The translations under genes and the position numbers were made by a program. Of a stretch of 64,000 nucleotides of DNA, positions 1-64,000 are shown in pieces (the first letter of the stretch is position 1; every line of letters begins with the position of its first letter). The stretch comes from a virus, in the IMG/VR virus record IMGVR_UViG_3300032224_000723, positions 1 through 64,000 of that record; one strand, written 5' to 3'. The notes beneath the pieces are model-generated. The model made no database searches, was not told the origin of the DNA, and saw only the letters and a list, made by a program, of their open reading frames with translations.

Positions 1-63
1 TCACCGACACAAGATAAATATATTACAACGGGTTGGTTTAGTTATGTAGAGAAACCAACATGA
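1..63 (+). CDS. C-terminal end of an unidentified gene (partial)
   Basis: Frame 1 is open from the first base of the window to a TGA at 61-63, giving about 20 residues ending in WFSYVEKPT. The next gene begins 18 nt later, so this is probably the tail of an upstream coding region. Too little is present for a family call. A GATAAATA box at 13-20 lies inside it and could be a late promoter for the next gene. Confidence 0.45.
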   Translation, partial: SPTQDKYITTGWFSYVEKPT

Positions 64-81
64 AACTTTCGGAGACAAATT

Positions 82-405
82 TTGCCAACATATAATTTTG
101 TGAATAGTGAGACAGGTGAAGAGTTTGAATCGTTTATGAAAATTTCAGAGCGTGAAGAATATCTAAAAACAAATCCACATATTCAACCAGTGTTAACAGC
201 GCCAGCAATTGTTTCTGGTGTTTCTACTTCAACACAAAATCGGGTACCTGATGGTTTCAAAGATGTGTTATCTAAGGTTGCAGAGGCGCATCCAGCAAGT
301 CCTCATGGCCACCGCTATGGTAAGAAATCTATTAAACAAGCAAGGACTCAAGAGATTGTTAAAAAGCATGTTGATAAAATCACAAAGAGAGTTGGCGCTA
401 CATGA
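82..405 (+). CDS. Conserved T4-like phage small protein, function unknown
   Basis: A 107-residue protein starting at a TTG placed about 5 nt after a GGAG Shine-Dalgarno (71-74). The N-terminus MPTYNFVNSETGEEFE resembles the start of FmdB-type small regulatory proteins and of a conserved protein of marine T4-like phages; the middle is rich in Ser/Ala/Pro and the C-terminus is basic. The cysteines of an FmdB zinc ribbon are absent. It overlaps the downstream nuclease gene by 4 nt (ATGA), so the two are probably translated together. The coding call is firm; the function is unknown. Confidence 0.8.
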   Translation: MPTYNFVNSETGEEFESFMKISEREEYLKTNPHIQPVLTAPAIVSGVSTSTQNRVPDGFKDVLSKVAEAHPASPHGHRYGKKSIKQARTQEIVKKHVDKITKRVGAT

Positions 406-1079
406 TTTTTAACCATGTGAAAATTCCAGAATTAGATTTTGATTTAAAAGCAGTAACTACTGAATCTGGAAGAAAATACACAACACCGAATGGTGAGAAG
501 TATTCTTCTATCACCACTGTTCTATCTGCTTACAATAAAAAAGCAATCATGGAATGGCGTAAGAGAGTAGGCGAAGAGCAGGCGAATAAGATATCAAGCC
601 AAGCATCTCGCCGTGGCACTTCAGTGCATGATGTTTGTGAAAAGTTTTTGCTCAATGAATTGAGTGATATGAAAATACAAATGATGATGCCGAATGTGAA
701 GGAGATGTTTCTTCAACTGAAACCTGAATTGATGAAGAACATTGGCAACATCTATTGTTTAGAGCAAGCATTGTATTCTCATAAATTGAAAGTTGCTGGT
801 CGTGTAGATTGTATTGCTGAATGGAAAGGAAAACTTTCTGTCATCGATTTTAAAACATCAAGCAGGTTGAAAGACAAAGACCATATCAAAAATTATTTTA
901 TGCAATGTAGTGCTTATGCAATTATGTTCGAAGAGATTACTGGTTTACCAATCGAACAAATCGTGGTAGCTATTGCAGTGAATGATGAAACATTGCCGCA
1001 GATATTTGAAGAGACAAAACATAAATACATTGATGACCTTCTTTACTATGTGAAGAAACATCAAGATATTGCTGTATGA
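402..1079 (+). CDS. PD-(D/E)XK family exonuclease (RecB/Cas4-like fold)
   Basis: A 225-residue nuclease-like protein. An N-terminal segment with GEKYSSITTVLS and a helical part with RRGTSVHDVCEKFL precede the core near residues 132-152, where GRVDCIAEW is followed by a strand and VIDFKTS. This supplies the Asp and the D-x-K of the PD-(D/E)XK active site. The layout (T-S-V-H, then G-R-V-D, then D-F-K-T) fits the single-domain exonucleases of T4-like marine phages, probably acting in recombination or DNA degradation. It ends just before the acceptor piece of the tmRNA gene, whose transcript may continue from it. Confidence 0.8.
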   Translation: MIFNHVKIPELDFDLKAVTTESGRKYTTPNGEKYSSITTVLSAYNKKAIMEWRKRVGEEQANKISSQASRRGTSVHDVCEKFLLNELSDMKIQMMMPNVKEMFLQLKPELMKNIGNIYCLEQALYSHKLKVAGRVDCIAEWKGKLSVIDFKTSSRLKDKDHIKNYFMQCSAYAIMFEEITGLPIEQIVVAIAVNDETLPQIFEETKHKYIDDLLYYVKKHQDIAV

Positions 1080-1130
1080 AGTAAAGAGAAAAGTGTTCTG
1101 GACGGGGGTGCGAATCCCCCCACCTCCACC

Positions 1131-1162
1131 AATTATCCATTCAAAGATAAAAGTGGATAATT
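1131..1162 (+). other. Intervening-segment hairpin of the permuted tmRNA precursor
   Basis: AATTATCCA (1131-1139) and TGGATAATT (1154-1162) form a perfect 9-bp stem in the spacer joining the CCA end to the mature 5' end. It stacks on the acceptor helix and is presumably removed by end processing. It overlaps the final A of the encoded CCA. Confidence 0.75.
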
Positions 1163-1251
1163 GATGGGGGTGCATAGTTTCGACAGGGCAACAAGTAACA
1201 GAGTGGACAGCACGGTAGGCGATGACCGTTAATCAAGCAAAAAAAGTAAAC

Positions 1252-1284
1252 GCAAACGACTCACAGTTCGCATTGGCAGCGTAA
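1252..1284 (+). other. tmRNA proteolysis-tag reading frame (ANDSQFALAA)
   Basis: From the resume codon GCA, after AGTAAAC as in many tmRNAs, the frame reads A-N-D-S-Q-F-A-L-A-A then TAA. The ALAA end is the usual degron recognised by ClpXP/ClpAP. The start resembles proteobacterial tags (ANDENYALAA type). The exact resume codon is inferred from that similarity. Confidence 0.85.
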
Positions 1285-1324
1285 AGCAGCCTAGGGTAGG
1301 AAATACCTCGTAACAGAAACCACC

Positions 1325-1350
1325 AAATAGGCTCTTCGGAGCCTATTTTT
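1325..1350 (+). terminator. Rho-independent terminator after the tmRNA
   Basis: A perfect 10-bp stem, AAATAGGCTC (1325-1334) and GAGCCTATTT (1339-1348), with a stable TTCG tetraloop and a T tract running to 1350. Confidence 0.9.
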
Positions 1351-1365
1351 ACGATAAATATTTCG

Positions 1366-1473
1366 ATGATAGTTTATATACATGGCGCCAGCGCCACAGC
1401 AGAGGAGTCACTATTGGGTAACTCAAAATATCACACAGCAGTTATCTTGTGTTGGGCCGATACACAATTATAA
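1366..1473 (+). pseudogene. Duplicated 5' fragment of the alpha/beta hydrolase gene
   Basis: Bases 1366-1402 match the first 37 bases of the hydrolase gene at 2702 with one mismatch (Gly codon ggc versus ggt). The frame therefore begins MIVYIHGASATAE, then leaves the homologous sequence and ends at TAA 1471-1473 after 35 codons. It has a GATAAATA box at 1353-1360, five bases before the ATG. This looks like the residue of a recombination event that placed the fibre-like gene at 1483 in front of the hydrolase. It could also be expressed as a short peptide. Confidence 0.65.
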
Positions 1474-1476
1474 ATA
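1469..1476 (+). promoter_or_regulatory. T4-type late promoter box TATAAATA
   Basis: An exact match to the T4 late -10 consensus, six bases before the ATG of the fibre-like gene at 1483. There is no Shine-Dalgarno in between, so the transcript would begin at about the start codon. Confidence 0.6.
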
Positions 1477-1482
1477 TACATT

Positions 1483-2589
1483 ATGGCAAATAGATATTGG
1501 GTTGGTGGAACAGGAACATGGGACAAAACAACCACAACAAATTGGAGTGCAACATCAGGTGGCGCTGGTGGTGCAAGTGCTCCTACATCTACTGATGCTG
1601 TATTTTTTGATGCAAATTCGGGTAGTGGAACAGTATCAAATACCGACTATGTACAATGTCTTTCTTTAACGTGTACTGGTTTTACTGGTACTATAGATTG
1701 CGCTGGTTTTTCTATAAGTTTATATGGTAATGCAACATTATCATCAGGCGGTACTTATACTGCTTTAAGTTTAAGTATAAACAATGTTTGCACTTTAAAA
1801 TCTGTTGGAAAGCATATTGCATATTTATCTGTAGGTAATTTTACTGGAAATGCAAATCTTACCTTGGGTGATGATTTATATTGTGGTGTGGCAGGAGATG
1901 GTGGAACTATTGGTTTTTTCGATGGCACATTTAATGCCAATAATAAAAATGTTTCTTGTAGTGGTTTTTATTCACTTGATATTGGGTTTACTCGTACCTT
2001 AAACATGGGTACAGGAACATGGACGCTGTTTGGTGGCACAGGTGATTCGGGATGGATGAGTGCTGGTTTTGATGATGTCTTTAACATGACCATCAACTGT
2101 GACACATCAACCATAAACTTTACACCTCCTGCTAGTTCTTCAGTTCAGTTTAGTTCACATAATAAAACTTATTACAATTTAAATATGGGTGGCGCTGGAA
2201 GCACATTGGAGTTTCAAACTTATATTACCAATATTTTTAATACTATTTCAACAAGCGCACAACCATGTACATTAACATTTTGCGAAGGAAGAACATATAC
2301 AGTAACAAATTTTAATGTGTCAGGAACTGCTGGAAACTTGGTCACTTTACAAAGTATTACTGCGGGTACACGATTTTCATTATCCAAAGCATCAGGAACT
2401 GTAAGTGTGGATTATTTAAGCATAAAAGATTCAAACGCCACAGGTGGTGCTAACTGGTACGCAGGCACACACTCAACCAATGTGTTAAACAATTTAGGGT
2501 GGACGTTTACAGCACCACCTGCACCCGGGGGGAAGACAGTGACAATTGGTGGCGGAATCACCATTGGTGGCGGCATTACATTCAATTAA
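1483..2589 (+). CDS. Putative tail-fibre or surface structural protein
   Basis: A 368-residue protein very rich in Gly, Thr, Ser and Asn. It begins MANRYWVGGTGTWD and continues as low-complexity beta-type sequence, as in phage fibre and adhesin proteins that fold as repeated strands. The C-terminus carries a glycine repeat (TIGGGITIGGG). A similar short motif opens the minus-strand LamG protein at 6512-7240. It is preceded by a late promoter box and not by a ribosome site. Its neighbours (broken hydrolase copy, small ORF, intact hydrolase) suggest a recently inserted cassette. The structural role is inferred from composition and the late promoter. Confidence 0.6.
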   Translation: MANRYWVGGTGTWDKTTTTNWSATSGGAGGASAPTSTDAVFFDANSGSGTVSNTDYVQCLSLTCTGFTGTIDCAGFSISLYGNATLSSGGTYTALSLSINNVCTLKSVGKHIAYLSVGNFTGNANLTLGDDLYCGVAGDGGTIGFFDGTFNANNKNVSCSGFYSLDIGFTRTLNMGTGTWTLFGGTGDSGWMSAGFDDVFNMTINCDTSTINFTPPASSSVQFSSHNKTYYNLNMGGAGSTLEFQTYITNIFNTISTSAQPCTLTFCEGRTYTVTNFNVSGTAGNLVTLQSITAGTRFSLSKASGTVSVDYLSIKDSNATGGANWYAGTHSTNVLNNLGWTFTAPPAPGGKTVTIGGGITIGGGITFN

Positions 2590-2618
2590 AACCATAAATA
2601 TTCCTAAGGGAGCCTGAC

Positions 2619-2690
2619 ATGTCAGAACAACAAAAACCAGAAAAGAAAGACGAACTAGATTCTTTAAAACGGAAGATGCCCCGCATTTAG
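2619..2690 (+). CDS. Very small hydrophilic protein, unknown
   Basis: A 23-residue frame (MSEQQKPEKKDEL to KMPRI) with a good ribosome site, AAGGGA at 2606-2611, and a CATAAATA late-type box at 2593-2600. It is highly charged, with no recognisable family. The spacing of promoter, ribosome site and ATG is what supports it as a gene. Confidence 0.45.
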   Translation: MSEQQKPEKKDELDSLKRKMPRI

Positions 2691-2701
2691 TAAGTATTAG
2701 A

Positions 2702-3298
2702 ATGATAGTTTATATACATGGTGCCAGCGCCACAGCAGAAAGTTTCACACACATCAGACAGTTTGTAAGGGATCATACTGAAGAACCCGACATAGCTCTG
2801 GAGTACAACAGTGAGGATGGGTTTGACAACAACCTAGCAAAGATGAAAGGTCAATTGGATGATGCTGATCGACTGTTCTTTGTTAGCCACAGCCTAGGTG
2901 GTATCTATGCACTGCATCTTGCCAACTACTACGAAGAAACCACAGTGGGAGGTGTTAGTCTCAGTACACCCTATGGCGGAAGTCGCCAAGCAGACTTTGC
3001 ACGTTACTTCCTACCATTCAATCGTTTAATGAAAGATATTGGCCCAATGAGTCGGCCCATGGCAGAAGCTAAAAAACTTCCAGCACCAATTAATTGGACG
3101 CAGATTGTTACAACACGTGGCGCCAGTCCTTGGATCAATGAATCCAATGATGGTGTTGTGACACTGGAGAGCCAGCGAGCTAGACAGGATTTTGAATTAG
3201 TAGAATTGCCCTTGAACCACTATGAAGTTGTAATCAGCAATGCAGTAGTTGAAATCGTACTAGATAGGATTCAACGTGTAATTGGACATCATAGTTAG
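2702..3298 (+). CDS. Alpha/beta hydrolase (lipase/esterase-like)
   Basis: A 198-residue protein with an N-terminal strand and oxyanion loop (MIVYIHGASAT) and a nucleophile elbow SHSLGG in VSHSLGGIYALHLA, where Ser is the probable nucleophile. LPLNHYEVV near the C-terminus supplies a probable catalytic His, and an Asp in NESNDGVVT may complete the triad. The size suits a compact esterase or lipase; the substrate cannot be told. No clear Shine-Dalgarno is seen. A degenerate late box (AGTAAGTA, 2689-2696) sits five bases before the ATG, the same spacing as in the broken copy at 1366. Confidence 0.8.
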   Translation: MIVYIHGASATAESFTHIRQFVRDHTEEPDIALEYNSEDGFDNNLAKMKGQLDDADRLFFVSHSLGGIYALHLANYYEETTVGGVSLSTPYGGSRQADFARYFLPFNRLMKDIGPMSRPMAEAKKLPAPINWTQIVTTRGASPWINESNDGVVTLESQRARQDFELVELPLNHYEVVISNAVVEIVLDRIQRVIGHHS

Positions 3299-3354
3299 TA
3301 GTTACACTAACTCCTTTCAATGAATTTCACTATGTTTTTTTAAGGTTTTTAGTG

Positions 3355-3360
3355 TATAAT
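3355..3360 (+). promoter_or_regulatory. -10 element (TATAAT) upstream of pqqA
   Basis: A perfect TATAAT about 33 bases before the pqqA ATG. No good -35 box is visible at 17-bp spacing (T-rich instead), so this promoter is weaker or differently regulated than the other sigma70-type promoters of the window. Confidence 0.5.
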
Positions 3361-3393
3361 AGGCATACATACTTTACACACAAGGAGAAAATT

Positions 3394-3465
3394 ATGTGGA
3401 CAACACCAACAGCCGCTGATATGCGTTTCGGATTTGAAATTACTATGTACATTGCAAATCGTTGA
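3394..3465 (+). CDS. pqqA: PqqA, peptide precursor of pyrroloquinoline quinone
   Basis: A 23-codon gene with AAGGAG at 3383-3388. The peptide starts MWTTPTAADMRFGFE and ends ITMYIANR. This is the PqqA signature: the Glu-x-x-x-Tyr pair (Glu15, Tyr19) cross-linked by the radical SAM enzyme PqqE to make PQQ, inside the conserved G-F-E-(V/I)-T-M-Y-x-A-N-R block, at the normal family length. The gene stands alone with its own -10 element and terminator. No pqqB, C, D or E is in the window, so the phage would feed precursor into the host PQQ pathway, for example for PQQ-dependent methanol dehydrogenase. The identity is strong despite the short length. Confidence 0.88.
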   Translation: MWTTPTAADMRFGFEITMYIANR

Positions 3466-3486
3466 TCAGTTAGCACCAAAAAAGTG

Positions 3487-3511
3487 AAGCCTCGTAAGGG
3501 GCTTTATTTTT
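3487..3511 (+). terminator. Rho-independent terminator after pqqA
   Basis: Stem AAGCCTC (3487-3493) / GGGGCTT (3498-3504) with one T-G pair and a GTAA loop, followed by TATTTTT. It closes a one-gene transcription unit. Confidence 0.8.
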
Positions 3512-3566
3512 GGATAATTTATTAAATGATTGTAAATATGTATAAATACCAATATAGGAAAAATAT

Positions 3567-4193
3567 ATGGCATACAAAGTTACTGAAACAATAATTACTC
3601 CAAAAGATTCAATGGTTGAGTTTGACGCTTGGTTTGATCCCTTGCCATTGGGGTATTTTTCAAACAACCCTGATACACTTGGGAAAAACAAATTTGAAGT
3701 ATTAGAAATGATGCTAATTGGAAAGCATAAACGGGTCATTGATGGCACATTTGAAGTTGAAGTTCCACAACCATTAACAGATGAGCGAATTGATACCATT
3801 ATTGGACCTGATATTCATAATATTCATACTACCACTTGGTCAAGTAAAAGAGATTATCAATTAAATAGGGTGCTTAAAGACAAACTGTTCGATAGTCAGG
3901 AACATGTGGACTTTATTAAAAATAATTTGGATGCGTACTGTCAAGCAGATCTTGAATTTGAATTAACATATCCCAGTTATTGGTTTCAAACAGATCAAAC
4001 CGGAAAAATTATTGCCCCTAATGAAATGTTGTCAATAATACAAAAGCATTTAGGTGGTAATGCATTTAATGGTAATATTGACGTTTGGTTATTAGACGTG
4101 TGGCCAGAAGGTGATAATACTCTCCGAAAAATCAATTGTGATATTTTTGAAGCAAGTAATTCTAGAAAATCTATAACTTTTGAAGAAATTTGA
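3567..4193 (+). CDS. Hypothetical protein, unknown function
   Basis: A 208-residue protein with ordinary soluble composition, several Trp and Asp residues and no membrane segment. Motifs such as NIDVWLLDVWPEGDN do not point to a family I know. A GTATAAATAC late-type box (3540-3549) and a weak AGGAAAA site (3556-3562) precede the ATG. The -35 box of the ligase promoter overlaps its stop codon. Confidence 0.6.
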   Translation: MAYKVTETIITPKDSMVEFDAWFDPLPLGYFSNNPDTLGKNKFEVLEMMLIGKHKRVIDGTFEVEVPQPLTDERIDTIIGPDIHNIHTTTWSSKRDYQLNRVLKDKLFDSQEHVDFIKNNLDAYCQADLEFELTYPSYWFQTDQTGKIIAPNEMLSIIQKHLGGNAFNGNIDVWLLDVWPEGDNTLRKINCDIFEASNSRKSITFEEI

Positions 4194-4218
4194 CAAATAA
4201 TCAAATTGACTGTATAAT
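4190..4218 (+). promoter_or_regulatory. Sigma70-type promoter for DNA ligase
   Basis: TTGACA (4190-4195), 17-bp spacer, TATAAT (4213-4218): a consensus host-type early promoter 32 bases before the ligase ATG. Confidence 0.85.
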
Positions 4219-4250
4219 AGCACTATTGCAACAAACAATGGTGCTTTTTT

Positions 4251-5561
4251 ATGACAGATCCATGCTATCAAGTTATCGCAGATTTGGAAAATCATCCAAG
4301 TCGTCTTAACAAAGAAGATATTATTTTGGCGCAGGCCCAACGAGGGAATAACGAATTCTTTGAGGGGTGTAGGTTAGCATTGGATTCAATGATAACTTTT
4401 GGACTTAAACAAATACCGGAGAAAACAGATGAAGATGGCCCTGGCTTACCTTGGGATAGTTTTACTCTCGCTCTTACTGGCTTTGTTACACGTAACGTCA
4501 CCGGTAATACAGCAAGGGATATGATTCAAACGATGATGAAATCCGCCACTAAAGCAGAGTGGAACGGATGGTATCGTCGTATCCTTATCAAAGACCTACG
4601 TTGTGGTGTCAGCGAAAAAACTGTTAACAAAGTAGTGGAGAAAAAATATGCTGGATATGCTATTCCTGTTTTCAGTTGTCAGTTGGCTCACGATAGCGCG
4701 AATCACGAATCAAAAGTTGCAGGGCAGAAACTTATCGAAGTTAAGTTGGACGGCGTTAGGGTTATCACTATTGTATATCCTGACGGCAGGGTTAATATGT
4801 TTAGTCGTAATGGCAAAGAGCTTGTTAACTTTCCTCACATAGCCAAGCAAGTTGCAGCCGCATTTACTGACGGCGAGGAAGCAATGGTCTTGGACGGCGA
4901 GATCATGAGCAGTAGTTTTCAAGACTTGATGAAGCAGGTTCATCGTAAAAGCGATGTCAAGGCCGACGATGCTGTGCTTAACTTGTTTGATATCTTGCCT
5001 CTAAGCGATTTTGAAAAAGGCAGTTGGTCGCGCAGTCAACACCATCGCACACAGATGGTAACCAATTGGGTCACTAAACGTCAACATCTTATGCCCAACG
5101 TTGCAGTAGTGGGACAAGAGCTCGTTGACTTGGACACCCCTGCAGGTCAACAGCGTTATAAAGAAATCAATGCACAGGCTATCGCAGGAGGATATGAAGG
5201 CATCATGCTCAAAGATCCCAATGCAGGTTATGAGTGCAAGCGTAGTGTAGCATGGCTTAAACTCAAGCCATTTATTGAAGTTAGTCTTACTGTAGTGGCC
5301 ACGGAAGAAGGCACTGGTAAGAATGTAGGTAAAATGGGCGCATTAGTCTGTGAAGGAGTAGATGATGGGAAAGCTATTCGTGTTAATGTTGGCAGCGGCT
5401 TTACTGACGAACAGCGTGACGAATTTTGGTCATGCCGAGTCGATGGACAGATCGTCGAAGTTAGAGCGGATGCTGTAACACAGAATCAAGACGGTACTTA
5501 TAGTTTGCGCTTTCCTCGTTTTAAAAGATTTAGAGGATTTGAACAAGGAGAAAAACTATGA
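4251..5561 (+). CDS. 30: ATP-dependent DNA ligase (T4 gp30-like)
   Basis: A 436-residue ligase. An N-terminal helical domain is followed by nucleotidyltransferase motif I, EVKLDGVR, with adenylated Lys at about residue 165. Then come motif III-like VLDGEIMS, motif IV EGIMLKDP and motif V-like WLKLKP, and a C-terminal OB-fold region. These are the ordered motifs of ATP-dependent ligases of the T4 gp30 type, which seal nicks in phage DNA. The length is slightly below that of T4 ligase. A strong host-type promoter lies just upstream but no Shine-Dalgarno is seen. It overlaps the next gene by 4 nt. Confidence 0.93.
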   Translation: MTDPCYQVIADLENHPSRLNKEDIILAQAQRGNNEFFEGCRLALDSMITFGLKQIPEKTDEDGPGLPWDSFTLALTGFVTRNVTGNTARDMIQTMMKSATKAEWNGWYRRILIKDLRCGVSEKTVNKVVEKKYAGYAIPVFSCQLAHDSANHESKVAGQKLIEVKLDGVRVITIVYPDGRVNMFSRNGKELVNFPHIAKQVAAAFTDGEEAMVLDGEIMSSSFQDLMKQVHRKSDVKADDAVLNLFDILPLSDFEKGSWSRSQHHRTQMVTNWVTKRQHLMPNVAVVGQELVDLDTPAGQQRYKEINAQAIAGGYEGIMLKDPNAGYECKRSVAWLKLKPFIEVSLTVVATEEGTGKNVGKMGALVCEGVDDGKAIRVNVGSGFTDEQRDEFWSCRVDGQIVEVRADAVTQNQDGTYSLRFPRFKRFRGFEQGEKL

Positions 5562-5848
5562 TGCCTACAGATTGGAATGAATTTACCGCAGATCAACGTA
5601 ACCACTGGCTACGACAAAATCTCAAACAAGACTTGGAAATTACATTTACCAAAATTGATGGTACAGAACGTGTGATGCCCTGTACACTACGTGATGGTGC
5701 AATGCCCGCAAAAGCAGTGACCGAAAATCATAAAACTCGTGCGTACAATCCCGAAACCCTAAGTGTGTGGTGTTTGGATAAAAGTGAATGGCGTAGTTTT
5801 CGTGTAATGAATGTTACCAATATAAAATTGTTGTCAACTGATTCCTAA
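5558..5848 (+). CDS. Small SH3-like phage protein (DUF2693/WYL_2 type)
   Basis: A 96-residue protein. The segment ITFTKIDGTERVMPCTL and the end VWCLDKSEWRSFRV match the small beta-barrel family DUF2693, common in T4-like phages, where a charged turn and a W-R-S-F-R end are typical. The molecular role is unknown. It follows the ligase through an ATGA overlap, with AAGGAG at 5546-5551 as ribosome site, and shares its transcript. Confidence 0.7.
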   Translation: MMPTDWNEFTADQRNHWLRQNLKQDLEITFTKIDGTERVMPCTLRDGAMPAKAVTENHKTRAYNPETLSVWCLDKSEWRSFRVMNVTNIKLLSTDS

Positions 5849-5905
5849 GCTAGGACGTTGTATATATGTAGGGTAAGACCTTACATAACCTTAAAGGAAA
5901 TTACA

Positions 5906-6094
5906 ATGAAATCAGTTATCGCAACTCTAATCGCTTTGTCAGTTACCGCAGTTATGGCCGCAGAGCCAGCACCTGCTACAGCACCCACAGCCACTCCTGC
6001 ACCCACAGTCGCAAAGGATGCAAAGAAGCCTCACAAAAGCCATAAAAAAGCCAAGACTACTGTTACTGAAAAAGCCGCACCCGCAGTTAAGTAA
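5906..6094 (+). CDS. Small exported Ala/Pro/Lys-rich protein
   Basis: The ATG at 5906 has AAAGG at 5894-5898 and is preferred to an upstream in-frame start. The 62-residue product has a clear signal peptide (MKSVIATLIALSVTAVMAAE, cut near residue 20), then Ala-Pro-Thr repeats and a Lys/His-rich tail. A periplasmic or cell-wall location is likely. Its last 77 bases overlap another frame (6018-6308), which may be a separate gene or its frameshifted extension. Confidence 0.65.
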   Translation: MKSVIATLIALSVTAVMAAEPAPATAPTATPAPTVAKDAKKPHKSHKKAKTTVTEKAAPAVK

Positions 6095-6308
6095 TAGTTC
6101 TGTAGAAGACGACAGTGATGATGATGACGACTTTGTACAAGACATACATGTTGGGCCACGTAGACCAACTGTAGTCCAAGACCAAGTAGACCAAGACACC
6201 GACGATCTTTCGCCTTATGTCACAATCAGACTAGCAGTAGCCAGAGCTAAAGCAATGGCTCGATACCGAGAAGTTTGGGGTAATACCCCAAACTTTTATT
6301 TTGGTTAA
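6018..6308 (+). CDS. Possible acidic protein overlapping the exported protein in another frame
   Basis: The frame is +1 relative to the exported protein. Its first 26 codons overlap that gene. Beyond 6095 it encodes an acidic run (EDDSDDDDDF) and then a normal-looking end, DLSPYVTIRLAVARAKAMARYREVWG, which reads like real protein. No in-frame ATG, GTG or TTG occurs in the non-overlapping part. Expression would need the ATG at 6018 with a poor ribosome site, or a +1 frameshift from the upstream gene. The last codons lie inside a terminator hairpin. Confidence 0.4.
   Translation: MQRSLTKAIKKPRLLLLKKPHPQLSNSSVEDDSDDDDDFVQDIHVGPRRPTVVQDQVDQDTDDLSPYVTIRLAVARAKAMARYREVWGNTPNFYFG
6271..6303 (+). 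terminator. Rho-independent terminator
   Basis: Perfect 10-bp stem AAGTTTGGGG (6271-6280) / CCCCAAACTT (6286-6295) with loop TAATA, then TTATTTT. Confidence 0.85.
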
Positions 6309-6335
6309 ATATATTATAATCAAAAAGGATTTGAC

Positions 6336-6509
6336 ATGGCCACACAAGTAGAAACAAAAAGCACAGTAAAAGTAATCCCGCCTGCACCGGCAGCGACTGC
6401 GGCAAAATACAAAGCCCCTGCAATCACAGTGGCTCCAACCAAAGCCAAAACCGATAAAACTTTTGCGGCGGCACCAGTTGTAACTAAAGCACGTTTAGAC
6501 CTAAGATAA
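6336..6509 (+). CDS. Small Ala/Lys/Thr-rich protein, unknown
   Basis: A 57-residue frame with AAAGGA at 6324-6329 as ribosome site. The sequence is low in complexity (Ala, Pro, Thr, Lys) and ends KARLDLR, without a signal peptide. AATATATTATAAT upstream (6308-6320) could act as a late or host promoter. It ends two bases before the stop of the convergent LamG gene. Confidence 0.5.
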   Translation: MATQVETKSTVKVIPPAPAATAAKYKAPAITVAPTKAKTDKTFAAAPVVTKARLDLR

Positions 6510-6511
6510 AA

Positions 6512-7240
6512 TTAAGCTGGCGATGATCCGTTGTATCTAGTGGCGTAGTAGTTGTAATTTTGCAAGTGTTCCGCGGCGCTGAGTTCTCTAGTATACAATA
6601 ATGCGGCAGCAATTTTACCTGTGCTTTGATTGGCATTCCCACTATAACTAAAAATTTGCGGAGTTGATGCACTGCTTCTAGCACCCGTTAATGCACTTGT
6701 ACCAACTTGACTACCGTTCATATACAATGTCCAGCCAGTTGAAGTGTTAAAACTCAAACCTACATACATCCATTGGTTGGTTAAAAAAGTAGTAGGGCTA
6801 GAACTAACTTCGAAATAATTTCCGCTATTATTTCCTGCTAGCAAATAAGTACCGCTCGACCCCCACATAGTTTCTTGACCAGTTGATCCTATGATATTAT
6901 TAAAGGTTCCAGAGGAAGTCCATACTACTGCACCTTTACTATAGTTGGTGTTGGCTGGAAATATAGCACTGGCCGCTACTGCACCGTTATTGCCGGGACT
7001 ACTCCAATATGCAGTGCTAGTACCGGTGTTAACTACGGTGCCAAATGTACTACCAGTCGGTACTTGATAGAAAGTAAAATTATTTCCAAGACCACTACTG
7101 TCTGGCCATGTACTACCAGATGCATAGTTTTGCATGTCTAGATTGAACAGCAAATTAGCAGTTACTATGCCGAGTACCGGTGGATTATCAAGTACAACTC
7201 CGCCACTGATTCTAATACCCCCGGTTAATTGAATTGCCAT
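6512..7240 (-). CDS. LamG/concanavalin A-like domain protein (adhesin or fibre)
   Basis: A 242-residue protein on the minus strand. A short N-terminal glycine motif (LTGGIRISGGVVL) precedes a jelly-roll domain: LLFNLDMQNYASGSTWPDSSGLGNNFT, then a central WMYVGLSFNTSTGWTLYMNGSQVG and a final KIAAALLYTRELSAAE. This is the usual pattern of phage LamG/ConA-like glycan-binding domains. Its N-terminal motif resembles the C-terminus of the fibre-like protein at 1483-2589. Upstream on its strand are a CAATAAATAT late box (about 7261-7270) and an AAGGA ribosome site, so it is probably a late virion surface protein. Confidence 0.72.
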   Translation of the reverse strand: MAIQLTGGIRISGGVVLDNPPVLGIVTANLLFNLDMQNYASGSTWPDSSGLGNNFTFYQVPTGSTFGTVVNTGTSTAYWSSPGNNGAVAASAIFPANTNYSKGAVVWTSSGTFNNIIGSTGQETMWGSSGTYLLAGNNSGNYFEVSSSPTTFLTNQWMYVGLSFNTSTGWTLYMNGSQVGTSALTGARSSASTPQIFSYSGNANQSTGKIAAALLYTRELSAAEHLQNYNYYATRYNGSSPA

Positions 7241-7302
7241 ATATAAATCCTTAATATCTATATTTATTGGTTAAATTAGTTATAATTTGGTTATCTAAAC
7301 CG

Positions 7303-7331
7303 TTGCAAATGTCTGGCAAAGAGTGCATAAT
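7303..7331 (+). promoter_or_regulatory. Sigma70-type promoter for the HTH gene
   Basis: TTGCAA (7303-7308), 17-bp spacer, CATAAT (7326-7331), about 50 bases before the start codon. The gap 7241-7381 also carries the minus-strand late box, so it is a divergent promoter region. Confidence 0.6.
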
Positions 7332-7381
7332 ACATCTAGCTGCTAATAAAAAACGCAGTATTTAACTCAAAGGAAATTAAA

Positions 7382-7648
7382 ATGATGTTTTCAACAAAAA
7401 CAAAAACTCACAAATTGCTGGCCGCACTTCAAGCAGGCGAAGCATTGACACCTAGCCAAATCAGCAAGCGTTTTGGTATTGGTAATCCAAGTGCTGAAGT
7501 TTCACGCATCCGCCAAGCTGGCTACGTTGTTTATGCAAACAAGCGTACAGCAGGTAACGGTGTTGTTGTTACCGAGTACCGCACTGGTAAAGCAAGCCGC
7601 GCATTGATCGCCGCTGGTTACAAAGCAATGAGCATGGGCTTGGTCTAA
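7382..7648 (+). CDS. Small helix-turn-helix DNA-binding protein (HTH_39 type)
   Basis: An 88-residue protein. THKLLAALQAGEALTPSQISKRFGI forms the first helices, followed by a recognition helix around NPSAEVSRIRQAGY and a short wing (VVYANKR). This fits the winged HTH_39 family of phage proteins. The Lys/Arg-rich end suggests DNA binding. It is transcribed alone from its own promoter, has AAAGGA as ribosome site (two adjacent ATGs, 7382 and 7385) and a strong terminator. It probably regulates host or phage transcription; the target is unknown. Confidence 0.75.
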   Translation: MMFSTKTKTHKLLAALQAGEALTPSQISKRFGIGNPSAEVSRIRQAGYVVYANKRTAGNGVVVTEYRTGKASRALIAAGYKAMSMGLV

Positions 7649-7665
7649 TCCATAGCAATGCTATC

Positions 7666-7688
7666 AAAGGCGCTTAGGCGCCTTTTTT
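7666..7688 (+). terminator. Rho-independent terminator after the HTH gene
   Basis: 8-bp stem AAAGGCGC (7666-7673) / GCGCCTTT (7678-7685), loop TTAG, T tract to 7688. The next promoter's -35 begins two bases later. Confidence 0.9.
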
Positions 7689-7689
7689 G

Positions 7690-7718
7690 TTGACTGTAAA
7701 TACAAGTTGTAGTATAAT
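7690..7718 (+). promoter_or_regulatory. Sigma70-type promoter, leaderless type
   Basis: TTGACT (7690-7695), 17-bp spacer, TATAAT (7713-7718). The ATG at 7725 is only six bases after the -10, so transcription should start at or next to the start codon. Confidence 0.85.
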
Positions 7719-7724
7719 ACCAAT

Positions 7725-8546
7725 ATGAGAGTAAACGTAATTTCCGACCTACATTTAGAATTTGCTGACTTGGTTCTTCCGGGTGGCGATGTATTAATTT
7801 TGGGCGGGGATATCTGCGAAGCAAAGAACATTAAAAAAGCCGCATATGATCCCACTACCAACGAAGCCGGCAATCTTAAACGCACGGATCGTTACATTCG
7901 TTTCTTTGAAGAAGAATGTAGCAAGTATCGTGAAGTTATTTACATCATGGGAAATCATGAACACTATGGGTATCGTTTTGATAAAACCTACAATCATCTT
8001 AAAGAAAACATTCCCGCCAGTATCCACTTGTTGGAAAAAGAATCTGTGGAAATTGACGGTGTGGTGTTTGTGGGCGGTACGCTATGGACTGACCTAAACA
8101 ACCGTGATCCTATCACTGCTTATACACTAAAGAGTAGTATGAATGATTATCGAGTGATTACAAATCTTTATCCGGACAAGGGCTTGTATCACAAGTTGAC
8201 ACCTGAGCATACACTGGCTGAACACAATAAAACCAAACAGTTTATCAGTGACACAGTGGTTACGGCAGGTACAAAGCCTGTGGTTGTGGTAACACATCAC
8301 AGTCCCAGTAAATTAAGTATCAAGCCACGTTATCAAGGCGACTATCACATGAACGGTGGTTACAGCAGTGCCATGGAAGACTTTATTTTAGACCGTCCCC
8401 AGATTAAAGTTTGGACACATGGTCATACTCATGATACTTTTGATTACATGGTTGGCGGTTGTCGTGTTATCTGTAATCCACGTGGTTACACTGGCTACGA
8501 AGAACGTGCCGTAGAATTTGATCCCACTATGGGGTTTGACATTTAA
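7725..8546 (+). CDS. Calcineurin-like metallophosphoesterase
   Basis: A 273-residue enzyme with the five metallophosphoesterase motifs in order: DLHLEF (D-x-H), GGDICE (G-D), MGNHEHYG (G-N-H-E), VTHHSPS (H) and THGHTHDTF (G-H-x-H). These bind two metal ions. The family hydrolyses phosphomonoesters, phosphodiesters or cyclic nucleotides; related phage enzymes have been linked to nucleotide or RNA-end processing, but the substrate here is unknown. It has its own promoter and no Shine-Dalgarno. Confidence 0.88.
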   Translation: MRVNVISDLHLEFADLVLPGGDVLILGGDICEAKNIKKAAYDPTTNEAGNLKRTDRYIRFFEEECSKYREVIYIMGNHEHYGYRFDKTYNHLKENIPASIHLLEKESVEIDGVVFVGGTLWTDLNNRDPITAYTLKSSMNDYRVITNLYPDKGLYHKLTPEHTLAEHNKTKQFISDTVVTAGTKPVVVVTHHSPSKLSIKPRYQGDYHMNGGYSSAMEDFILDRPQIKVWTHGHTHDTFDYMVGGCRVICNPRGYTGYEERAVEFDPTMGFDI

Positions 8547-8549
8547 AGT

Positions 8550-8624
8550 CTGGCGTTAGTATAACGGATAATACAGCGGCCTTCTAAGCCGTCAATAGAG
8601 GTTCGATTCCTCTACGCCGGACCA
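8550..8624 (+). tRNA. tRNA-Arg (anticodon TCT)
   Basis: A full cloverleaf can be drawn. Acceptor CTGGCGT (8550-8556) pairs with ACGCCGG (8614-8620). D-arm GTAT/ATAC with GG in the loop. Anticodon stem GCGGC/GCCGT with loop CTTCTAA (8581-8587), anticodon TCT at 8583-8585. T-arm AGAGG/CCTCT with TTCGATT. Discriminator A, CCA encoded (8622-8624). It reads AGA, a codon used often in these AT-rich genes. Confidence 0.93.
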
Positions 8625-8642
8625 TTATTTTATATTATATCA

Positions 8643-9059
8643 ATGGCTACTAAAATTAATACTACTTTTCCAGGCTACAGTGCAATACCCACCAGCGTCT
8701 CTGTAACACCAACAACTTCCACTCCCAGTTATACAATCAATCATGGGGGTACCTACCAGATTAATACCACAACCGCTAGTCCATGGGTGACATCTGCTGG
8801 TGGTACTGGCACAAATCCAATGATCCTCGATCAAGGCGGAACTATTCATCTCAAAGGTAAAAATGCCGACATTGATATTAACGGTGTCAGTCTCACAAAG
8901 ACATTGGCTAAAATTGAAGAACGCCTGGCTATTCTAAAACCCAATGCCGCATTAGAAAAAGATTGGGAAGAACTCAAAGTACTGGGCGATGCTTACCGTA
9001 AGCTAGAAGCAGAGATTACGGAAAAAATGAAAACATGGGACATACTCAAAGAAGAATGA
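8643..9059 (+). CDS. Conserved phage virion-type protein with coiled-coil end
   Basis: A 138-residue protein in two parts. The first (to about residue 70) is a Thr/Ser/Pro-rich extended region. The second has GTIHLKGKNADIDINGVSLTKTLAKIEERLAIL followed by a helical, probably coiled-coil stretch ending KTWDILKEE. The DI-x-INGVSL...IEERLAIL block is common in small structural or chaperone-like proteins of T4-like phages. The role is not established. It overlaps the next gene by 4 nt. Confidence 0.6.
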   Translation: MATKINTTFPGYSAIPTSVSVTPTTSTPSYTINHGGTYQINTTTASPWVTSAGGTGTNPMILDQGGTIHLKGKNADIDINGVSLTKTLAKIEERLAILKPNAALEKDWEELKVLGDAYRKLEAEITEKMKTWDILKEE

Positions 9060-9253
9060 ACATCGAAGTCATCAATGACAAATACCGAATATGGTGCGGT
9101 AAGATACCAAGAAACGAAATAGACCAACGACTGCAATGGTGCGTTGATTCCTGGGGAGACAACTGGGGATTCTTTGACACTGTATTTGGTGACACTTGTT
9201 TTGTCTTTTATAGATTGGCGCATGCCAATTGGTTCAAATTAAAATACAGTTGA
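9056..9253 (+). CDS. LKW-array small protein 1
   Basis: 65 residues; start ATG 9056 overlaps the upstream stop (ATGA). It has the two hallmarks shared by the array at 9056-13285: a Trp-Cys block (RLQWCVDSWGDNWGFF) and a C-terminal F-x-F...F-x-L-K-(W/Y) signature, here FVFYRLAHANWFKLKYS. No known family is recognised. First member of the array. The promoter of the next member overlaps its stop codon. Confidence 0.65.
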   Translation: MNIEVINDKYRIWCGKIPRNEIDQRLQWCVDSWGDNWGFFDTVFGDTCFVFYRLAHANWFKLKYS

Positions 9254-9278
9254 CAGAAATATCAAAACATGCTATAAT
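9250..9278 (+). promoter_or_regulatory. Sigma70-type promoter inside the small-gene array, leaderless type
   Basis: TTGACA (9250-9255), 17-bp spacer, TATAAT (9273-9278), a perfect consensus; the next ATG (9285) is six bases downstream. Confidence 0.88.
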
Positions 9279-9284
9279 ATAGGC

Positions 9285-9461
9285 ATGAGTACTGTAACTA
9301 TTAATGGACAAACGACCAGCGTGTTCGATGCAATACAATGGTGTAGCAAAAACTTTGGACAAACATGGGGTGACTTAAAACATCAGTTTCCAGGGTGGCA
9401 CTGGAGATTTAGTTTTAAAGATCCGGAACAGGCAATGCTGTTTGCACTGAAGTGGGCATGA
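9285..9461 (+). CDS. LKW-array small protein 2
   Basis: 58 residues, MSTVTINGQTTSVFDAIQ onward. It contains the Trp-Cys block (IQWCSKNFGQTWGD) and ends FSFKDPEQAMLFALKWA, the clearest form of the array signature. Its promoter lies directly upstream and it has no Shine-Dalgarno. It is below many gene-finders' length limits, but promoter, ATGA overlap with the next member and sequence likeness support it. Confidence 0.72.
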   Translation: MSTVTINGQTTSVFDAIQWCSKNFGQTWGDLKHQFPGWHWRFSFKDPEQAMLFALKWA

Positions 9462-9670
9462 CCAGAAAGTTGAAAATCGTTGCCACAGCAAGTAAGGCTA
9501 TGGAGCTGGCTGAAGAATTAAGATCCGCGGGACTAACTAAACAAGATTTTAGCTGGAAATTTCATCCTAATATCAATGATAGGTTTTTTGGATCTAACGA
9601 ACCTAGTTATGTAATCTTTACTTTTTACGATGATGCTACAGCAACATTTTATGAACTCAAATGGGCTTAA
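9458..9670 (+). CDS. LKW-array small protein 3
   Basis: 70 residues from ATG 9458 (ATGA overlap); a GTG at 9452 is an alternative. The N-terminal half is helical and basic (KLKIVATASKAMELAEELRSAG); the C-terminus VIFTFYDDATATFYELKWA carries the signature. The Trp-Cys block is replaced by DFSWKF. Function unknown. Confidence 0.68.
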   Translation: MTRKLKIVATASKAMELAEELRSAGLTKQDFSWKFHPNINDRFFGSNEPSYVIFTFYDDATATFYELKWA

Positions 9671-9738
9671 TATGCTTACAGTAAGTTTAGTAATTACCAG
9701 TAAATATTGTTACGTGAGCCAAGACCACGTAGACAATA

Positions 9739-10050
9739 ATGAAAACAATAAACAAAGTTTTGTTGGGTTTGGCGACTGCATCAACCATTCTGGCACCAAT
9801 GGTACCTAAGAATGTCAACATCAATATCAACATGGAAGCACCAGGCCTGCCTAAAAAAGAAAGACCATACAAGTTGGTTGAAACTCAATGCAGGCTTGCA
9901 AATCAGTCAACAACCAACACAGGCATGCAAGTGTGTGAATACCACTGCAATGACGGTGACAAGTCCACTGTATACAAAACATTCCGTAGCAATGCTATGA
10001 CATGTCCAGATAAAACAAACGAAAGAATAAAGAAAACTAGCAGGCAGTAA
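9739..10050 (+). CDS. Small exported cysteine-containing protein
   Basis: 103 residues with a signal-like N-terminus (MKTINKVLLGLATASTILAP) and then a polar domain with four Cys (ETQCRLA, QVCEYHCND, MTCPD) that could form two disulfides in the periplasm. No family is recognised. It does not carry the array signature, although it lies inside the array. AGTAAATATT at 9700-9709 is a possible late box 30 bases upstream. It is followed directly, without a gap, by the next array member. Confidence 0.65.
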   Translation: MKTINKVLLGLATASTILAPMVPKNVNININMEAPGLPKKERPYKLVETQCRLANQSTTNTGMQVCEYHCNDGDKSTVYKTFRSNAMTCPDKTNERIKKTSRQ

Positions 10051-10314
10051 ATGGCTAATTCAATCAGGCTTACTACAAGTCAGTGGCACCAAATTCGACA
10101 ACTCATACGAGAAGAATATCCCACACGGGACAGCGTGTTAATAATTCGCAGTGTTATGCAAAGAGAACTGGGATTCACAACTCGATTACACAGAGAATGG
10201 ATTCCAGAATCTGGTGCCGGACAATACGATGGATATGGGAACTATCAAGAGTCAATATATTTGGATTTTGTTGACGACATCAAAGAAACATTTTTTCGAT
10301 TAAAGTATCTGTGA
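10051..10314 (+). CDS. LKW-array small protein 4
   Basis: 87 residues, starting directly after the stop of the exported protein. It ends SIYLDFVDDIKETFFRLKYL, a clear variant of the signature. The N-terminal half is helical and basic (SQWHQIRQLIREEYP); the middle is Gly/Tyr-rich. It overlaps the next start by one base (TGATG). Confidence 0.66.
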   Translation: MANSIRLTTSQWHQIRQLIREEYPTRDSVLIIRSVMQRELGFTTRLHREWIPESGAGQYDGYGNYQESIYLDFVDDIKETFFRLKYL

Positions 10315-10532
10315 TGTATACAACTATAAGAATTAATGATGGTCCGGAAATTGATTGGGACGCCATATGTTATTGGGCAGTGAATCAATTCGGTACTCCG
10401 GGTCTGGAACAACGGTTTATGTTTCTTACACATTCCGAGTGGATGGACTTCTTGTTTGTTAATGAACAAGATGCTATAATGTTTACATTAAAATGGGTGG
10501 GAAATGAAAGAAAAACCAGTACACTTAGATAA
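10314..10532 (+). CDS. LKW-array small protein 5
   Basis: 72 residues from ATG 10314. It has the Trp block (AICYWAVNQFGTPG) and the signature FLFVNEQDAIMFTLKW, here followed by about ten extra residues (VGNERKTSTLR) that overlap the next gene. Translation is probably coupled to the neighbour upstream. Confidence 0.68.
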   Translation: MYTTIRINDGPEIDWDAICYWAVNQFGTPGLEQRFMFLTHSEWMDFLFVNEQDAIMFTLKWVGNERKTSTLR

Positions 10533-10752
10533 ATTGGGCCGTGAACTTAAGGTGGGAGACTGTGTGGCGTACCCGTCACATAATACCTTGTACATTGGCA
10601 CAATAGAAAAACTACACAATAAAATGGTAGCAGTTGCTAAACTGCCTGCTGGTAGATGGGGCGGTTCGTCTAATAAGTATCCATTAGACATGGTACTGTT
10701 GGAAGGATCAGAAGTCACTATGTACGTATTAAAACACAGTATGACTCAATGA
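10504..10752 (+). CDS. Small KOW/SH3-like beta-barrel protein
   Basis: 82 residues that do not belong to the LKW family. HLDKLGRELKVGDCVAYPS, followed by LYIGTIEKLHNKMVAVAKL and PLDMVLLEG, looks like a small SH3/KOW-type barrel seen in T4-like phage hypotheticals. The start overlaps member 5 by 29 bases and has GGTGGG close upstream. It overlaps the next gene by 4 nt. Function unknown. Confidence 0.65.
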   Translation: MKEKPVHLDKLGRELKVGDCVAYPSHNTLYIGTIEKLHNKMVAVAKLPAGRWGGSSNKYPLDMVLLEGSEVTMYVLKHSMTQ

Positions 10753-10994
10753 AGTTTACTGACGTAGTACAAGATCTAATGCAATCGTGGAAGGAAAATA
10801 GATTCATTGTTGCTGGCCCTGAATTAACGGACAATGATCATTTGGTAGTATTGACTAACATTCAATACTGGACTGAACATGCAGATGAATTAACAGAATG
10901 GTGTCGCAATACACCAGGCACAGTACAAGAAGGTATGACTGTGGTGTTTGACAATGATAGTGCATTAACTTTATTTTTATTGAGGTGGTCATGA
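10749..10994 (+). CDS. LKW-array small protein 6
   Basis: 81 residues with the Trp-Cys block (ELTEWCRNTPGT) and the C-terminal MTVVFDNDSALTLFLLRWS, with Arg in place of Lys. ATGA overlaps join it to both neighbours. Confidence 0.7.
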   Translation: MKFTDVVQDLMQSWKENRFIVAGPELTDNDHLVVLTNIQYWTEHADELTEWCRNTPGTVQEGMTVVFDNDSALTLFLLRWS

Positions 10995-11230
10995 TGCTAC
11001 TTGGACACGGCACAGTGTATGGCGCACAGTATTATACTGTGGCTCCGTCCATGGCAGGTGTGTCATGGAGTGAAATGGCGGCATGGTGTAGTGAGATATT
11101 TGGTCCCAGCACTGGAAATATTTGGGGCGGCGGCACCAACGCACCCGGCGAACGTTGGTACCAAAATAATGCCAAGTTTTGGTTCCGTGAAGAAGTAGAT
11201 CGTGATTGGTTTATGCTGAGGTGGCAATGA
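10991..11230 (+). CDS. LKW-array small protein 7
   Basis: 79 residues from ATG 10991 (ATGA overlap; a second ATG follows at 10994). Trp-Cys block SEMAAWCSEIFGPSTGNIW, Gly-rich middle, C-terminus KFWFREEVDRDWFMLRWQ. Unknown function. Confidence 0.7.
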   Translation: MMLLGHGTVYGAQYYTVAPSMAGVSWSEMAAWCSEIFGPSTGNIWGGGTNAPGERWYQNNAKFWFREEVDRDWFMLRWQ

Positions 11231-11469
11231 TAGAATTAGTATTAACTGACAAACAAAAAAATCAATGGCTGAACTACGAGACTGGATATGAACAACTACA
11301 TCCCACTTTTGAAATTATCGATTATATGACGTCGTATAATTACAAATACGGCGAAGATTGGAAATGTAATAAAGTTACCATCTCTGGTCCTAAAATTTCG
11401 GAGCATTGTTACACATTAGTGTTCAACAACGAAAAAATTGCATCAACATTTATTTTAAAATGGACGTAA
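11227..11469 (+). CDS. LKW-array small protein 8
   Basis: 80 residues from ATG 11227 (ATGA). The middle reads IIDYMTSYNYKYGEDWKC and the C-terminus TLVFNNEKIASTFILKWT. It overlaps the next member by 10 bases, the longest overlap between consecutive array members. Confidence 0.7.
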   Translation: MIELVLTDKQKNQWLNYETGYEQLHPTFEIIDYMTSYNYKYGEDWKCNKVTISGPKISEHCYTLVFNNEKIASTFILKWT

Positions 11470-11687
11470 AAATAATACCTATTGCCCCTTATTGGGATAA
11501 CTTACAAGAATACCATCGTAGACACAATCCTGATGATTTAGACTTTTGGGATTGGATTAAACAAGAATATAGTGCGTATCAAGTCTATATTAAACCTACA
11601 CCCAGGGCTGATGGGGAGAAGGATTCTTGTGGTTTAATGTTCAGTGATGAAGATGACGCTGTTATGTTTACACTAAAATGGATATGA
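11460..11687 (+). CDS. LKW-array small protein 9
   Basis: 75 residues. The Trp block is DFWDWIKQEYSAY and the C-terminus LMFSDEDDAVMFTLKWI is close to the family consensus. The start ATG lies in the Trp codon region of the preceding gene's signature, so the signature DNA is used in two frames. Confidence 0.7.
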   Translation: MDVKIIPIAPYWDNLQEYHRRHNPDDLDFWDWIKQEYSAYQVYIKPTPRADGEKDSCGLMFSDEDDAVMFTLKWI

Positions 11688-11875
11688 GATATACTATAAC
11701 GCTGCCACTTAGATCCCATAATAAAGAAACTCCAGCACAGTGGGCCAGAGAACACTGTAAGAGTTACCTTAGTGCAACTTGGCATTGGGACGTTGAAGAT
11801 GAGGGTAGGTCAGAAGCGGATTATTATTTTGCAGATGAAAAAGACGCAATGACATTTTCATTGAGATGGCTATGA
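11684..11875 (+). CDS. LKW-array small protein 10
   Basis: 63 residues from ATG 11684 (ATGA). Trp block TPAQWAREHCKSYLSATWHWD; C-terminus YYFADEKDAMTFSLRWL. It is among the shortest members, in practice the two motifs plus a linker. Confidence 0.7.
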   Translation: MRYTITLPLRSHNKETPAQWAREHCKSYLSATWHWDVEDEGRSEADYYFADEKDAMTFSLRWL

Positions 11876-12129
11876 TGAAGAAGAAAGCATTAAGCGAATC
11901 CAGAGAATCGTATTACGATATAAATCCTAATCTTATATATGTTGCGTACAGTCGAGCTGATTGGTCCGATACTACCCCATGGCTAGAGGAAAATGTGGGA
12001 GAATTTAACGAAACTTGGTATAAACTGGGCAGAGACGCAATTATGTTTTTATCGCCCAATTGGCGGGGCGACGAATACCTGTTTTTACGGGACGAAGATA
12101 GGGCACTTTTCATTTTAAAATGGAGTTAG
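11872..12129 (+). CDS. LKW-array small protein 11
   Basis: 85 residues from ATG 11872 (ATGA). Trp block TTPWLEENVGEFNETWYKLG; C-terminus EYLFLRDEDRALFILKWS. Last member before the amidotransferase-like gene interrupts the array. Confidence 0.7.
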   Translation: MMKKKALSESRESYYDINPNLIYVAYSRADWSDTTPWLEENVGEFNETWYKLGRDAIMFLSPNWRGDEYLFLRDEDRALFILKWS

Positions 12130-12138
12130 GCTAAGTAC

Positions 12139-12158
12139 ATATGACAACTACGTCATAT
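12139..12158. promoter_or_regulatory. Inverted repeat at the amidotransferase start
   Basis: ATATGAC (12139-12145) and GTCATAT (12152-12158) flank AACTAC and end one base before the ATG at 12160. It could be an operator or an mRNA hairpin controlling initiation. Confidence 0.4.
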
Positions 12159-12159
12159 T

Positions 12160-12807
12160 ATGAAAAAGCCTAGAATAGCATTATTCTTACATCAACCCAA
12201 ATGTTCAATACAAAGCGGGAATGGCATTATTCGAGCACTGAGCTCGCACTACGACTTTAAAATTTTTACCAAGCACGAACTGGAACAGGGATTCTTCGAT
12301 GATGTCGACATGGTAGCTTTTCCCGGTGGGTTCGGCGACAGTGAAAGTTTCCACTCATTGTTTAGAACCAATGGCGACCTTGTTAGAGATTTTGTACAAC
12401 GTGGCGGTAGATATTTAGGAATTTGCATGGGTGCATACTGGGCAGGCAGTCATTACTTTGACATACTAGACCAAGTAGATGCAGTACAGTATCTCAGTCG
12501 CCCAGGTACTGACACACGTAGACCACATGCAAAAAATATCAGCATAACTTGGAACGGCGTACCTGACAATATGTTTTGGTATGATGGTTGTGCATTGGTT
12601 GGAGACAAAAATAAATTCGATACGGTAGCTACCTATGCCAACGGAGATGCAATGGCTATCTATCAAAATCGAATTGGCATAATTGGTTGCCATCCAGAAA
12701 GCGAACCTTTTTGGTATAACAGTTACAGTTGGATGAAACCACATTGGCATCATTATCGTCATCATGATCTATTATTGGATTTTGTTGACAGATTAATGAC
12801 AAGATAG
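12160..12807 (+). CDS. Class I glutamine amidotransferase-like protein (BPL_N type)
   Basis: 215 residues. VAFPGGFGDSESFH supplies an early Gly-rich turn, GGRYLGICMGAYWAG the nucleophile elbow (Cys), and IIGCHPESEPFW the His-x-Glu pair near the end. This arrangement is seen in the amidotransferase-like N-terminal domain of eukaryotic biotin-protein ligase and its bacterial relatives. Whether it hydrolyses glutamine or another substrate is unknown. It lies within the small-gene array, and the promoter for the next array member overlaps its 3' end. Confidence 0.75.
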   Translation: MKKPRIALFLHQPKCSIQSGNGIIRALSSHYDFKIFTKHELEQGFFDDVDMVAFPGGFGDSESFHSLFRTNGDLVRDFVQRGGRYLGICMGAYWAGSHYFDILDQVDAVQYLSRPGTDTRRPHAKNISITWNGVPDNMFWYDGCALVGDKNKFDTVATYANGDAMAIYQNRIGIIGCHPESEPFWYNSYSWMKPHWHHYRHHDLLLDFVDRLMTR

Positions 12808-12813
12808 TATAAT
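12785..12813 (+). promoter_or_regulatory. Sigma70-type promoter, leaderless type
   Basis: TTGACA (12785-12790), 17-bp spacer, TATAAT (12808-12813); the ATG at 12819 follows after five bases. Confidence 0.88.
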
Positions 12814-12818
12814 AGTCA

Positions 12819-13067
12819 ATGGCTGGCGTATTACTAAATCCTGAACATTGGGCAGAAGATAGATCTCGTCGTTGGGAATATTGGCGAAATCTTAGAGGCG
12901 CCCGGGACGAATTTTTAATAGAGTGCCCTGACGCAACTTATTTTGGAAATTGGCTGTCAGAAAAATACGGAATCAAATTACACTACGACGCTGACGGTAA
13001 CATCACTGACGAATCCACTATCATAGACGAACAAAAATATTTGTTGTTTCAATTAAAATACCTATGA
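12819..13067 (+). CDS. LKW-array small protein 12
   Basis: 82 residues. Trp block FGNWLSEKYGIKLHYDADG; C-terminus STIIDEQKYLLFQLKYL, a weaker form of the signature with Tyr for Trp. The N-terminus is charged and Trp-rich (RRWEYWRNLRGARDEF). It overlaps the next gene by 4 nt. Confidence 0.66.
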   Translation: MAGVLLNPEHWAEDRSRRWEYWRNLRGARDEFLIECPDATYFGNWLSEKYGIKLHYDADGNITDESTIIDEQKYLLFQLKYL

Positions 13068-13285
13068 ACTTAGTTGTTAAATTTATATCCCCTTTGCGAG
13101 TAGAGATTTGGGCAGCGCCTATGACCATGGATGGACTTAGAGATCATCATATGGAACTAGTACAAGACTGGGTAGAGCAATTAGAGCTTGGTCATAGAAT
13201 GGCATTCAACCAGTGGAAACTTAACGCTGAATCCGCCATGAGTGCATTTGTGCTTTATTGGCACGGAAAACAAATTGACAAATAA
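13064..13285 (+). CDS. LKW-array small protein 13 (divergent)
   Basis: 73 residues with a Trp block (ELVQDWVEQLELG) and a degenerate end (NAESAMSAFVLYWHGKQ) that keeps the spacing of Ala, Phe and Trp. It is assigned to the array mainly by position, size and the ATGA overlap. Confidence 0.58.
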   Translation: MNLVVKFISPLRVEIWAAPMTMDGLRDHHMELVQDWVEQLELGHRMAFNQWKLNAESAMSAFVLYWHGKQIDK

Positions 13286-13286
13286 C

Positions 13287-13294
13287 AGTAAATA
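13287..13294 (+). promoter_or_regulatory. Late-type box AGTAAATA, leaderless type
   Basis: Six bases before the ATG at 13301, inside an inverted repeat (AACAGT...ACTGTT). No Shine-Dalgarno follows. Confidence 0.5.
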
Positions 13295-13300
13295 ACTGTT

Positions 13301-14116
13301 ATGCGTAAAATATTCTTACTATCGTTAATGGTATTGTCTTTGTCTGTACACGCACATTCAAAGCATAAACATCATACCAAACCTAAACACAAAGTTCATG
13401 CAGTAAAAACTGTACAAAGAATAAAAACTTTACCACCTACTGTATTGGTCTATAACAATACACAACACAAGAGTGTTGTCACCGACAATGCAGACACTGT
13501 AAGACCTATGGCCAGTATTACCAAATTAACCACTGCCATGGTGTCATTGGATCATTATAACCTTGCAGATAAGATTCCATTAAACAAGAAAAATTCTATT
13601 ACAGTGGAACAAGCAATGACAAAATTATTAGTGCGTTCAGATAACTCCATGGCCGAGTTGTTAGCAAGAAATTATCCTGGAGGTAGAGATAAGTTTTTAG
13701 AAGCAATGAATGCCAAAGCAAGATCGTTAAATTTATCTGTTACTAGATTCAATGACCCCAGCGGACTAGATGCAGGCAATGTTACCACTGCCACAGAACT
13801 AGCAAACATAGTCACAGCCGCAGGACGTTATCCTTTTATCACACGTATAACGTCACAGCCAGAAGTAACTAGTATTAACACAGTGAAAAATAAAATTCGT
13901 ACAGTAAGTTTACCAAATACTAATAGAACAATATTGTTTGAGTTTGATAACATATTAGTTAGTAAAACAGGATTTACCAATCATGCTGGTCGTTGTTTAG
14001 CCATGTTGGTTGACAATAAGGGCGAACAGTATGTTATAATCATACTTGGAGAACCTAGCAAACAAGCAAGGGACCAAGTAGCAAGAAATTTAATTCAACT
14101 AAGTGAGCACCAATAA
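13301..14116 (+). CDS. D-Ala-D-Ala carboxypeptidase/endopeptidase (peptidase S11, PBP7-like)
   Basis: 271 residues with a signal peptide (MRKIFLLSLMVLSLSVHA), a His/Lys-rich linker and a serine DD-peptidase domain. It has all three active-site motifs: S-x-x-K in MASITKL (near residue 73), S-D-N near 113 and K-T-G in SKTGFTNHAG near 222. This is a low-molecular-weight penicillin-binding protein resembling PBP7/PbpG, acting on peptidoglycan in the periplasm. In a phage it could loosen the wall during infection or lysis, or change the wall of the infected cell. Confidence 0.87.
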   Translation: MRKIFLLSLMVLSLSVHAHSKHKHHTKPKHKVHAVKTVQRIKTLPPTVLVYNNTQHKSVVTDNADTVRPMASITKLTTAMVSLDHYNLADKIPLNKKNSITVEQAMTKLLVRSDNSMAELLARNYPGGRDKFLEAMNAKARSLNLSVTRFNDPSGLDAGNVTTATELANIVTAAGRYPFITRITSQPEVTSINTVKNKIRTVSLPNTNRTILFEFDNILVSKTGFTNHAGRCLAMLVDNKGEQYVIIILGEPSKQARDQVARNLIQLSEHQ

Positions 14117-14119
14117 ATA
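14112..14119 (+). promoter_or_regulatory. Late-type box AATAAATA, leaderless type
   Basis: Five bases (TCTAT) separate it from the ATG at 14125; no ribosome-binding site is present. Confidence 0.55.
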
Positions 14120-14124
14120 TCTAT

Positions 14125-14319
14125 ATGGCAAATCAATCAAAACAATCCGCACCAAGAAAAAAAGTTACACTCAGTAAGCTGGCCAAAATTCGAGCAGCCA
14201 GTTACATCAATCCACATGAACGTGGAGCATTTATTCGAAGTACTTTGGCAGCAGAAAATTATGCCAATATGACAAGATATTCCAAAAATTCCACTCCCAA
14301 AGACACCGATTCGAATTGA
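14125..14319 (+). CDS. Small basic protein, unknown
   Basis: 64 residues, very basic in the first half (QSKQSAPRKKVTLSKLAKIRAASY) and polar at the end. It could bind nucleic acid or be a small virion protein, but no family is recognised. It has a late-type box directly before the start. The -35 of the following promoter overlaps its stop codon. Confidence 0.6.
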   Translation: MANQSKQSAPRKKVTLSKLAKIRAASYINPHERGAFIRSTLAAENYANMTRYSKNSTPKDTDSN

Positions 14320-14344
14320 CAAATAAATAGATTTATAGTATACT
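14316..14344 (+). promoter_or_regulatory. Sigma70-type promoter, leaderless type
   Basis: TTGACA (14316-14321), 17-bp spacer, TATACT (14339-14344); ATG at 14351 after six bases. The spacer contains AATAAATAG, so a late box may be embedded. Confidence 0.83.
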
Positions 14345-14350
14345 ACGTAT

Positions 14351-14884
14351 ATGAATAAACCTAGTATTAGTCCCGATAGACATACTTTTCAAAGAGAAGG
14401 GTACATAGAACGCATGAACGAATCTGGTGATCCTCCTGAAGAAGACCAACTATCTTGGTTTGATAAAGCCATTGAGCGTCATAAACACAAGTTTGATGAG
14501 CCTGAAAGTCGTGTTAACAACATGGAATATGATTTGTTGACCACAGACTGGATCTTGAAGAAAGTACGTGACTCAGATACCTATGCTCAAAACTTGTATG
14601 CGGCTATGTGCAACATGCAGTTTCAAAAACTAGATGTCATGCCTATACTTAAAAATGAGCTATGGAGCGCCAGTTGGCGCTATGCAGGAGGCATCATTGC
14701 TGACATGCGTCAAGAAGGTGACTACATTAATTGGTATTGTAGCGGAATCGGCAATGAAGGTTTAGGCAACGGCGACTTTGATGGAACTAAACACTATGTA
14801 CCTGAAGGTACTGTGACAGATGAAATCAAAGAAAATTTACAACAACTAGGCTGGACTCCAGTCGAATGGGAAGACGAAGAATGA
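14351..14884 (+). CDS. Conserved phage protein, unknown
   Basis: 177 residues, acidic. The central part MEYDLLTTDWILKKVRDSDTYAQNLYAAMCNMQF and the later WSASWRYAGGIIADMR, YINWYCSG and GTVTDEIKENLQQLGW are patterns I associate with conserved hypotheticals of T4-like phages of aquatic bacteria. There is no catalytic motif. An ATGA overlap joins it to the next gene, so the two proteins may work together. Confidence 0.65.
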   Translation: MNKPSISPDRHTFQREGYIERMNESGDPPEEDQLSWFDKAIERHKHKFDEPESRVNNMEYDLLTTDWILKKVRDSDTYAQNLYAAMCNMQFQKLDVMPILKNELWSASWRYAGGIIADMRQEGDYINWYCSGIGNEGLGNGDFDGTKHYVPEGTVTDEIKENLQQLGWTPVEWEDEE

Positions 14885-15708
14885 ATCATTATTGGACTTG
14901 CAGTAAATTTGCAGACTGGATTCGCGGTACCACTAAACTCAAAGCTGGTACTGCCGAGGAATGGCAAGAATGGGAAAAGCGAGCCAAAGCTGATTATCCC
15001 GTTCGTTGGTGGATTGCTGAAGAAGGATTAGACCACATTCAAAAATTTGTTTATTACATTCCGGATCGACTAGATGAAATACGTTATTATATTAATAATC
15101 GCTGGATTACTAAGTCTCATGCTCTTACCGCACATCCGCGAGACATCAAGCCCGGTACATGGCAGGATGTTGGCTATCGCTTTCTTCCTTGTCTTTTCAA
15201 TGAGCTTGTGGACTTTGTTGAAGTAGAGCAAGCATGGATTCATGTTTGCTGGGATGAGGAAGCACGTAAAAAATTTAAAACTCCATGGTATCGCAAAGGT
15301 TGGCTACGACTAAGAACTTGGCGCAGTCCCGAAGCCGGGCTAGCACATCTAGACTGGGCCGCTGGTCTTACTAACAAAGAGTTTATTGAAGAAGGCGAAA
15401 AGGAAGAGCCCACACATCAAGCTCTTGCCGCAACAGAAATAAAGGAACTGTATCATTGGTGGACTGTGACCTATCGCAATCGCCCTGATCCTTATGATGC
15501 CAGCGGATGGACTGCTTACTGTGAAGCAAACCGTGAAGCCCATGGTGGTGGATTTTGGGCAAGTTTAAATGCTGACAAAAGCCCCGAACTTCGTGAGATG
15601 AGCGACACTGCACACAAAAAACTACGAGAAATCGAACAAGCCTATGCAGAAGAAGAAGAGGCTATGATGATTCGTCTTATTAAAATCCGTGAATCACTTT
15701 GGACCTAA
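14881..15708 (+). CDS. Conserved phage protein, Trp-rich, unknown
   Basis: 275 residues from ATG 14881 (ATGA; an upstream in-frame ATG at 14866 is less likely). It is unusually rich in Trp and charged residues (WTCSKFADWIRGT, RKGWLRLRTWRSPEAGLAHLDWA) and ends in a charged helix. The C-terminal helix EIEQAYAEEEEAMMIRLIKIRESLW may be a coiled coil. No enzyme motif is recognised. Confidence 0.68.
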   Translation: MNHYWTCSKFADWIRGTTKLKAGTAEEWQEWEKRAKADYPVRWWIAEEGLDHIQKFVYYIPDRLDEIRYYINNRWITKSHALTAHPRDIKPGTWQDVGYRFLPCLFNELVDFVEVEQAWIHVCWDEEARKKFKTPWYRKGWLRLRTWRSPEAGLAHLDWAAGLTNKEFIEEGEKEEPTHQALAATEIKELYHWWTVTYRNRPDPYDASGWTAYCEANREAHGGGFWASLNADKSPELREMSDTAHKKLREIEQAYAEEEEAMMIRLIKIRESLWT

Positions 15709-15717
15709 GGAACTACT

Positions 15718-16089
15718 ATGATTGAATTTGTAACTGAATTTGCTGATTTTTGCCTTCAACTAATGTTTTGGTATTTTATAGGACAAGCCATTATTTCGTT
15801 GTTAACATTCTTTGTTTCCCGACGTTTGGAACAAGAAATAGAACACAGGGAAGAACTTATATCTTTGGTAGATGAGATAATTCATAGTGTGGAAGTAGAA
15901 GAACACAACGGAGTGTTTTATTGGTTTGATCAAAAAGATGGAGAATTTTTAGCACAAGGCAAAGACATGGAAGAAGCCATGGCACAGTTAAAAAGCAGAT
16001 TTCCCAAACATGTTTTTATTCTCAAAGCCAAAGAAAAAGTCTATAAAATTTCAGGACCTGACTGGGACTTAGAACTAATCGATTCTTAA
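15718..16089 (+). CDS. Membrane-anchored small protein
   Basis: 123 residues. One long hydrophobic segment (LQLMFWYFIGQAIISLLTFFVS, about residues 13-34) is followed by a charged coiled-coil-like helix and a small soluble domain (VFYWFDQKDGEFLAQGKDMEEAMAQLKSRFP). The latter looks like a short alpha/beta unit, with the cytoplasm the likely side. AAGGA at 15708-15712 is the ribosome site. Confidence 0.65.
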   Translation: MIEFVTEFADFCLQLMFWYFIGQAIISLLTFFVSRRLEQEIEHREELISLVDEIIHSVEVEEHNGVFYWFDQKDGEFLAQGKDMEEAMAQLKSRFPKHVFILKAKEKVYKISGPDWDLELIDS

Positions 16090-16103
16090 TACTTAGGTAT
16101 TAC

Positions 16104-16132
16104 TTGACTGAATTACCAAAATACAGTATAAT
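16104..16132 (+). promoter_or_regulatory. Sigma70-type promoter
   Basis: TTGACT (16104-16109), 17-bp spacer, TATAAT (16127-16132), about 29 bases before the next ATG; here a leader with AAGGA (16150-16154) is present. Confidence 0.86.
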
Positions 16133-16161
16133 ATAGCATATTTGACTACAAGGACTTGTCC

Positions 16162-16560
16162 ATGAGTATGCATCTTCATCATCCCAGCCTCAGCCTTAAT
16201 GGTAAAAAGCGTGGCAAAATTAAATTTAAAAGTGCCGAAGCCAAACGTGCCTATGAACAACAAGAACAGGCGTGGAAAGAACTTAAAAACAAATGGGCGT
16301 CTGACATAGAAGATAAAAAGCAGAGCCGTGCAATGAAAGCAGAAACACTGACTTACAAGTTAAGTGCTCCAGTGGGTAGAGATACTGGCCCAAAAATTCC
16401 TAGCTTGGACACAGGTCACACTGGTGCAGTACGCACAAAAGATATTCCCAAATACACTGGCACTAAAATTCTTGGTATTGGTACTATGCACAAAAGCAAT
16501 GCTGTGCCTATTTTCAGTGACGAAGAAGCAGTAGAAATTTCAAGGATGCGCCGTGGCTAA
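16162..16560 (+). CDS. Conserved phage protein with KSNAVPIF...MRRG end
   Basis: 132 residues from ATG 16162 (a TTG six bases earlier is possible). The N-terminus MSMHLHHPSLSLNGKKRGK, the central helical WKELKNKW and the C-terminal GTMHKSNAVPIFSDEEAVEI plus SRMRRG are typical of a widespread phage hypothetical protein. The sequence is basic at the start and short of hydrophobic core. The role is unknown. It overlaps the next gene by 8 bases. Confidence 0.7.
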   Translation: MSMHLHHPSLSLNGKKRGKIKFKSAEAKRAYEQQEQAWKELKNKWASDIEDKKQSRAMKAETLTYKLSAPVGRDTGPKIPSLDTGHTGAVRTKDIPKYTGTKILGIGTMHKSNAVPIFSDEEAVEISRMRRG

Positions 16561-16876
16561 AACTAATCGATGCGTTTATTACTTTGAAGTATACCAAGAC
16601 CGTACAGATTACATCGATTCATGGAAGGCTGGCGTATACTCAGCACAGGGTTATATGAATGGATTTGAAGGTTGGCAAAATCGATTAGCCCTTAACTGTG
16701 ACAGAGTATGGCAGCAAGGTCCCAAGGGTGGTGTTAAGATTGTTAAAAATCGACTCCATCGACACTGGTCCGATAAATCAAACGGGGGTAAACTTGGATA
16801 CGTTACTAACAATAAAGAACTAATGAAAGACTTTGCTTGGATCAAACTGTCAGCAAAAGAGATAAAAGGTCGGTGA
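16553..16876 (+). CDS. Small paired phage protein A, unknown
   Basis: 107 residues. It shares with its downstream neighbour a block W-x-Q-G-P-(K/R)-G-G-V and the end (Y)-x-x-x-N-x-x-x-M-x-x-F-x-W-I-K-L-x-A, showing that the two arose by duplication. It is rich in Trp, Tyr and basic residues. The ending is loosely like the F-x-L-K-W ends of the array upstream, but too weak to join it. Confidence 0.65.
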   Translation: MAKTNRCVYYFEVYQDRTDYIDSWKAGVYSAQGYMNGFEGWQNRLALNCDRVWQQGPKGGVKIVKNRLHRHWSDKSNGGKLGYVTNNKELMKDFAWIKLSAKEIKGR

Positions 16877-17148
16877 AATACAACTACTACGGTTTAAAAG
16901 GCGACTATGCGTGGCACTTGGCCACACAGTCTCATCCACGTGATCTAAGATGGTTTCAGCCGCGCCTGATCGAGTCCAGTGAAGTTGTCTGGTGCCAAGG
17001 CCCCCGAGGCGGTGTGCAAGTAGTTTATGTCAGTGACTGGCAAGGTCCACGGCAGTATGGCTACATTAGTCAAAACAGCAAGGCCATGGAAGAGTTTATG
17101 TGGATCAAATTAAAAGCACAAAGTTTGAATACTAAACTTTGGAACTAA
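16873..17148 (+). CDS. Small paired phage protein B, paralogue of A
   Basis: 91 residues from a GTG at 16873 that overlaps the stop of gene A (GTGA). Key shared parts are VVWCQGPRGGVQVV and YGYISQNSKAMEEFMWIKLKAQ. Basic and Trp-rich. No function can be assigned. Confidence 0.63.
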   Translation: MKYNYYGLKGDYAWHLATQSHPRDLRWFQPRLIESSEVVWCQGPRGGVQVVYVSDWQGPRQYGYISQNSKAMEEFMWIKLKAQSLNTKLWN

Positions 17149-17191
17149 GCCTGAATGATTTGGTTAAATAGTATTTTAATAGGAGTATTGG

Positions 17192-17410
17192 TTGGCTAAA
17201 GAAGAAGCAATGAAGATGACAGGCAAAGTCATCGAAGTGTTGGGTAATGCTATGTTTAAGGTTCAGCTAGAAAATTCAGAACACACCTTAGTCGCTTACA
17301 TAGGCGGAAAACTACGCAAACACGATATTAAAGTTATTGCCGGAGATAAAGTTACATTGGAAATGAGCCCTTATGATTTGACCAAGGGTAGAATCATGTA
17401 CCGTAACTAA
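17192..17410 (+). CDS. infA: Translation initiation factor IF-1
   Basis: 72 residues, the standard IF-1 length, from a TTG at 17192 with AGGAG at 17181-17185. The OB-fold sequence matches IF-1 throughout: [57 protein letters not shown] and [11 protein letters not shown]-1 binds the ribosomal A site and helps IF-2 and IF-3 at initiation. A phage copy may alter start-site choice, which is notable because many genes here appear leaderless. It lies just before the SOD gene. Confidence 0.92.
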
Positions 17411-17414
17411 TTAA

Positions 17415-17422
17415 AATAAATA
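17415..17422 (+). promoter_or_regulatory. Late-type box AATAAATA, leaderless type
   Basis: Five bases before the ATG of the SOD gene at 17428; no Shine-Dalgarno. Confidence 0.55.
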
Positions 17423-17427
17423 GTTAC

Positions 17428-17988
17428 ATGAGCGAAATACGTAACTTAATTAATCTAGTAGAAGCAAAAGCAAAACACGAACTGGTACTGGAAAAGCTAC
17501 CTTACAACCGTAGCGGACTAGCACCTGTAATGAGTCAAGCCACAGTGGATTACCATTATGGTGAACTGGCTAAAGGCTATGTTGACCGTTACAACAAAGG
17601 TGAAGGCGATGCTACATTCAATGAAGCTGGTGCATTTTTGCACAATATCTATTTTCCGCAGTTAATGCCGCCAAAGTCTAATAATCAACCTAAGGGCGCA
17701 AGCCTAGCATTAATTAATAGAAAATACGGTAGCTTCAAAGATTTCAAAGAAGCAATGAAAGCTGAAGCAATGAAAATACAGGGTTCGGGTTGGATTTATA
17801 TGAGCCGCAGTGGCGAAATCAAAACTATTAAAAACCATCAAATTAAAAACGACATTGCCCTACTGATTGACTGGTGGGAACATGCTTGGGCTAAGGATTA
17901 CAGCTCAAATAAAGCAAAATACTTCGACAATATTTGGCGTTGTATCAATTGGGACAAAGTAAACATTCGCATTTATGCGGGAAAATAA
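17428..17988 (+). CDS. sodB: Fe/Mn superoxide dismutase
   Basis: 186 residues, close to the usual length. Family landmarks: [16 protein letters not shown], then [17 protein letters not shown] with the first His ligand, [16 protein letters not shown] with the second His ligand, GSGWIYM, and [11 protein letters not shown] with the Asp and third His ligands, followed by [15 protein letters not shown]. All metal ligands appear present, so the enzyme should be active in converting superoxide to peroxide. Iron or manganese cannot be told by eye. It is followed after one base by an Fe-S carrier gene. Confidence 0.9.
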
Positions 17989-17989
17989 T

Positions 17990-18316
17990 ATGCTAACATT
18001 AACAGAAAACGCTACACTAAAACTCAAAGACTTACTGGCAGAAGAAAACAACCCTAATATTAAACTACGCATATTTGTACAAGGTGGCGGATGCAGTGGT
18101 ATGCAGTACGGTTTTACGTTCGACGAAGACAAGAATGAAGATGACTTTGATTTAGCGTTCGATGGCGTAAGTGTGCTAGTGGACTCAATCAGCAGCCAAT
18201 ATCTACAGGGTGCTAAAATTGACTACAAAGAAGATATCATGGGCTCAAGTTTTGCCATAGATAATCCCAACGCAGAAACAACCTGCGGTTGCGGTAGCAG
18301 TTTCAATCCTTATTAA
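17990..18316 (+). CDS. erpA: A-type iron-sulfur carrier (ErpA/IscA/HesB family)
   Basis: 108 residues from ATG 17990. It has the three conserved cysteines: Cys35 in [11 protein letters not shown] and Cys99/Cys101 in TTCGCGSSF. This is the standard A-type carrier pattern that binds an Fe-S cluster and hands it to target enzymes. HesB-like genes are common in T4-like phages of aquatic bacteria. Its place beside SOD points to protection or supply of Fe-S enzymes in infection; the radical SAM enzymes elsewhere in the window would be clients. Confidence 0.9.
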
Positions 18317-18371
18317 CACAAAACCTAATTACTGTAAACCCGATAAATAAGTTAAAGGGTTCAGCGTAATT

Positions 18372-19553
18372 ATGGCGATACAAACAATCAATGTAGGATC
18401 AAGTCCAAACGATGGCACTGGGGACAGCCTTCGTTCAGCATTTATTATATCTAATAACAACTTTGCATACCTAGCTAGTATCACTGGTAGTAATAGCAAC
18501 ATCACTGCAAATACATTAACTATTAACGGCAATGTATATTTGGGACAATCATTGAGTTATGTACCAGCAAATGCTAATTTGCAGGTTGGCGGCACTGCTA
18601 ACTCATTTGTACAAATAGCGGCACAAAATAAATCTTCGGGCACAGCGGCATCCACTGATATTGCGGCTGTAGCAGATAATGGCAGCGACAATGACGGCTA
18701 TGTTGATATGGGTATTACTTCTAGTACCTACAACCAATCAGCTTACAGCGTATACGGTCCCAATGATGGATATATTATTGCCGCTGGCAACACTACAACA
18801 GGTGGTGGTAACTTAATTTTAAACACTTACAATACCAAAGATATTGTATTTGTAACTGCAGGTACTACAACTGCAAATGAACAAGCACGTTTTAAAAGTA
18901 ACGTTGGACTAATAATCAAAACCAATGTTGCTACTTCAAGTACCTCTACAGGTGCGCTACAAGTTCAAGGTGGAGCTGGTATCACTGGCAGCATACAAAT
19001 GGGTGGTAACCTTTCTTCTGGCGGGACTGGCACCTTTACTGGAAACTTAACAGCAGGTAATTTAAGCGGAACTTACATCACAGGAACATTGACGACATCA
19101 TCTCAACCTAGTATTACATCAGTTGGAACATTAGCATCCAATTTAGTATTAGCTTCAGGCGTTTGGTTGACGTCTGTTAGTCCAGGTTCCGGAAATATTA
19201 ATCTAATTGATTTGAATGTTTTAACTGTAAAAACCTATGCTACATTTAACATAAACAGTGCAGTAACAGATACAGTGATTTTAGATGCAGGAAACTTAAC
19301 GCCACAAACTGCCGGCATATCAATGAATGCTAACGTTACATTGAGTTATAGCTCCACTATTAGTCCTGGGTATGTTAGACGAACATTTTATCAAAATTTC
19401 AGCGGATCAACAAAGCAAATTGTATTACCCAATAACATAAACAATAAAGGGACAAATGTGATAATAATTGCCAATGGTATTACGGCTAGTTTTACATATA
19501 CTGCATTAGATAATACCCAAGCAAACGTAGCGGTATTTGTGGCTAATAACTAA
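18372..19553 (+). CDS. Structural/fibre-like protein 1
   Basis: 393 residues. The N-terminus MAIQTINVGSSPNDGTGDSL plus RSAFIISNNNFAYL is a common anchor in tail-fibre and base-plate-associated proteins of T4-like phages. The body is Thr/Ser/Asn/Gly-rich beta-type sequence (NITANTLTINGNVYLG and similar). AAAGGG at 18354-18359 serves as ribosome site and GATAAATA (18342-18349) as late box. It forms a late cluster with the next two genes. Its N-terminus is distantly like that of 22378-23607. Confidence 0.75.
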   Translation: MAIQTINVGSSPNDGTGDSLRSAFIISNNNFAYLASITGSNSNITANTLTINGNVYLGQSLSYVPANANLQVGGTANSFVQIAAQNKSSGTAASTDIAAVADNGSDNDGYVDMGITSSTYNQSAYSVYGPNDGYIIAAGNTTTGGGNLILNTYNTKDIVFVTAGTTTANEQARFKSNVGLIIKTNVATSSTSTGALQVQGGAGITGSIQMGGNLSSGGTGTFTGNLTAGNLSGTYITGTLTTSSQPSITSVGTLASNLVLASGVWLTSVSPGSGNINLIDLNVLTVKTYATFNINSAVTDTVILDAGNLTPQTAGISMNANVTLSYSSTISPGYVRRTFYQNFSGSTKQIVLPNNINNKGTNVIIIANGITASFTYTALDNTQANVAVFVANN

Positions 19554-19561
19554 AGGTAAAA

Positions 19562-22351
19562 ATGGCAGCAATTTGGCTCACCCCCGCTGGAAATTTAGGA
19601 ACTATTCCTGAATCAGTTTATTATCAAGCTCAACTTGATGCTTATAATGCTGCGGGCGGAACATTAACCTATTCATTGATTTCCGGCAGTCTACCCAGTG
19701 GGTTAACTTTTACTTCCTCTGGAATGATTTCTGGTATACCAAATGCTGTTACCACCGAAACTAAAAATTCATTCACCATAAGAATTACCAACAGTGCCAA
19801 CCAAGTCACTGATAGAACATTTAGCTTATCTGTGGGATTTATTATTCCTCCTATAATTGTACCTGAACCTGGGTCACTGGGAACGTATGTCAGTGGTGAC
19901 TGGGTAGATTTACAGTTAACAGCAACTGAACCTGTTGGTTCATTGACCTCCACTTTTAGTTTATATGCTGGTTCATTGCCCAATGGTTTAACATTGACTG
20001 ACACTGGTAGAATCTACGGATATTTAAGACCAGTTATCAGTGATACAGCAGGTCAACAATCGGGATTTGACGGCAGCGCATTTGACAAATACGTATTTGA
20101 TTTTTTAGGTGTTGAGCTAAGTAAAAATTACGTGTTTTCCGTAAAAGCCTATGATGGCGCAGCCACAGACATAAACACATTTTCTATATTTGTATATTCT
20201 AGAAATAGTGTTACTGCTGACTCAACATACTTTACCGCTGACAACAGTACCATCGTTACCGCTGACACCAGCAAAGTTTATAGTCCAGTCTTATACACAG
20301 ATCCTGGATCAATTGGTGATGTTAGACAAAACGCAAAGTTTGCATTTCAATTTATGGCAGAAGATTTTAATGCGGATACTATAACATTTAATTTAGGTGG
20401 CAATGCATTACCTACTGGACTTAATTTGAGTAGTGTAACTGGGTGGATGACTGGCATAGTACCTTACGGCGCATTGGGAAGCTCAACGTATAATTTCACG
20501 GTAAACGTCTCTAAAGTTAATAAAGGTATCACATATACTAGTCAGACTAGAGATTACAGCATAAAATTAATTGGTAGAATTGACAACACTGTTAATTGGA
20601 TAACCAGTAGTAACATAGGATCAATTTATAATGGTGCAATTAGTGAATTATCCATACAAGCCAGTACTACCAGCAATAAAACATTACTGTATAAATTAAT
20701 CGACAGTAGCATAGGTGCAATGCCTTACGGACTAACACTATTACCAGACGGTTTAATATGTGGTAGAGCCAGTTTTAATGTTGCTAGCCCAAGCCAAACA
20801 TTTACATTCACTGTGGCTGCTTACGATTCTGATAACTTAGTATACGATGAAAAAGAATTTACTATTACTGTAGTTAAACGAGATCAACGTCCATACGAAA
20901 ATCTTTACATACAAGGTTTGGTTGGAAGGGATCAAAGACAAACATATGAAGAACTTATCAATAACGGAGATGTGATACCTAATGATTATATCTATCGTGG
21001 ATCAGATCCTTGGTTTGGTAAAAACTTATTACGAAGAAGTTTGTTTTTAACTGGCTTAAATCCAGATACTATGGCTGATTTTGTTTCTGCCATGCAGTTA
21101 AATCATTATCAAAAAACACTTAGGTTAGGTAACGTTAGAACAGCAAGAGCGTTAGACGAAACTTTTAATGTAAAATATGAAGTTGTTTATTTGGAGTTAC
21201 TAGATCCTTACACTGATCTTGTGGTAAGTAATGCTGTCAGTGGTGTATCTGAAACTATCACCACACCACTGGCTCTTACTTGGCCAACAAATACACAGGG
21301 TATTACTACAGTATATCCAAATAGTTTTACTAACATGGTTCGCAGAATGTCTGCTAACATAGGATATCAAGATCGTAGTATACTGCCTTCTTGGATGACC
21401 AGTAGACAAGAAAATGGCACTGTATTGGGATTCACTAGATGTTTGGTTCTTGCTTATGTAAATCCTGGACGCAGTGCAGAAGTTGCTTTTAGAGTTAAAT
21501 CGTACTACGACGGGCTAAACAGTATTGATTATACCATTGATAGATATCTATTAGACAGTGTGTTAAGCAATAATTTTATTGTCACCCCAGTCACTGGCTC
21601 TGGAAATATAACTGCTAATATCCGTTCAGCTAATATAACTGGAAATAGCACAGCATTTACCAGTAACTTAGCCACTAATGCTAGAATCTATTCCAGCAAC
21701 ATAACACTTGGAAACGTTGCCAACGTCATAACTGCAACATCATTAACGTTGTCTGCCAACTCTTTAAGTAACGTCAGCAGTTCAAGTTGGAGTTACGGTA
21801 ACATATTCATTGTTAATAATTATTCTACTGGATCAGGCAATATATCTGCCAACACTAATAGCAACATAGTAATTGGTCAAGTAACTTATGTTACAGGCAG
21901 CGGCACTATATCAGGAACTTCGGGCAATAGTGTTATAACAGGCATTAGTACCAAATTCAGTACTGAAGTATCGCCGGGAGACAAACTATATAGAAGCCTA
22001 TTAGGCAATTTATCTGCTAATGTAATTGGTACTGTTGCAAGCATAACCAGCAACACATCATTGAAGTTGGCCGACCCATTGAGTTCTACTATATCCAGCA
22101 TCAGTTATTATGCAGACGATAGCACTACACTGTTCAGATCTGAAATTCACCAAGGTGATATTATTGTTGCAAATGGTGTAACATTGGGAACAGTTGATTG
22201 GATATCTAGCAATACTTCATTGATTCTAACAGCAAATGCAGCGGGCAACGTAGCAAACGTATCCTATACACATACTGCAAGAGACCCGTATACAGTGCCA
22301 GGACAAGGTGACTTATATTTGAAGTTTCCTCAGGTGAATATACTAGCATAA
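19562..22351 (+). CDS. Large fibre/adhesin-like protein with putative Ig (He_PIG) domains
   Basis: 929 residues. At least four copies of a putative Ig-like unit are visible in the first 440 residues, each with the hallmark (Y/F)-S-L...G-(S/A)-L-P-x-G-L-x-(F/L)-x-x-x-G-x-(I/L)-x-G: SGSLPSGLTFTSSGMISG, AGSLPNGLTLTDTGRIYG, GNALPTGLNLSSVTGWMTG and GAMPYGLTLLPDGLICG. A distinct domain follows (about 450-680), then Gly-Ser-Asn repeats of the GSGNI type. Such proteins are virion surface fibres or adhesins. A late role is inferred. Confidence 0.78.
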   Translation: MAAIWLTPAGNLGTIPESVYYQAQLDAYNAAGGTLTYSLISGSLPSGLTFTSSGMISGIPNAVTTETKNSFTIRITNSANQVTDRTFSLSVGFIIPPIIVPEPGSLGTYVSGDWVDLQLTATEPVGSLTSTFSLYAGSLPNGLTLTDTGRIYGYLRPVISDTAGQQSGFDGSAFDKYVFDFLGVELSKNYVFSVKAYDGAATDINTFSIFVYSRNSVTADSTYFTADNSTIVTADTSKVYSPVLYTDPGSIGDVRQNAKFAFQFMAEDFNADTITFNLGGNALPTGLNLSSVTGWMTGIVPYGALGSSTYNFTVNVSKVNKGITYTSQTRDYSIKLIGRIDNTVNWITSSNIGSIYNGAISELSIQASTTSNKTLLYKLIDSSIGAMPYGLTLLPDGLICGRASFNVASPSQTFTFTVAAYDSDNLVYDEKEFTITVVKRDQRPYENLYIQGLVGRDQRQTYEELINNGDVIPNDYIYRGSDPWFGKNLLRRSLFLTGLNPDTMADFVSAMQLNHYQKTLRLGNVRTARALDETFNVKYEVVYLELLDPYTDLVVSNAVSGVSETITTPLALTWPTNTQGITTVYPNSFTNMVRRMSANIGYQDRSILPSWMTSRQENGTVLGFTRCLVLAYVNPGRSAEVAFRVKSYYDGLNSIDYTIDRYLLDSVLSNNFIVTPVTGSGNITANIRSANITGNSTAFTSNLATNARIYSSNITLGNVANVITATSLTLSANSLSNVSSSSWSYGNIFIVNNYSTGSGNISANTNSNIVIGQVTYVTGSGTISGTSGNSVITGISTKFSTEVSPGDKLYRSLLGNLSANVIGTVASITSNTSLKLADPLSSTISSISYYADDSTTLFRSEIHQGDIIVANGVTLGTVDWISSNTSLILTANAAGNVANVSYTHTARDPYTVPGQGDLYLKFPQVNILA

Positions 22352-22377
22352 ATATTGGTAACGGAGTATTATATTAA

Positions 22378-23607
22378 ATGACGAGCCAAATTACATCCAG
22401 TAATATTGACGGAACTTTTCCAGTAGCAGGACAAGATAATCCTAGCCAAGGGTTTCGAGATAATTTTACCAATATTAAAAACAATTTTACCTACGCTGCC
22501 AGCGAAATCAGCGACTTACAAAGCAAAGCATTATTGAAAAGTGCGTTAACTGGCACCACACTGAATAATGACATGCAGGGTGCAACCATTAACAATGCCA
22601 CAGCATTGAGTTTTAGAGAAACTGTTTATGATTTTGGTTCTGTAAGTGGCAACCAAAACATAGATTTTACCCAAGCAAATTATCAAACAATAACTTTAGC
22701 AGGTAGCGTAACTTTTGCATTTACTAATTTTGCTACCACCACAGGTACACACGCCAGAGTTAGAATTAGACTTGTTGTACCAAATGTGTTGTATACCGTT
22801 ACTTGGCCCAGCAGTGTTGACGCAACCGATTTAAGTACTATTTCTGGTGCTGTTGGGACATTGTTGACTTTTAGCAATGCTGGAACTTATATATTTGAAA
22901 TTGGTACTATCAACGGTGGTACTAGTTTCTATATTATTGATATGAGTCGTGCTAGGGATATTATACCTGGCGGTAACTTACAAGTTATCACCAGTGTATC
23001 CAATGTTGCAACAGCAGGTGTTACTCTAACTGCAACCAATATTGGCGGAGTTGTTGTGGGCAACGTTTATGCAACTAACTTCTTTGGTAATATTATCACC
23101 ACTAGTCCAAACAGTGCAAGTTTTGTAGGCAACGTTACTGCTGGTAATATAGTTGCCAACACTGGAATTTATGGAAATATTCTTACCCCTATACAAAGTA
23201 ATATTACATTACTGGGAACATTAAGCAGTTTGAGCGTAAGCGGTAATGCCAACGTTGGCAATTTAATCGTAAGTGGCACAACTGACTTCTGTGCAGCCTA
23301 TCAAGAAACAGGTATTCAGTACTTAGGTAACATTGGTACTGGCGGTAGTACAAACATTTACGGTAACGTAAGTCTAGTTATTGTAGCACCAAATGCGGCT
23401 ATTGCAAGTTATACTTTGGTCATGCCTAGCGCACCATTAAACGGACAAATAGTTCGAATTGTGTTTGCCAACACTATCACTACACTAAATCAAACAGCTG
23501 GTGCTGCAACCATAAAAGGTACATATACCACAGCCAATGCCAACGTTGGCGGCCAATGGGTTTATTATACTCCTACAACAACTTGGTATAAATTATCGGG
23601 CACCTAA
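22378..23607 (+). CDS. Structural/fibre-like protein 2
   Basis: 409 residues. The N-terminus ends GFRDNFTNIKNNFTYAASEI, a T4-like fibre anchor similar to that of 18372-19553; the body is Thr/Asn/Gly-rich and the C-terminus reads GGQWVYYTPTTTWYKLSGT. CATAAATATT at 22350-22359 is a late box and GGAG (22365-22368) a ribosome site. Last gene of the fibre cluster, followed by an early-type promoter. Confidence 0.75.
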   Translation: MTSQITSSNIDGTFPVAGQDNPSQGFRDNFTNIKNNFTYAASEISDLQSKALLKSALTGTTLNNDMQGATINNATALSFRETVYDFGSVSGNQNIDFTQANYQTITLAGSVTFAFTNFATTTGTHARVRIRLVVPNVLYTVTWPSSVDATDLSTISGAVGTLLTFSNAGTYIFEIGTINGGTSFYIIDMSRARDIIPGGNLQVITSVSNVATAGVTLTATNIGGVVVGNVYATNFFGNIITTSPNSASFVGNVTAGNIVANTGIYGNILTPIQSNITLLGTLSSLSVSGNANVGNLIVSGTTDFCAAYQETGIQYLGNIGTGGSTNIYGNVSLVIVAPNAAIASYTLVMPSAPLNGQIVRIVFANTITTLNQTAGAATIKGTYTTANANVGGQWVYYTPTTTWYKLSGT

Positions 23608-23609
23608 AC

Positions 23610-23638
23610 TTGACTTTATTAGACAATTAGTGTAAACT
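23610..23638 (+). promoter_or_regulatory. Sigma70-type promoter with inverted repeat
   Basis: TTGACT (23610-23615), 17-bp spacer, TAAACT (23633-23638). TATTAGA and TCTAATA (about 23617-23650) form an inverted repeat over the promoter that could be an operator. Confidence 0.72.
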
Positions 23639-23659
23639 GTTATCTAATAGGAGAGCATA

Positions 23660-24070
23660 ATGCAAATCGATTTGAACAAATACTCAGACTTTGTTAAGGC
23701 AGTAACATCCGCAGAGTCAAACAACTACGATCACTTAAATCGCAGGATCGAAAATCTTAGAAAAGAAACACCCCCAGTTAATGTTAGTTTGTTATTAACG
23801 GCTGGGTTAGGTTTAGGCAGCGAAGGCGGTGAATTCCAAGAGATTGTTAAAAAGATTTTCTTCCAAGGTAAACCACTTAACGAAGAAAATATTTTTCATA
23901 TGAAACGTGAACTAGGCGACATTATGTGGTATTGGACCAATGCTTGTCGTGCATTGGATCTTGACCCTAATGAGGTTATTGCTGAAAATGTAGAAAAATT
24001 AAAGTCACGCTATCCAGGTGGTAGCTTTGATGCTTACTATTCAGAAAATCGTAAAGAGGGTGATTTATGA
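23660..24070 (+). CDS. mazG: MazG-like nucleotide pyrophosphohydrolase
   Basis: 136 residues with the all-alpha NTP pyrophosphohydrolase pattern. SEGGEFQEIVKK (E-x-x-E) is followed, after a spacer, by KRELGDIMWYW (E-x-x-D) and an end ENVEKLKSRYPGGSFDAYYS. These Glu/Asp side chains bind Mg for cleaving dNTPs or ppGpp-like nucleotides. MazG-like genes are common in aquatic T4-like phages. AGGAGA (23650-23655) is the ribosome site. It overlaps the next small gene by 4 nt. Confidence 0.88.
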   Translation: MQIDLNKYSDFVKAVTSAESNNYDHLNRRIENLRKETPPVNVSLLLTAGLGLGSEGGEFQEIVKKIFFQGKPLNEENIFHMKRELGDIMWYWTNACRALDLDPNEVIAENVEKLKSRYPGGSFDAYYSENRKEGDL

Positions 24071-24189
24071 GCGATGAACTTTATGAATCTTTAAAAAAGA
24101 TACACGATCTATTGTCCGACGGTAGAATCTTTATGGCCCGCGAACAATTAGAAGCACTGTTGGGAATAGACTCAAAAGAGGCGGCTTAA
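24067..24189 (+). CDS. Small hypothetical protein (40 aa)
   Basis: A 40-residue frame, MSDELYESLKKIHDLLS onward, predicted fully helical and ending GIDSKEAA. ATGA overlap with MazG and a one-base overlap (TAATG) with the next gene place it firmly inside the operon. Unknown function. Confidence 0.6.
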   Translation: MSDELYESLKKIHDLLSDGRIFMAREQLEALLGIDSKEAA

Positions 24190-24425
24190 TGCACCCATTA
24201 ACACCAGACCTAAGTCAGTTAACCGACGCTGATTTATCTAAGAAACACAATGAGCTAACAGCTAAACTTACACAAGCATATAGGTTTGGTAATGGACAAT
24301 TGGTTTACCAGTTGCAAATGGTCTTAGAAGACTATACAATGGAAATAGGCAGACGCCAACAAAAATTAATGGACGAACTCACTAAAAGCAATAAAGAGTT
24401 TAAAGGCATTATTGATATTCAATGA
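24189..24425 (+). CDS. Small helical phage protein, unknown
   Basis: 78 residues, LTDADLSKKHNELTAKLTQAYRFGNGQLVYQLQMVLEDYTMEIGRRQQK in two long helices, probably a helical hairpin or coiled coil. It is a pattern common among hypotheticals of aquatic T4-like phages. It lies between MazG and the DnaE-like fragment, overlapping the latter by 4 nt. Confidence 0.65.
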   Translation: MHPLTPDLSQLTDADLSKKHNELTAKLTQAYRFGNGQLVYQLQMVLEDYTMEIGRRQQKLMDELTKSNKEFKGIIDIQ

Positions 24426-24934
24426 ATTTTGACAAATACGGTCAATGTTATACAACCACAGATGAACTCTGTGAGCTACTTTATAAAAATCCCAGCATTG
24501 ATTTGACTAGATTTTTTGTACAAGATCCTGTACAATACAATAAAAGCGTCAAAGACTTGTATGCAGAGTTACCAAAACTACAACCGTACTTGGCTGTGGA
24601 TATATCCGCAGAAGAATATCATGCAAAGTTACAGAAGAATTGGCACATGCCCGAAGAGTATGTCAAATTAGATATTGCAGAACATATACTTACACAATGT
24701 AAAACTGAAGAAGAACTACAGCGTGTAGGCCAAGAACTAATACTGTATCAAGAACGTGATTTGTTTGACTTGTTGCGTTTTATGAAATACCTAGTAGATA
24801 CACTGAGAAAGAATAATTTAGTGTGGGGTGTAGGCAGGGGTAGTAGTGTGGCCAGTTATGTGTTATACTTATTAGGCGTTCATAAAATTAATAGTCTATA
24901 TTATGATTTGGACATCTCAGAGTTTCTTAAATAA
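24422..24934 (+). CDS. Stand-alone DNA polymerase III alpha (DnaE)-like fragment
   Basis: 170 residues. The C-terminal part LVWGVGRGSSVASYVLYLLGVHKI is the G-R-G-S-S-x-x-S motif of the palm region of bacterial DNA polymerase III alpha; before it lies helical sequence resembling the region just N-terminal of the palm. The catalytic Asp residues that follow in DnaE are missing because the protein stops at ISEFLK, so it cannot be a polymerase. It may mimic or bind the host replicase. It is a discrete gene: ATGA overlap upstream and a new ribosome site downstream. Confidence 0.72.
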   Translation: MNFDKYGQCYTTTDELCELLYKNPSIDLTRFFVQDPVQYNKSVKDLYAELPKLQPYLAVDISAEEYHAKLQKNWHMPEEYVKLDIAEHILTQCKTEEELQRVGQELILYQERDLFDLLRFMKYLVDTLRKNNLVWGVGRGSSVASYVLYLLGVHKINSLYYDLDISEFLK

Positions 24935-24951
24935 CTATATAGGAGACTACA

Positions 24952-25173
24952 ATGGCAAATGTATATAAAACTGCAAATGGACAAATGGTTAACATGGACA
25001 ATATGAGACTGGCAAACGAGAAAACACCAGCTATTGGAAATATGAATGTCAATGCAAGAGGAGACGAGATAGCTGCCGACGGTACTATCATTACACCTAA
25101 AAAAGATATTATGAAACAGCACTATCATAACAAGTTAGAAGCTGATAATGAATTTAATCGAAAAGAGAGATAA
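24952..25173 (+). CDS. Conserved small phage protein, unknown
   Basis: 73 residues, MANVYKTANGQMVNMDNMRLANE to NMNVNARGDEIAADGTIITPKKDIM, a block I recognise as a conserved hypothetical of T4-like aquatic phages. Polar, no membrane segment. GGAG at 24942-24945. It is co-directional with the co-chaperonin gene six bases downstream. Confidence 0.68.
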   Translation: MANVYKTANGQMVNMDNMRLANEKTPAIGNMNVNARGDEIAADGTIITPKKDIMKQHYHNKLEADNEFNRKER

Positions 25174-25178
25174 TCAAT

Positions 25179-25601
25179 ATGGCAATGGAAAATCCGTTCA
25201 GCGATCCGCTGAAATTCAAATTTACAAATAAAATTAGTAAACTTATTCCACTTAGCAATCATGTTATTGTTACAGACATGAACTTTGGACAGCGTAAACT
25301 TAGCAGTGGAGTTATCCTATTAGGGGACGATGGCAAAACTGATGGTATTCGCCCTCGTTGGTGTAAGGTTTATGCTATTGGTCCAGATCAAACAGATGTT
25401 AAAGTTGGTGATTGGATCTTAGTGGAGCATGGTCGTTGGACACGTGGTGTTGAAGTTGATATCAACGGTGAAGAATTAACTTTACGCAGAGTTGACCCAG
25501 ATTGCATTATGGGTGTTAGCGATGAACCTCCCAATGCAGATGACAACATTTCTACATCAGTTCATGCACAACAAAAACAGAGAGAATATTATGGCGATTA
25601 G
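25179..25601 (+). CDS. 31: GroES-like co-chaperonin (gp31 analogue)
   Basis: 140 residues. A 10-kDa-chaperonin fold is suggested by LIPLSNHVIVTDMNFGQ, a short mobile-loop-like stretch KLSSGVILLGDDGKTDG, then RWCKVYAIGPDQTDVKVGDWILVEHGRW, which corresponds to the GroES barrel. In T4-like phages the analogue gp31 replaces host GroES on GroEL to fold the capsid protein. A C-terminal tail (about 35 residues, polar) is extra. With DnaJ-like and ClpA-like genes in the same window it forms a chaperone set. Confidence 0.8.
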   Translation: MAMENPFSDPLKFKFTNKISKLIPLSNHVIVTDMNFGQRKLSSGVILLGDDGKTDGIRPRWCKVYAIGPDQTDVKVGDWILVEHGRWTRGVEVDINGEELTLRRVDPDCIMGVSDEPPNADDNISTSVHAQQKQREYYGD

Positions 25602-25758
25602 AACATGGACCGTTCCAATAGAACAAGACCCCGATGATTCAGAATCATTATTGTTGACTTTTCCAGATGAACTATTAGAAGAAGCTGGTTGGGTTGCTGG
25701 CGATACATTAATATGGATTGTAGAAGAAAACGGTTCTATTACAATTAGTAAAAAATGA
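25591..25758 (+). CDS. AbrB/MazE-like small protein
   Basis: 55 residues from ATG 25591. PIEQDPDDSESLLLTFPDELLEEAGWVAGDTLIWIVEENGSITISKK has the swapped-hairpin pattern of SpoVT/AbrB DNA-binding domains (L-P-x-E-L-L-x-x-x-G-W-x-x-G-D-x-L). It may be a transcription regulator or an antitoxin-like protein, but no toxin is adjacent. It overlaps the co-chaperonin gene by 11 bases. Confidence 0.7.
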   Translation: MAIRTWTVPIEQDPDDSESLLLTFPDELLEEAGWVAGDTLIWIVEENGSITISKK

Positions 25759-25988
25759 AAATAGACTGGAATGTTGATCAAGTTATTGGGCAATGCCAAA
25801 AGATGTATAATGGGGCAACTGACCAATATGTCACAGGTTGGAACAACTGGCCTTGCAAACAAGACTTATATCGTGTAAAATTTGCTGTGGACGAAATGTT
25901 AAACAACATTGGCAAGTTCACTGGCGAAGAAACGTGGTTAGAGGAACAAGCCAAAGCACAAACTTGGAAAATTCTAAAGAAAGAATAA
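25755..25988 (+). CDS. Small phage protein, unknown
   Basis: 77 residues with a Trp-rich central part (YVTGWNNWPCKQDLYRVKFAVDEML) and a helical end (EEQAKAQTWKILKKE). It begins through an ATGA overlap with the AbrB-like gene. No family is recognised. Confidence 0.62.
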   Translation: MKIDWNVDQVIGQCQKMYNGATDQYVTGWNNWPCKQDLYRVKFAVDEMLNNIGKFTGEETWLEEQAKAQTWKILKKE

Positions 25989-25989
25989 T

Positions 25990-26214
25990 ATGCCGTACAA
26001 AACAGTTTATACAGAAGTAGAAGTTGACGTAGATATCAGTGATTTTGATACTGATGATCTATTAGAAGAATTGGAAAATCGAGGTGAATTGCCTGTTAGC
26101 GATACTGATTCTAAAATACTAGTAGAAACAATCTATCAAAAGCGCCGTCTTGGCAAAGATTATGAACAAGAATTAGATTTATTGCTTTATAATGTATTAG
26201 GACGAATAGTGTGA
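25990..26214 (+). CDS. Small acidic phage protein, unknown
   Basis: 74 residues, strongly acidic near the start (EVEVDVDISDFDTDDLLEELENRG) and helical at the end. The V-D-I-x-D-F-D-T-D-D-L-L-E-E-L pattern is common in phage hypotheticals. AAAGAAAG upstream is the best ribosome site. The stop overlaps the GTG start of the next gene. Confidence 0.62.
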   Translation: MPYKTVYTEVEVDVDISDFDTDDLLEELENRGELPVSDTDSKILVETIYQKRRLGKDYEQELDLLLYNVLGRIV

Positions 26215-26678
26215 TTTTCAGTAAAGTTAGAGAACTTAAAGACAAAGGTCTTAAAATCGGAATTACATTTAGTACTTTTGATTTGCTTCATGCTGGTCAT
26301 ATTGCTATGTTAGCAGAAGCACGTAATCATTGCGATTACTTGATTGCGGGACTACAAACTGATCCAACAATTGATAGACCCGATACAAAAAATAAACCAG
26401 TACAAAGTATTGTAGAACGTCAAATACAATTAGCATCATGTCGTTTTGTTGACGAAGTAGTTGTATATCAAACTGAACAGGATCTTATTGACCTTTTGCT
26501 TATACTACCAATTGATGTTCGTATATTAGGTGTAGAGTACAAAGACAGAGACTTTACTGGCAAAGCCGAGTGTATCCGTAGAAACATCGGTCTTGTATTT
26601 AATGGCAGGGATCATAGTTTTTCCAGCAGTAGTCTGAGAAAGCGTGTTGCTGATGCACAAAGTAAACCCGCAAACTAA
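26211..26678 (+). CDS. Cytidylyltransferase-like protein (glycerol-3-phosphate type)
   Basis: 155 residues from a GTG overlapping the upstream stop (GTGA). The nucleotidyltransferase hallmark H-x-G-H is at 27-30 (FSTFDLLHAGHIAML). Downstream are VERQIQLASCRFVDEVVVY, ILGVEYKDRDFTGK and an end HSFSSSSLRKRV, which corresponds to the S-S-S-x-L/I-R motif of the family. Members make CDP-activated alcohols such as CDP-glycerol, or ADP-heptose-type sugars. Here it may activate a polar group for glycan or envelope change. Confidence 0.85.
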   Translation: MIFSKVRELKDKGLKIGITFSTFDLLHAGHIAMLAEARNHCDYLIAGLQTDPTIDRPDTKNKPVQSIVERQIQLASCRFVDEVVVYQTEQDLIDLLLILPIDVRILGVEYKDRDFTGKAECIRRNIGLVFNGRDHSFSSSSLRKRVADAQSKPAN

Positions 26679-26904
26679 AAACCAAGCATTGGCATTGTTA
26701 GAGAGGCTAGGACTACTCAAACCAAGGCGTATTATCATAGGTGAAGAACGAGAACAATTATTAACTATGTTAAGACTTACGCCTTCCGAAGTTGGCAATA
26801 ATCAACATCTGTGGTCCGAAACATGGCAAATAGGAAACATAACTTACGAACACATCACCGGTGACGGTGTTGATGAATTAATGGAAATAAAAAACGATGA
26901 GTGA
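26653..26904 (+). CDS. Small phage protein, unknown
   Basis: 83 residues from ATG 26653; GTG (26644), TTG and CTG codons just upstream are in frame, so the start is uncertain. The first half is basic and helical (NQALALLERLGLLKPRRIIIGEE); the second has WSETWQIGNITYEHITGDG. It overlaps genes at both ends (26 and 8 bases), typical of this operon. Confidence 0.6.
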   Translation: MHKVNPQTKNQALALLERLGLLKPRRIIIGEEREQLLTMLRLTPSEVGNNQHLWSETWQIGNITYEHITGDGVDELMEIKNDE

Positions 26905-27181
26905 TGGTGGAAAAGGATCGGCTCCTAGGCCCTACAGTGTTAGCCAAGAAACATTTGGCAATAATTTTGATCGTATCTTTGGTAAGAAGAAAGTTGCAGA
27001 AACTCAATGTTACTGCTATAATTGTAACAAGGACCGAGTAACAGAGTCTGGCATACCTTTTGTAATGACACAAATGATTCTATGCCCAACTTGCGGTAAC
27101 AAACGTTGCCCACATTCAACAGACCACAACTTGGCTTGTACTAACAGTAACGAGCCAGGACAACTAGGAAGTAGATACTAA
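26897..27181 (+). CDS. Conserved phage zinc-finger-like protein
   Basis: 94 residues. Two Cys pairs, CYCYNCNKD and MILCPTCGNKRCPHS, with a further CTNSNEPGQ, suggest one or two zinc sites. The N-terminus MSDGGKGSAPRPYSV and the C-terminus CTNSNEPGQLGSRY are conserved in a phage family of unknown role. Probably a nucleic-acid- or protein-binding adaptor. It ends one base into the clamp-loader start (TAATG). Confidence 0.73.
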   Translation: MSDGGKGSAPRPYSVSQETFGNNFDRIFGKKKVAETQCYCYNCNKDRVTESGIPFVMTQMILCPTCGNKRCPHSTDHNLACTNSNEPGQLGSRY

Positions 27182-28104
27182 TGAAAGAGCTTTGGACAGA
27201 AAAATATAGACCCAATACCATTGATGGTTATGTGTTTACAGACGTCAGTGTTAAAGAACAAGTAGAGGATTGGATCAAAGAAGGCGCATGTCCGCATCTG
27301 TTGCTACATGGTCCAGCAGGCACAGGTAAAACTACACTGGCTAAAATCCTTGTTAATCAATTGGGCATTGACGGCTATGATTTTTTACAAGTTAACGCAA
27401 GCCGTGACAATGGTGTTGACTTTTTGAAGAATAAAATTGAAGGCTTTGTTAGTACACTACCATTCGGGCATCTTAAAATTGTGTTACTAGACGAAGCAGA
27501 TTACTTGAGTCATAATGCACAAGGGTTGTTACGTGGTTTGATGGAAACATATCAAGAGCAAGCACGGTTTATTTTGACTTGTAATTTAATACATAAGATC
27601 ATTCCCCCTTTAAGATCTCGTTGTGCAGAACTGCATATCAACAAAACAGACCAAACAGAGTTTACAGCAAGAGCTGCCACAGTGTTGGTCACTGAAGGCA
27701 TTGAGTTTGACTTGGATACACTAGACAGTTATGTCAAAGCAACATATCCAGATCTGCGTAAATGTTTAAACTTGTTGCAGACCAACAGCAACACAGGCAC
27801 ATTAACTAATCCTAAAGAAAGCGATTCTGGCACAGCAGACTATAAACTTGCTATGGTTGAATTGTTCAAACAACGTAGGATCAAAGAAGCACGTAAGTTA
27901 TTGTGCGAACAAGCTCGTCCAGAAGAAATGGATGAAATCTTCCGTTGGATGTATGATAACTTGGACTTGTGGAGTAAGACTGATCAAGGACAAGATGAAG
28001 CTATTGTTATTATTAGAAAAGGCATGGTCAATCACAGTCTTGCTGGAGATCCAGAAATTAACTTGTCAGCAACTATTGTGGAGCTAGCACAAATTGAAGC
28101 ATAA
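27181..28104 (+). CDS. 44: Clamp loader large subunit (T4 gp44-like AAA+ ATPase)
   Basis: 307 residues with all RFC-type landmarks: WTEKYRPNTIDGYV at the start, Walker A HGPAGTGKTTLA (about 42-53), Walker B VLLDEADYLS, sensor 1 ILTCNLI and the arginine-finger SRC motif in PPLRSRCAEL. It is the ATPase that opens and loads the sliding clamp for the phage DNA polymerase. The partner gp62 is not recognised; the small gene directly downstream occupies its usual place but does not look like gp62. Confidence 0.93.
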   Translation: MKELWTEKYRPNTIDGYVFTDVSVKEQVEDWIKEGACPHLLLHGPAGTGKTTLAKILVNQLGIDGYDFLQVNASRDNGVDFLKNKIEGFVSTLPFGHLKIVLLDEADYLSHNAQGLLRGLMETYQEQARFILTCNLIHKIIPPLRSRCAELHINKTDQTEFTARAATVLVTEGIEFDLDTLDSYVKATYPDLRKCLNLLQTNSNTGTLTNPKESDSGTADYKLAMVELFKQRRIKEARKLLCEQARPEEMDEIFRWMYDNLDLWSKTDQGQDEAIVIIRKGMVNHSLAGDPEINLSATIVELAQIEA

Positions 28105-28483
28105 AGATATCTACCTTGTGGCATTTTACGGAATGAAGCCCAAGGATCATGTTAACACCAGCGTCAAAGGTTGGATGAATGATCCTGAAAATATTCGTTA
28201 CGATGAAAGCATTGAAATTACACGGGGCATCAAAAAGAATGCTGGTGCTGCCAAAGTTATTGTAAATCTCAGTGCTAAAACTGTTGAACGCAATACTTGG
28301 AAAAATGATGCAGATTTTGACTTGTTGTTCAAGTACTTTTTTGCCAGCTATCACAAGTATATTATCGAAGTCATGACACAGTTAGATCCGGTATATTTGG
28401 AACAAATTGTCAACGAACTCGAATCTGAAATGAAAGCCGCAGGTACTTGGGACGAACAAGAACCCGAAAAAGTAGAATCATAA
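28094..28483 (+). CDS. Conserved T4-like phage protein next to the clamp loader
   Basis: 129 residues from a TTG at 28094 overlapping the gp44 gene by 11 bases. KDIYLVAFYGMKP, VKGWMNDPENIRYDESIEITRGIKKN, KVIVNLSAKTVERNTWKN and FDLLFKYFFASYHKYIIEVM form a pattern I know as a conserved hypothetical of aquatic T4-like phages. A gp62 role is suggested only by position. It ends in an acidic tail. Confidence 0.7.
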   Translation: MKHKDIYLVAFYGMKPKDHVNTSVKGWMNDPENIRYDESIEITRGIKKNAGAAKVIVNLSAKTVERNTWKNDADFDLLFKYFFASYHKYIIEVMTQLDPVYLEQIVNELESEMKAAGTWDEQEPEKVES

Positions 28484-28486
28484 ATA
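28479..28486 (+). promoter_or_regulatory. Late-type box CATAAATA, leaderless type
   Basis: Overlaps the stop of the previous gene; four bases separate it from the ATG at 28491. Confidence 0.5.
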
Positions 28487-28490
28487 CTGT

Positions 28491-28733
28491 ATGAGCGACA
28501 TATTCAAATCCATGCGAGCAAAAAAGAAACGGGTAGTAGACCCCAATGCTCCGCCTCGCCCCACTTTGTTGGGACATGAGAAGGAAATGAAAACGTGGCG
28601 TCAACAATTCAGTGAAATGACTGAACGAAGCATCCAACAAAGCGTGGAAATTAATATGCTACGCAGAAAAGTCAATCGTTTGGAAAGCCAAATTGACGCA
28701 ATGACTAGCGTAGTAAATCGCAAACTACGTTGA
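28491..28733 (+). CDS. Small coiled-coil protein, unknown
   Basis: 80 residues: a basic start with a Pro-rich stretch (RVVDPNAPPRPTLLG), then a long helix with heptad pattern (INMLRRKVNRLESQIDAMTSVVNRKL), probably a coiled coil. No Shine-Dalgarno, but a late-type box directly before the start. Possibly a small virion or scaffold component. Confidence 0.6.
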   Translation: MSDIFKSMRAKKKRVVDPNAPPRPTLLGHEKEMKTWRQQFSEMTERSIQQSVEINMLRRKVNRLESQIDAMTSVVNRKLR

Positions 28734-28758
28734 CTTTAACTTCCATTCATGTTATAAT
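28730..28758 (+). promoter_or_regulatory. Sigma70-type promoter, leaderless type
   Basis: TTGACT (28730-28735), 17-bp spacer, TATAAT (28753-28758); ATG at 28764 five bases later. Confidence 0.86.
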
Positions 28759-28763
28759 ACAGC

Positions 28764-29345
28764 ATGAAAAACAAAATTATACTCACTGACGCAGACGGCG
28801 TATTACTTGACTGGGAATGGGCTTTTGCAGTTTGGATGGAGGAACATGGTTTCTCTAAAAAAGAAGGATATCAATTTGAATATGATATTGGCATCCGATA
28901 TGGCATTGGGCACGAGCAAGGTAAAAAGCTAATCAAAATGTTTAACGAATCGGCGGCAATTGGATTTTTGCCTCCTTTACGTGATGCTATGTATTATGTT
29001 AAACGATTACATGAAGAACATGGATATGTATTTCACTGTATCACTAGTTTGAGTACAGATGTTAATGCTAAAAAACTACGAGAAATGAACCTACAAAAGT
29101 TGTTTGGTAAAACAGCATTTGATCGTGTAGTGTGTTTGTCTACAGGTGCAGACAAAAATTATGCACTTGAAGAATATGCCAATTCAGGACTTTGGTGGAT
29201 TGAAGACAAACCAGAAAATGCAGACGTTGGTCATGACATGGGCTTGAAAAGCATATTAGTAGAACACGGACACAACATGCATCACAAATGCCCTTATCCT
29301 GTAGTAAAGAACTGGAAGGAAATTTATAGCATTGTTACCAGTTAA
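28764..29345 (+). CDS. HAD-superfamily phosphatase
   Basis: 193 residues. Motif I is LTDADGVLLDW (nucleophile Asp9, Asp11), then CITSLSTD supplies the motif II Ser/Thr, and WWIEDKPENADVGHDMGL corresponds to motif IV acidic residues. A small cap is inserted after motif I. The order suits a nucleotidase or 5'(3')-deoxyribonucleotidase type, but the substrate is unknown. It has its own consensus promoter, no Shine-Dalgarno, and its stop overlaps that of the convergent radical SAM gene by 4 nt. Confidence 0.78.
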   Translation: MKNKIILTDADGVLLDWEWAFAVWMEEHGFSKKEGYQFEYDIGIRYGIGHEQGKKLIKMFNESAAIGFLPPLRDAMYYVKRLHEEHGYVFHCITSLSTDVNAKKLREMNLQKLFGKTAFDRVVCLSTGADKNYALEEYANSGLWWIEDKPENADVGHDMGLKSILVEHGHNMHHKCPYPVVKNWKEIYSIVTS

Positions 29346-30367
29346 CTACCGCAGTATTCATCACATTTAAACAGCCTACCTTCTGCGTAGGCTTTTTTAT
29401 CCCAGCTAGACTCTACAGCATTGAACCAAGCAATGGATTGCTCTATACCAACTTCTAATGCGTTATTGTTTTTAACTAGATCTTTTAACATCATGTTATC
29501 TTGTTGCCATGGGTGTTGATATTCTAACTTAGGATACATTCCCAACCAACAACAGGGATACACTTCTCCTGTAGCAGTGATATAAATTTCAGCACGTTTT
29601 TTGGCATGACAGTTTACTTTATTTTTTACAGGAATTGTTTTGTAATAATTTAATCTGGTAGTGGGGTTAGTTCCAGGAGCAACCCATTCGTTCCATATTT
29701 CAATTCTTTTTGGATATTTAACTTCTTTAAACATGGGATCGTCGCCTAACTGATAAACCAAGTCCCCATCTCTATTATACACAGGACCTTGATCTCTGCC
29801 TTCATCCAATAATTCAAATCTTTTAAATCCAAGCTCTTTACTTAACTTTTGGCACTCGTCAATTTGATGTTGATTATGAGACAAAGGAATCATACGCCAA
29901 ATTGCATGGCCACCAGCAGCAATAAATTTCTTTGCATTGCTGATAACTAAATTCCAATCAGTGTTGCGTCTATATAAACTGTGCGTATCTTCAAGACCAT
30001 CTAAGTCAAACCCAACAAATAAATTAGGTACCTTTGCTAATCTTTCCCATATATTAGGTTTAGCGGAGGCATTGGTTGAAATAGTAATTTCAAGACGGGG
30101 ATTAGATTCAGCAAAATATTCTACTATGTCTACGCCTTCTCTGGCAGTGACAAAGTCTCCAAAGTTTCCATTAATTAATATTCTGTTTAGTTGTTGTAGA
30201 AATGGTACAGTAAAAATTTGTTTTGCTTCTACTAAGGACATATCGTGTACAGGATAACCTAAGTCAGAATCAAATCCCGCTGTGTTTCTTGGACACAAAG
30301 GGCAACTGGCATTACATCGTGTGCTAATTTCAAAATGCACACTGCGAATCATTGAGTAGTCGATCAT
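29342..30367 (-). CDS. Radical SAM enzyme with SPASM-like C-terminus
   Basis: 341 residues. C18-x3-C22-x2-C25 in STRCNASCPLCPRN binds the radical SAM cluster. Supporting features are ISTNAS (strand with Asn), FDLDGLEDTHSLYRR and a Cys-containing C-terminal region (VNCHAKKRAEIYI, GEVYPCCWLGMYP, FKCDEYCG) like SPASM/twitch auxiliary cluster domains used by peptide-modifying enzymes. The target is not known. A link with phage PqqA is possible but the genes are 26 kb apart. Radical SAM genes of this kind recur in T4-like phages. Confidence 0.85.
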   Translation of the reverse strand: MIDYSMIRSVHFEISTRCNASCPLCPRNTAGFDSDLGYPVHDMSLVEAKQIFTVPFLQQLNRILINGNFGDFVTAREGVDIVEYFAESNPRLEITISTNASAKPNIWERLAKVPNLFVGFDLDGLEDTHSLYRRNTDWNLVISNAKKFIAAGGHAIWRMIPLSHNQHQIDECQKLSKELGFKRFELLDEGRDQGPVYNRDGDLVYQLGDDPMFKEVKYPKRIEIWNEWVAPGTNPTTRLNYYKTIPVKNKVNCHAKKRAEIYITATGEVYPCCWLGMYPKLEYQHPWQQDNMMLKDLVKNNNALEVGIEQSIAWFNAVESSWDKKAYAEGRLFKCDEYCGS

Positions 30368-30398
30368 AGTGTATTTACAATCGACTACTCTGGCTCTT

Positions 30399-31133
30399 TT
30401 ATATCTCCCGATAAATTTTCAAGACTTCGATTACAGCAGGATGACGTTGAATATCCTTTCCGGTTAGTTCAACACCCGCAACAAAAGTTGCGTGTTTATA
30501 TCCTTCTACTAATGCTTTAAAGTCTAATAGACCATTGTCAGGATCTTTCCTATCTGCTTGACGAGTGTCACCTGTGACAATCATCTTGCTATTTTCCCCA
30601 AGTCGTGTTAACAGCATTTTCATTTGGTTTGGTGTCGCGTTTTGCATTTCGTCTGCAATAATCCACGAATTTTTAAATGTCCGTCCACGCATGAATGCCA
30701 GGGGAGATATCTCAATAATTTGTTCATCTAGCATTCGGGCTATTTCCTTGCGGTCATAGTATTCAGCAAGTACATCAAACAAAGGCCTTGTCCACGGTTC
30801 CATCTTTTGATTTAAGTCTCCAGGTAAGAATCCATGTTTTTCATCGTCTACACCTACGGCCGGTCTGGTCAGCACAATTTTTGTAATCACCCCCTCTTTG
30901 AGTGCTCGGATCCCAGCTAACATAGCCAACATAGTTTTACCCGTACCAGCTGGACCTGTGGCAAAGACAATAATCTTTGACGGGTCAGTCAATAGGTTAA
31001 CGTATGTTTCTTGGTTTAGGGTTTTAGGTAAAAGATGAACTTGACGTTTTTTGTTATTGTAAAATGTATTTAAACTTACAACATTATTTTCTATGGCTTG
31101 CGCCTGAAAATCTCTAATTTTTCTCTTTGACAA
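30399..31133 (-). CDS. phoH: PhoH-like P-loop ATPase
   Basis: 244 residues from a TTG with a strong AGGAGG ribosome site seven bases upstream (minus strand). Walker A is FATGPAGTGKTMLAM; KIVLTRPAVGVDDEKHGFLPGDLNQKMEPW, ISPLAFMRGRTF, IIADEMQNATPNQMKMLLTRLGE (Walker B) and MIVTGDTRQADR are classic PhoH motifs. PhoH is widespread in marine and freshwater phages; its function is uncertain and may involve RNA or phosphate stress. A 9-bp hairpin lies in its 5' leader. Confidence 0.93.
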   Translation of the reverse strand: MSKRKIRDFQAQAIENNVVSLNTFYNNKKRQVHLLPKTLNQETYVNLLTDPSKIIVFATGPAGTGKTMLAMLAGIRALKEGVITKIVLTRPAVGVDDEKHGFLPGDLNQKMEPWTRPLFDVLAEYYDRKEIARMLDEQIIEISPLAFMRGRTFKNSWIIADEMQNATPNQMKMLLTRLGENSKMIVTGDTRQADRKDPDNGLLDFKALVEGYKHATFVAGVELTGKDIQRHPAVIEVLKIYREI

Positions 31134-31165
31134 TGTGTCCTCCTAAAGGATTGCGGACGGGTTAA

Positions 31166-31188
31166 ATTGTTAGCGGACTGCTAACAAT
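31166..31188 (-). promoter_or_regulatory. Perfect hairpin in the phoH leader
   Basis: ATTGTTAGC (31166-31174) and GCTAACAAT (31180-31188) with loop GGACT, about 33 bases upstream of the phoH start. There is no T tract, so it is more likely an mRNA structure or operator than a terminator. The gap 31134-31264 holds this and possible late boxes, nothing else recognised. Confidence 0.5.
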
Positions 31189-31264
31189 GCTGTCCACAAC
31201 AATATTTAAGAAGGTAAAATAGTTACAATCAATACAGTTAATGAAATTATCTTAGGTATAAGTA

Positions 31265-31996
31265 TTAGGCTAACTTTTGATAAACAAAATACAATCTGCT
31301 GTTAGCGTCTTTCTTAAACTCCAACAACTTCAAATTAAATTTCTCAGCAAACTCGTTTACTACTTCAAAGTTCCAAGGAAATATTTCTACATATGGGCCA
31401 GCTTTGTGTGGAATGCCTGGATTAGCCCTTAGATAAAATTTCCCATTTGGCTCTAGTAAATCAACGCAATGACTCATCCTTGCTTCAATTTCATCTTTAC
31501 TGTTAAAGTTAATAGATCCCAGTGCTAGGATGTGATCATGACTAGCTGGTTTAACTTTATACTCTAAAATATCAACTTGATAGTCTGCACAATTATTATA
31601 AGGATCAATTCCAATTAGATTTGGAATGCGCCCTTTAAAAGGATGATATCCGCAACCAACATCTAGTACATTTTTGGGATTTTGTTTGGTAATTTCTTCA
31701 GCCAAAGTCCAACCAGTATAATCATAGATATCTGTTTGTGGCTTCCAAATTTCACCAAAGAATCTTTTTATATATCGTTCGCTTAGATCATTGGTTATTG
31801 CTGATAAAGTGCCCACATAATCACAGGGCAAACTGAGTTCAATTTCCACAGCATCTTTGAATTTGCTGTAACGGGCCGGAGTCCAGGGAAGGGCATCCAC
31901 TACAGTGTCTTTGTCGATAACAATATTTTGGTATTTTGGCAAGTTAAATGCGTCCTGCAGGTTTTTCGTTAGAAGATTAAAAATTTTGGTATTCAT
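31265..31996 (-). CDS. SAM-dependent methyltransferase-like protein
   Basis: 243 residues. Motif I is NVLDVGCGYHPFKG, followed by NLIGIDPYNNCADYQVDIL (acidic end of strand 2) and DHILALGSINFNS (motif IV). A class I methyltransferase fold is clear; the N-terminal 90 residues are a separate helical part. The substrate is unknown and could be a small molecule or a glycan. It is the first gene of the minus-strand group with phoH and the radical SAM gene. Confidence 0.8.
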   Translation of the reverse strand: MNTKIFNLLTKNLQDAFNLPKYQNIVIDKDTVVDALPWTPARYSKFKDAVEIELSLPCDYVGTLSAITNDLSERYIKRFFGEIWKPQTDIYDYTGWTLAEEITKQNPKNVLDVGCGYHPFKGRIPNLIGIDPYNNCADYQVDILEYKVKPASHDHILALGSINFNSKDEIEARMSHCVDLLEPNGKFYLRANPGIPHKAGPYVEIFPWNFEVVNEFAEKFNLKLLEFKKDANSRLYFVYQKLA

Positions 31997-32089
31997 TGAA
32001 TTTTTCCATAGATGATAAATATTTTAACAAGAGCATAAAAAAATTTTAGCCCTTGTAGTTTTTCTATTAAATATATTTAAGGAGTTTAT

Positions 32090-32785
32090 ATGAACGCAAA
32101 ACAATTTGTTAACAAGTTAGTTGAAGAAAACCAAGCACTATTCAAAGCCAGCCAGATCAATGTCAAGGCTTACTTTGATAGCAAGCCTAGCCAACAAGAA
32201 CTAGTAGATCACTTTATTGGTCGTATGGTCAATGAGCGTATGAACATGGTTGAAATTGCTGCCCAAGTTGCTGCAATGCCAGCTGATGCTGATCCAGTTG
32301 AACTACAGTTGTTGACACAACAAGCTCACGATGAAGCTGTTCACTTCCGTCTAGTTAAGGAAGTTATCGAGCACATCCAAGGTGCCCCACTTGATGTTAC
32401 AGCCGCTATTGCCAGCGAAGCAAAAGCAGACACAGCTAAAGGTGCCGCACTATTGAAGAAATACGAAGCCGACACTGATCCCGCTGCTCTAGCTGCTTAT
32501 CAGTTGGTTGCTGAAGGCCGTGCTGAAGCTGTTTGGAATCAAATGGCAGAGTGCATTGAAGATGAATTCGTATCTGGTGCTTATGCTAAGATTGCCAAGG
32601 ACGAAGGATTCCACAGCAAAATTGGCGCACGTAAATTAGAAAAGCTAGTTGACAGCGTTGAAGAACAAGCACGTATTGAAGCTCTTGTAGCACAAATGCG
32701 TAAGGACTTATTCGACATTAGTTGCAAGAACACCATGGAAGTTCCTGCCGCTAAAGAACTAGTAGCAGAAGCTTACGGATGGTAA
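32090..32785 (+). CDS. Ferritin-like four-helix diiron protein
   Basis: 231 residues, all helical. Two carboxylate/His motifs are visible: HDEAVHFRLVKEVIEH (E-x-x-H) and IEDEFVSGAYAKIAKDEGFHSKIG (E...E-x-x-H), with additional Glu in MVEIAAQ and EGRAEAVWNQMAEC. These could bind two irons as in ferritin-like oxidases or oxygenases. It has a late-type box (TAAATATA) and AAGGAG (32079-32084). Codon use looks unlike many neighbours, with more GCT/GCC Ala, as in a highly expressed gene. The reaction is unknown. Confidence 0.68.
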   Translation: MNAKQFVNKLVEENQALFKASQINVKAYFDSKPSQQELVDHFIGRMVNERMNMVEIAAQVAAMPADADPVELQLLTQQAHDEAVHFRLVKEVIEHIQGAPLDVTAAIASEAKADTAKGAALLKKYEADTDPAALAAYQLVAEGRAEAVWNQMAECIEDEFVSGAYAKIAKDEGFHSKIGARKLEKLVDSVEEQARIEALVAQMRKDLFDISCKNTMEVPAAKELVAEAYGW

Positions 32786-32786
32786 T

Positions 32787-33335
32787 TTGAATATTGGACT
32801 CACTCAAAGAGTTCTGTATTATAAAGATAGAGCGTATGATTCAATTGAGCATGGATGGTATTCATACTTAAAAGAACATACGCTTTGTTTTATAGCTAAT
32901 AGAACAGATCAAGATTTCGACAAACTAGCAGACTCATTAGACATATTAATTATTACAGGCGGTGATGATAACGCAATTCGTCGCAGTGTAGAAATTAAAA
33001 TTGCTACGGCTATGTTGGTTAGAAAAAAACCTATATTAGGTGTATGTCATGGAAATTTTTTGTTGACATCTATACTAGGTGGAGAGTTAGGCAATATAGA
33101 AGATCATATGGAAACTATACATCCAGTTTACTATTTTGGTGACGAGCACATTGTAAACAGTTTTCATAATATAAGAATAGTAAAACCACACGATGAAGCT
33201 ACAGTATTAGTTGTGGACCCAGATGGAAATTGTGAAGCGTGGATAGACAAAACACTAGCAGGTATTACATGGCATCCCGAGCGTATGGACAAGCCTTGGA
33301 TACCTGATGAGATTCAAGACCTTTTAAAAATTTAA
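32787..33335 (+). CDS. Class I glutamine amidotransferase-like (peptidase C26 type)
   Basis: 182 residues from a TTG one base after the upstream stop. ILIITGGDDNAIR, ILGVCHGNFLLTSILGG (Cys nucleophile) and AGITWHPERMD (His-x-Glu) are the ordered amidotransferase motifs; no synthase domain is attached. Enzymes of this size hydrolyse gamma-glutamyl amides or supply ammonia to a partner. No partner is identifiable nearby. A second amidotransferase-like gene lies at 12160. Confidence 0.8.
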   Translation: MNIGLTQRVLYYKDRAYDSIEHGWYSYLKEHTLCFIANRTDQDFDKLADSLDILIITGGDDNAIRRSVEIKIATAMLVRKKPILGVCHGNFLLTSILGGELGNIEDHMETIHPVYYFGDEHIVNSFHNIRIVKPHDEATVLVVDPDGNCEAWIDKTLAGITWHPERMDKPWIPDEIQDLLKI

Positions 33336-33343
33336 GGAACGTT

Positions 33344-33652
33344 ATGAAAAAGAAATTCAATGATTGGCGACGACGTAGTGTTGCCAGATTAGTAAGTTGG
33401 CGCATAATAGGAGGTAGTGTAACAGCTGGTATTGTATATCTAGTTGCTAAAGCAGGTGCTAGTGCCGCGGAAACTGCTACTATAATTTTTGTATGTCAAT
33501 TTACTGTAAATGCCATATTATATTACATCCATGACAGAATATGGAATGTATTCCAATGGGGCAGAGAAGTGGTATTTAATGACGGTACAACTATTACCCA
33601 TGCTGAGTATTTAGAAGTTGCCAATCAAATTAAAAAAAATGAAACTGCCTAA
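33344..33652 (+). CDS. DUF2061 membrane protein
   Basis: 102 residues. RRRSVARLVSWRIIGGSVTAGIVYLVA and ATIIFVCQFTVNAILYYIHDRIWN contain two membrane segments with the DUF2061 hallmarks (S-x-A-R-L-V-S-W-R and I-H-D-R-x-W). AAGGAA is the ribosome site. In this genome it opens a co-directional group that includes an APS kinase and two sulfotransferase-like proteins. Confidence 0.8.
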   Translation: MKKKFNDWRRRSVARLVSWRIIGGSVTAGIVYLVAKAGASAAETATIIFVCQFTVNAILYYIHDRIWNVFQWGREVVFNDGTTITHAEYLEVANQIKKNETA

Positions 33653-34217
33653 TAGAATATTTTTTACAGGTGTGCCCGGGTCACGTTGGTCAGGTATTGC
33701 TCAAACTTTAGAGTCTATTCCAGGATTTAATACTACGGACCGTACACCCGAACGTACATATAATCATCACAGTTACACAGGACACCAAGGTGCGTACTTT
33801 GGGCCAGGCATGGAATTAGAATGTAGTTTTGATTCAGATTATATCGACAGTGCATGGACCGAACCTGGCGGCACAAGATTAGTTAAAAGTCATAATTGGG
33901 CGCATATATTATACGAAGTTGAACATCACTTTCCCGACGATTGGATCATGTTGGTATATCGTCCAGACATGGCTAGCTACGCCTGGTGGCACGAAGCAGG
34001 TGGATTTCAGATCAAATATCCTTGCTATGATGCTTACCAAGACAGCATGGGTATGTTGGCAGCAATAACAAGACAGAATCAGTGCATTTTAGAATATGCA
34101 CACAGCAAAAATGCCACTTGGCATCATTTTACTCCACAATGGGTTGAATCAACATTCGGGCACCCTGTGGAGATTAAAAAAACTTTCCCGGATATTTTAG
34201 TAACGGTGTTTAAATGA
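33639..34217 (+). CDS. Sulfotransferase-like P-loop protein 1
   Basis: 192 residues from ATG 33639, overlapping the DUF2061 gene by 14 bases. FFTGVPGSRWSGIAQTLE is a P-loop of the sulfotransferase type (binding the 5'-phosphosulfate end). TRLVKSHNWAHIL followed by WIMLVYRPDMASYAWWHE resembles the 3'-phosphate-binding R-x-x-x-x-S stretch. Probable use of PAPS to sulfate an unknown acceptor. The call is at the fold level. Confidence 0.62.
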   Translation: MKLPNRIFFTGVPGSRWSGIAQTLESIPGFNTTDRTPERTYNHHSYTGHQGAYFGPGMELECSFDSDYIDSAWTEPGGTRLVKSHNWAHILYEVEHHFPDDWIMLVYRPDMASYAWWHEAGGFQIKYPCYDAYQDSMGMLAAITRQNQCILEYAHSKNATWHHFTPQWVESTFGHPVEIKKTFPDILVTVFK

Positions 34218-34444
34218 GAGATCACGTTTGGTATATCAAGTACGCCAGTGCTTGTACAATTTTAGTAGCCATGGTATTCCATGTTATGGGTTGGACTCCA
34301 TGGAACAGTTTTCTACAAATGATCGGAGCCACTGGCTGGATCTACGTAGGGTATCGTTGGAATGAGCGAGCACTGATGTTGAATTTCATACCTCAGTTCT
34401 TTATCATCATCCCAGGTTTAATTTATATGTATTTTTTAAAATAA
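34214..34444 (+). CDS. Small membrane protein
   Basis: 76 residues with two to three hydrophobic segments (YASACTILVAMVFHVMG, MIGATGWIYVGYRW, LNFIPQFFIIIPGLIYMYF). ATGA overlap with the sulfotransferase-like gene suggests that it works with it at the inner membrane. It is reminiscent of small DUF6552-type proteins, but I am not sure. Confidence 0.65.
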   Translation: MRDHVWYIKYASACTILVAMVFHVMGWTPWNSFLQMIGATGWIYVGYRWNERALMLNFIPQFFIIIPGLIYMYFLK

Positions 34445-34453
34445 GGAGAGAAT

Positions 34454-35116
34454 ATGTCAGACAAACATTTATTAATTGTAACAGGACCACAAGGATCAGG
34501 TAATCACCTATTCAGTCGCATCTTAAGTCAACACCCCGACGTTGAGGGATGGGAAGACCTTAAAAAGGAATATTGGGTTCCCAGCGATCTAGAACCATTT
34601 GCAGACTACTGGGTTGATCCTACAAAATTAACAGCAGATCAATTTAACAATAGCAAGTATTTTCTAGCTAATGTAAGTTGCCCTGTATACATTAATGGTG
34701 TAAGGCAATTTCCTAAGATTCGTGAAGTTGCCGATCGTGCAAAAGAATTTGGAGTACGTGTTACCATTGCTTTAATTGTGCGAGACAAAAATATTAATAC
34801 AGTACAACAACAAAGACTCATGGGCGGATATACATCCTTGCCTGAAGCACAAGAATACTACTACAGCAACATCTTAGACAGCGGACACGATGTACACTTT
34901 GTGGACCACGAAGCATTTTTCCTACATGGCAAACACTATTTAAAATGGCTCAGCAAGATCATCGACTTCCCTATTGCTTGGGACAGCGACAGCATTTATG
35001 ATTTCATTGAAAAGGACGCTAATCACAAATATGTAACAGCCATTGACTCGCATTGGTTAGATGAACATATTCGTGCTGGCCGTAGGCCCTACAGCGAAAG
35101 GAATATCCAGAGATGA
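34454..35116 (+). CDS. Sulfotransferase-like P-loop protein 2
   Basis: 220 residues. LIVTGPQGSGNHLFSRILSQ is a sulfotransferase-type P-loop (G-x-x-G-S-G-x-x-L/F) and VTIALIVRDKNINTVQQQ resembles the R-D-x-x-x-x-x-x-S region. A C-terminal half rich in aromatic residues may bind the acceptor. AAGGAG at 34443-34448. Overlaps the APS kinase gene by 4 nt, which would supply its activated sulfate. Confidence 0.65.
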   Translation: MSDKHLLIVTGPQGSGNHLFSRILSQHPDVEGWEDLKKEYWVPSDLEPFADYWVDPTKLTADQFNNSKYFLANVSCPVYINGVRQFPKIREVADRAKEFGVRVTIALIVRDKNINTVQQQRLMGGYTSLPEAQEYYYSNILDSGHDVHFVDHEAFFLHGKHYLKWLSKIIDFPIAWDSDSIYDFIEKDANHKYVTAIDSHWLDEHIRAGRRPYSERNIQR

Positions 35117-35508
35117 AACGCATCTTAATTATGGGGTTACCGGGTGCGGGTAAAACTACATTGGCCAAACAATTGGCCGAACCATTGAATGCACAATGGT
35201 TCAATGCTGACGAAATTCGCGCCAAATACAATGATTGGGATTTTAGTACAGAAGGAAGAATCCGTCAAAGTCAACGTATGCGACAACTTGCTGATGCTAG
35301 TAAACATAACTATGTTATTGCTGATTTTGTTGCACCATTGGCAGAAATGCGTGAAATTTTTGCGGCTGATTATACTATATGGATGGACACTATTAACAAA
35401 GGAAGATTTGACGACACTAATAGTGTATTTGATCCGCCCACTCACTGGGATCTAAAAATAGTTAATTATGATTACAATGTGGAGAAGATTTTAGAGGCAC
35501 TGCGCTAA
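35113..35508 (+). CDS. cysC: Adenylylsulfate (APS) kinase-like
   Basis: 131 residues, shorter than the usual near-200-residue CysC. P-loop G8-LPGAGKT (MGLPGAGKTTLAKQLA), then WFNADEIRAKYNDWDFS, EGRIRQSQRMRQLA, NYVIADFVAPLAEMREIF, YTIWMDTINKGRFDDTN and VFDPP follow the APS kinase pattern, including the D-(E)-x-R and the substrate-binding D-T-N region. It phosphorylates APS to PAPS, the donor for sulfotransferases. It directly follows two sulfotransferase-like genes. Confidence 0.8.
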   Translation: MKRILIMGLPGAGKTTLAKQLAEPLNAQWFNADEIRAKYNDWDFSTEGRIRQSQRMRQLADASKHNYVIADFVAPLAEMREIFAADYTIWMDTINKGRFDDTNSVFDPPTHWDLKIVNYDYNVEKILEALR

Positions 35509-35518
35509 CAGCCAAAAA

Positions 35519-35526
35519 GCTAAATA
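35519..35526 (+). promoter_or_regulatory. Late-type box GCTAAATA, leaderless type
   Basis: Five bases before the ATG at 35532; no Shine-Dalgarno. Confidence 0.48.
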
Positions 35527-35531
35527 ATCAT

Positions 35532-36083
35532 ATGCCTGCAAATATTAAAGACATTTTAGAAAACATCAAAGACATCTACATGACAGATAGCAGTCTAACC
35601 ACATTGTTAGACTATGAACGTGTACTTGACGAGTTAGATTTATATAGCTTTCCTAATTGGAAAAAAGGCGAGCTAATTGAAGGCCCAATTTACGAAAAAT
35701 ACTTTGTAACTTGTAGTTGGATGTTTCCTTTTAGAGAAATGCCTGATCCCAGTGGTGCAGATCGTTTACTAAACTATGGCTGTGAAGTTACATTTAAAAA
35801 GGATCATTTTACATATCCTATTAACGTAAAATCTCCAGACGATTATAAACCTGGCACTAAAAGTCCACGCATGGTAGAACGCCCAATTTGGGTAGTTACT
35901 ATTACTATACCTAAAAAACTAATGAGTGATATTGAGCAAGGTAGTATTGAATTAGAAGGCGAAACCTTAGACCAAGAAGACATCGAACAAGCCTATGAAA
36001 CAGGAGCTGACGAAGATGTTTATAAAACCCCAGACGAGCAACAAAATGCACAAGCACAACCAGAACAACTTCCAGCAGTTTAA
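35532..36083 (+). CDS. Conserved T4-like phage protein, probably virion-related
   Basis: 183 residues. MPANIKDILENIKDIYMTDSSLTTLLDYERVLDELDLYSF and a beta-rich middle (KYFVTCSWMFPFREMPDPSGADRLLNYGCEVTF) are found in conserved proteins of T4-like phages of aquatic bacteria. The C-terminus is acidic and disordered. It overlaps the next gene by 68 bases. A late box precedes it, in keeping with a structural or assembly role. Confidence 0.65.
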   Translation: MPANIKDILENIKDIYMTDSSLTTLLDYERVLDELDLYSFPNWKKGELIEGPIYEKYFVTCSWMFPFREMPDPSGADRLLNYGCEVTFKKDHFTYPINVKSPDDYKPGTKSPRMVERPIWVVTITIPKKLMSDIEQGSIELEGETLDQEDIEQAYETGADEDVYKTPDEQQNAQAQPEQLPAV

Positions 36084-36681
36084 CGAAGGTCTCGAACAAA
36101 GTGACCTATCTCGTCTAGTACACCCCAAACTTCATATTGACGAATTTAAAAGCAAGATGGGCGACGACGCTGACATTATTGTTTTAAGTTTTAAAGTCAA
36201 TGGCAAGGAACCTGCAACAGACTTAATGAACTTTATTGAAAAAGGCTATGAGTTTGTGTTAGATTCTGACGTTAGTGCAGGTGAATTAGATGACGGTGAG
36301 TATTTAGTATTTGCAGAAATAGAGCGCGGTCCTGAAGCACCAGAACAAATTGTAGGATTGCTTGACGATATTTTAAATTTAACCGAACAAGAAATTGACA
36401 ACTGGAAATTTCAATATCGTAAAAGTTCTGTAGAGCACGATATAAGTGCTGATGAAATTGCATCCATAGTACCAACAACTCCTGAAGAATACGATGCTAA
36501 ATTTGGCGAGCCCGATGAGGAAGAACCTGAGTCCGATGAAGAAACTCCTAACATTGAATCTGACAGAGAAATTGAAGACATGATAAGTTCAATGCAGGAA
36601 TCTGCCAGAGTACCTATGCATAGAACTGCTCCTAAAAATGACTGGACAGAAAGCCTAAGGATAGCCGCAGGACTCAAGTGA
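36016..36681 (+). CDS. Conserved T4-like phage protein, probably virion-related
   Basis: 221 residues from ATG 36016, which has GGAG at 36003-36006; ATGs at 35995 and 36046 are in frame and homologous starts may correspond to 36046. PKLHIDEFKSKMGDDADIIVLSF, ATDLMNFIEKGYEFVLDSDVSAGELDDGEYLVF and LLDDILNLTEQEIDNWKFQYRK are patterns I associate with a conserved T4-like family. The C-terminal third is acidic and Glu/Pro-rich. The function is unknown; it is paired with the gene it overlaps. Confidence 0.66.
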   Translation: MFIKPQTSNKMHKHNQNNFQQFNEGLEQSDLSRLVHPKLHIDEFKSKMGDDADIIVLSFKVNGKEPATDLMNFIEKGYEFVLDSDVSAGELDDGEYLVFAEIERGPEAPEQIVGLLDDILNLTEQEIDNWKFQYRKSSVEHDISADEIASIVPTTPEEYDAKFGEPDEEEPESDEETPNIESDREIEDMISSMQESARVPMHRTAPKNDWTESLRIAAGLK

Positions 36682-37547
36682 TTGACCTAATAACTGTGGT
36701 ATTTGAAAAAGAAATACCACTCATTGAAATTCAAGCAAGATCCATAGAACTTTACATAGACACAGATATAATAAAAAATATCTATGTTGTTGTCAACGAC
36801 GAAGATTCTATTGTAGATCAAATTAATCCCAATTGGTGGGGTGTACATTCCAACAAAGTTCAAATAATACCACGTAGCAAATACGGAGTTGACTCTACAT
36901 TGATTGGTTGGGATAGTCAACAAATGTATAAATTGTTTGCTGCTGAATCTGCAGAATCTTCTTGGAGTATGTGTTTAGATGCTAAGACTTGGTTTGTGCA
37001 GAAATTACAGTGGGACAATTTATTTGACGAACATAGTAGAGTTAAATTTAGAAGTATGCCAGTTATACCTGTTTTTAAATCTGCACAAGAATTTCTAGAG
37101 AAATTTTACAATATAGATATGAAAGAAGTCATAGGACCTGGCGGCGTACCTTTTATGTTTCACACTGAAACTGTAAAGTCTATGTTTAAAGAACTTAAAA
37201 TTCCTTTCTTAGAATTCTTTTCTACACACGTTAGACTTCCCGCAAATATAACCGAATTTATGTTGTATTCTGCATATGTTATACACAAGAACAGAGATTA
37301 TAGTAGCTTATATTCCAAGTCACAGTATTATCACATACAAAATTTAGCAGATTTTCAAATTGATCAATTTGACGAAATACTGGAAAATATGACCTATCCA
37401 GTGACACTAACTGCTTCTATTCATCTGCGTGTTTACCCATTACTGTCAGAACAACGGTTCGAACGCTGGTGCAATTTTCTACTAGAAAAGAACTTAACTA
37501 CCAACATTGAAAACACCAAAAGTCAGCTAAATATTTTGAGACACTAA
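36678..37547 (+). CDS. Glycosyltransferase-like protein (DUF6492 type)
   Basis: 289 residues from a GTG overlapping the previous stop (GTGA). MIDLITVVFEKEIPLIEIQARSI followed by KNIYVVVNDED, SSWSMCLDAKTWFV (a D-x-K in place of D-x-D) and GPGGVPFMFHTETV resembles DUF6492 glycosyltransferase-like proteins. The metal-binding D-x-D is not clear, so activity is uncertain. It may act on a host or virion glycan together with the neighbouring sulfation genes. Confidence 0.65.
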   Translation: MIDLITVVFEKEIPLIEIQARSIELYIDTDIIKNIYVVVNDEDSIVDQINPNWWGVHSNKVQIIPRSKYGVDSTLIGWDSQQMYKLFAAESAESSWSMCLDAKTWFVQKLQWDNLFDEHSRVKFRSMPVIPVFKSAQEFLEKFYNIDMKEVIGPGGVPFMFHTETVKSMFKELKIPFLEFFSTHVRLPANITEFMLYSAYVIHKNRDYSSLYSKSQYYHIQNLADFQIDQFDEILENMTYPVTLTASIHLRVYPLLSEQRFERWCNFLLEKNLTTNIENTKSQLNILRH

Positions 37548-37561
37548 TTCAAGGAATCAAA

Positions 37562-38194
37562 ATGGCAGACAGTTTCGAATTTGACTTTACACAAGATCAG
37601 CTAGAACGAATCATAGTAAAAAATCCTCACATAGACCATTGGTTTGAGGCACTATCAAAGATTCTGCCTGATTATGACATAAACACACCAGCTAGGGTAG
37701 CAGCATTTTTAGCTCAATGTGCTCACGAAAGCGGAGAATTTAGATTCATCCAAGAAAATTTAAATTACAAAGCAGAAAGCCTACGTAAGGTATTTGCCAA
37801 GTATTTCCCGTCGGACGATCTGGCGCAGGCCTATGCTAAGAAACCTGAGATGATTGCCAACAGAGTCTATGCTAACCGTATGGGCAACGGAGACGAACAC
37901 AGCGGCGACGGCTGGAGATTCTGTGGCCGCGGCCTAATACAACTTACTGGTAAAAATAACTACGCTAAGTTCGCAGAAAGCATTGATACTCCTTTGGAAC
38001 AAATTACAGAATACCTAGGAACATTTGAAGGTGCTATACAAAGTGCTTGTTGGTTTTGGGAAACCAATAACTTAAACAAATGGGCAGATGCTGGTGACAT
38101 TAAACAAATGACTAAAATCATTAACGGCGGCTACATTGGTTTAGAAGATCGCATTAAACATTATGAACATGCATTGCATGTGTTTGGGGCTTAA
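37562..38194 (+). CDS. Endolysin, glycoside hydrolase family 19
   Basis: 210 residues. FLAQCAHESGEFRFIQENLNY holds the catalytic Glu of GH19 (H-E-S-G-E-F). ANRMGNGDEHSGDGWRFCGRGLIQLTGKNNYAKFA is the family signature (G-D-G-x-x-F-x-G-R-G-x-I-Q-L-T-G), and CWFWETNNLNKWAD plus KIINGGYIGLEDRIKHY complete the fold. No signal peptide, so a holin is needed to reach the peptidoglycan. It is followed by spanin-like genes, with the holin-like gene further on at 40976. Confidence 0.92.
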   Translation: MADSFEFDFTQDQLERIIVKNPHIDHWFEALSKILPDYDINTPARVAAFLAQCAHESGEFRFIQENLNYKAESLRKVFAKYFPSDDLAQAYAKKPEMIANRVYANRMGNGDEHSGDGWRFCGRGLIQLTGKNNYAKFAESIDTPLEQITEYLGTFEGAIQSACWFWETNNLNKWADAGDIKQMTKIINGGYIGLEDRIKHYEHALHVFGA

Positions 38195-38197
38195 TAG

Positions 38198-38656
38198 ATG
38201 TGGTTATTACACTTCCTACCAGATAGTTTTATACTGTTTATCGTATATCTAGTATTGGCTGCTGGCGGAATTTTAACTGCTTTGTCTTATTTGATTAAAT
38301 GGATTCCAGGCATTAGCACTTACAAACTTCCTATGCGTATAGGGGGTATATTTTTATTAATTTGTGGTGTATACTTTTATGGCGGATACTCAACTGAAAT
38401 GATCTGGCGTGAGCGTGTCGAAGAAATGGAAGCTAAAGTTGCGTCCGCAGAAGAACAAAGTAAACAACAAAATACAAAGATTGTCACTAAGCTAGTTACA
38501 AAAACACAGACGATTAAGACTCGCGGCGAGGACATTGTTAAGTATGTAGATCGTGAAGTTGTCAAATACGACACAAAATTTGCTGCTGGTGGCGAATGCG
38601 AAATACCTAAAGAATTTATCAAAGCATTAAATGATGCAGCGGAGCAGCCAAAATGA
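38198..38656 (+). CDS. Inner-membrane spanin-like (Rz-like) protein
   Basis: 152 residues with two or three hydrophobic stretches (about 4-31 and 43-63: LILFI..., IGGIFLLICGVYFYGGY) followed by a long charged coiled-coil helix (RVEEMEAKVASAEEQSKQQ onward). This is the Rz plan, although with more membrane segments than classical Rz. It lies directly between the endolysin and a small lipoprotein gene it overlaps by 4 nt, the usual order for a two-component spanin. Confidence 0.7.
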   Translation: MWLLHFLPDSFILFIVYLVLAAGGILTALSYLIKWIPGISTYKLPMRIGGIFLLICGVYFYGGYSTEMIWRERVEEMEAKVASAEEQSKQQNTKIVTKLVTKTQTIKTRGEDIVKYVDREVVKYDTKFAAGGECEIPKEFIKALNDAAEQPK

Positions 38657-38940
38657 ATTTACTTAAATTATTTGTATTAGCAATTTTTATTATGCTTGCA
38701 TTTTTGGCAACAGGTTGTTCCACCACTGTACCAGTTACAATGAAGTTTCCTGAAGCACCAGGTAATATTGCAATGACACCATGTCCACAACTACAAAAAT
38801 TACAAGAAGATGCTAAGTTAAGTGACATTAGTAAAACTGTGTCAGTGAACTATGGTACGTATTATGAATGTGCTGTGAAAACAGATGCCTGGATTGAATG
38901 GTATCAAAAACAAAAAATTATATTTGAAAGTGTAAAATAA
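38653..38940 (+). CDS. Outer-membrane spanin-like lipoprotein (Rz1-like)
   Basis: 95 residues with a lipoprotein signal: hydrophobic stretch LFVLAIFIMLAFLATGC with a lipobox L-A-T-G-C near residue 22. The mature part has a few Pro and two further Cys. Rz1-type o-spanins are small lipoproteins that join the i-spanin across the periplasm to fuse membranes at lysis. Here the gene follows the i-spanin and does not nest in it. Confidence 0.72.
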   Translation: MNLLKLFVLAIFIMLAFLATGCSTTVPVTMKFPEAPGNIAMTPCPQLQKLQEDAKLSDISKTVSVNYGTYYECAVKTDAWIEWYQKQKIIFESVK

Positions 38941-38941
38941 A

Positions 38942-39490
38942 ATGGCAGAAGAAAAGAAACCTTTATCACGTAGCGAACGTGAAGCAATTATTAAAGACAA
39001 AGCAGGATGGGTCATTGTTGTATTTGCGGCATTACTTGCTATCAACACTTACATGGGTGGTAGCAATGGCAGCAAAATACTAAACAACACTATCGATGCT
39101 AACAATACTTGGAGTTTCTATCAAGCAAAATCAATCAAGCAAACATTGACTGAAATGCGTTACGATGATGCAGTTGCCGCAAAGAATACAAAACGTGCGG
39201 CAGATTTAAAAGCAAAGATAGATCGATATGAATCTGATCCTGCAACAGGTGAAGGTAAGAAAGAGTTGATGGCTAAAGCACGTGGTTTAGAAGCCGACCG
39301 TGCAGTTGCTAAACAACGTAGTCCATGGTATACCTTTGCAGGTAGTTTATTCCAAATTGCTATTGTATTATTATCTGCTAGTATATTGGCTGTAAACAAT
39401 CAATTATATCGGGCTAGCCTATGGGTAGGCGGTGCCGCTATGTTGTTAATGAGCCAAGCAATTTGGCTGTGGATCCCGTCAATATTCTAA
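38942..39490 (+). CDS. DUF4337-like membrane protein
   Basis: 182 residues. One membrane helix near residue 22-42 (AGWVIVVFAALLAINTYMGG), a charged periplasmic-type helical region (NNTWSFYQAKSIKQTLTEMR, DLKAKIDRYES) and two C-terminal helices (FQIAIVLLSASILAV, AAMLLMSQAIWLWI). NNTWSFYQAKSIK is typical of DUF4337 proteins. It begins one base after the o-spanin gene. The role in lysis or membrane control is uncertain. Confidence 0.7.
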   Translation: MAEEKKPLSRSEREAIIKDKAGWVIVVFAALLAINTYMGGSNGSKILNNTIDANNTWSFYQAKSIKQTLTEMRYDDAVAAKNTKRAADLKAKIDRYESDPATGEGKKELMAKARGLEADRAVAKQRSPWYTFAGSLFQIAIVLLSASILAVNNQLYRASLWVGGAAMLLMSQAIWLWIPSIF

Positions 39491-39525
39491 TACCAGAATT
39501 TAACCAAAATCTATTAAATACTAAT

Positions 39526-39557
39526 AGCCCCATGGCTGAGCTATCGCTTGGGGTTTT
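39526..39557 (+). terminator. Possible terminator
   Basis: AGCCCCA (39526-39532) can pair with TGGGGTT (39549-39555) across a 16-base loop, followed by only a short T run (to 39557). It lies in the gap before the next gene, with ATTAAATA (39513-39520) as a possible late box. Weak evidence. Confidence 0.4.
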
Positions 39558-39568
39558 GAGGTACAATA

Positions 39569-40405
39569 ATGGATCCGTTTACACTCTTTGCCCTAGCCAA
39601 CGGGGCAGTACAAGCCGTGAAAAAAGGATGTCAACTCTACAAGGACATCAAAGGTGCCGCGGGCGAAGTAAAAGGTGTACTCAAAGATCTTGACGATCAG
39701 TTCCACAAAAAGTATGACGGCAAAGCACCGCCACCGGAAGCCGTTAAACAACTCAACGAAGAAAAAGCCCGTGTTAAAGAACTAAACAAGCGTAGTGAAG
39801 AAACCACTGATATCTATGTAGAAATTGGTGACTACTTAGGTCAATACTATGATGCTTATTTCAAATGTCTAGCTGTGCTTGAGGAAGAAGAACGCCGTAG
39901 TGCTACAGAAGTTTATACCGGTGGCGATAGTCTAGCTAAACGTGCATTAAAACGTGTGTTAATGAAAAAGCAATTAGAACAAATGGGTGTTGAGTTGCGT
40001 GAATTAATGATATATCAAAGCCCTCCTGAATTAGGCGCATTGTTTACTGATGTCGAACTAATGACCAAAGAGTTAGGTAAACAACAAAAAGTTCTTATTG
40101 CCAAGCAGATGCAAGCAGACGCTGCCAAAGCCAAAAGACGTAAAGAACGTATGACCAAGTATCAATTTGAATTTGTTTTTGGTATGGGAGTGCTTGTTCT
40201 TATGCTAGTAATGGGCGGATTTTTTATGTGGGTTGCCCACGATGCACAACAACGTTGGGGAGGCTATATTAACCATGATTATCGAGACACATTAGAAAGA
40301 GTAAAAAAACAAGAATGGTTTGAGCATCAAAAGAAGTTACAAGAATACGAACTTTTCCTACAACAAAAAAGACAAGAGGAACAAGCACGTGAACCCGAAG
40401 AATAA
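39569..40405 (+). CDS. Membrane-anchored coiled-coil phage protein
   Basis: 278 residues. The first 195 are helical and charged, with coiled-coil stretches (VKQLNEEKARVKELNKRSEE). A single membrane segment follows near 200-222 (FGMGVLVLMLVMGGFFMWVA), then a charged helix with many Gln/Glu (KKLQEYELFLQQKRQEEQ). Similar proteins are known as hypotheticals in T4-like aquatic phages. A role at the membrane late in infection is likely from its neighbours. Confidence 0.66.
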   Translation: MDPFTLFALANGAVQAVKKGCQLYKDIKGAAGEVKGVLKDLDDQFHKKYDGKAPPPEAVKQLNEEKARVKELNKRSEETTDIYVEIGDYLGQYYDAYFKCLAVLEEEERRSATEVYTGGDSLAKRALKRVLMKKQLEQMGVELRELMIYQSPPELGALFTDVELMTKELGKQQKVLIAKQMQADAAKAKRRKERMTKYQFEFVFGMGVLVLMLVMGGFFMWVAHDAQQRWGGYINHDYRDTLERVKKQEWFEHQKKLQEYELFLQQKRQEEQAREPEE

Positions 40406-40724
40406 AACACTGTTAATAGTATTGGGTTCGATACTTGGAATTTTTCTAGTACCTGCAATACTAATCATATTTCACGACTACATCTATGCATTTATTTTTA
40501 TAACAACATTCCTGGGTTGTTTTATAATATTCGGGTATATCAGTTATCAAGAATTACTACCTATTATTAATGCTGAAAAAATTCAAGAAGAACAAATCTT
40601 CCATCAATTTCACGGTAACAAAGATAAAATGCGTAGATATCATGGATTTAAAAAGCATTTTGACGGGGATTTAAATTTAGAAGAATTAGAGAAGTGGTTC
40701 TTACACCTTGACAAACATCATTAA
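40389..40724 (+). CDS. Small membrane protein with two TM segments
   Basis: 111 residues from a GTG at 40389, overlapping the previous gene by 17 bases. Two hydrophobic segments (TLLIVLGSILGIFLVPAILIIF and AFIFITTFLGCFIIFGYI) are followed by a soluble helical tail (HGFKKHFDGDLNLEELEKWFLHLDKHH). No family is recognised. It might be a second holin-like or an inhibitor protein, but that is a guess. Confidence 0.6.
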   Translation: MNPKNKTLLIVLGSILGIFLVPAILIIFHDYIYAFIFITTFLGCFIIFGYISYQELLPIINAEKIQEEQIFHQFHGNKDKMRRYHGFKKHFDGDLNLEELEKWFLHLDKHH

Positions 40725-40864
40725 CGACGGGTATAAAAATATACACCAGTTAATGTTAAAACTGCTAAGATAGCTAACCCGAATATAACTAAGGAGATGA
40801 ATAGCCAAGCATTCTCAACTCCTTCTAAGTGTTCACGTAATTCGTCTAATAGGGATTTAGCCAT
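40721..40864 (-). CDS. Tiny minus-strand membrane protein (47 aa)
   Basis: A 47-residue frame on the minus strand: MAKSLLDELREHLEGVEN, then a hydrophobic helix (AWLFISLVIFGLAILAVLTLTG) and YFYTRR. The composition is that of a true single-pass membrane peptide. It fills the gap between two plus-strand genes and has an ATTTAAATAC-like late box upstream on its strand. There is no obvious Shine-Dalgarno. Its stop overlaps that of the convergent gene by 4 nt. Confidence 0.62.
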   Translation of the reverse strand: MAKSLLDELREHLEGVENAWLFISLVIFGLAILAVLTLTGVYFYTRR

Positions 40865-40975
40865 TATGTTGTTATTCTTATTATTATTCAGTATTTAAAA
40901 GTTTCTAATAGATCAATGTCATAGCACATATCAAATTTATGATTTTTAGTATAAATATTTGAAAGGAGTTCGAAT

Positions 40976-41539
40976 ATGGCTGAGGAAGTAGAATCAAAAA
41001 TGAGCGCAAGCGAAAAGAAAAAAGAAGATTGGATGAACAGCAAATGGCGTCCTATGATGGGTTGGATGTACATGAGCGTGTGTTCATTTGATTTCGTATT
41101 AGCGCCTATTATGTGGAGTTTATTACAAAGTTTAAGTCACGGTGCAGTAAATGTACAATGGCAACCACTGACATTGCAAGGTGCTGGTTTATTCCACATC
41201 GCAATGGGTGCTGTACTCGGTATCGCTGCACACGGCCGTACACAAGAAAAACTAAATGGGGCAAATAATGGCGGGCTAGGTGCCGGCACTACTTATACTC
41301 CACCAGCACCAGTCACCAGTGGAGGATTTGGAAATGCAACAACACCAGTTACCAACTCCAGCGGATCACAACCCCTCGGCGGAGGATTTGGTTCGACAGC
41401 GAGCACAGGAGGCTTTGGCAGTAGTTCAGGTTTTGGAACGGGAGCGTCTGGATTCGACTCCACAGTTGCCACAGCAAACCCATCAGTAAATGCTAAAGGA
41501 CAAAAAGTTGTTCCTCCAGCAGCGTTTCCAGAAATTTAA
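40976..41539 (+). CDS. Holin of the 3TM (GTA_holin) type
   Basis: 187 residues. KWRPMMGWMYMSVCSFDFVLAPIMWSLLQ, WQPLTLQGAGLFHIAMGAVLGIAAHGRTQEK matches the 3TM holin family (R-P-x-x-G-W/M, F-D-x-x-x-x-P, L-x-x-x-x-x-x-x-L-G-I-x-x-x-R-T-x-E-K). A Gly/Ser/Thr-rich tail of about 85 residues with GGFG repeats is unusual for a holin and probably disordered. AAAGGAG (40961-40967) is the ribosome site. It provides the membrane hole for the GH19 endolysin 3 kb upstream. Confidence 0.8.
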   Translation: MAEEVESKMSASEKKKEDWMNSKWRPMMGWMYMSVCSFDFVLAPIMWSLLQSLSHGAVNVQWQPLTLQGAGLFHIAMGAVLGIAAHGRTQEKLNGANNGGLGAGTTYTPPAPVTSGGFGNATTPVTNSSGSQPLGGGFGSTASTGGFGSSSGFGTGASGFDSTVATANPSVNAKGQKVVPPAAFPEI

Positions 41540-41551
41540 AAGGATATTAAA

Positions 41552-41752
41552 ATGAGAGATTTAAAAACAGCATTTTGGGCAATATGTGTAGTTATTGGAT
41601 TTGCTTTCCCTGCATGGAACAACCATGTTTTTGCGGCAACACCAGTTAAAGCAGAAAAGAAAGTAGAGAAGAAAAAGAAGGAAGAAAAGAAAGTCAAAAA
41701 ACATAAAAAGTTTGATGGCACAAAAATTCCAGACGACAAAAAGAAAAAGTAA
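41552..41752 (+). CDS. Small exported Lys-rich protein
   Basis: 66 residues with a signal peptide (MRDLKTAFWAICVVIGFAFP to FAATP, cut near residue 29) and a mature part almost all Lys/Glu. It resembles in design the exported protein at 5906-6094. A periplasmic, perhaps LPS- or wall-binding, peptide is possible. It is the last gene before a terminator. Confidence 0.65.
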   Translation: MRDLKTAFWAICVVIGFAFPAWNNHVFAATPVKAEKKVEKKKKEEKKVKKHKKFDGTKIPDDKKKK

Positions 41753-41771
41753 TTAACTTTACAGAAAGAAC

Positions 41772-41800
41772 AAAAGGCAGCTTGACCACTGCCTTTTTTT
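41772..41800 (+). terminator. Rho-independent terminator overlapping the next promoter
   Basis: 9-bp stem AAAAGGCAG (41772-41780) / CTGCCTTTT (41789-41797), loop CTTGACCA, T tract to 41800. The loop contains the TTGACC -35 element of the dnaJ-like promoter. Confidence 0.88.
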
Positions 41801-41810
41801 GTTGTATAAT
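41782..41810 (+). promoter_or_regulatory. Sigma70-type promoter built into a terminator, leaderless type
   Basis: TTGACC (41782-41787) sits in the terminator loop; 17-bp spacer made of the stem's second arm and T tract; TATAAT (41805-41810). The ATG at 41817 is six bases on. Confidence 0.8.
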
Positions 41811-41816
41811 GTATCA

Positions 41817-42650
41817 ATGAATCCATATGAGATTTTGGGTGTTGCTAAAACTGCAACCCCTGAAGAAATTAAAAAAACCTATCGTAAACTAGCTGCTCAG
41901 CATCATCCTGACCGCGGCGGCGACACTGCCAAATTCCAAGAAATACAAGCCGCATACGATACATTGAGTGATCCCGAAAAACGTGCTCAATTAGATAACC
42001 CAGTTCACCAAATGGGGCCAGGACATTTCCACTTTGATTTTGGCAATGGTGACATTAATGATATATTTGCAAGGTTTAATTTTGGCGGTGGTGATCCCTT
42101 TGGACAGTTTAGACAACAGCAACCTAGACGCAATAGAGATGTTAGAGCCGAATTAAATGTAGGCTTGCAAGAAACACTGAATGAAATAACAAAAACTCTA
42201 AATATAAAAACATCAGAATCACAACGACAAAACATCGATGTTAAGATTCCCAGAGGTATTACCAGTGGTACTACAATAAAGTATCCAGGATTGGGCGACA
42301 ACTTATTTGGAAATCTTCCCCCTGGAGACTTGTATCTAACCGTAAATGTATTACAGCACCCAACATATAAAGTCAGCGGATTAGATTTGGTAATGGGCTT
42401 GACAATAGATTGTTTTCAAGCTATACTAGGTTGTGAGCAAACAATCGTAGGATTGGATAATAAAGTATTCACCATACAAACACCGCAAGGTTGTCAACCA
42501 GGAACTAAACTAAAGATACCAGGAGAAGGATTATGGGGATTTCAACAAGATATCAAAGGCAGTCTATTTGTGGAAGTAGCAGTAACAGTTCCTAGAAATT
42601 TAACAGAAGAACAACGACAATTAATTCAAACAATACAAAACCAACGGTAA
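41817..42650 (+). CDS. DnaJ/CbpA-like co-chaperone
   Basis: 277 residues from ATG 41817. The J-domain [27 protein letters not shown] carries the essential His30-Pro31-Asp32 (HHPDRGG). A Gly/Phe-rich linker ([24 protein letters not shown]) and two DnaJ C-terminal beta domains ([42 protein letters not shown]) follow; no zinc finger, so it is CbpA-like. It stimulates DnaK ATPase. Its own promoter lies directly upstream. It precedes the ClpA-like gene. Confidence 0.9.
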
Positions 42651-42653
42651 ATA
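42646..42653 (+). promoter_or_regulatory. Late-type box GGTAAATA, leaderless type
   Basis: Overlaps the dnaJ-like stop codon; five Ts separate it from the ATG of the ClpA-like gene at 42659. No Shine-Dalgarno. Confidence 0.5.
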
Positions 42654-42658
42654 TTTTT

Positions 42659-44935
42659 ATGCTTCAAACAAATCCAGAAATTAACACAATCATTGAAACA
42701 GCTACAGAATGTGCTGCCACTAAGAATCACGAATATGTGACTCTTGAACACTTGTTGTTGGCCATGGTCAACCATCCACCATTTAAACATATTATTGAAC
42801 AATTTGGTGCAGATGCCAGTGGCTTGATTGAAGACTTAGAATCTTATTTAGATCTTCAGACATATTTGATTAGCCAGGGCTATGATATTGTGCCTAAGAA
42901 AACACACAGTTTAGAACGTGTGTTTAATCGTGCATTTACACAAGTACTGTTTAGTGGACGCCAACACATGCAGGTCATTGACTTGTTCCTCAGTATTATG
43001 AGTGAGGAAAAAAGTCATGCAAGATACTATCTTGTCAAATACGGTTTGGAGAGAAAGAAACTTGTTGACTTTTGGAACTCAAATTACACTGAACAAAAAG
43101 AAAAGAAAAAGTCCAAAACTAATGCAGCTGATACAATTCTGCAAGAGTATTGTGAGAATTTAAATGAACTAGCAGAATCAGGAGAAATTGATCCTGTGAT
43201 CGGACGTGAAAACGAAATTGACGAAATTACACAAGTCCTAGCAAAACGCAATAAAAGCAATGTACTAATGGTAGGCGATCCTGGTGTAGGTAAAACTGCC
43301 ATTGCAGAAGGACTTGCACTGAACATTGTCACAGGAGATGTTCCAGACTATCTTAAAGATCACACTGTTTATAATTTAGACATTGGTAGTTTACTTGCTG
43401 GTAGTAAGTACCGTGGAGAGTTTGAAGAAAAACTCAAAGACGTTATCAAAGCATTGAACATCAAAGGCAAGGCTATTTTGTTTATTGATGAAGCACATCA
43501 AATGCGTGGTGCAGGATCAGGCAGTCAAAGCGGTCCAGACTTTGCTAACATGATTAAGCCTGCATTAACTAAAGGACGCATCAAAGTCATTGCCAGCACT
43601 ACATGGGAAGAATACACACAGAGCTTTGAGAAAGATCGTGCGCTGATGCGCCGCTTTTATAGACTTACTGTTGAAGAACCTACTCCTGAAGTAGCAAAAC
43701 AAATTCTACGTGGACTTAAAGATAACTTTGAAGAATTCCATGGTGGAACCATCACAGAAGAAGCTATTGATGCCGCAGTGGATCTTAGTGTACGCTATCA
43801 AACAGATAAGCGGTTGCCCGACAAAGCAATTGACTTGATTGATACTTCGGCAGCACGACTAAAGATTACTACAACAGACTTCGTTGTACGCAAGAGTCAT
43901 ATTATTGATGCTATCAGTAAATTTACAAAGATTCCAGTTGAGCAATTAGACACAGTTGCAGTTAAGAATCTTGAAAATCTAGAAGGTAACATCAAAGGCA
44001 AACTGTACGGACAAGATTCCGCAGTTACCGATGTATTGGATAAAATTTATGTCAGTAGGGCAGGATTAAAATCATTGAACAAACCTGTGGGTAGTTTCTT
44101 GTTCCTTGGACCTACTGGTACTGGTAAGACTGAGTTAGCAAAATTGCTGGCCGAAAATCTCGGGATGAAACTATTAAGATATGATATGAGTGAATACCAA
44201 GAGCGTCATTCAGTTGCAAAATTGATTGGTGCTCCCCCCGGGTATGTAGGTTACGATGATGGTAACTTGGGTGGTGGTTTATTAATTAGTGATGTAGAAA
44301 AGAATCCAAACTGTGTAATACTGTTTGATGAAGTAGAAAAAGCACACCCAGATGTCAGTAATATTCTTCTCAGTCTTATGGATGAAGGTATTGTTACCAG
44401 TAGCAATGGCAAGAAAGCAGACTGCCGCAATGCAGTTGTTATCTTAACTAGTAATTTGGGTGCCGCTGACAATGAACGCAACAGCATCGGTTTTGGTCGT
44501 AGTTTAGAAAAGTCAGGCGAGGATGATAAAGCTGTTAAAGACTTCTTTAAACCCGAGTTCCGAAACAGACTAGATGCTATTATTAAATTCAACAAATTAG
44601 ATCAAACCAGCATCCGTCGTATTGTTGACAAGTTTATTTTAGACATGAACGATTTGATCAGTGACAAACATATTCAAGTTTTGTTAACTGACAAGGCTGC
44701 TGACTATATTATTAGTCAAGGTTATGATAACAAAATGGGCGCAAGGCCACTGGCACGTAAGATTAACGAGTTGATTAAAGTGCCGTTGAGTAAACGTATC
44801 TTATTTGACAACATCACAAACTGTGTGGTCACAGTGGATTACACAGATAAGATTGAATTTGACGTTAAAGAGAATTTTGCTCTCTACGGCAACACTACTA
44901 TGATTGACGAAAACGGCTATGTTGTTGTGGAGTAA
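42659..44935 (+). CDS. clpA: ClpA-like AAA+ unfoldase
   Basis: 758 residues, the length of ClpA. N-domain with [19 protein letters not shown]+ 1 with Walker [16 protein letters not shown] (about 206), Walker [13 protein letters not shown] and arginine finger region; AAA+ 2 with [16 protein letters not shown] (about 484), [23 protein letters not shown] and [13 protein letters not shown]. The long ClpB coiled-coil middle domain is absent. An I-G-F tripeptide (NSIGFGRS) before PEFRNRLD sits where ClpA/ClpX have the ClpP-binding loop, so the protein may dock on host ClpP. With a phage tmRNA tag ending ALAA, it could steer tagged proteins to degradation. Confidence 0.93.
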
Positions 44936-45626
44936 ATTAAATTCTGACGTTAAAATAATTGATACAAAGAAGAAATTCTTTAATCAATATTTGTACAAAG
45001 CCGTGGTAAACACGCCTTTCTGCAGACTTATTTTAAGTAATCAAGTTAATTTAACCGCCGAATTTCAAAGGCGACTTGATTTGAGTCGACATTATAATTA
45101 TGGAGGTAGTTGGAATAAAAAGAACACTTCCACTAAAGCTAATATAAGTGAGATATCATATTATCAAAATCTTAGACTAAGAAATATAGACGAGTTAAAA
45201 TTTAGAGTAGAAGAACCTTATCTTTCAATTTACTCCAACGATGAAAAATATTTGTACGATATTGTTTCTCAAGCTGGTAGTACAGTTACAGAAATACATA
45301 AACCTGCAAGTGAATCCGCCAAAGATATTTTGAATCAAGGCAACATTGTTATTAAAAAAGCCTCAGACTACGAGTATAAAGTTGTACTAAGAGAAAGCAG
45401 TGCAATTTCATTCGAAGTTCGAGAACAAGTATATAACTATTTGATTGGTTTAAATGACGCTGTCAGAATGACTAGAAGTTGTAAACGCAATCTAACTGAG
45501 CGCCATTATTGGTTTACCAGTACATATTTTTATACCAAAGATCCGTCGGTGCTGACGTTTTTGAATTTAATTAGTCCGGACATAGTGTCAGGAATTTTTA
45601 AACTCACTGTGGCTATCGATAAATAA
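44919..45626 (+). CDS. Hypothetical protein, unknown
   Basis: 235 residues from ATG 44919, overlapping the ClpA-like gene by 17 bases; TTG codons at 44904, 44922 and 44925 are alternatives. Basic and rich in Tyr, Ser and Asn: NYGGSWNKKNTSTKANISEISYYQNLRLRNIDELKFRVEEPYLSIYS. The middle ITFE-type strands and the ends NRNLTERHYWFTSTYFYTKDP are not known to me. Possibly a virion or nucleic-acid-related protein. Confidence 0.6.
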   Translation: MLLWSKLNSDVKIIDTKKKFFNQYLYKAVVNTPFCRLILSNQVNLTAEFQRRLDLSRHYNYGGSWNKKNTSTKANISEISYYQNLRLRNIDELKFRVEEPYLSIYSNDEKYLYDIVSQAGSTVTEIHKPASESAKDILNQGNIVIKKASDYEYKVVLRESSAISFEVREQVYNYLIGLNDAVRMTRSCKRNLTERHYWFTSTYFYTKDPSVLTFLNLISPDIVSGIFKLTVAIDK

Positions 45627-45648
45627 TTGTATATTCAAGGAGCCTTAG

Positions 45649-45813
45649 ATGGCAAAAGTTCAAGAAGAAGTAATCGTAATCACCGTCAGTAAATTAGTTA
45701 AAAATGACGAAACATCAACAGAGATAGTTGCCGACGATGTTATCACAGCATTAACATCAGTGGCAGAAGAATTACTCGGCAACGGAGTTGTTGTCGAAGT
45801 TAATAAAGCATAA
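45649..45813 (+). CDS. Small conserved phage protein (54 aa)
   Basis: MAKVQEEVIVITVSKLVKND to VVVEVNKA, 54 residues, a beta-alpha-beta pattern with an acidic middle (EIVADDVITALTSVAEELLG). AAGGAG at 45637-45642 gives a strong ribosome site, and GATAAATA (45618-45625) a late box. Common among T4-like phages as a hypothetical; function unknown. Confidence 0.65.
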   Translation: MAKVQEEVIVITVSKLVKNDETSTEIVADDVITALTSVAEELLGNGVVVEVNKA

Positions 45814-45835
45814 TCAACAAACTAGAAAGAAATCA

Positions 45836-46768
45836 ATGAGCGATAAAAAATCAGTAAGCGCAAAAGAAATCATGACTAACTTGGGTGCATCAAAAACTCC
45901 TGTACCCAAATTAACAAAACCAATTATGCCTGTTCCAGGCGGCATGGTTCAAAGCCAACCACAGCAACAAGGTCAACAATTTGACTTTAGCAAAGTGCAT
46001 GTTCACTTTGCTGTTCCATGTTATGGCGGTATGGTAAGTGAGCCAACAATGACCAGCTTCTTGCGTTTTACATTAATGGCAGCTAAAATTGGTCTAAACT
46101 GGAGTTTAGACACAATGGTCAATGAAAGTCTTGTAACTCGTGCTCGTAATAACTTGTGCGCTAAGATGATGACCAACGATCAAGCAACACATTTTATGTT
46201 TATTGACGCAGACATTCGCTTTGAACCAGAAGCTATCTTTGGTATGATTGCTTGCGACAAGGACGTTATCGGTGGATTGTATCCTAAAAAATCTTTGCCC
46301 ATTGACTACGTTATTAACTTGAAAAATGGTGGACGTATTGAAGGTCCTATTTTCCAAGTCGACACACAGGGCACAGGTTTCTTGTTGTTTAAGAAACATG
46401 TATATCAAAAACTAGTCAATGCACATCCAGAATGTAAGTATGTTGACGACATTGGTCTAGGCAAACAGTTCGAGCCTTTCATGTACAGTATTTTTGACAC
46501 AGTGATCGACGAGCGTGGTCATTACTTGAGTGAAGACTGGACATTCTGCCGTCGCTGGCAAGCACTGGGTGGCGACATTTGGGCCGATAGTCGTGTATTG
46601 TTGAACCACATCGGACACTATGAATTCAAGGGTGACTTGAGTGCATTGGAACGCAAAGGTTTGAAACGTGTTGATGTTAATACTCCTGAAGGTAGAGCGG
46701 CAGTTGAAGCTCAACTAAAGGCTGCACAAGAACAACAAGCACAACAAAATGAGCCAGCCACAGCTTGA
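45836..46768 (+). CDS. Glycosyltransferase-like (GT-A fold)
   Basis: 310 residues from ATG 45836. After a Pro/Gln-rich N-terminal tail of about 55 residues, VHVHFAVPCYGGMVSEPTMTSFL starts the fold. SLVTRARNNLCAKMM and THFMFIDADIRFEPEAIFGMI contain the D-x-D metal motif of GT-A enzymes, and GTGFLLFKKHVYQKL, YLSEDWTFCRRW (E-D-W) follow. The sequence suits glycosyltransferases of T4-like phages that probably decorate virion proteins. It overlaps the next gene by 20 bases. Confidence 0.82.
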   Translation: MSDKKSVSAKEIMTNLGASKTPVPKLTKPIMPVPGGMVQSQPQQQGQQFDFSKVHVHFAVPCYGGMVSEPTMTSFLRFTLMAAKIGLNWSLDTMVNESLVTRARNNLCAKMMTNDQATHFMFIDADIRFEPEAIFGMIACDKDVIGGLYPKKSLPIDYVINLKNGGRIEGPIFQVDTQGTGFLLFKKHVYQKLVNAHPECKYVDDIGLGKQFEPFMYSIFDTVIDERGHYLSEDWTFCRRWQALGGDIWADSRVLLNHIGHYEFKGDLSALERKGLKRVDVNTPEGRAAVEAQLKAAQEQQAQQNEPATA

Positions 46769-47210
46769 AACTGAAACACTGTCATTCCGTATAGGATTAA
46801 GTGGAACATACTGGAATCGTAGACCCGATTTCAGTGTGTTGATTAATGACAAAGAATTAGCTAAAGGATCTATTACTGAACCCAGTGAGCAAGTTCAGTA
46901 TATAGACTTTAGCTATGATTTTGTAGAAAATTCTACGAACAAATTACAAATCCGACTCACTAACAAAGATAACTCGGATGTCGTACAAAACGAAGATTGT
47001 ACTGAAATCCTCAAAGACATGTTGCTAAACATTGTTAGTATAGAAATAGATGACATTGATTTAGGGCAGTTAGTTTGGAGTTGTAGTAAATTTATTGCTG
47101 ATGACCCCAATCGACCAACACTAGCAAAATGTGTTAACTTAGGTTGGAACGGTGCATATACCATAGAATTTTCCAGCCCATTTTATCTGTGGTTACTTGA
47201 AAATATTTGA
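46749..47210 (+). CDS. Beta-sandwich-like phage protein, unknown
   Basis: 153 residues. ETLSFRIGLSGTYWNRRPDFSVLINDKELAKG, VQYIDFSYDFVENSTNKLQIRLTNKD and SPFYLWLLENI suggest an all-beta, carbohydrate-binding-module-like sandwich. A shorter protein of similar design is at 51996-52298. Glycosyltransferase next door fits a glycan-related role. Unproven. Confidence 0.6.
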   Translation: MSQPQLETETLSFRIGLSGTYWNRRPDFSVLINDKELAKGSITEPSEQVQYIDFSYDFVENSTNKLQIRLTNKDNSDVVQNEDCTEILKDMLLNIVSIEIDDIDLGQLVWSCSKFIADDPNRPTLAKCVNLGWNGAYTIEFSSPFYLWLLENI

Positions 47211-47240
47211 TAGCTAAATACTACATTAACTGATTGTAGT

Positions 47241-49952
47241 ATGTTCATTACCGATTTATTTGAAGCAAAAAACACGCCTGTGATAGTAACATATCCAGGA
47301 CGCTTCCAACCCTTTCATCAAGGCCATGCAGGTGTATTTGCTGAACTGCAAAAACTCTTTGGCAAAAATAATGTTTATATCCTAACCAGCAACGATCAAT
47401 CAGGACCTAAGAGTCCTTTTAATTTTGCTGACAAACGTCAACTAATGACGGCTGCGGGTGTTCCTGGAGATCACATTGTACAGACTACTGCAATGTACGC
47501 ACTTCCAGAAGGATTTGACCCACGCAATACTATATTTGTCACAGCAGTGGGCGCACCCGATGCTGATAGACTAAACCCAGACTCAGTACTCAAAAGAGAC
47601 AAAAAAGACAAAGACGGCAATATAATAAAGCCTGCAGGCAGTCCAGGATACTACAAGACTTGGGGTGGTGCGGCTCAAGCAGTCACAGCAGATCAACACG
47701 GATATGTTGTTGTAATTCCTGAAATACACAAAGAAGTTAAAATTAAAGATCGTGTCTACGATGTAAGTCATGGCACAGAATGTCGTAACCTATGGAATAT
47801 GATACGTGGTGATGCTAAAGCCAGGTCAGAATTTTTAAGTCAGTTATATGGTAGACCTGATGCTAAGTTAGGACAAATATTTGACAAGATTCCTGCAGCA
47901 GTAGCAGAAGGTGATCCAGCGACTGCCACAAGAGGAGATCCTCATCCTGAAAATGATTTTTATTTTCCCGTCAAAGATCAATGGCCTGAAAAACTTGGCC
48001 CAATGGGCAAAGTGGCAGAAGATGCACCTCCTGGTGCCAAAGCTGAACGTATGGTCAAGCATATTAAAAAAGGATATGCTCGGGACGGTAAACTAACTGA
48101 CAAAGAAAAATCAATTGCTTTTGCCACAGCATGGAAGGCACACAATGCTGGAAAAGTAGAAGAAACAGATATCAATGCAGTAGTAGACACTAATACAGAT
48201 GCCCGCGGGAAACAAGATACATTAGGACTTAATGTTGGCACAAAAGTGGGCCCAGGTAATGCATCAGTACAACCAATAGCATCAGTTTCCCAAGACTATG
48301 ACCCAACACAAGTAACTGCTGGTGTTAATGCAAATTATGGATTGGATGTGGGCAAGGGCAGTGTCACTGCTGGCGTTACAAGAATGAGGGGCATGCCTAA
48401 CAACCAATTTAATCTACAAGCAAACTATCCAGTGGGCAGTGGCAATTTTAATGCTGGAGTATCTAGCTCCAAAGATCAGCCAAATAATATTAATCTAGGA
48501 TACTCTAATGGTGGATTTAATATTGGTTACAATCAATCTCAAGATGGTAAAAATAAAAATCTAGTAGCCAAATACACAAAGACTTTTGAAGAGTGGAGTC
48601 AAAAGTATAAGAAAAGTATCAACTGTAGTCATCCAAAAGGCTTTAGTCAAAAGGCTCATTGTGCTGGTAAAAAGAAACACAATGAAAGCATTGAAATGGA
48701 AATGACATGCCCTGATTGTGGCATGTGCGAAACACACGGTGATCATTCAAAAAATAAATTAGACGAATTAAAGTGCTGGCCAGGTTATACTAGAGTTCAA
48801 GGTGTACCAGCTGGTGCTCCAGGTAGTTGCAAAAAGAAAAAGAAAACTAACGAAGCAGGATCACCGGCACAACAAGCCGCTATTGCTATTGCAATGAAAA
48901 AAGCTGGCAAGAAACCAAAGCACGTTGACGAAGATGCTGCCGGAGTAGGTGTTGTTGCCACAAATAAGAAAATGGCAAGAGATCCACGTTACTCTACTAG
49001 TATGACAGTAGATGTACATCCAGACACTCCCAAGAAACAACTCAAAGCACTGAAACTTGCTGAAATGAAACCCAGCGACTTTGAAATAAGAAACTTTGAA
49101 AAGCTGGATACTATATTAGCAGAACTATGCCGGCAAGTTATTGCACATCAAAAAAACGATGCCGACTATTGGGGTATGGTGGCTGCTTGTGTTGTTGATC
49201 CCGATGACAACGTAGTACCCGGCATTAATTATTTAGACGATAGCGGCAAGCGTGTTCACGCAGAACGTGCAGCCATTGATTCCTATCGTGAACACTTTGG
49301 CGAAATACCTGAAGGCAGTATCATTGTTACTACACTAAGCCCTTGCTGTCATCCATTGGAAGAACGCTATGGTGAAAGTTGTACTGAACTAATCAACGAC
49401 ACAGACGTACACAAAGTCTATTGTGGATACAAAGATCCTACGCAAGAACAAACAATGAATCGTACATTCCATATAATGCAGACACGTAATGCTAGCATTG
49501 TGGAACTATGTAAATCATTTGCAGATACATTTCTTGGCAAAATAAACGAAGAAACTGAAAACAAACACAGCATTGACGAAGATGAAATGATGGTCATGGT
49601 CCGAGAGTTTTTGCCAGTGGCTATGAAGGATTTAAAGATTAAACGTCTACCACACATTGTGCTACAACCTTATGTAGAAGAACACGATGGACAAGCAACA
49701 TTTGGTAGATTTGTTGATTCTGAAGAACGCATTTATCTGGGCATTGCGGATCGTCATCCTGTGGACATACTACGCACATTAGCACATGAACTAGTACATT
49801 TTAAACAGTACGAAGATGATAAGATGTATCCAGGTGCTGGCCAAACAGGTAGCCCGATTGAAAACGAAGCACACGTTGTAGCAGGCATTATCATGCGTCA
49901 CTTTAATAAAAAGTATCCCATGGCCATTAAGTCCAAACCCCTGGAGTTATAA
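47241..49952 (+). CDS. Large fusion protein: nucleotidyltransferase + deaminase-like + HExxH metallopeptidase
   Basis: 903 residues with a propeptide-like start (MFITDLFEAKN). Domain 1 (about 10-215): cytidylyltransferase-like, H26-Q-G-H29 in PGRFQPFHQGHAGVF. A Gly/Asn-rich middle (300-440) resembles a beta-repeat. Cys-rich linkers (INCSHPKGFSQKAHC, MTCPDCGMCETHGDH) could bind zinc. A deaminase-like domain (about 645-720): HAERAAID and TLSPCCHPLEERYGESC. C-terminal domain (about 780-903): zinc peptidase TLAHELVHFKQYED (H-E-x-x-H near 848). The enzyme domains may be packed in the capsid and injected. The fusion is unusual; activities are inferred from motifs. Confidence 0.75.
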   Translation: MFITDLFEAKNTPVIVTYPGRFQPFHQGHAGVFAELQKLFGKNNVYILTSNDQSGPKSPFNFADKRQLMTAAGVPGDHIVQTTAMYALPEGFDPRNTIFVTAVGAPDADRLNPDSVLKRDKKDKDGNIIKPAGSPGYYKTWGGAAQAVTADQHGYVVVIPEIHKEVKIKDRVYDVSHGTECRNLWNMIRGDAKARSEFLSQLYGRPDAKLGQIFDKIPAAVAEGDPATATRGDPHPENDFYFPVKDQWPEKLGPMGKVAEDAPPGAKAERMVKHIKKGYARDGKLTDKEKSIAFATAWKAHNAGKVEETDINAVVDTNTDARGKQDTLGLNVGTKVGPGNASVQPIASVSQDYDPTQVTAGVNANYGLDVGKGSVTAGVTRMRGMPNNQFNLQANYPVGSGNFNAGVSSSKDQPNNINLGYSNGGFNIGYNQSQDGKNKNLVAKYTKTFEEWSQKYKKSINCSHPKGFSQKAHCAGKKKHNESIEMEMTCPDCGMCETHGDHSKNKLDELKCWPGYTRVQGVPAGAPGSCKKKKKTNEAGSPAQQAAIAIAMKKAGKKPKHVDEDAAGVGVVATNKKMARDPRYSTSMTVDVHPDTPKKQLKALKLAEMKPSDFEIRNFEKLDTILAELCRQVIAHQKNDADYWGMVAACVVDPDDNVVPGINYLDDSGKRVHAERAAIDSYREHFGEIPEGSIIVTTLSPCCHPLEERYGESCTELINDTDVHKVYCGYKDPTQEQTMNRTFHIMQTRNASIVELCKSFADTFLGKINEETENKHSIDEDEMMVMVREFLPVAMKDLKIKRLPHIVLQPYVEEHDGQATFGRFVDSEERIYLGIADRHPVDILRTLAHELVHFKQYEDDKMYPGAGQTGSPIENEAHVVAGIIMRHFNKKYPMAIKSKPLEL

Positions 49953-51466
49953 TGCGAGCACATGAGTTTATAACAGAAGCCAAAACAACCCGAGAAGATT
50001 TTGAGGGCATGACCATTGAGATGGTTAAGAATGGTCATGTATTAGTGATCAATGCGCTTGATGATTGGGGCAATAACGTATTGGGTTCTGTTGCTTTTAA
50101 CATTGGCGATGACAATGAACTAGATCCGCAAGACTTAAAAGTTGATGAAAGATATCAAGGTCAAGGTATTGCTAAAATAATGTATGATTATGCAAAAAGC
50201 AAAGGCTACGAGATTCATCGTAGCTATGACCAGACTGATGCAGGCAAGGGTTTTTGGGACAAGCATCGCGGAGAAGATGTTCGTGTTTGGGAAGCCTTTA
50301 ACCGACCTTATAAAGGTAAATGGGAAAAGAGTGAATATAGTGGTAGTGTTGATGTATTAACCAAGTTGCCTGACGGAACACATTTGAGTATTATGTTCAA
50401 TGATGAAGGTGATGGAGAATATCAAGTTGAATTTCATAGAAACAATAGTCAATCAGTTACTGGCGAAGGTGACGCTCAACGAATATTTGCCACAGTATTA
50501 GCAGCCATACAAACATTCATTAAAAAATACAAACCCTGGCGTTTAACATTCTCTGCAAGTAAAGAAATAGACATGGACGCAGATTATGACCAGGCACGAT
50601 TTAATCCAGAAAGTCGTGCTAAGTTATACAACAGAATGGTACAGCGTTATGCAAGAGCATGGGGTTATGAGGATTATGCTGAGGATCATGGCGACCAAAT
50701 CACATATGAACTTACACAATTAAAGCAAGGTGCAGTAAAAGAAGATGTTCGTGTTTGGGAAGGCAAACAAACTGTTACTGAATACAGAGATAGGATGTAT
50801 CAATATCTCAAGAGTATTGTTCCAAATTGGCCAGACTATATTGTAAAAGATTGGTTATATGCCAACTTTGCCAAAGGACCAACACAAACCGCCAACTGGA
50901 GTTTTGAAACTATAGGAAAAGATATTCCTGTTATGTTAAAGGACATGGGACTAAGCGTTAACACCAATTGGCAACTTGTACCTAATATGAAGTTTACGAT
51001 GAACATGTGGGAACCAAAAACTTTAAAACGCCTACAAGCCAGAGCAGGTGGTAATACTAAAAGTGCGGACCCTATGGTACATATACCTGCCAATGATGCC
51101 GAACGTCATGCCACACAGGCTGCACTTGCAAAGCAACAAGGCGGTGTGCGTAATGAGCCTGTTATCTTAATGAAAACTGCACAAGGTTATGAATTGCTTG
51201 AAGGCTGGCATAGAACTATACAACATTTTGCTATGTATCCACAAGGTTATACTGGTCCAGCTTATGTAGCAGTAGCTGGTGCTGTACAAGAAAACTTTGC
51301 CGACGGACGTAATCCACAAGACAAAGGCGATAGCAAACGCTATCATGTACCTACTAAAAGCAGTGTCAGCAACTTACGCAAATTTGCTAAAAGTCACAGT
51401 GGACGTGCGGCACAGTTAGCACATTGGGCCGCAAATATGAAAGCTGGCAGGGCTAAAAAGAAATGA
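49952..51466 (+). CDS. Capsid-targeted-type protein with GNAT and ParB-like parts
   Basis: 504 residues. The start MRAHEFITEAKTTRED is like a T4 internal-protein propeptide (cut after I-T-E). A GNAT acetyltransferase follows (VDERYQGQGIAKIMYDYAKSKGYEI). Two copies of EDVRVWE, encoded by the same 22 bases at 50273-50294 and 50741-50762, flank a third region. Further on EPVILMKTAQGYELLEGWHRTIQHFAMYP resembles the ParB/Srx fold (nucleotide-dependent). The end NLRKFAKSHSGRAAQLAHWAANMKAGR is a basic tail common in such phage proteins. Possibly injected with DNA. Confidence 0.7.
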   Translation: MRAHEFITEAKTTREDFEGMTIEMVKNGHVLVINALDDWGNNVLGSVAFNIGDDNELDPQDLKVDERYQGQGIAKIMYDYAKSKGYEIHRSYDQTDAGKGFWDKHRGEDVRVWEAFNRPYKGKWEKSEYSGSVDVLTKLPDGTHLSIMFNDEGDGEYQVEFHRNNSQSVTGEGDAQRIFATVLAAIQTFIKKYKPWRLTFSASKEIDMDADYDQARFNPESRAKLYNRMVQRYARAWGYEDYAEDHGDQITYELTQLKQGAVKEDVRVWEGKQTVTEYRDRMYQYLKSIVPNWPDYIVKDWLYANFAKGPTQTANWSFETIGKDIPVMLKDMGLSVNTNWQLVPNMKFTMNMWEPKTLKRLQARAGGNTKSADPMVHIPANDAERHATQAALAKQQGGVRNEPVILMKTAQGYELLEGWHRTIQHFAMYPQGYTGPAYVAVAGAVQENFADGRNPQDKGDSKRYHVPTKSSVSNLRKFAKSHSGRAAQLAHWAANMKAGRAKKK

Positions 51467-51999
51467 AACTTGTTGAGTTTAGTCCACTGACTTTGCCGGG
51501 TAGTTTCCATCGCGGATTAGTGTTCAACAAGTTATGGCTAATACACGAATTAGAAAAAATACAAAATAGTTTTAGTACAATCTACATACTGGGATCATGG
51601 TATGGAAACATGAGTATTTTACTGGCACGAAGTTCCATTGAATTTGACCATATAGTCAACGTAGACACTGATAAACAAGCAATGGTTACTGGGCAACGGA
51701 TAGCTCAACACATGGGCATTGATGATAAAATTGAGCCAATGGTCAAAGATGCTAATGCGTTAGACTATAGACAATTAGATTCTGATGGATTGGTAATAAA
51801 TTGTAGTTGCCATGACATGACCAATCAAGGCTGGTTTGATAATATTCCCCAGGGAGTTATGGTAGCATTACAAAGTAGAGACGATGTCAATGACGATTTA
51901 ACTGATTACGCATTGAGTCAAACACTGTTTGAAGGCACCAAGCAATTACGTGATCCAGAAACAGAATATACTAGCATATTAAAAATAGGTATAAAATGA
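51463..51999 (+). CDS. SAM methyltransferase-like protein
   Basis: 178 residues. STIYILGSWYGNMSILLARSS is a modified motif I (G-S-W-Y-G), followed by IVNVDTDKQAMVTGQRIA (acidic end of strand 2) and DGLVINCSCHDM (motif IV-like). A Rossmann methyltransferase fold is likely, but the usual D-x-G-x-G is changed, so binding of SAM is not certain. ATGA overlaps on both sides. Confidence 0.65.
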   Translation: MKLVEFSPLTLPGSFHRGLVFNKLWLIHELEKIQNSFSTIYILGSWYGNMSILLARSSIEFDHIVNVDTDKQAMVTGQRIAQHMGIDDKIEPMVKDANALDYRQLDSDGLVINCSCHDMTNQGWFDNIPQGVMVALQSRDDVNDDLTDYALSQTLFEGTKQLRDPETEYTSILKIGIK

Positions 52000-52298
52000 A
52001 CGAAGTAAAAATTACAGCAGATATCTACTGCGATCACAATTTTAGACCACTTGAGTTTGCTACAGATGGGGAAAAGTCCTATAGAGTATATGTAAACGAC
52101 GACTTAATAACAGAACGCACATATATTTGGCATAATAACGAATACTTTGTGCGGGAAAACATTGTAGTTAGGTTACCTGCAGGCGAACACAAATTTAAAG
52201 TAGTACCGGCGTATCCATTCTTTAATGTATTTTTCTTTAAAAACTTTACAGTAAATGATCAGTTACAACTTTATGATGGCCAATTCCATATAGACTAA
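51996..52298 (+). CDS. Small beta-rich phage protein, unknown
   Basis: 100 residues. MNEVKITADIYCDHNFRPLEF, VYVNDDLITERTYIWHNNEYFVRENIVVRLPAGEHKFKVVPA and FFKNFTVNDQLQLY look like a compact beta-sandwich similar in design to 46749-47210. ATGA overlap with the methyltransferase-like gene. Function unknown. Confidence 0.6.
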   Translation: MNEVKITADIYCDHNFRPLEFATDGEKSYRVYVNDDLITERTYIWHNNEYFVRENIVVRLPAGEHKFKVVPAYPFFNVFFFKNFTVNDQLQLYDGQFHID

Positions 52299-52324
52299 TA
52301 AATATAACATATTGAGGATTTCAC

Positions 52325-53317
52325 ATGAAAAGCTACGATTTTTTAACTGAAGGCATTGTCGAAGACGCACACGAAATGCACCAGGATCACGAAGTACAAA
52401 TGGCACGTAAGGACTGCTACCAAGCCGCAGAAAATGCTATTGCACTACACAAACTACTGCGTCACGTCAGTGAAAATCAAGGCATTGAGGGATGGGTAGC
52501 TGCTAAAATTACATTGGCCAGCGACTACTTGAACACAGTGCGTGAATACTTGGAATACGAACTAATGAATCAGCACAGCGAGCCAATGGCCGGTGCTCCT
52601 GTTAGTGTTGAGTTTCCTATTGCCGAAAGTCGTCAGATAGACGAAAGCAAAATGAAGGATCTAGACTTAGATTTAAAAAAGCCTCCAGTGGGCATGACAG
52701 ATCAAGCGTTTAAGAAAAAATACAACATGACCAAAGCAGAAGCTAATTCTAAGTTTTCTGCTAAAAAAGAAGTTGAAGAAGGCGTCATTGGTAAAAAGAA
52801 GCCTAAAGCAGATAGTTACCACATTGTTGGCAAAGATGGCAAGCCAGTAAACCTAGCTAGTTATAATGACCGTGCAAGTGCTGAAAAGGATCGTGACGAA
52901 AAACATCCTGGTGCTAAAGTACAACAAGTTGGCGCAAGAGGTAAAGTTAAAGGTGTTACAGAAAATGTTGATGCCAATACAATTTGGAATCAATATGGTC
53001 ATTACTCTAAGGATGACTTAATGCAGGAATTCCCACAATTAAGTCCTAAAGATGCACAGACTATTGTTAACTTTGCTGAATATGGTTGGACAAATATGCC
53101 TAACCGTCAAGAGTATAGAGATGAAGTAATAAAGAGAGTACTACATGCTATGAGCGGACGACAAGGTGTTTCAGAAATGAGCGCAGGTAGTGTTGCTACT
53201 GTGGTCAATCCTACACCTAAGAACAAAGCAAAAGTAGGTACACTGTTTGGTGGCACTTATCAAAGAGAAGAAGCAGATACTCCTTCTAAAAAAAGAATGT
53301 TTAATAAAAAGGCCTAA
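52325..53317 (+). CDS. Capsid-targeted-type phage protein
   Basis: 330 residues. The start MKSYDFLTEGIVEDAHEM fits a capsid-targeting propeptide (cut after L-T-E). The following domain (MARKDCYQAAENAIALHKLLRHVSENQGIEGWVAAKITLASDYLNTVREYLEYEL) is a helical unit common in T4-like phage proteins. It continues with basic, low-complexity linkers (KKKPKADSYHIVGKDGK) and a helical region near 215-275. A late box (AATAAATA, 52299-52306) and GAGG precede it. Confidence 0.66.
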   Translation: MKSYDFLTEGIVEDAHEMHQDHEVQMARKDCYQAAENAIALHKLLRHVSENQGIEGWVAAKITLASDYLNTVREYLEYELMNQHSEPMAGAPVSVEFPIAESRQIDESKMKDLDLDLKKPPVGMTDQAFKKKYNMTKAEANSKFSAKKEVEEGVIGKKKPKADSYHIVGKDGKPVNLASYNDRASAEKDRDEKHPGAKVQQVGARGKVKGVTENVDANTIWNQYGHYSKDDLMQEFPQLSPKDAQTIVNFAEYGWTNMPNRQEYRDEVIKRVLHAMSGRQGVSEMSAGSVATVVNPTPKNKAKVGTLFGGTYQREEADTPSKKRMFNKKA

Positions 53318-53320
53318 GCT

Positions 53321-54790
53321 ATGAGCGACCTACGCCAACTAATTGCAAAAATGGACCAAATCGAATCGGGTTCATTGCCAAAGAAGAAAAAAACTATTAA
53401 AGAAGATGCTGCTATTCCTGTGTCATCGGGCGGCGATATTATTGGTGGTATAAAATCACTGGGGCCTAAAGTAGCTAAAAAAGTTGTCCCTGCATTGGGT
53501 TTCGTTGATGCTGGAATGAGAGCACACGAAGGTGATTACACTGGTGCGGCTATAGGCACTTTGGGCGGCATTACTGGCGCAATACCACATCCGATAGCAC
53601 AAGGTATATCATTGAGTGCAGATGCTGTAAATCAATTACGTGACTACGCCAAGGAAAAAGGCGGATGGGGCGAAGTAGCCAAAGAAATTAGTCAGTCAAT
53701 GAAAAGCCATGATGATAATAATTTTCTTCCTGAAAATTTAGAAACATTAGACGAAGAAGGACTACGTAGTTGGTTAGCTAAAAAAGGTATTAGTGCTGCT
53801 GAATATTTAAAAAATTTAGTTAAGCCTGCAGAAAAAGAAATTGCTGATGTAAGTGCTGCCCGCCCAACTGATATTTCTGGAATCGGTTCTGATGTTCCTG
53901 GCACGATAAGAGTTGGTACTCCAGCAAAACCACCCGAAGTTCCTTCAGCAGCCACAACTACAAAATCACTGGATCAACGTGCCCAAGCTGCGAGCGAGAT
54001 AAATGCAAAATTAGATACGTTACCAAAACCTAAAATAAATGCTAAAGATTATCAAGCACAATTAGCAAAACAACAAGAACTAGAAAAACAATTAAAAGAT
54101 CCAAGACCCGCAGTATGGAAAGATCCAAGAAATCCTGAATTGCCAGCGTCAAAATCTCCCCCAGCGGCAAATGTGGAACCTCCACAACCATTGAATGGTA
54201 AATCATTTAAAGATGCTTCAGCAGAAGTTAATAAAACCACCGGGCCTAAAGTAAATAGAGATGAGTTAGGAAGACCGTTGGACAATCAAGGTCGAAACAC
54301 CACAACCTTAGGTGGTGAGCCTATTACCTATGATGCAGCCGGTAATCCTAGCATTGGCACTACGCCTAAATCTAATTTTAATAGACCAAGTTCAGCTAGA
54401 GGTGACACAGAAATGGGTCCTGAAATAGATCCTAATGCACCACCTGAATGGTTTCAACAATGGCAGGCAAACCAGCAAGCCCAGCAATTACCCCAACCGC
54501 CGGTAGATGCAGACAAGCCGGGTATATTGAAATCAATTGGCAAAGCAATGTGGAATAATCCAAAAACAACTGCCGCAGTTGCCACTGGGGCAGAGTACGA
54601 AAGAGAAAAAAATGCTAACTGGAAAGGTGCTAAAGCAGCTGGTCAACTTGCACACCCAGATGATGATTTTTGGTCATATCAAAATCAAATAAAAGACTTT
54701 GGTGTTAAACCAGAACTAAAAACTCCTACCAAAGAATCATTACAAAATAAATTGTTTAACGAATTTAAAACATTTGTAGAAAAGAAATAA
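53321..54790 (+). CDS. Virion-associated-type protein, Pro/Lys-rich
   Basis: 489 residues. The start MSDLRQLIAKMDQIESG resembles that of the next gene (MSDMRRLLEAMDSM). A hydrophobic Gly/Ala part near 33-90 (PALGFVDAGMRAHEGDYTGAAIGTLGGITGAIPHP) may be membrane-active. The remainder is a disordered Pro/Lys/Asn-rich linker with a final helical part (KESLQNKLFNEFKTFVEKK). No family identified. Likely packed in or attached to the virion. Confidence 0.6.
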   Translation: MSDLRQLIAKMDQIESGSLPKKKKTIKEDAAIPVSSGGDIIGGIKSLGPKVAKKVVPALGFVDAGMRAHEGDYTGAAIGTLGGITGAIPHPIAQGISLSADAVNQLRDYAKEKGGWGEVAKEISQSMKSHDDNNFLPENLETLDEEGLRSWLAKKGISAAEYLKNLVKPAEKEIADVSAARPTDISGIGSDVPGTIRVGTPAKPPEVPSAATTTKSLDQRAQAASEINAKLDTLPKPKINAKDYQAQLAKQQELEKQLKDPRPAVWKDPRNPELPASKSPPAANVEPPQPLNGKSFKDASAEVNKTTGPKVNRDELGRPLDNQGRNTTTLGGEPITYDAAGNPSIGTTPKSNFNRPSSARGDTEMGPEIDPNAPPEWFQQWQANQQAQQLPQPPVDADKPGILKSIGKAMWNNPKTTAAVATGAEYEREKNANWKGAKAAGQLAHPDDDFWSYQNQIKDFGVKPELKTPTKESLQNKLFNEFKTFVEKK

Positions 54791-54791
54791 C

Positions 54792-56873
54792 ATGAGTGAT
54801 ATGCGCCGACTACTAGAAGCCATGGACAGCATGAGTCGTGCTGAGAAGAAACCCACAGGTCCAAAATTTCCAGGTTACTGGAAAGGTACAGATCCTGCCA
54901 GTGCTGCTAAAAATAAAATGGTTGGCGGCTGTGAGCAAGAAAGTGTTATTCCCGAACTAGCAAAAACAGCAAAGAAGAAATCTACAGAATGGGAATTAGA
55001 AGAAGCATTCAAACAATTTAAAGAAGGCGAATTTAGACGAGACGTTATCCCCCAACAACAAGCACCAGTGAATACTAAATTAGATCCAGGATATGGAAAG
55101 CCTTTAGATAGACTTCCTGATCCTCAAGGAGATCAAAGCGGCGGATTTAAGAAAGTACTGCCCGGTGAAAAATTTGATAAAGACCAATGGTCTCTGCCAG
55201 GTAAACCTAGCGGTACTCCTAATTTGCCAGTTAGTCCTGATGTCAATACCCCATTATATACACCGCCGTATGCAGGTGATCCAGGTCTGGGAGTAAAAGT
55301 TCCCACTGATAGATTTGATGTCATTGGTGATGGGCCCACCTATGCACAAGGAATCAGACCTCCTTATCAAGCCAGATATAAACCTGGCAAAGAACCTGTA
55401 GAATTAAAAACAACAGAACCGCCAGTTTCAGTAGCTGGTCCAGAGCAAGAAAAATTTGATGTTAAGACTAATTCAATTAAAGTTAATCCAGCAACTGGTA
55501 ATGTTACTAAACAAGATAAACCTGAATTTGCTGGTCCCACAGATACATTTATCAAAGATAAGAATGGCAAGTGGGTAGAGAATCCAAAATACTCAAAGCC
55601 TAATACAGATATTAGTCCAGAAGAAAATGCTGAAATTGATCAACAAATAAAACAACAGCAACAAGTACAGCAACCACCGGAAGTTAAACCTGCCCCAGAA
55701 GTTAAATCAGTATCCACTACTGGTTCAGATACACTAAGAACTAATATAAACAAAGCCAGTAGCGGAAGTGACAACTCTGCCGTTAAAACTGGAACCTCTT
55801 CTCCCACACAAACTGAGCCAGAACCTCGACCAGGTAGCTGGCAAGAACTTGCAAAACTGAATAATATCACTGATCCTACTAAATTACGTGCAGGACAAAC
55901 AATTAGATTGCCGGACGACAGTAATTATACCATAAGTCCAAATGATACACTTAGTGGCATTGCTCACTCCTTGCGTACTACTGGTCAGCCACCAGGACAA
56001 CTAAAAAGCCAAAAAACTACGCAAGCTGATCGAGATCAAACTCCACCGTCCGATGGGACAGCAAAATCTGTAACTACTACACCAGTATATGTGGGTGGTA
56101 AGGCTAAAAGAAAAGCAGCGACTATTACAACACCAGAGATTAATTATTCACGAGACCCTGATGTCATGTCTGATCCAACTGCACCAGAAACTAAAGGATA
56201 TCAACGTAGTCCAGAACAAAAAGCCGCAGATGCGGCTGCACTAGCCGCGGCAGAACGAGCAGAAAGAGCACGACAAAAACTAAGATCGAACTTGCCGCAA
56301 TCAAAAAACAAACCAAAACCTCAAATCGCTGTTCCTGAATCATTCAGTCAACGACTAGCCAAAGACTTCGAACAGTTTTTAGAATCAGACGAGCCTTATT
56401 CGGGTTACGATCAAGATGTTAAAAAATTAAAACAACGTGCCAAGTTAGGCCCGATGAAAACTGTATGGGATGAGAAAACACAGAGATATCGTGTAGTACC
56501 AGTTAAGCCACAGGAAAAACAAATTAAAGAATATGGTAATGCACAAGACGCTAACCAACAAGCTACTAATGCCAACCAACAACAAACATCGCAAACAGGT
56601 GACCAAAAAGCCATAGACCAACAAGTAGACATTGCCACTGCTAAGTCAACAATGTCTGGCTTAAAAAATGTTCTTGGTCCACAACTTAATACCAATGCTG
56701 CTGCCAGTGGTGTTGTAAAAATGAATGACGGGAAACCTTTATCAGTACCAGAACGTGAAGCGATAAGTACACTAACACCATTGGTATCAAAAGCAGCAGA
56801 AAATCCTGCTACCGCCAGTGCATTAAAGTCAGCGTTAAGTACAGCAGGTATGTTGGCCAAGCAAGGAAAATAA
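54792..56873 (+). CDS. Virion-associated-type protein with LysM domain
   Basis: 693 residues. Propeptide-like start (MSDMRRLLEAMDSMSRAEKK, cut after L-L-E possible). Near residues 345-400 lies a LysM-type peptidoglycan-binding module (WQELAKLNNITDPTKLRAGQTIRLPDD, followed by YTISPNDTLSGIAHSL). The rest is Pro/Gln/Lys-rich. The end NPATASALKSALSTAGMLAKQGK is helical. A LysM suggests contact with the cell wall, perhaps on delivery into the host. Confidence 0.68.
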   Translation: MSDMRRLLEAMDSMSRAEKKPTGPKFPGYWKGTDPASAAKNKMVGGCEQESVIPELAKTAKKKSTEWELEEAFKQFKEGEFRRDVIPQQQAPVNTKLDPGYGKPLDRLPDPQGDQSGGFKKVLPGEKFDKDQWSLPGKPSGTPNLPVSPDVNTPLYTPPYAGDPGLGVKVPTDRFDVIGDGPTYAQGIRPPYQARYKPGKEPVELKTTEPPVSVAGPEQEKFDVKTNSIKVNPATGNVTKQDKPEFAGPTDTFIKDKNGKWVENPKYSKPNTDISPEENAEIDQQIKQQQQVQQPPEVKPAPEVKSVSTTGSDTLRTNINKASSGSDNSAVKTGTSSPTQTEPEPRPGSWQELAKLNNITDPTKLRAGQTIRLPDDSNYTISPNDTLSGIAHSLRTTGQPPGQLKSQKTTQADRDQTPPSDGTAKSVTTTPVYVGGKAKRKAATITTPEINYSRDPDVMSDPTAPETKGYQRSPEQKAADAAALAAAERAERARQKLRSNLPQSKNKPKPQIAVPESFSQRLAKDFEQFLESDEPYSGYDQDVKKLKQRAKLGPMKTVWDEKTQRYRVVPVKPQEKQIKEYGNAQDANQQATNANQQQTSQTGDQKAIDQQVDIATAKSTMSGLKNVLGPQLNTNAAASGVVKMNDGKPLSVPEREAISTLTPLVSKAAENPATASALKSALSTAGMLAKQGK

Positions 56874-56874
56874 A

Positions 56875-59262
56875 ATGAATTTACATAGTTTGTTTGAAAA
56901 TGTAGCAGAAGAAAAATGTCCGCATTGCAATGGGCCAATGTTCAGTGAACTAATGATCAATGAAAAGAAAGATGCTTGCTACTACAAAGTCAAGAGTCGT
57001 TATAAAGTATGGCCCAGTGCTTATGCCAGTGGTGCATTAGTTAAGTGTCGCAAAAAAGGCGCAGACAGTTGGGGCAATAAATCGGAAAGCGTGGCGGAAG
57101 CCACAGGTGATGAGAAGTTTGATACCATGATGGGCAGGATACAGCAAGAACCAAAGTATCCTGATTCACAAATGCCTCCAACAGATGTAAAAGATCTGTA
57201 TCAATGGGCAGTCAAAAACAACAAGCCGTATCATAAAATTTTTGCTGAATGGGCCATGAGAGAGGGTTACAAGTCTGTTGCCCCGGCATTACAGAAAGCG
57301 GGTAATTTAGATAGTGACGCTTTAGATTATTGGACTCCACGTGTTTGGAAAATATATTGGGGCGAAGTCCGGGGTATTGATTCAGAAATGCCCCCAGAAT
57401 GGGCCAAAAAACGTATACCTGCGGAATTGAGATATTATCTTGATGATGTGTTTGATGCTTATGATCGTATAGTGTTTGATTGGCCCACAGAATATCGTCA
57501 GATTGGTCAGCAAGGCATGGCGGAAGGTTTAGATAAACCTGAAGAAAAATCTATGTATGATTATCGTGGTGTTCCTGGTTTAGATAAACCTGAAGAAAAA
57601 TCTATGTATGATTATCGTGGTGTTCCTGGTTTAGATAAACCTGAAGAAAAATCTATGTATGATTATCGTGGTGTTCCTGGTTTAGACGAAGGCATGAAAG
57701 CCGATGAGCTTTCACGCTACTGTGAAGAACTTGTGGCAGAAAAAGGCTGGGATGCCGCATACAAACATGCTAGATTTATGGCACAAGGTGCTACAGATCC
57801 TGCCTGGGGCAGTGTATTAAAATATCTTCATGCCATGAAAGACGGAGTATCAGAAGATCAACTAGACGAAAATTTACGTCAGTGGTTCAAAGAAAAATGG
57901 GTACGATTTGGTCCAGACGGAAAGATTCGCGGAGACTGTGCCAGAGGAGATGACAGCGAAGGTAAGCCAAAATGTTTGCCTCAAGCCAAAGCACACGCAC
58001 TGGGTAAAAAAGGTCGTGCCAGTGCTGCCGCAAGAAAACGCAGAGAAGATCCCAATCCTGAACGCCGCGGCCCTGCACACAATGTTGCTACAAAATCTGA
58101 AAGCTCGTTAAACGAATTTGCGCCAGGCAGTGATGACGGCAACGATGGATTCAGTGATGAAATACTAAAGCGTTTAGCCGCACAATGGTGGCAAGGTGAC
58201 GAAGATCCAAGAGTAGAACGCACACTAGCGGCCGCTGGTTGGGAAATTGGGCAAGACGAAGGCTATGACAACGGTGGTGTATTTGTTGTAATGTCCGGTG
58301 ATGAGCATGGCCGCAGTTACATGAGCTGGCCCGCAGAAGAGTTGGAAGGCTTGTCGGAAGGCTACTACAATGACATAGGTCCGGAATACGGTGGTGCTGG
58401 CAAGGGTCGTTCCGAAGATGCAATGATGACTACCAAACTTACTAGACAAGCAAAAGCTGCCGCCAAAAAAGCTGGCAAAACATTTAATACCAGTGCTGAA
58501 TATCGTTTGTGGCATAGGAAACAAAAAGAAAAACAAGGTGTGTCGGAAGCACAAACTGATTATCAAAAGCGCCGTCAACGTGAACGTGATGTAGATGCAG
58601 GTAAGCCAGTTAAACGTCAACCAAAGAATCCACAGAATGATTATTTTGCACGTCGTAAAAAAGAACGAGACTTAGCAGAAGACCAAGCTGTACAACTATC
58701 ACCTAATATATCAGCAAGACCAAATCAAGATCCTGACTCGCCCGAAGACTATGACTACTTTTATAAAGACATGCAGGTAATGCCCGGGCAAGATTTTCAC
58801 ACACAGATAAAAGATCAACATCTACGTCAAATGGATCCTGCATATAATACTATGCGAACAGCATTTGATAACCCTATTAAGCCAGGACCGACTACAACTT
58901 ACAAAGAACCTAAGGGCGACACAATAATCCCAGTGCGTCCGCAAGAGCCAGAAAAAATGAAGGACATAGAAGGCAATCCTGTTAGACTAAGAGATTATGT
59001 TCCCGGTGATCCAAGGATATCAGAGTCTCGCTTATACTATAATGTCATAGGCACAGCAGATAAAGAACTACGTTCAGCCTTTGGTATGAGAAAAGATAAA
59101 AACGGTTGGTTCTTAAAAGAATCCAGCAGTACAAAATATAAAATGATGGCGCAACGTGCATTTGGTAGTCCTAAGTTGCAGGAATATAATTTTCCTGCAG
59201 GGCAAGCTACTAAAGGCAGTGAAGGTGTAATCAGTCCTGTTGGCTCTATCCCACGTAATTAA
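56875..59262 (+). CDS. Large virion-associated-type protein with zinc ribbon and 17-residue repeats
   Basis: 795 residues, start MNLHSLFENVAEEKCPHC. A zinc-ribbon-like part (C15, C18, C36-type) leads to KKDACYYKVKSRYKVWPSAYASGALVKCRKKGADSWG, a block seen in many T4-like phage proteins. Three exact 17-residue repeats GLDKPEEKSMYDYRGVP (residues 218-268) follow a helical domain. Later come LRQWFKEKWVRFGPDGK, GKPKCLPQAKAHALGKKGRASAAARKRREDP, a common basic block, and more linkers. It may be a multi-domain internal head protein. Function unknown. Confidence 0.68.
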   Translation: MNLHSLFENVAEEKCPHCNGPMFSELMINEKKDACYYKVKSRYKVWPSAYASGALVKCRKKGADSWGNKSESVAEATGDEKFDTMMGRIQQEPKYPDSQMPPTDVKDLYQWAVKNNKPYHKIFAEWAMREGYKSVAPALQKAGNLDSDALDYWTPRVWKIYWGEVRGIDSEMPPEWAKKRIPAELRYYLDDVFDAYDRIVFDWPTEYRQIGQQGMAEGLDKPEEKSMYDYRGVPGLDKPEEKSMYDYRGVPGLDKPEEKSMYDYRGVPGLDEGMKADELSRYCEELVAEKGWDAAYKHARFMAQGATDPAWGSVLKYLHAMKDGVSEDQLDENLRQWFKEKWVRFGPDGKIRGDCARGDDSEGKPKCLPQAKAHALGKKGRASAAARKRREDPNPERRGPAHNVATKSESSLNEFAPGSDDGNDGFSDEILKRLAAQWWQGDEDPRVERTLAAAGWEIGQDEGYDNGGVFVVMSGDEHGRSYMSWPAEELEGLSEGYYNDIGPEYGGAGKGRSEDAMMTTKLTRQAKAAAKKAGKTFNTSAEYRLWHRKQKEKQGVSEAQTDYQKRRQRERDVDAGKPVKRQPKNPQNDYFARRKKERDLAEDQAVQLSPNISARPNQDPDSPEDYDYFYKDMQVMPGQDFHTQIKDQHLRQMDPAYNTMRTAFDNPIKPGPTTTYKEPKGDTIIPVRPQEPEKMKDIEGNPVRLRDYVPGDPRISESRLYYNVIGTADKELRSAFGMRKDKNGWFLKESSSTKYKMMAQRAFGSPKLQEYNFPAGQATKGSEGVISPVGSIPRN
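57526..57678 (+). repeat. Three perfect 51-bp tandem repeats (in-frame)
   Basis: Units start at 57526, 57577 and 57628, identical, each encoding GLDKPEEKSMYDYRGVP; a partial fourth copy (GGTTTAGA) begins at 57679. The exact identity shows recent expansion. Confidence 0.92.
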
Positions 59263-59287
59263 ATAAATAAGACATAAGGTATGTAAA

Positions 59288-59722
59288 ATGGATGAACTCA
59301 TTAAAGCAATGAAAATTGCATTTGCAACAGAATATGGCTTTGCTGTAAAAGCACAGTTTTGCCATTGGAATGTAATAGGACCAGAGTTCCCACAATACCA
59401 TGCATTGTTTGACACTATCTACACAGAAGTATATGGCAGCATTGATCCATTTGCTGAAAATATTCGTAAGTTAGGTAGTTATACTCCAGGTAGCTTCCAA
59501 CGTTTAAGTATGTTAAGTCAAATCGACGAAGACCTTGAAGTTCCCCCTGCTATGACTTTAGTCGCTGGTTTATTAGAAGACAGCGAAAAATGTAGTAGAC
59601 TATTTAAAATGGTTTATGATCTAGCAGAGCGCGAAGGCAAACATGGCCTAAGCAACTTCCTAGCAGAACGCATGGATGCACATGACAAGCACTCTTGGAT
59701 GCTTAGATCAACTTTAAAATAA
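59288..59722 (+). CDS. dps: Dps-like ferritin-family protein
   Basis: 144 residues. KAQFCHWNVIGPEFPQYHALFDTIYTEVYGSIDPFAENIRKLGSY is the Dps/ferritin-like core: H-x-x-x-x-x-x-x-x-x-x-H...D-x-x-A-E-x-I-R-x-L-G, the ferroxidase-centre arrangement of Dps. The last half (LLEDSEKCSRLFKMVYDLAEREGKHGLSNFLAERMDAHDKHSWML) completes the four-helix bundle. Dps takes up iron and protects DNA from oxidants. AATAAATAAG upstream is a late box and TAAGG a ribosome site. With SOD, ErpA and the diiron protein it forms an oxidative-stress set. Confidence 0.85.
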   Translation: MDELIKAMKIAFATEYGFAVKAQFCHWNVIGPEFPQYHALFDTIYTEVYGSIDPFAENIRKLGSYTPGSFQRLSMLSQIDEDLEVPPAMTLVAGLLEDSEKCSRLFKMVYDLAEREGKHGLSNFLAERMDAHDKHSWMLRSTLK

Positions 59723-59729
59723 TTAATCA

Positions 59730-60848
59730 ATGAATTCAACTTATTGCAGTGCCGTGGACACGGGACTGTTTGTTAGTACTCAAGGTCAGGTAGGGTTATG
59801 TTGCAGTGGAGCACAGCCTTTGGGTAACATCAAACAACAACCCATTAAAGAAATATTTGCTAAATCAAAGTTTCCAGAAATACGTCTAGCACTTAAAAAC
59901 AATCAACCTCATGAATATTGTTCAGGCTGTGATAGAACTGAGCAACAAGCCGCAGGATCTAGTCAGCGCAGTGCGTTTAATGATCAATTCCCCAATCCCA
60001 CAAAACGTGAAATTAAACTAATTGATGTACGTTGGAGCAACGTCTGTAATCTAAGTTGCAGATATTGTAACGTATACGACAGCAGTGAGTGGAGTAGAAT
60101 TATGAACATTCCTATTCCGTCAGTGAATAAAGACTACACCGATTCCTTATTTGAGGAAATTGCAGAAAATAGAGATTCTATTGAGTGTATGTATTTGTTA
60201 GGCGGTGAGCCACTGATGCAAAAGCACAACGAAAGATTGTTAGACATCATTAATCCTAGTGTTAAGATAGATGTGCTAACCAATCTCAGTGTTAAATTAG
60301 ATAAAAATAAAATCTATGAAAAACTAAAAAAGTTTCCAATGGTACTTTGGAATTTAAGTTTTGACAACATCGGTGATAGGTTTGAGTATGTTAGACATGG
60401 TGCTAAGTGGGATATATTCACAGACAATATAAAACAACTATGCGATGACTTTGGCGCACATAGAATAACATTTCACCCAGTGTATACCATTTGGAATGCA
60501 TTGAACTTAGAAGAATATTACGAGTTTGCCAGCAAACAAAACTTCAGAGTTAATTGGCAAATGGCCATGCCCAAATCAGGAATAAGTGATATAGAAACAG
60601 AAAGTTTTATTACATTTGGACACAAGTCCAGTATTATGACCGCAGCCATAAAAGAAATAGAATCTGTAAATGTTGCTGACCCTATAGTTGATAACATCAA
60701 ACAAAGTTTAATCAACAACATTGAAATTCCCAATAAGGATCAAGACTTCTTAACATGGACTGCACAGTCTGAAAGTATTATACCACCCAACAAACCATTT
60801 AGCGAGCTATGGCCTGAGTTAAATAAGTTATTAACAGGCACACAATGA
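59730..60848 (+). CDS. Twitch/SPASM-type radical SAM enzyme
   Basis: 372 residues. The N-terminal 80 residues carry Cys-rich stretches (VGLCCSGAQPLGNI, EYCSGCDRTEQQAA). The radical SAM motif CNLSCRYC is near 106-113, followed by LLGGEPLMQKHN (G-G-E-P) and DVLTNLSV. The N-terminal auxiliary-cluster arrangement is that of twitch-domain enzymes that modify peptides or proteins. No precursor peptide is found next to it. It overlaps the desaturase gene by 4 nt. Confidence 0.85.
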   Translation: MNSTYCSAVDTGLFVSTQGQVGLCCSGAQPLGNIKQQPIKEIFAKSKFPEIRLALKNNQPHEYCSGCDRTEQQAAGSSQRSAFNDQFPNPTKREIKLIDVRWSNVCNLSCRYCNVYDSSEWSRIMNIPIPSVNKDYTDSLFEEIAENRDSIECMYLLGGEPLMQKHNERLLDIINPSVKIDVLTNLSVKLDKNKIYEKLKKFPMVLWNLSFDNIGDRFEYVRHGAKWDIFTDNIKQLCDDFGAHRITFHPVYTIWNALNLEEYYEFASKQNFRVNWQMAMPKSGISDIETESFITFGHKSSIMTAAIKEIESVNVADPIVDNIKQSLINNIEIPNKDQDFLTWTAQSESIIPPNKPFSELWPELNKLLTGTQ

Positions 60849-61546
60849 CTGAACTCATATACACATTAATCGTAACACATATCACAATTATTTGTGTTAC
60901 GGTGTTTTTACATCGCGGCCAAGCACACAGAACATTGATATTCAGTCCTGTGCTCAGTCATTTCATGCGTTTTTGGTTATGGTTAACTACTGGTATGGTC
61001 ACTAAAGAGTGGGTGGCAATACATCGCAGACATCATGTTAGCAGTGATTCTCCAGGGGATCCGCATAGCCCACATGTATTTGGTATATGGCGTGTGTTAT
61101 TTGGCGGAGCATTGCTGTATAGAGATAGTTCTAAAAATTCTGCCATAATAGCGCAGTACGGTATAGGAACACCTGACGATTGGATCGAACGTAAGGTATA
61201 TACTCCTTATAACTTCTTAGGCATTCTTCTAATGCTGGCCATTGACTTGTTGTTATTTGGTCCATGGGGATTGGTAGTATGGGGCATACAAATGATTTGG
61301 ATTCCGTTTTGGGCTGCTGGAGTCATTAACGGACTAGCACACTGGTGGGGGTATCGTAATGGTGAAACTAAAGATAAAAGTACGAACATTAGTCCTTGGG
61401 GTATTATTATTGGCGGTGAATGTCTGCACAATAATCATCATTTGGAACCCGCGAATCCTCGCCTCAGCCGTCGCTGGTTTGAATTTGACATAGGATGGCT
61501 GTATATAAAGATATTCGAATTTTTAAGACTCTTAAAGATAAAATGA
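60845..61546 (+). CDS. Membrane fatty acid desaturase
   Basis: 233 residues with three His boxes: HRGQAH (23-28), HRRHH (about 60-64) and HNNHH (about 196-200), the diiron motifs of acyl-lipid/acyl-CoA desaturases. Four to five membrane segments surround them. A TTEWVAIHRRHH-type stretch and HNNHHLEPANPRLSRRWFEFD match delta-9 type enzymes. It would add double bonds to host membrane lipids during infection; desaturase genes are known in cyanophages. It needs an electron donor (ferredoxin) from the host. Confidence 0.88.
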   Translation: MTELIYTLIVTHITIICVTVFLHRGQAHRTLIFSPVLSHFMRFWLWLTTGMVTKEWVAIHRRHHVSSDSPGDPHSPHVFGIWRVLFGGALLYRDSSKNSAIIAQYGIGTPDDWIERKVYTPYNFLGILLMLAIDLLLFGPWGLVVWGIQMIWIPFWAAGVINGLAHWWGYRNGETKDKSTNISPWGIIIGGECLHNNHHLEPANPRLSRRWFEFDIGWLYIKIFEFLRLLKIK

Positions 61547-61580
61547 CCTTGGCCTTAGGACCGGGTGGGCGGCTACTGCC

Positions 61581-61609
61581 TTGACTTATACAATTCGCTA
61601 CTGTATAAT
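61581..61609 (+). promoter_or_regulatory. Sigma70-type promoter
   Basis: TTGACT (61581-61586), 17-bp spacer, TATAAT (61604-61609), 35 bases before the ATG at 61645; the leader has no Shine-Dalgarno. Confidence 0.85.
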
Positions 61610-61644
61610 ATAAAGTGTAGCAATTAACTTTTTCAAATAATATT

Positions 61645-62736
61645 ATGATAATCTGGTTCAACTGTAAAATAACTGACGTACGACTAAATCCACAGAGTAT
61701 TGTACGATACAATCTACGCAACGATAGCCGTTTTGATGTAGCAAAATATAGCTTTGCTAGTTTTGCTCCGTTGGAACCCTTGACTACTAAATTTATTTTT
61801 AATTTAGAAATGGCCGACGGATATGAAGGCCGGGAAGAAGAAATGGCTACTTGGCTTAAAGGAATTTTTCCTGAGGAAAAACTAAGTCTACATTGGCACC
61901 GTTGCAATAATATTGCACAATGGCGTGAAGTCAAAGCAGAAATGGATGAGTTAGATGACGATTTAATTTTCCCTGCAGGCAATGAAGACCATATTTTCTT
62001 AGATGACAATATTGATATATTCCGTGAAGGTTTAGAATTAATTGCTAAAGATCCTGACCCATACGCTGTTCTAATGACCAGCCATTATCCAGAAAGTATT
62101 AGAGCTGTTTCTTACTTTAACGGACAACCAGCCAGTTATAATTACTTAACTTATAACATGGAAAACAACGATGCCATTAGAGTTATGAAAAAAGAATACT
62201 TTGAATGGTACTTGGATCAAGCTACTAATCCAGATCAATTTATTTTTAGAACTGAGCATTGGAACAACATTAGAATCCTACGCAATAAACTATACATCCC
62301 CACTAAAGAGCAGTTTAGACACTTTGACGGATATCATCACGTACAAGTAGGACCAGACGTTTGCCCTCCATTGGAAATCCCCGCAGGATTCTTTGAAGGC
62401 ATGACCATACGCTATGGATTTGATGATAGGCAAGCAGATGCAGTGAATATTAATCCCCAAGCCAAAGATTTATATACTGTTGATCCCGACAGGGGCACGG
62501 ACTATAGATTTACTCTTGACACACTGCCTGCATTTTGGAAGCCTTACATCAAACAAGTTGTCTGCGCAGACAACATTGATGAAGAAAAAATGAATCAAGC
62601 CTATGATACATACTTGTTGGAATTGACTAGGATTGACATTAATTGGCATCATGTGGGTGCAGTGTTTGACGATTCAAATTGGCCACCCGCACAGTGGCTC
62701 AACAACCACACCAAAGCCTACGTATTTGAAGAATAA
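61645..62736 (+). CDS. Conserved phage protein, possibly glycosyltransferase-like
   Basis: 363 residues. MIIWFNCKITDVRLNPQSIVRYNLRNDSRFDVAKYSF, DGYEGREEEMATWLKGIF, CNNIAQWREVKAEMDELDDDLIFPAGNEDHIFLDDNIDIFREGLELI and TSHYPESIRAV. The acidic run D-E-L-D-D-D...G-N-E-D-H-I-F-L-D-D-N might bind metal, as in some glycosyltransferases. I do not recognise the family with certainty. It is transcribed from its own early-type promoter. Confidence 0.58.
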   Translation: MIIWFNCKITDVRLNPQSIVRYNLRNDSRFDVAKYSFASFAPLEPLTTKFIFNLEMADGYEGREEEMATWLKGIFPEEKLSLHWHRCNNIAQWREVKAEMDELDDDLIFPAGNEDHIFLDDNIDIFREGLELIAKDPDPYAVLMTSHYPESIRAVSYFNGQPASYNYLTYNMENNDAIRVMKKEYFEWYLDQATNPDQFIFRTEHWNNIRILRNKLYIPTKEQFRHFDGYHHVQVGPDVCPPLEIPAGFFEGMTIRYGFDDRQADAVNINPQAKDLYTVDPDRGTDYRFTLDTLPAFWKPYIKQVVCADNIDEEKMNQAYDTYLLELTRIDINWHHVGAVFDDSNWPPAQWLNNHTKAYVFEE

Positions 62737-62741
62737 TACAG

Positions 62742-62770
62742 TTGCTTTTGTTTGGTATTTCACGTATAAT
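62742..62770 (+). promoter_or_regulatory. Sigma70-type promoter
   Basis: TTGCTT (62742-62747), 17-bp spacer, TATAAT (62765-62770), followed by TTTTTAGGAGATAACT with the Shine-Dalgarno AGGAG before the ATG at 62790. Confidence 0.78.
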
Positions 62771-62789
62771 AACTTTTTAGGAGATAACT

Positions 62790-63056
62790 ATGACTGACTA
62801 TAATCGCAGTTTTAATGGCGATGCCAAAATTAAACTCACACAACTAATCAACGAAGGCATGCAAGTTCTTCAAGAAGTTGAAGACTTGAATGCAGGCCTT
62901 AATGAAACAATTAAAGCAGTGGCAGAAGAACTTGAAATCAAACCTGCTACACTTAAAAAAGCAGTTAAGATTGCACACAAAGCCAAACTTGGCGAAACTA
63001 ATCGCGACCACGATGAACTAAACACTATTTTGGAAACAGTGGGCAAAACTCTTTGA
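62790..63056 (+). CDS. DsbA-like late transcription/DNA-binding protein
   Basis: 88 residues, all helical: LINEGMQVLQEVEDLNAGLNETIKAVAEELEIKPATLKKAVKIAHKAKLGETNRDHDELNTILETVGK. The helical plan with KPATLKKAVKIAHKAK resembles the double-strand DNA-binding protein DsbA of T4, which aids late transcription. Early promoter and ribosome site are strong. The following membrane protein gene overlaps by 4 nt. Confidence 0.6.
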   Translation: MTDYNRSFNGDAKIKLTQLINEGMQVLQEVEDLNAGLNETIKAVAEELEIKPATLKKAVKIAHKAKLGETNRDHDELNTILETVGKTL

Positions 63057-63343
63057 ACGATATATTAAATGGTGTCTTTAACTGGATCAGAGAAGATTAC
63101 AAAAGCAATAGAATTCGTTTTTGTCTTGAGGTCCTTGCTTGGGCTATTTCTATTGGCTGTAGTATCACTATGGCACTCACCGTTCCAACACCACCTCTCC
63201 TCTATATGTACCCAGTGTGGATCACTGGTTGTGCTATATATGCTGGGTGTGCTTATAGTCGGCGTTCCTTTGGTATGCTTGCTAATTACATTCTTCTTAC
63301 CACAATCGACACAATCGGATTAATAAGGATGCTTATTGCATGA
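63053..63343 (+). CDS. Small membrane protein before DNA polymerase
   Basis: 96 residues from a TTG at 63053 overlapping the upstream stop. Two to three hydrophobic segments (FCLEVLAWAISIGCSITMAL, YPVWITGCAIYAGCAYS, LANYILLTTIDTIGLIRML). It lies directly before the polymerase gene and overlaps it by 4 nt. A same-length frame within it (63069-63323) is a shadow. Function unknown. Confidence 0.62.
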   Translation: MNDILNGVFNWIREDYKSNRIRFCLEVLAWAISIGCSITMALTVPTPPLLYMYPVWITGCAIYAGCAYSRRSFGMLANYILLTTIDTIGLIRMLIA

Positions 63344-64000
63344 GTTATGTTGACGCACTATTTGATAGGCAAAAGGATCGAATTCACGTGGTAGAACGTG
63401 TTAATGGTGAACGTGTATACACAGAGTATCCTGTTAATTATATTTTTTATTATGATGACCCCAAGGGAAAACATCGTACTATCTATGGTACACCAGTAAC
63501 TAGATTTGCTACACGCAGTGGTAAAGAGTTTCAAAAAGAACTAAGACTACAAAACGGCAAACGCATATGGGAAAGTGATTTCAAGCCTGTATTCCGTTGT
63601 CTCGAAGAAAACTATTTAGGTGCAGAACCTCCTAAACTACACACAGCATTCTTTGACATTGAAGCCAACTTTGATCCCGAACGTGGCTTTGCACCTACTA
63701 ACGACCCATTTAATAACATCACTGCTATCAGTGTGTACTTGGACTGGCTAGACAAACTAATTACACTGGCTATCCCACCTAAGTCAATGAGCTGGGAAAC
63801 AGCAGAAGAAATCTGTGCTAAGTTTGAAAACTGTTTTATCTTCGAACGTGAAGAAGATATGCTAGATACATTCTTAAACCTAATAGATGATGCAGATATT
63901 ATAACTGGCTGGAACAGTGAAGGCTATGACATTCCCTATACAGTTGGTCGTATTACTCGTGTGCTGAGTAAAGACGACACACGTCGTATGTGTTTGTGGG
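63340..64000 (+). CDS. 43: DNA polymerase, family B (T4 gp43-like), N-terminal part
   Basis: The gene starts at ATG 63340 (ATGA overlap) and runs past the end of the window; 220 codons are visible. N-terminal domain RQKDRIHVVERVNGERVYTEYPVNYIFYYDD; exonuclease motif I TAFFDIEANFD (Asp and Glu near 106-108); FNNITAISVYLDWL; and Exo II DIITGWNSEGYDIPYTVGRI near 187-206. This is the 3'-5' exonuclease region of the T4-like replicative polymerase. The polymerase motifs lie beyond the window. Confidence 0.94.
   Translation, partial: MSYVDALFDRQKDRIHVVERVNGERVYTEYPVNYIFYYDDPKGKHRTIYGTPVTRFATRSGKEFQKELRLQNGKRIWESDFKPVFRCLEENYLGAEPPKLHTAFFDIEANFDPERGFAPTNDPFNNITAISVYLDWLDKLITLAIPPKSMSWETAEEICAKFENCFIFEREEDMLDTFLNLIDDADIITGWNSEGYDIPYTVGRITRVLSKDDTRRMCLW

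Follow-up and report, generated by a model that had tools for sequence, protein, structure and literature searches.

Phages encode the PQQ precursor peptide PqqA as a free-standing mini-gene, apart from the genes for the PqqBCDE enzymes. The window, that is, the whole stretch of 64,000 nucleotides analysed here (positions 1 to 64,000 of the 156,993-bp virus record IMGVR_UViG_3300032224_000723, from a virus of aquatic bacteria), carries such a gene (Table 1). The initial annotation had proposed a profile search for short PqqA ORFs in phage genomes; run on IMG/VR, this search confirmed pqqA in at least 591 contigs. We consider it likely that a working phage-borne pqqA is a dosage gene, which would supply a consumable precursor to the PqqBCDE enzymes of the host.

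The peptide encoded in the window, MWTTPTAADMRFGFEITMYIANR, exceeded two curated cut-offs in hmmscan, with 37.9 bits against Pfam PF08042 (cut-off 21.1) and 38.9 bits against the NCBIfam equivalog TIGR02107 (cut-off 20), and its gene was the sole PF08042 match above cut-off within the entire record (E 2.7e-9). The 23-residue ORF lies in the PqqA range of about 22-29 residues and holds the residue pair targeted by PqqE (E15-I-T-M-Y19). It shares with the family its length, the Glu-x-x-x-Tyr core and the W/P/R/GFE.TMY residues, and the 23-mer had no match among solved structures. On sequence evidence the ORF is confirmed as a bona fide PqqA, as the initial annotation had claimed; the failure of the PqqA profile that it had named as a refutation did not occur, since the profile matched over the cut-offs.

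Whereas members of this family are substrates of PqqE and PqqD, the phage record lacks the partner genes pqqBCDE. No PqqB-E were found by tblastn in the whole record, a search that a divergent PqqD could escape, and there was no pqqABCDE operon, as pqqB, pqqC, pqqD and pqqE were not found alongside pqqA. The same holds more widely, with pqqB-E present at none of about 200 viral pqqA loci versus 54 of 80 bacterial ones. No PQQ-dependent dehydrogenase domain was found in the record, and a methanol dehydrogenase was looked for there with the same outcome.

Table 1 Features of the pqqA region and radical-SAM genes (window positions unless given as record)
Feature	Position	Strand	Evidence and remarks
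PD-(D/E)XK exonuclease (phrog_298)	402..1079	+	phrog_298 E 8e-71; anchor of the exonuclease-tmRNA-pqqA block
Permuted (two-piece) betaproteobacterial-type tmRNA, tag ANDSQFALAA	1019..1375	+	RF01850, RF04321, ARAGORN
-10 element TATAAT, inside GTATAATAG	3355..3360	+	Sequence; putative pqqA promoter, -35 weak (ATGTTT)
Shine-Dalgarno AAGGAG	3382..3387	+	Direct reading; 6 nt 5' of the pqqA ATG
pqqA	3394..3465	+	23 codons + stop, product MWTTPTAADMRFGFEITMYIANR; Glu15/Tyr19 are counterparts of the residues that PqqE cross-links
Rho-independent-type terminator hairpin with U tail	3476..3513	+	Folding versus shuffles
Radical-SAM proteins	window 29342-30367, 59730-60848; record 89542-90750, 110353-120496 (L334, L335)		

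The description of pqqA as a self-contained unit also held, with a TATAAT and an AAGGAG of its own and a terminator (dG -19.1 kcal/mol, z -4.7) whose stability was equalled by none of 200 shuffles. A generic sigma-70 scan did not call the promoter because its -35 element is weak. The motif GTATAATA occurs in nine copies on the + strand of the record, and all nine lie about 12-42 nt 5' of a gene, with pqqA, which was omitted from the ORF list used for this count, added as one of the nine genes. DNA ligase and metallophosphoesterase are among the others, and none of nine copies on the minus strand lay near a gene start. Since GTATAATA regularly precedes genes in this record, pqqA looks like a member of an early-type promoter set of the phage.

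The gene order in the window is exonuclease, tmRNA, a repeat-flanked insertion, hydrolase and pqqA. Orthologues of the exonuclease occur in Kyanoviridae-type phages, Melnitz among them. The tmRNA scored 141.8 bits with RF01850 (1019-1351) and 142.1 bits with RF04321, and ARAGORN placed it at 1039-1375; it overlaps the 3' end of the exonuclease gene, and its tags vary at the same place in related phages. The insertion (1355-2739) consists of an ORF without family (1483-2589) with a 49-nt repeat (90%) on both sides, and it left the start of the hydrolase gene duplicated at 1366. This is a genuine virus context: the neighbours of pqqA include a phage exonuclease and a DNA ligase, and other pqqA genes lie in complete isolate genomes. 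Hence, phage pqqA is a gene of a genuine virus genome and not host contamination.

The same surroundings recur in other viruses. A homologue of the phrog_298 exonuclease precedes tmRNA and pqqA in seven contigs (L063, L085, L213, L214, L248, L251, L256), and pqqA lies 58-79 nt downstream of the tmRNA in five (L093, L213, L248, L251, L256). In other contigs, Melnitz included, a tRNA gene is found 11-65 nt from pqqA. Seven contigs, L551 among them, encode an exonuclease that shares 98-99% identity with the one in the window; of these, only L551 had pqqA in the downstream stretch checked (4 kb or less). Compared with its close relatives L547, L549 and L552, it displays a clean insertion of ~227 nt between the end of the tmRNA and the ribosome site of the next gene. 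The inserted DNA comprises a 24-codon pqqA together with a ribosome site, a TATAAT and a hairpin that bears a T run. The gene 3' of this insertion also differs from its counterparts in those three contigs. Such comparisons show the gain of phage pqqA as a mini-cassette, a mobile mini-gene that often adjoins tmRNA and tRNA genes.

This hot spot, together with the accessory distribution of the gene (3 of 30 relatives), would also be expected if pqqA were hitch-hiking host DNA, an accidental passenger from tRNA/tmRNA neighbourhoods under weak selection. We regard this as improbable, given the signs of selection and of a working layout. Among 169 distinct viral pqqA sequences, pS was 0.61 and pN 0.16 (ratio 0.26), and Trp2, Pro5, Arg11, Glu15 and Tyr19 were invariant. 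The GFE.TMY core belonged to the probe, and its invariance is therefore partly a selection of matches; the flanking positions lay outside the first probe. These estimates show purifying selection on viral pqqA. An SD-like element was present within the last 20 nt upstream of 201/202 viral pqqA, a terminator-like hairpin within 60 nt of 45 of the 170 distinct ones (3.4 in shuffles), and a perfect upstream TATAAT in 52 of the 170 (16.8 in shuffles). Because terminators and TATAAT exceed chance, the free-standing layout is common, which is a statement on the set and not a demonstration for each viral pqqA. Furthermore, several unrelated phage lineages that share a host type carry the gene, which speaks against an accidental passenger.

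Among isolates and other INPHARED records, tblastn matched P19250A, four Melnitz isolates, Venkman, MEP301, MEP401, MEP402 and a Manatee Spring contig. Every one of the nine Methylophilales/Methylophilaceae phage records that this database yielded carried pqqA, these being the records found by match and not a census, as methylophages free of a match could not be listed. The eight phage peptides scored, MWTTPTAADMRFGFEITMYIANR included, all exceeded the cut-offs of PF08042 and TIGR02107. One further match, "Acinetobacter phage MD-2021a" (L008, CAKLQF020000010.1), was discarded because the contig, which bears ppk as well as pqqB-E, is evidently bacterial. In IMG/VR, all 120 matches of a degenerate 7-residue-core probe were short ORFs with a stop at the PqqA-typical place. 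Alphaproteobacterial-type PqqA accounted for three of five pattern matches there. In three viral contigs (L377, L378, L379) there is a PqqA of a second type, CGMEIN, with the sequence MAWNTPKVAEVACGMEINMYAKAALK or a single-residue variant of it, and no match to pqqB-E was found within the contig stretches searched. A stand-alone pqqA is also present in the jumbo-size contig L266 (IMGVR_UViG_3300023174_000036, 356 kb).

Carriage among relatives is patchy. We found pqqA in 3/30 T4-like relatives from the lineage of the window phage and in 7/22 P19250A-type contigs, many of them fragments in both sets, and in 5/9 of the P19250A-type contigs that are near-complete (at least 32.9 kb). Universal presence among relatives is ruled out by these counts, and as only some relatives have pqqA, the gene can be helpful at most and not essential.

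The initial annotation had also expected gene callers to overlook so short a gene, which is borne out by the five isolate records in which pqqA has no annotation (P19250A, Venkman, MEP301, MEP401, MEP402) and by two more in which an antisense call covers it. The latter are QZI94433.1 of Melnitz-1 (L003 2461-2556) and UOF77531.1 of the Manatee Spring phage ctXG6705 (L007 2067-2195), both labelled "hypothetical protein" and both probably spurious. PHROGs contain no PqqA family. Since the gene is missing from PHROGs, mostly uncalled and covered by antisense calls in at least two records, surveys of viral metabolic genes probably give too low a count for it.

The host of the window phage is probably a betaproteobacterium. 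The peptide MWTTPTAADMRFGFEITMYIANR agrees with Thauera PqqA at 20/22 positions; the number of shared positions is 17-19 for most other members of the Burkholderiales and Rhodocyclales and 14-16 for Methylophilaceae. In the comparison with bacterial pqqA that had been proposed, the Methylophilaceae were thus more distant than Thauera and most other Burkholderiales/Rhodocyclales. Among 30 genomes searched, the full permuted beta tmRNA occurred in Thauera and Advenella, and the Methylophilaceae examined have a one-piece tmRNA. The best bacterial match to the phage tmRNA, in Advenella, was only partial (77% over about 134 nt). With only 23 residues, the peptide is a poor host marker, and the tmRNA may stem from an older host. 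The earlier hint of a Methylophilales host is not indicated by either the peptide identities or the permuted beta tmRNA; with a PqqA type nearer to Rhodocyclales/Burkholderiales than to Methylophilaceae, the term methylotroph is unproven for this phage.

The copy number of pqqA in bacteria provided insights into why a peptide alone might be of use. The gene was found in 149 of 150 Methylophilaceae genomes, with a median of 4 copies and up to 12; the tally covers 149 of the 150 counts, and some of the genomes are drafts. Methyloversatilis has 3-5 copies and Methylophaga 3-4, and the median was 1 in 23 genomes of lineages not known for methylotrophy. At the inspected Methylophilaceae loci, pqqA lay apart from pqqB-E. 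A PQQ-producing methylotroph has been described that carries five pqqA genes, of which three lie outside operons, and the demand for PQQ is large because methanol dehydrogenase uses it as cofactor (PMC9851590). Methylovorus sp. MP688 likewise has multiple pqqA, as cited in PMC6520949. The copies outside pqq operons in Methylophilaceae, Methylophaga and Methyloversatilis resemble that of the phage in being short, free-standing and apart from pqqBCDE, but they are chromosomal and several per genome, whereas the phage copy lies near tmRNA and replication genes behind a phage promoter.

We infer expression of the phage gene, processing of its product by host enzymes, a rise in PQQ and a benefit to the phage. 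The phage would make extra PqqA peptide early, from its own promoter. This would be bound by host PqqD and cross-linked at Glu15-Tyr19 by PqqE, the known roles of PqqE and PqqD being to link Glu to Tyr and to act as chaperone (PMC9851590), and a host protease, PqqB and PqqC would complete the cofactor. Infected cells would thereby maintain or increase the amount of cofactor available to their PQQ-dependent dehydrogenases, which in methylotroph hosts include methanol dehydrogenase, and the energy supply during phage growth might be sustained or raised. The peptide alone would help if PQQ is limited by precursor and not by enzyme. Because PqqA is a substrate spent one per PQQ, a peptide gene of 70 nt makes sense in phages without the enzymes. 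Both the copy-number pattern of hosts and the enzyme-free phages fit a precursor that limits PQQ, in keeping with the original suggestion of precursor supply. Against supply by dosage stand the lack of a PQQ-dependent dehydrogenase domain in the record and the sporadic occurrence of pqqA in relatives (3/30; 5/9). In addition, disruption of the operon pqqA of M. extorquens lowers PQQ, though not to zero, as cited in PMC6520949.

A substrate gene without enzymes would look alike if its product were a decoy or competitive inhibitor that occupies PqqD/PqqE or serves as a dead-end substrate, lowering host PQQ or shutting down methanol oxidation. This is very unlikely in our judgement, as the cross-linked and family residues are under purifying selection and many phage PqqA peptides equal host PqqA letter for letter; such peptides are unable to be dead ends, and their identity favours a substrate over a decoy.

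The record encodes at least nine radical-SAM proteins, of which eight score over the NF033640 (twitch family) cut-off. Most of their genes are clustered at 110-120 kb, close to those of a likely carbamoyltransferase and of a DegT-like protein, both named by eye. As PqqE candidates these proteins were rejected, since none of the ten scanned matched a PqqE model, the matches being mainly to NF033640. That they turn the peptide into a new RiPP other than PQQ, as their number and family might suggest, is hardly credible, given the lack of a PqqE match, the distance of about 26 kb between pqqA and the nearest of them, the presence of pqqA in P19250A without an annotated radical-SAM protein, and the score of the peptide in the PqqA equivalog model.

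Returning to precursor supply by dosage, we lean slightly towards a broader proposal, in which pqqA would be a general, convergently acquired consumable-peptide tool of phages of PQQ-dependent bacteria. It would take the form of a mobile cassette of ~150-230 nt, made up of promoter, pqqA and terminator, that inserts next to tmRNA/tRNA genes, acts purely by dosage, mirrors multi-copy host pqqA and is invisible to standard phage annotation. Phage metabolic genes such as psbA, phoH and pmoC boost a limiting step. Phage pqqA resembles them as a host-derived gene that would strengthen a bottleneck in infection, but its product is a stoichiometrically consumed raw material, neither an enzyme nor a structural protein.

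The initial annotation knew of no well-described phage pqqA, but the gene had already been reported, briefly, in the T4-like Lake Baikal virus population VP_266 (Coutinho et al. 2020, PMC7678222). Both that population and the window phage are T4-like freshwater phages with PqqA, for which the same role is proposed. VP_266 has an inferred Methylophilaceae host and a methanol dehydrogenase, whereas the window record is without the latter. That report covered one case, whereas many viruses are described here, and P19250A, stated in it to lack these genes, does carry pqqA. A 2026 reservoir study listed viral pqqA among phosphorus genes (PMC13188868). The texts of the Venkman, MEP301, MEP401/402 and Melnitz papers that were searched make no mention of phage pqqA. 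In the open-licence literature searched, we found no description of how widespread phage pqqA is, of its stand-alone form without the enzymes, of the hot spot beside tmRNA/tRNA genes or of the link with host copy number.

These findings point to pqqA as an annotation blind spot in phage records, and its role can be tested in phage-host pairs already isolated (Venkman, Melnitz, MEP301, MEP401/402, P19250A). The published medium for OM43 has 1 nM PQQ in it (PMC9004378), an amount that might hide an effect of phage pqqA. In lakes and oceans, the oxidation of methanol and related compounds by PQQ enzymes accounts for a major one-carbon flux. If phages of such bacteria routinely carry the PQQ precursor, PQQ supply would be a bottleneck of infection. 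The boosting of the PQQ cofactor looks like a common viral habit.

Follow-up and report, generated by a model that had tools for sequence, protein, structure and literature searches.

A tandem array of small phage genes of one family whose C-terminal codons also serve the next gene

Thirteen tandem genes on the + strand of a 157-kb uncultured phage, at positions 9056-13285 of the window (the whole stretch analysed, 64 kb), encode proteins of a single family that are 58-87 aa long with starts corrected (Table 1). The K/R codon of their C-terminal motif is tuned to serve in addition as the ribosome-binding site of the gene that follows, and related phages differ by the gain, loss or replacement of individual genes at this joint. 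What appears to be new here is the dual use of the L-(K/R)-W codons, the exchange of single genes at the joint, and promoters that suggest early expression. The sequence-only reading, in which a conserved C-terminal interaction motif was joined to varied partner-specific parts, is partly supported overall.

Table 1. Coordinates of the array genes, promoters and an example joint in the window.
Feature	Position	Strand	Evidence and remarks
Family member 1, 65 aa	9056..9253	+	Profile E 6e-5; ends ...NWFKLKYS; K/R codon AAA; uncoupled to next gene
Perfect sigma-70 promoter TTGACA-17-TATAAT, TG before -10	9250..9278	+	Ahead of member 2
Family member 2, 58 aa	9285..9461	+	Profile E 2.5e-10; modelled core protein, AlphaFold2 pLDDT 86.2; ATGA overlap with member 3
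Family member 3, 70 aa	9458..9670	+	Profile E 1.1e-7; best hits L002, L004, L014
Unrelated interleaved gene, 103 aa	9739..10050	+	No Pfam/PHROG match; signal-peptide-like N-terminus (by eye)
Family member 4, 87 aa, divergent	10051..10314	+	Reciprocal best hits L012, L051, L047 (E 8e-12 to 2e-22); other-phage profile E 0.76
Family member 5, 72-73 aa, ATG 10314 or GTG 10311	10314..10532	+	Profile E 4.7e-11; best hits L002-L004, L047, L048
Unrelated interleaved gene, 82 aa	10504..10752	+	phrog_2251 (unknown function) E 2.4e-10
Family member 6, 81 aa	10749..10994	+	Profile E 9.5e-6; core topology of the second model agrees
Family member 7, 79 aa	10991..11230	+	Profile E 9.6e-12; ATGA overlaps both sides; LRW = CTGAGGTGG; relatives in 56 viral loci (search with orthologous query)
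Family member 8, 80 aa	11227..11469	+	Profile E 1.1e-3
Family member 9, 75 aa	11460..11687	+	Profile E 2.3e-8; start is the ATG made by AAA-TGG of member 8
Family member 10, 63 aa, alternative start 11678	11684..11875	+	Profile E 7.8e-19; 69-78% identity to L002-L004 counterparts; dN/dS 0.25-0.31
Family member 11, 85 aa, alternative start 11866	11872..12129	+	Profile E 1.6e-7
Unrelated interleaved gene, BPL_N / glutamine-amidotransferase-like	12160..12807	+	Pfam PF09825 E 2.9e-10
Perfect sigma-70 promoter TTGACA-17-TATAAT	12785..12813	+	Ahead of member 12
Family member 12, 82 aa	12819..13067	+	Profile E 1.5e-4; best hits L002, L049, L047; ATGA overlap with member 13
Family member 13, 73 aa, most divergent	13064..13285	+	Reciprocal best hits L012, L015, L051 (E 2e-8 to 4e-7); no profile match
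Example dual-use joint	11215..11230	+	Codons L-R-W-Q and stop; GAGGTGG ahead of overlapping ATGA

Membership and distribution of the family

A family profile derived exclusively from other phages (33 sequences, L002-L005) matched 11 of the 13 members among the open reading frames of the window (E 8e-19 to 1.1e-3), and all 11 matches lay inside 9002-13067. The next real open reading frame in the window scored E 0.18, the best of 20 full shuffles E 0.025 and the reversed set E 0.62. The remaining two members (10051 and 13064) were joined to the family by reciprocal best hits in other arrays, and three unrelated genes are interleaved with the members. The claim of at least 13 small genes of one family, for which a profile search had been proposed as a check, therefore holds: the full profile links members above both the shuffled and the reversed controls. 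A version of the profile limited to the C-terminal tail recovered 10 of the same 11 members at E<0.003 but was weaker than the full profile, with shuffles reaching 0.014.

Relatives are present in many uncultured phage contigs, one of which carries 28 matches in 7.3 kb. With duplicates removed, 421 members were found in 55 uncultured records, and matches per record vary from 2 to more than 20. Members also occur in the jumbo phages Phosso, Atu_ph07 and PA5oct, where they are scattered, form no single array and show few AGG joints; Pseudomonas phages of the PA5oct type, which grow on strain PAO1, carry three (EST35_0247, 0274, 0275). An alignment of the family (A2) had no match in T4, P-SSM2, Cr30, phiM12, phiM9, HTVC008M, PhiW-14 or a 156-kb Acinetobacter phage record. 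No match to phage records was obtained in a nucleotide search with 8 kb, nor did tblastn with member 7 of the window return anything from phages at E 10. A genome-contig scan with one query found no relative, a result with little bearing on bacterial genomes generally; another alignment, A1, held sequences too varied to be used in scanning contigs.

No curated model in Pfam, PHROG or NCBIfam was common to 53 members: at most two of the 53 matched any one Pfam model (best E 0.00095), and at most one matched any model of PHROG (best E 0.0056) or NCBIfam (best E 0.0065). For the member listed in full, no model reached the Pfam cut-off, PADLOC gave 0 families for the 53 members at E 0.01, and PHROG scans with single proteins gave weak and inconsistent matches. 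The view that no described family covers these proteins is thus upheld by all four collections. A literature search for tandem small phage paralogues, most subscription papers apart, returned nothing on the present family, which also goes unmentioned in the accessible parts of PMC7824862, PMC6102473, PMC5348500, PMC6873191 and PMC4503421.

Predicted fold

Structure prediction, likewise proposed as a check, was run for two members from separate alignments, and both models have the same E-H-E-E-H core, that is, one small beta-alpha-beta-beta-alpha unit. The model of the 58-aa member 2 was the stronger (pTM 0.68; pLDDT in Table 1), and the second, made from a 7-sequence subfamily alignment, has the same core order at moderate confidence (pLDDT 76, with three of five models at pLDDT 45-48). 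The modelled topology is ferredoxin-like without the fourth strand. What had been read as a variable N-terminus followed by a conserved motif is better described as one diverged domain of about 60 aa, and the supposed stand-alone interaction motif on unrelated bodies is the predicted last strand and helix of a single fold; on the alignments and models we rejected the idea that the N-terminal parts are unrelated modules.

Both models are matched by predicted proteins of uncultured Caudovirales. The RRM, ACT and ferredoxin-like superfamilies have a similar order of elements, whereas their fourth strand is absent from the present model. Weak structural neighbours include RRM, ACT and papillomavirus E2 DNA-binding domains, with a best Foldseek match at E 0.056 and none below 0.001; the ACT match (VIA Z 7.7, rmsd 1.9, 56 residues) and those of the second model (Z 5.9 or less) lie in the uninformative range of Z<8. 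The weak neighbours T3SS subunits, E2, ACT, arginine kinase and gyrase were set aside as common arrangements by the tool's own scale, and the best sequence-profile match among solved structures (E 0.084) was not credible. Because conservation among members lies mainly in the hydrophobic core, with no shared catalytic residue or conserved polar set that would suggest a common enzyme, the products are most likely small binding proteins, for which the unpaired first strand would be a plausible docking edge.

The coding joint and single-gene exchange

Overlaps between genes, noticed at the outset, were counted by eye at 8 of the 12 pairs of neighbours: six are of the ATGA type, one is TGATG and one spans 10 nt, the downstream ATG in this last case lying inside the AAA-TGG of LKW. 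At such joints the L-(K/R)-W codons supply the Shine-Dalgarno sequence of the next, overlapping gene. Among the 421 members, 110 of which were dropped, AGG stood at the K/R position in 139 of 249 coupled genes as against 14 of 62 uncoupled genes (Fisher 2e-6), with a background of 106 of 2780 K/R codons in gene bodies. The contrast disappeared when starts were allowed from -13 to +12 (141 of 282 versus 12 of 29, p=0.44), because chance starts and the -10 class are then counted as coupled. In a smaller set the excess gave p=0.0017 in one test and 0.005 in another, and p=0.11 against genes without any near start. VEVAM-like residues before starts, considered as an intergenic repeat, proved to be the last codons of the previous gene in another frame.

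Comparison of related phages showed whole genes coming and going at the joint. In one array (L004, same record as L055) a whole additional gene is flanked by two copies of GTTGAGGTGGCAATGA, whereas L002 carries a single copy at that place; L056 and L057 are 98% identical on both flanks and differ by one whole gene at the joint; and between L002 and L003 a gene is replaced by another family member, identity breaking and resuming at the joint. High-identity blocks ended within 25 nt of a member stop in 71 of 217 cases (12% expected), with the caveat that the ends depend on one another and that exchanges in any case tend to keep to gene borders. By our criteria, both borders lay at the joint in 39 of 141 block gaps, and neither did in 41. 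Two genes of the pair L010/L013 differ in age within the mosaic, with dS of 0.04 versus 0.48.

It could be argued that C-terminal conservation is mainly a DNA signal, a ribosome-binding site and recombination joint, and that the proteins are largely selfish or dispensable cargo, as the AGG excess, the short repeats in direct orientation at the joints (in one array as long as 24 nt) and the turnover of cassettes would suggest. We consider this very unlikely, given that uncoupled members retain F, L and W with other K/R codons (AAA, AGA, CGC), that the conserved helix motif and W block sit upstream of the joint, that orthologous lineages persist across distant phages (reciprocal best hits), and that dN/dS is mostly that of purifying selection (<0.35 in 16 of 20 pairs with finite dS; exceptions are 1.1 in one close pair and 0.56-0.67 in three others). 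Integrons likewise exchange single genes in an array downstream of a promoter; compared with integron cassettes, the joint here is short and inside coding sequence.

Expression and probable function

Perfect sigma-70 sites number 3 in the 64-kb window, where 0.07 are expected; two lie in the array, which bears out the claim of at least two internal consensus promoters, and the third precedes a DNA ligase-like gene. The T4-type late promoter TATAAATA lies 14-26 nt before other genes (1469, 3541, 40950), and none was found in the array. Because this sequence is without enrichment in the window (3 found, 6.4 expected), the late-promoter argument draws on position only. Taken together, the pair of perfect sigma-70 sites and the lack of a T4-type late promoter in the array are suggestive of early expression.

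Several known systems resemble the array in part. The host-takeover module of Bacillus phage SPO1 consists of many small genes, packed closely together and expressed early, with strong promoters and ribosome-binding sites, and several of its products inhibit host processes (PMC6873191, accessible part). The present array is similar in its 13 small genes, two perfect sigma-70 promoters and GAGGTGG before ATGA, and probably in its early timing, whereas the SPO1 module is not described in that part as one protein family or as having a dual-use C-terminal joint, and host inhibition is shown for the SPO1 products but only proposed for those of the present array. T4-type phages are reported to shuffle genes between relatives through short repeated regulatory sequences, the PeSLs (Arbiol 2010 and Comeau 2014, as cited in PMC4503421). 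There the element is a promoter plus stem-loop, but here it is coding, a gene end with the Shine-Dalgarno sequence and start of the next gene; a PeSL-type early promoter and stem-loop between swapped genes does not describe the array, which has only two perfect promoters for 13 genes and no intergenic space at most joints. In Bacillus phage G, likewise a very large phage, a single family of small proteins has undergone lineage-specific expansion (about 35 zinc-ribbon copies), although its zinc-ribbon fold and proposed DNA binding are unlike the present family (PMC7824862, accessible part).

On balance we favour an array of cassettes that is expressed early, is prone to recombination and encodes small binding proteins, probably directed against host or defence targets. 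Early expression and a host-directed role are supported indirectly by the sigma-70 promoters without a late promoter, the turnover of single genes between near-identical phages and the lack of a shared catalytic residue. We think it unlikely that the members are instead nucleic-acid-binding regulators, small RRM-like domains that tune expression on phage or host RNA or DNA. The ferredoxin-like fold, its weak neighbours and a match of the second model to the T4 MotA C-terminal domain (Z 5.1) point that way, but every structural match is in the uninformative range, and the proteins are neutral to acidic (pI <7 in 12 of the 13 in the window; median net charge -1 over 210 family tails of 75 aa). 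Overlapping, coupled genes and the missing fourth strand would also accord with a hetero-oligomer assembled through the open beta edge, its amounts balanced by coupled translation; this seems quite unlikely, as a fixed complex would hardly tolerate a membership that shifts gene by gene between near-identical phages or ranges so widely between records. That the array encodes virion or other late structural proteins, as tail-like repeat proteins within a few kb might hint (1483-2589, 6512-7240; by eye), is scarcely credible in view of its host-type promoters and lack of TATAAATA, the small size of the proteins and their high turnover.

In the cassette reading, each early-expressed gene would encode one compact beta-alpha-beta-beta-alpha domain, and its last codons, F-x-L-(K/R)-W-x, would do two jobs, ending the last helix and, as TTG AGG TGG nn ATGA, providing the Shine-Dalgarno sequence and stop-start overlap for the next gene. 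Since a similar short sequence stands at most joints, recombination there, the presumed route to the outcomes seen in the alignments, would add, drop or replace one complete gene while the operon stays translatable. Each lineage would bind a target of its own and be produced early in order to disable host or defence functions. More tentatively, the array may be a plug-and-play arsenal of one-fold mini-protein binders, in which the C-terminal codons act simultaneously as protein core, as ribosome-binding site and as recombination joint. A phage population could then exchange host- or defence-targeting genes singly, and every new order would remain translatable from one or two promoters active early.

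Small genes of unknown function number in the hundreds in large phages; the present family assigns several hundred such genes to one fold class and supplies a profile for finding more. Swapped singly at a short, translation-starting DNA joint, the genes resemble an exchangeable toolkit for early use, probably against the host cell, and the joint offers phages a simple route to swapping individual genes within a coupled operon. Should the products bind host or defence proteins, such arrays would amount to ready lists of candidate inhibitors, and comparison of near-identical phages would tell which inhibitors are under change.

Thirteen genes of one family

An array of thirteen short tandem proteins, joined mostly by ATGA overlaps, had been proposed in the sequence-only reading. 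All thirteen family genes are present (members 1 to 13, 5′ to 3′; 58–87 aa), and three unrelated genes lie among them. Of the 12 adjacent family pairs, 8 overlap, 6 of these by ATGA. The member 9 start (11460) is an ATG arising within AAA-TGG codons of member 8.

With member 10 as query, five loci were recovered from the viral collection, each with its own array. A profile was then built from 33 sequences of four loci only (L002–L005), and because these were picked by C-terminal pattern, the fair test is the window, whose sequences were excluded from training. Among window ORFs, this profile recovered 11 of the 13 members at E values of 8e-19 to 1.1e-3, all within the array, compared with 0.18 for the next real ORF and 0.025 for the best sequence when all window ORFs were shuffled 20 times. 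The profile missed members 4 and 13, which are reciprocal best hits with profile members of other arrays. A profile of the C-terminal motif alone also linked most members (10 of the same 11 at E<0.003) but separated them less well, with shuffled sequences down to 0.014. The profile matches, together with the reciprocal best hits, show that the 13 window genes are one family. Selection is mostly constraining by dN/dS: of the 20 close pairs that have a finite dS, 16 are at <0.35, three at 0.56–0.67 and one at 1.1; dS was saturated in a 21st pair.

Structure prediction, suggested earlier as a way to expose unrelated folds, returned the same core from two separate alignments, and the family has one predicted fold. 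The AlphaFold2 model of member 2, from an alignment with 52 relatives (pLDDT 86.2, pTM 0.68), has a strand (2–7), a helix (10–27), two strands (30–34 and 39–44) and a helix (47–57), with the W block as first helix and the C-terminal motif as third strand and last helix. Member 6 with six orthologs gave this core plus an N-terminal extension (pLDDT 76.2; 2 of 5 models good, 3 poor). Matches to the fold were weak in the PDB; those in BFVD, the best with E values of 3e-5 and 4.9e-5, are uncharacterised proteins from uncultured Caudovirales. Most conserved positions hold aromatic or aliphatic residues, to which the last helix adds A, D/E and K/R, and nothing points to a shared active site.

Features of the array, its surroundings and related records (window positions unless stated)
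Feature	Coordinates	Strand
Family array	9056-13285	+
Unrelated gene in array	9739 (start)	+
Unrelated gene in array	10504 (start)	+
Unrelated gene in array, BPL_N amidotransferase-like	12160-12807	+
D-Ala-D-Ala carboxypeptidase	13301-14116	
Small paralogue pair	16553-16876, 16837-17148	
Second amidotransferase-like protein	32787-33335	
DnaJ-like gene	41799-42650	
ClpA-like gene	42659-44935	
TATAAATA (downstream gene)	1469 (1483), 3541 (3567), 40950 (40976)	
Distant family member, full record	94314-94655 (L017 10314-10655)	
Distant family member, full record	95975-96283 (L017 11975-12283)	
ORF with two apparent domain copies	L008 10005-10490	
tRNA-Pyl(cta), Phosso	446731-446806 (L007 2910-2985)	

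Several other features of the window were also recorded. The second amidotransferase-like protein was recognised by eye, and the carboxypeptidase (peptidase S11, Pfam E 2.5e-31), an unusual phage cargo, lies immediately 3′ of the array. The overlapping paralogues, unrelated to the array family, have a common ...GPRGGV...GY(V/I)...N...F.WIKL pattern by eye. The DnaJ-like (by eye) and ClpA-like genes are neighbours, and the latter's best phage relative (45% identical) is in Sinorhizobium phage Phosso, which also carries the array family.

A proposed dual-use joint and the exchange of single genes

The joint, that is, the last codons F-x-L-(K/R)-W of one gene and the overlapping start of the next, typically reads TTT nnn TTG AGG TGG nn ATGA (79 aligned coupled ends), and GAGGTGG occupies the expected Shine-Dalgarno position for the overlapping ATG. 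If GAGGTGG is the Shine-Dalgarno sequence of the next gene, joints at which that gene begins should favour AGG. The comparison drew on 421 members from 55 non-redundant uncultured records, with 110 members left out because the motif was absent or the downstream sequence too short. AGG filled the K/R position in 139 of 249 coupled members, compared with 14 of 62 without coupling (p 2e-6) and with 106 of 2780 K/R codons within gene bodies; an earlier, smaller set gave 61 of 114 versus 6 of 29 (p 0.0017). Under wider coupling limits the coupled–uncoupled contrast was weaker (p 0.005, 0.11) or gone (p 0.44); the excess over gene bodies holds under every coupling definition. F, L and W also persist in uncoupled members, which use other codons for K/R, so the motif is a genuine protein feature by itself. 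Gene coupling and codon bias at the joint are evident in the aligned sequences, and the joint codons may form a testable dual code (protein end and candidate Shine-Dalgarno).

Comparison of related arrays documents exchange of single genes. In an otherwise alike stretch, L004 has one extra gene, complete and with a copy of the 16-base GTTGAGGTGGCAATGA on each side, where L002 has a single copy and joined flanks. L056 and L057 differ by one gene at a joint, with 98% identity either side, and the L057 joint is a hybrid of L056's two. L002 and L003 hold different family members in one slot, identity stopping and restarting at joints, and L010 and L013 switch partner within a gene, resuming in the C-terminal block. 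Blocks of high identity among 52 non-redundant arrays had 217 ends, of which 71 lay ≤25 nt from a member stop versus 12% at random (p 2e-15, the ends not being independent). The 141 gaps between adjacent blocks comprised 44 insertions/deletions and 97 replacements; by limits that we set, both borders fell at joints in 16 and 23 of these, respectively (39 in all), and neither in 41, indicating that joints are favoured but not exclusive. Close arrays (L047 and L048) share their gene order; distant ones (L051 and the window) do not. Two genes of L010/L013 have dS of 0.038 and 0.478, a disparity expected if cassettes have separate histories.

Distribution, expression timing and possible role

Iterated searching found 30 loci with 210 matches and afterwards 56 more loci with 425, every one of the 425 on the seed gene's strand. 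At E 0.01, the window's record has 12 matches, virus records G001 to G005 have 9, 20, 14, 5 and 10, another ten uncultured records between 2 and 20 apiece, Phosso 23, Agrobacterium phage Atu_ph07 6 and Pseudomonas phage PA5oct 3; eight other phages searched had none. L051, at a contig end, has 28 matches in 7.3 kb, and in Phosso and Atu_ph07 members are dispersed across the genome. As supposed earlier, the family appears undescribed, in that 53 members had no consistent match in PHROGs, Pfam, PADLOC or NCBIfam; it is real, widespread and without a described family model in these four libraries.

The full record (156,993 bases, the window covering 1–64000) holds two more, distant members ∼82 kb downstream of the array. 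One L008 ORF apparently has two tandem fused domain copies (by eye), and Phosso, a 469-kb phage, has an annotated amber-reading tRNA amid small genes.

At least two internal consensus promoters had been claimed. The window has three perfect TTGACA-16/18-TATAAT sites (0.07 expected), two of them in the array and one 5′ of a DNA ligase-like gene (named by eye). TATAAATA, the T4 late −10 element, showed no enrichment in the window (3 copies) and was absent from the array in the window scan. Its copies lie 14–26 nt upstream of genes, placed like T4 late promoters. Given perfect sigma-70 promoters in the array and TATAAATA only elsewhere, early transcription of the array by host polymerase is likely.

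The array proteins, probably expressed early, would act as binders of host or defence targets. Among the systems compared, the SPO1 host-takeover module (PMC6873191) offers the closest working model and PeSL shuffling (as cited in PMC4503421) the closest evolutionary one; unlike in PeSL shuffling, the repeated element of the array is coding. Distinct lineages of the family persist over long distances, which argues for distinct targets of the array proteins rather than redundancy.
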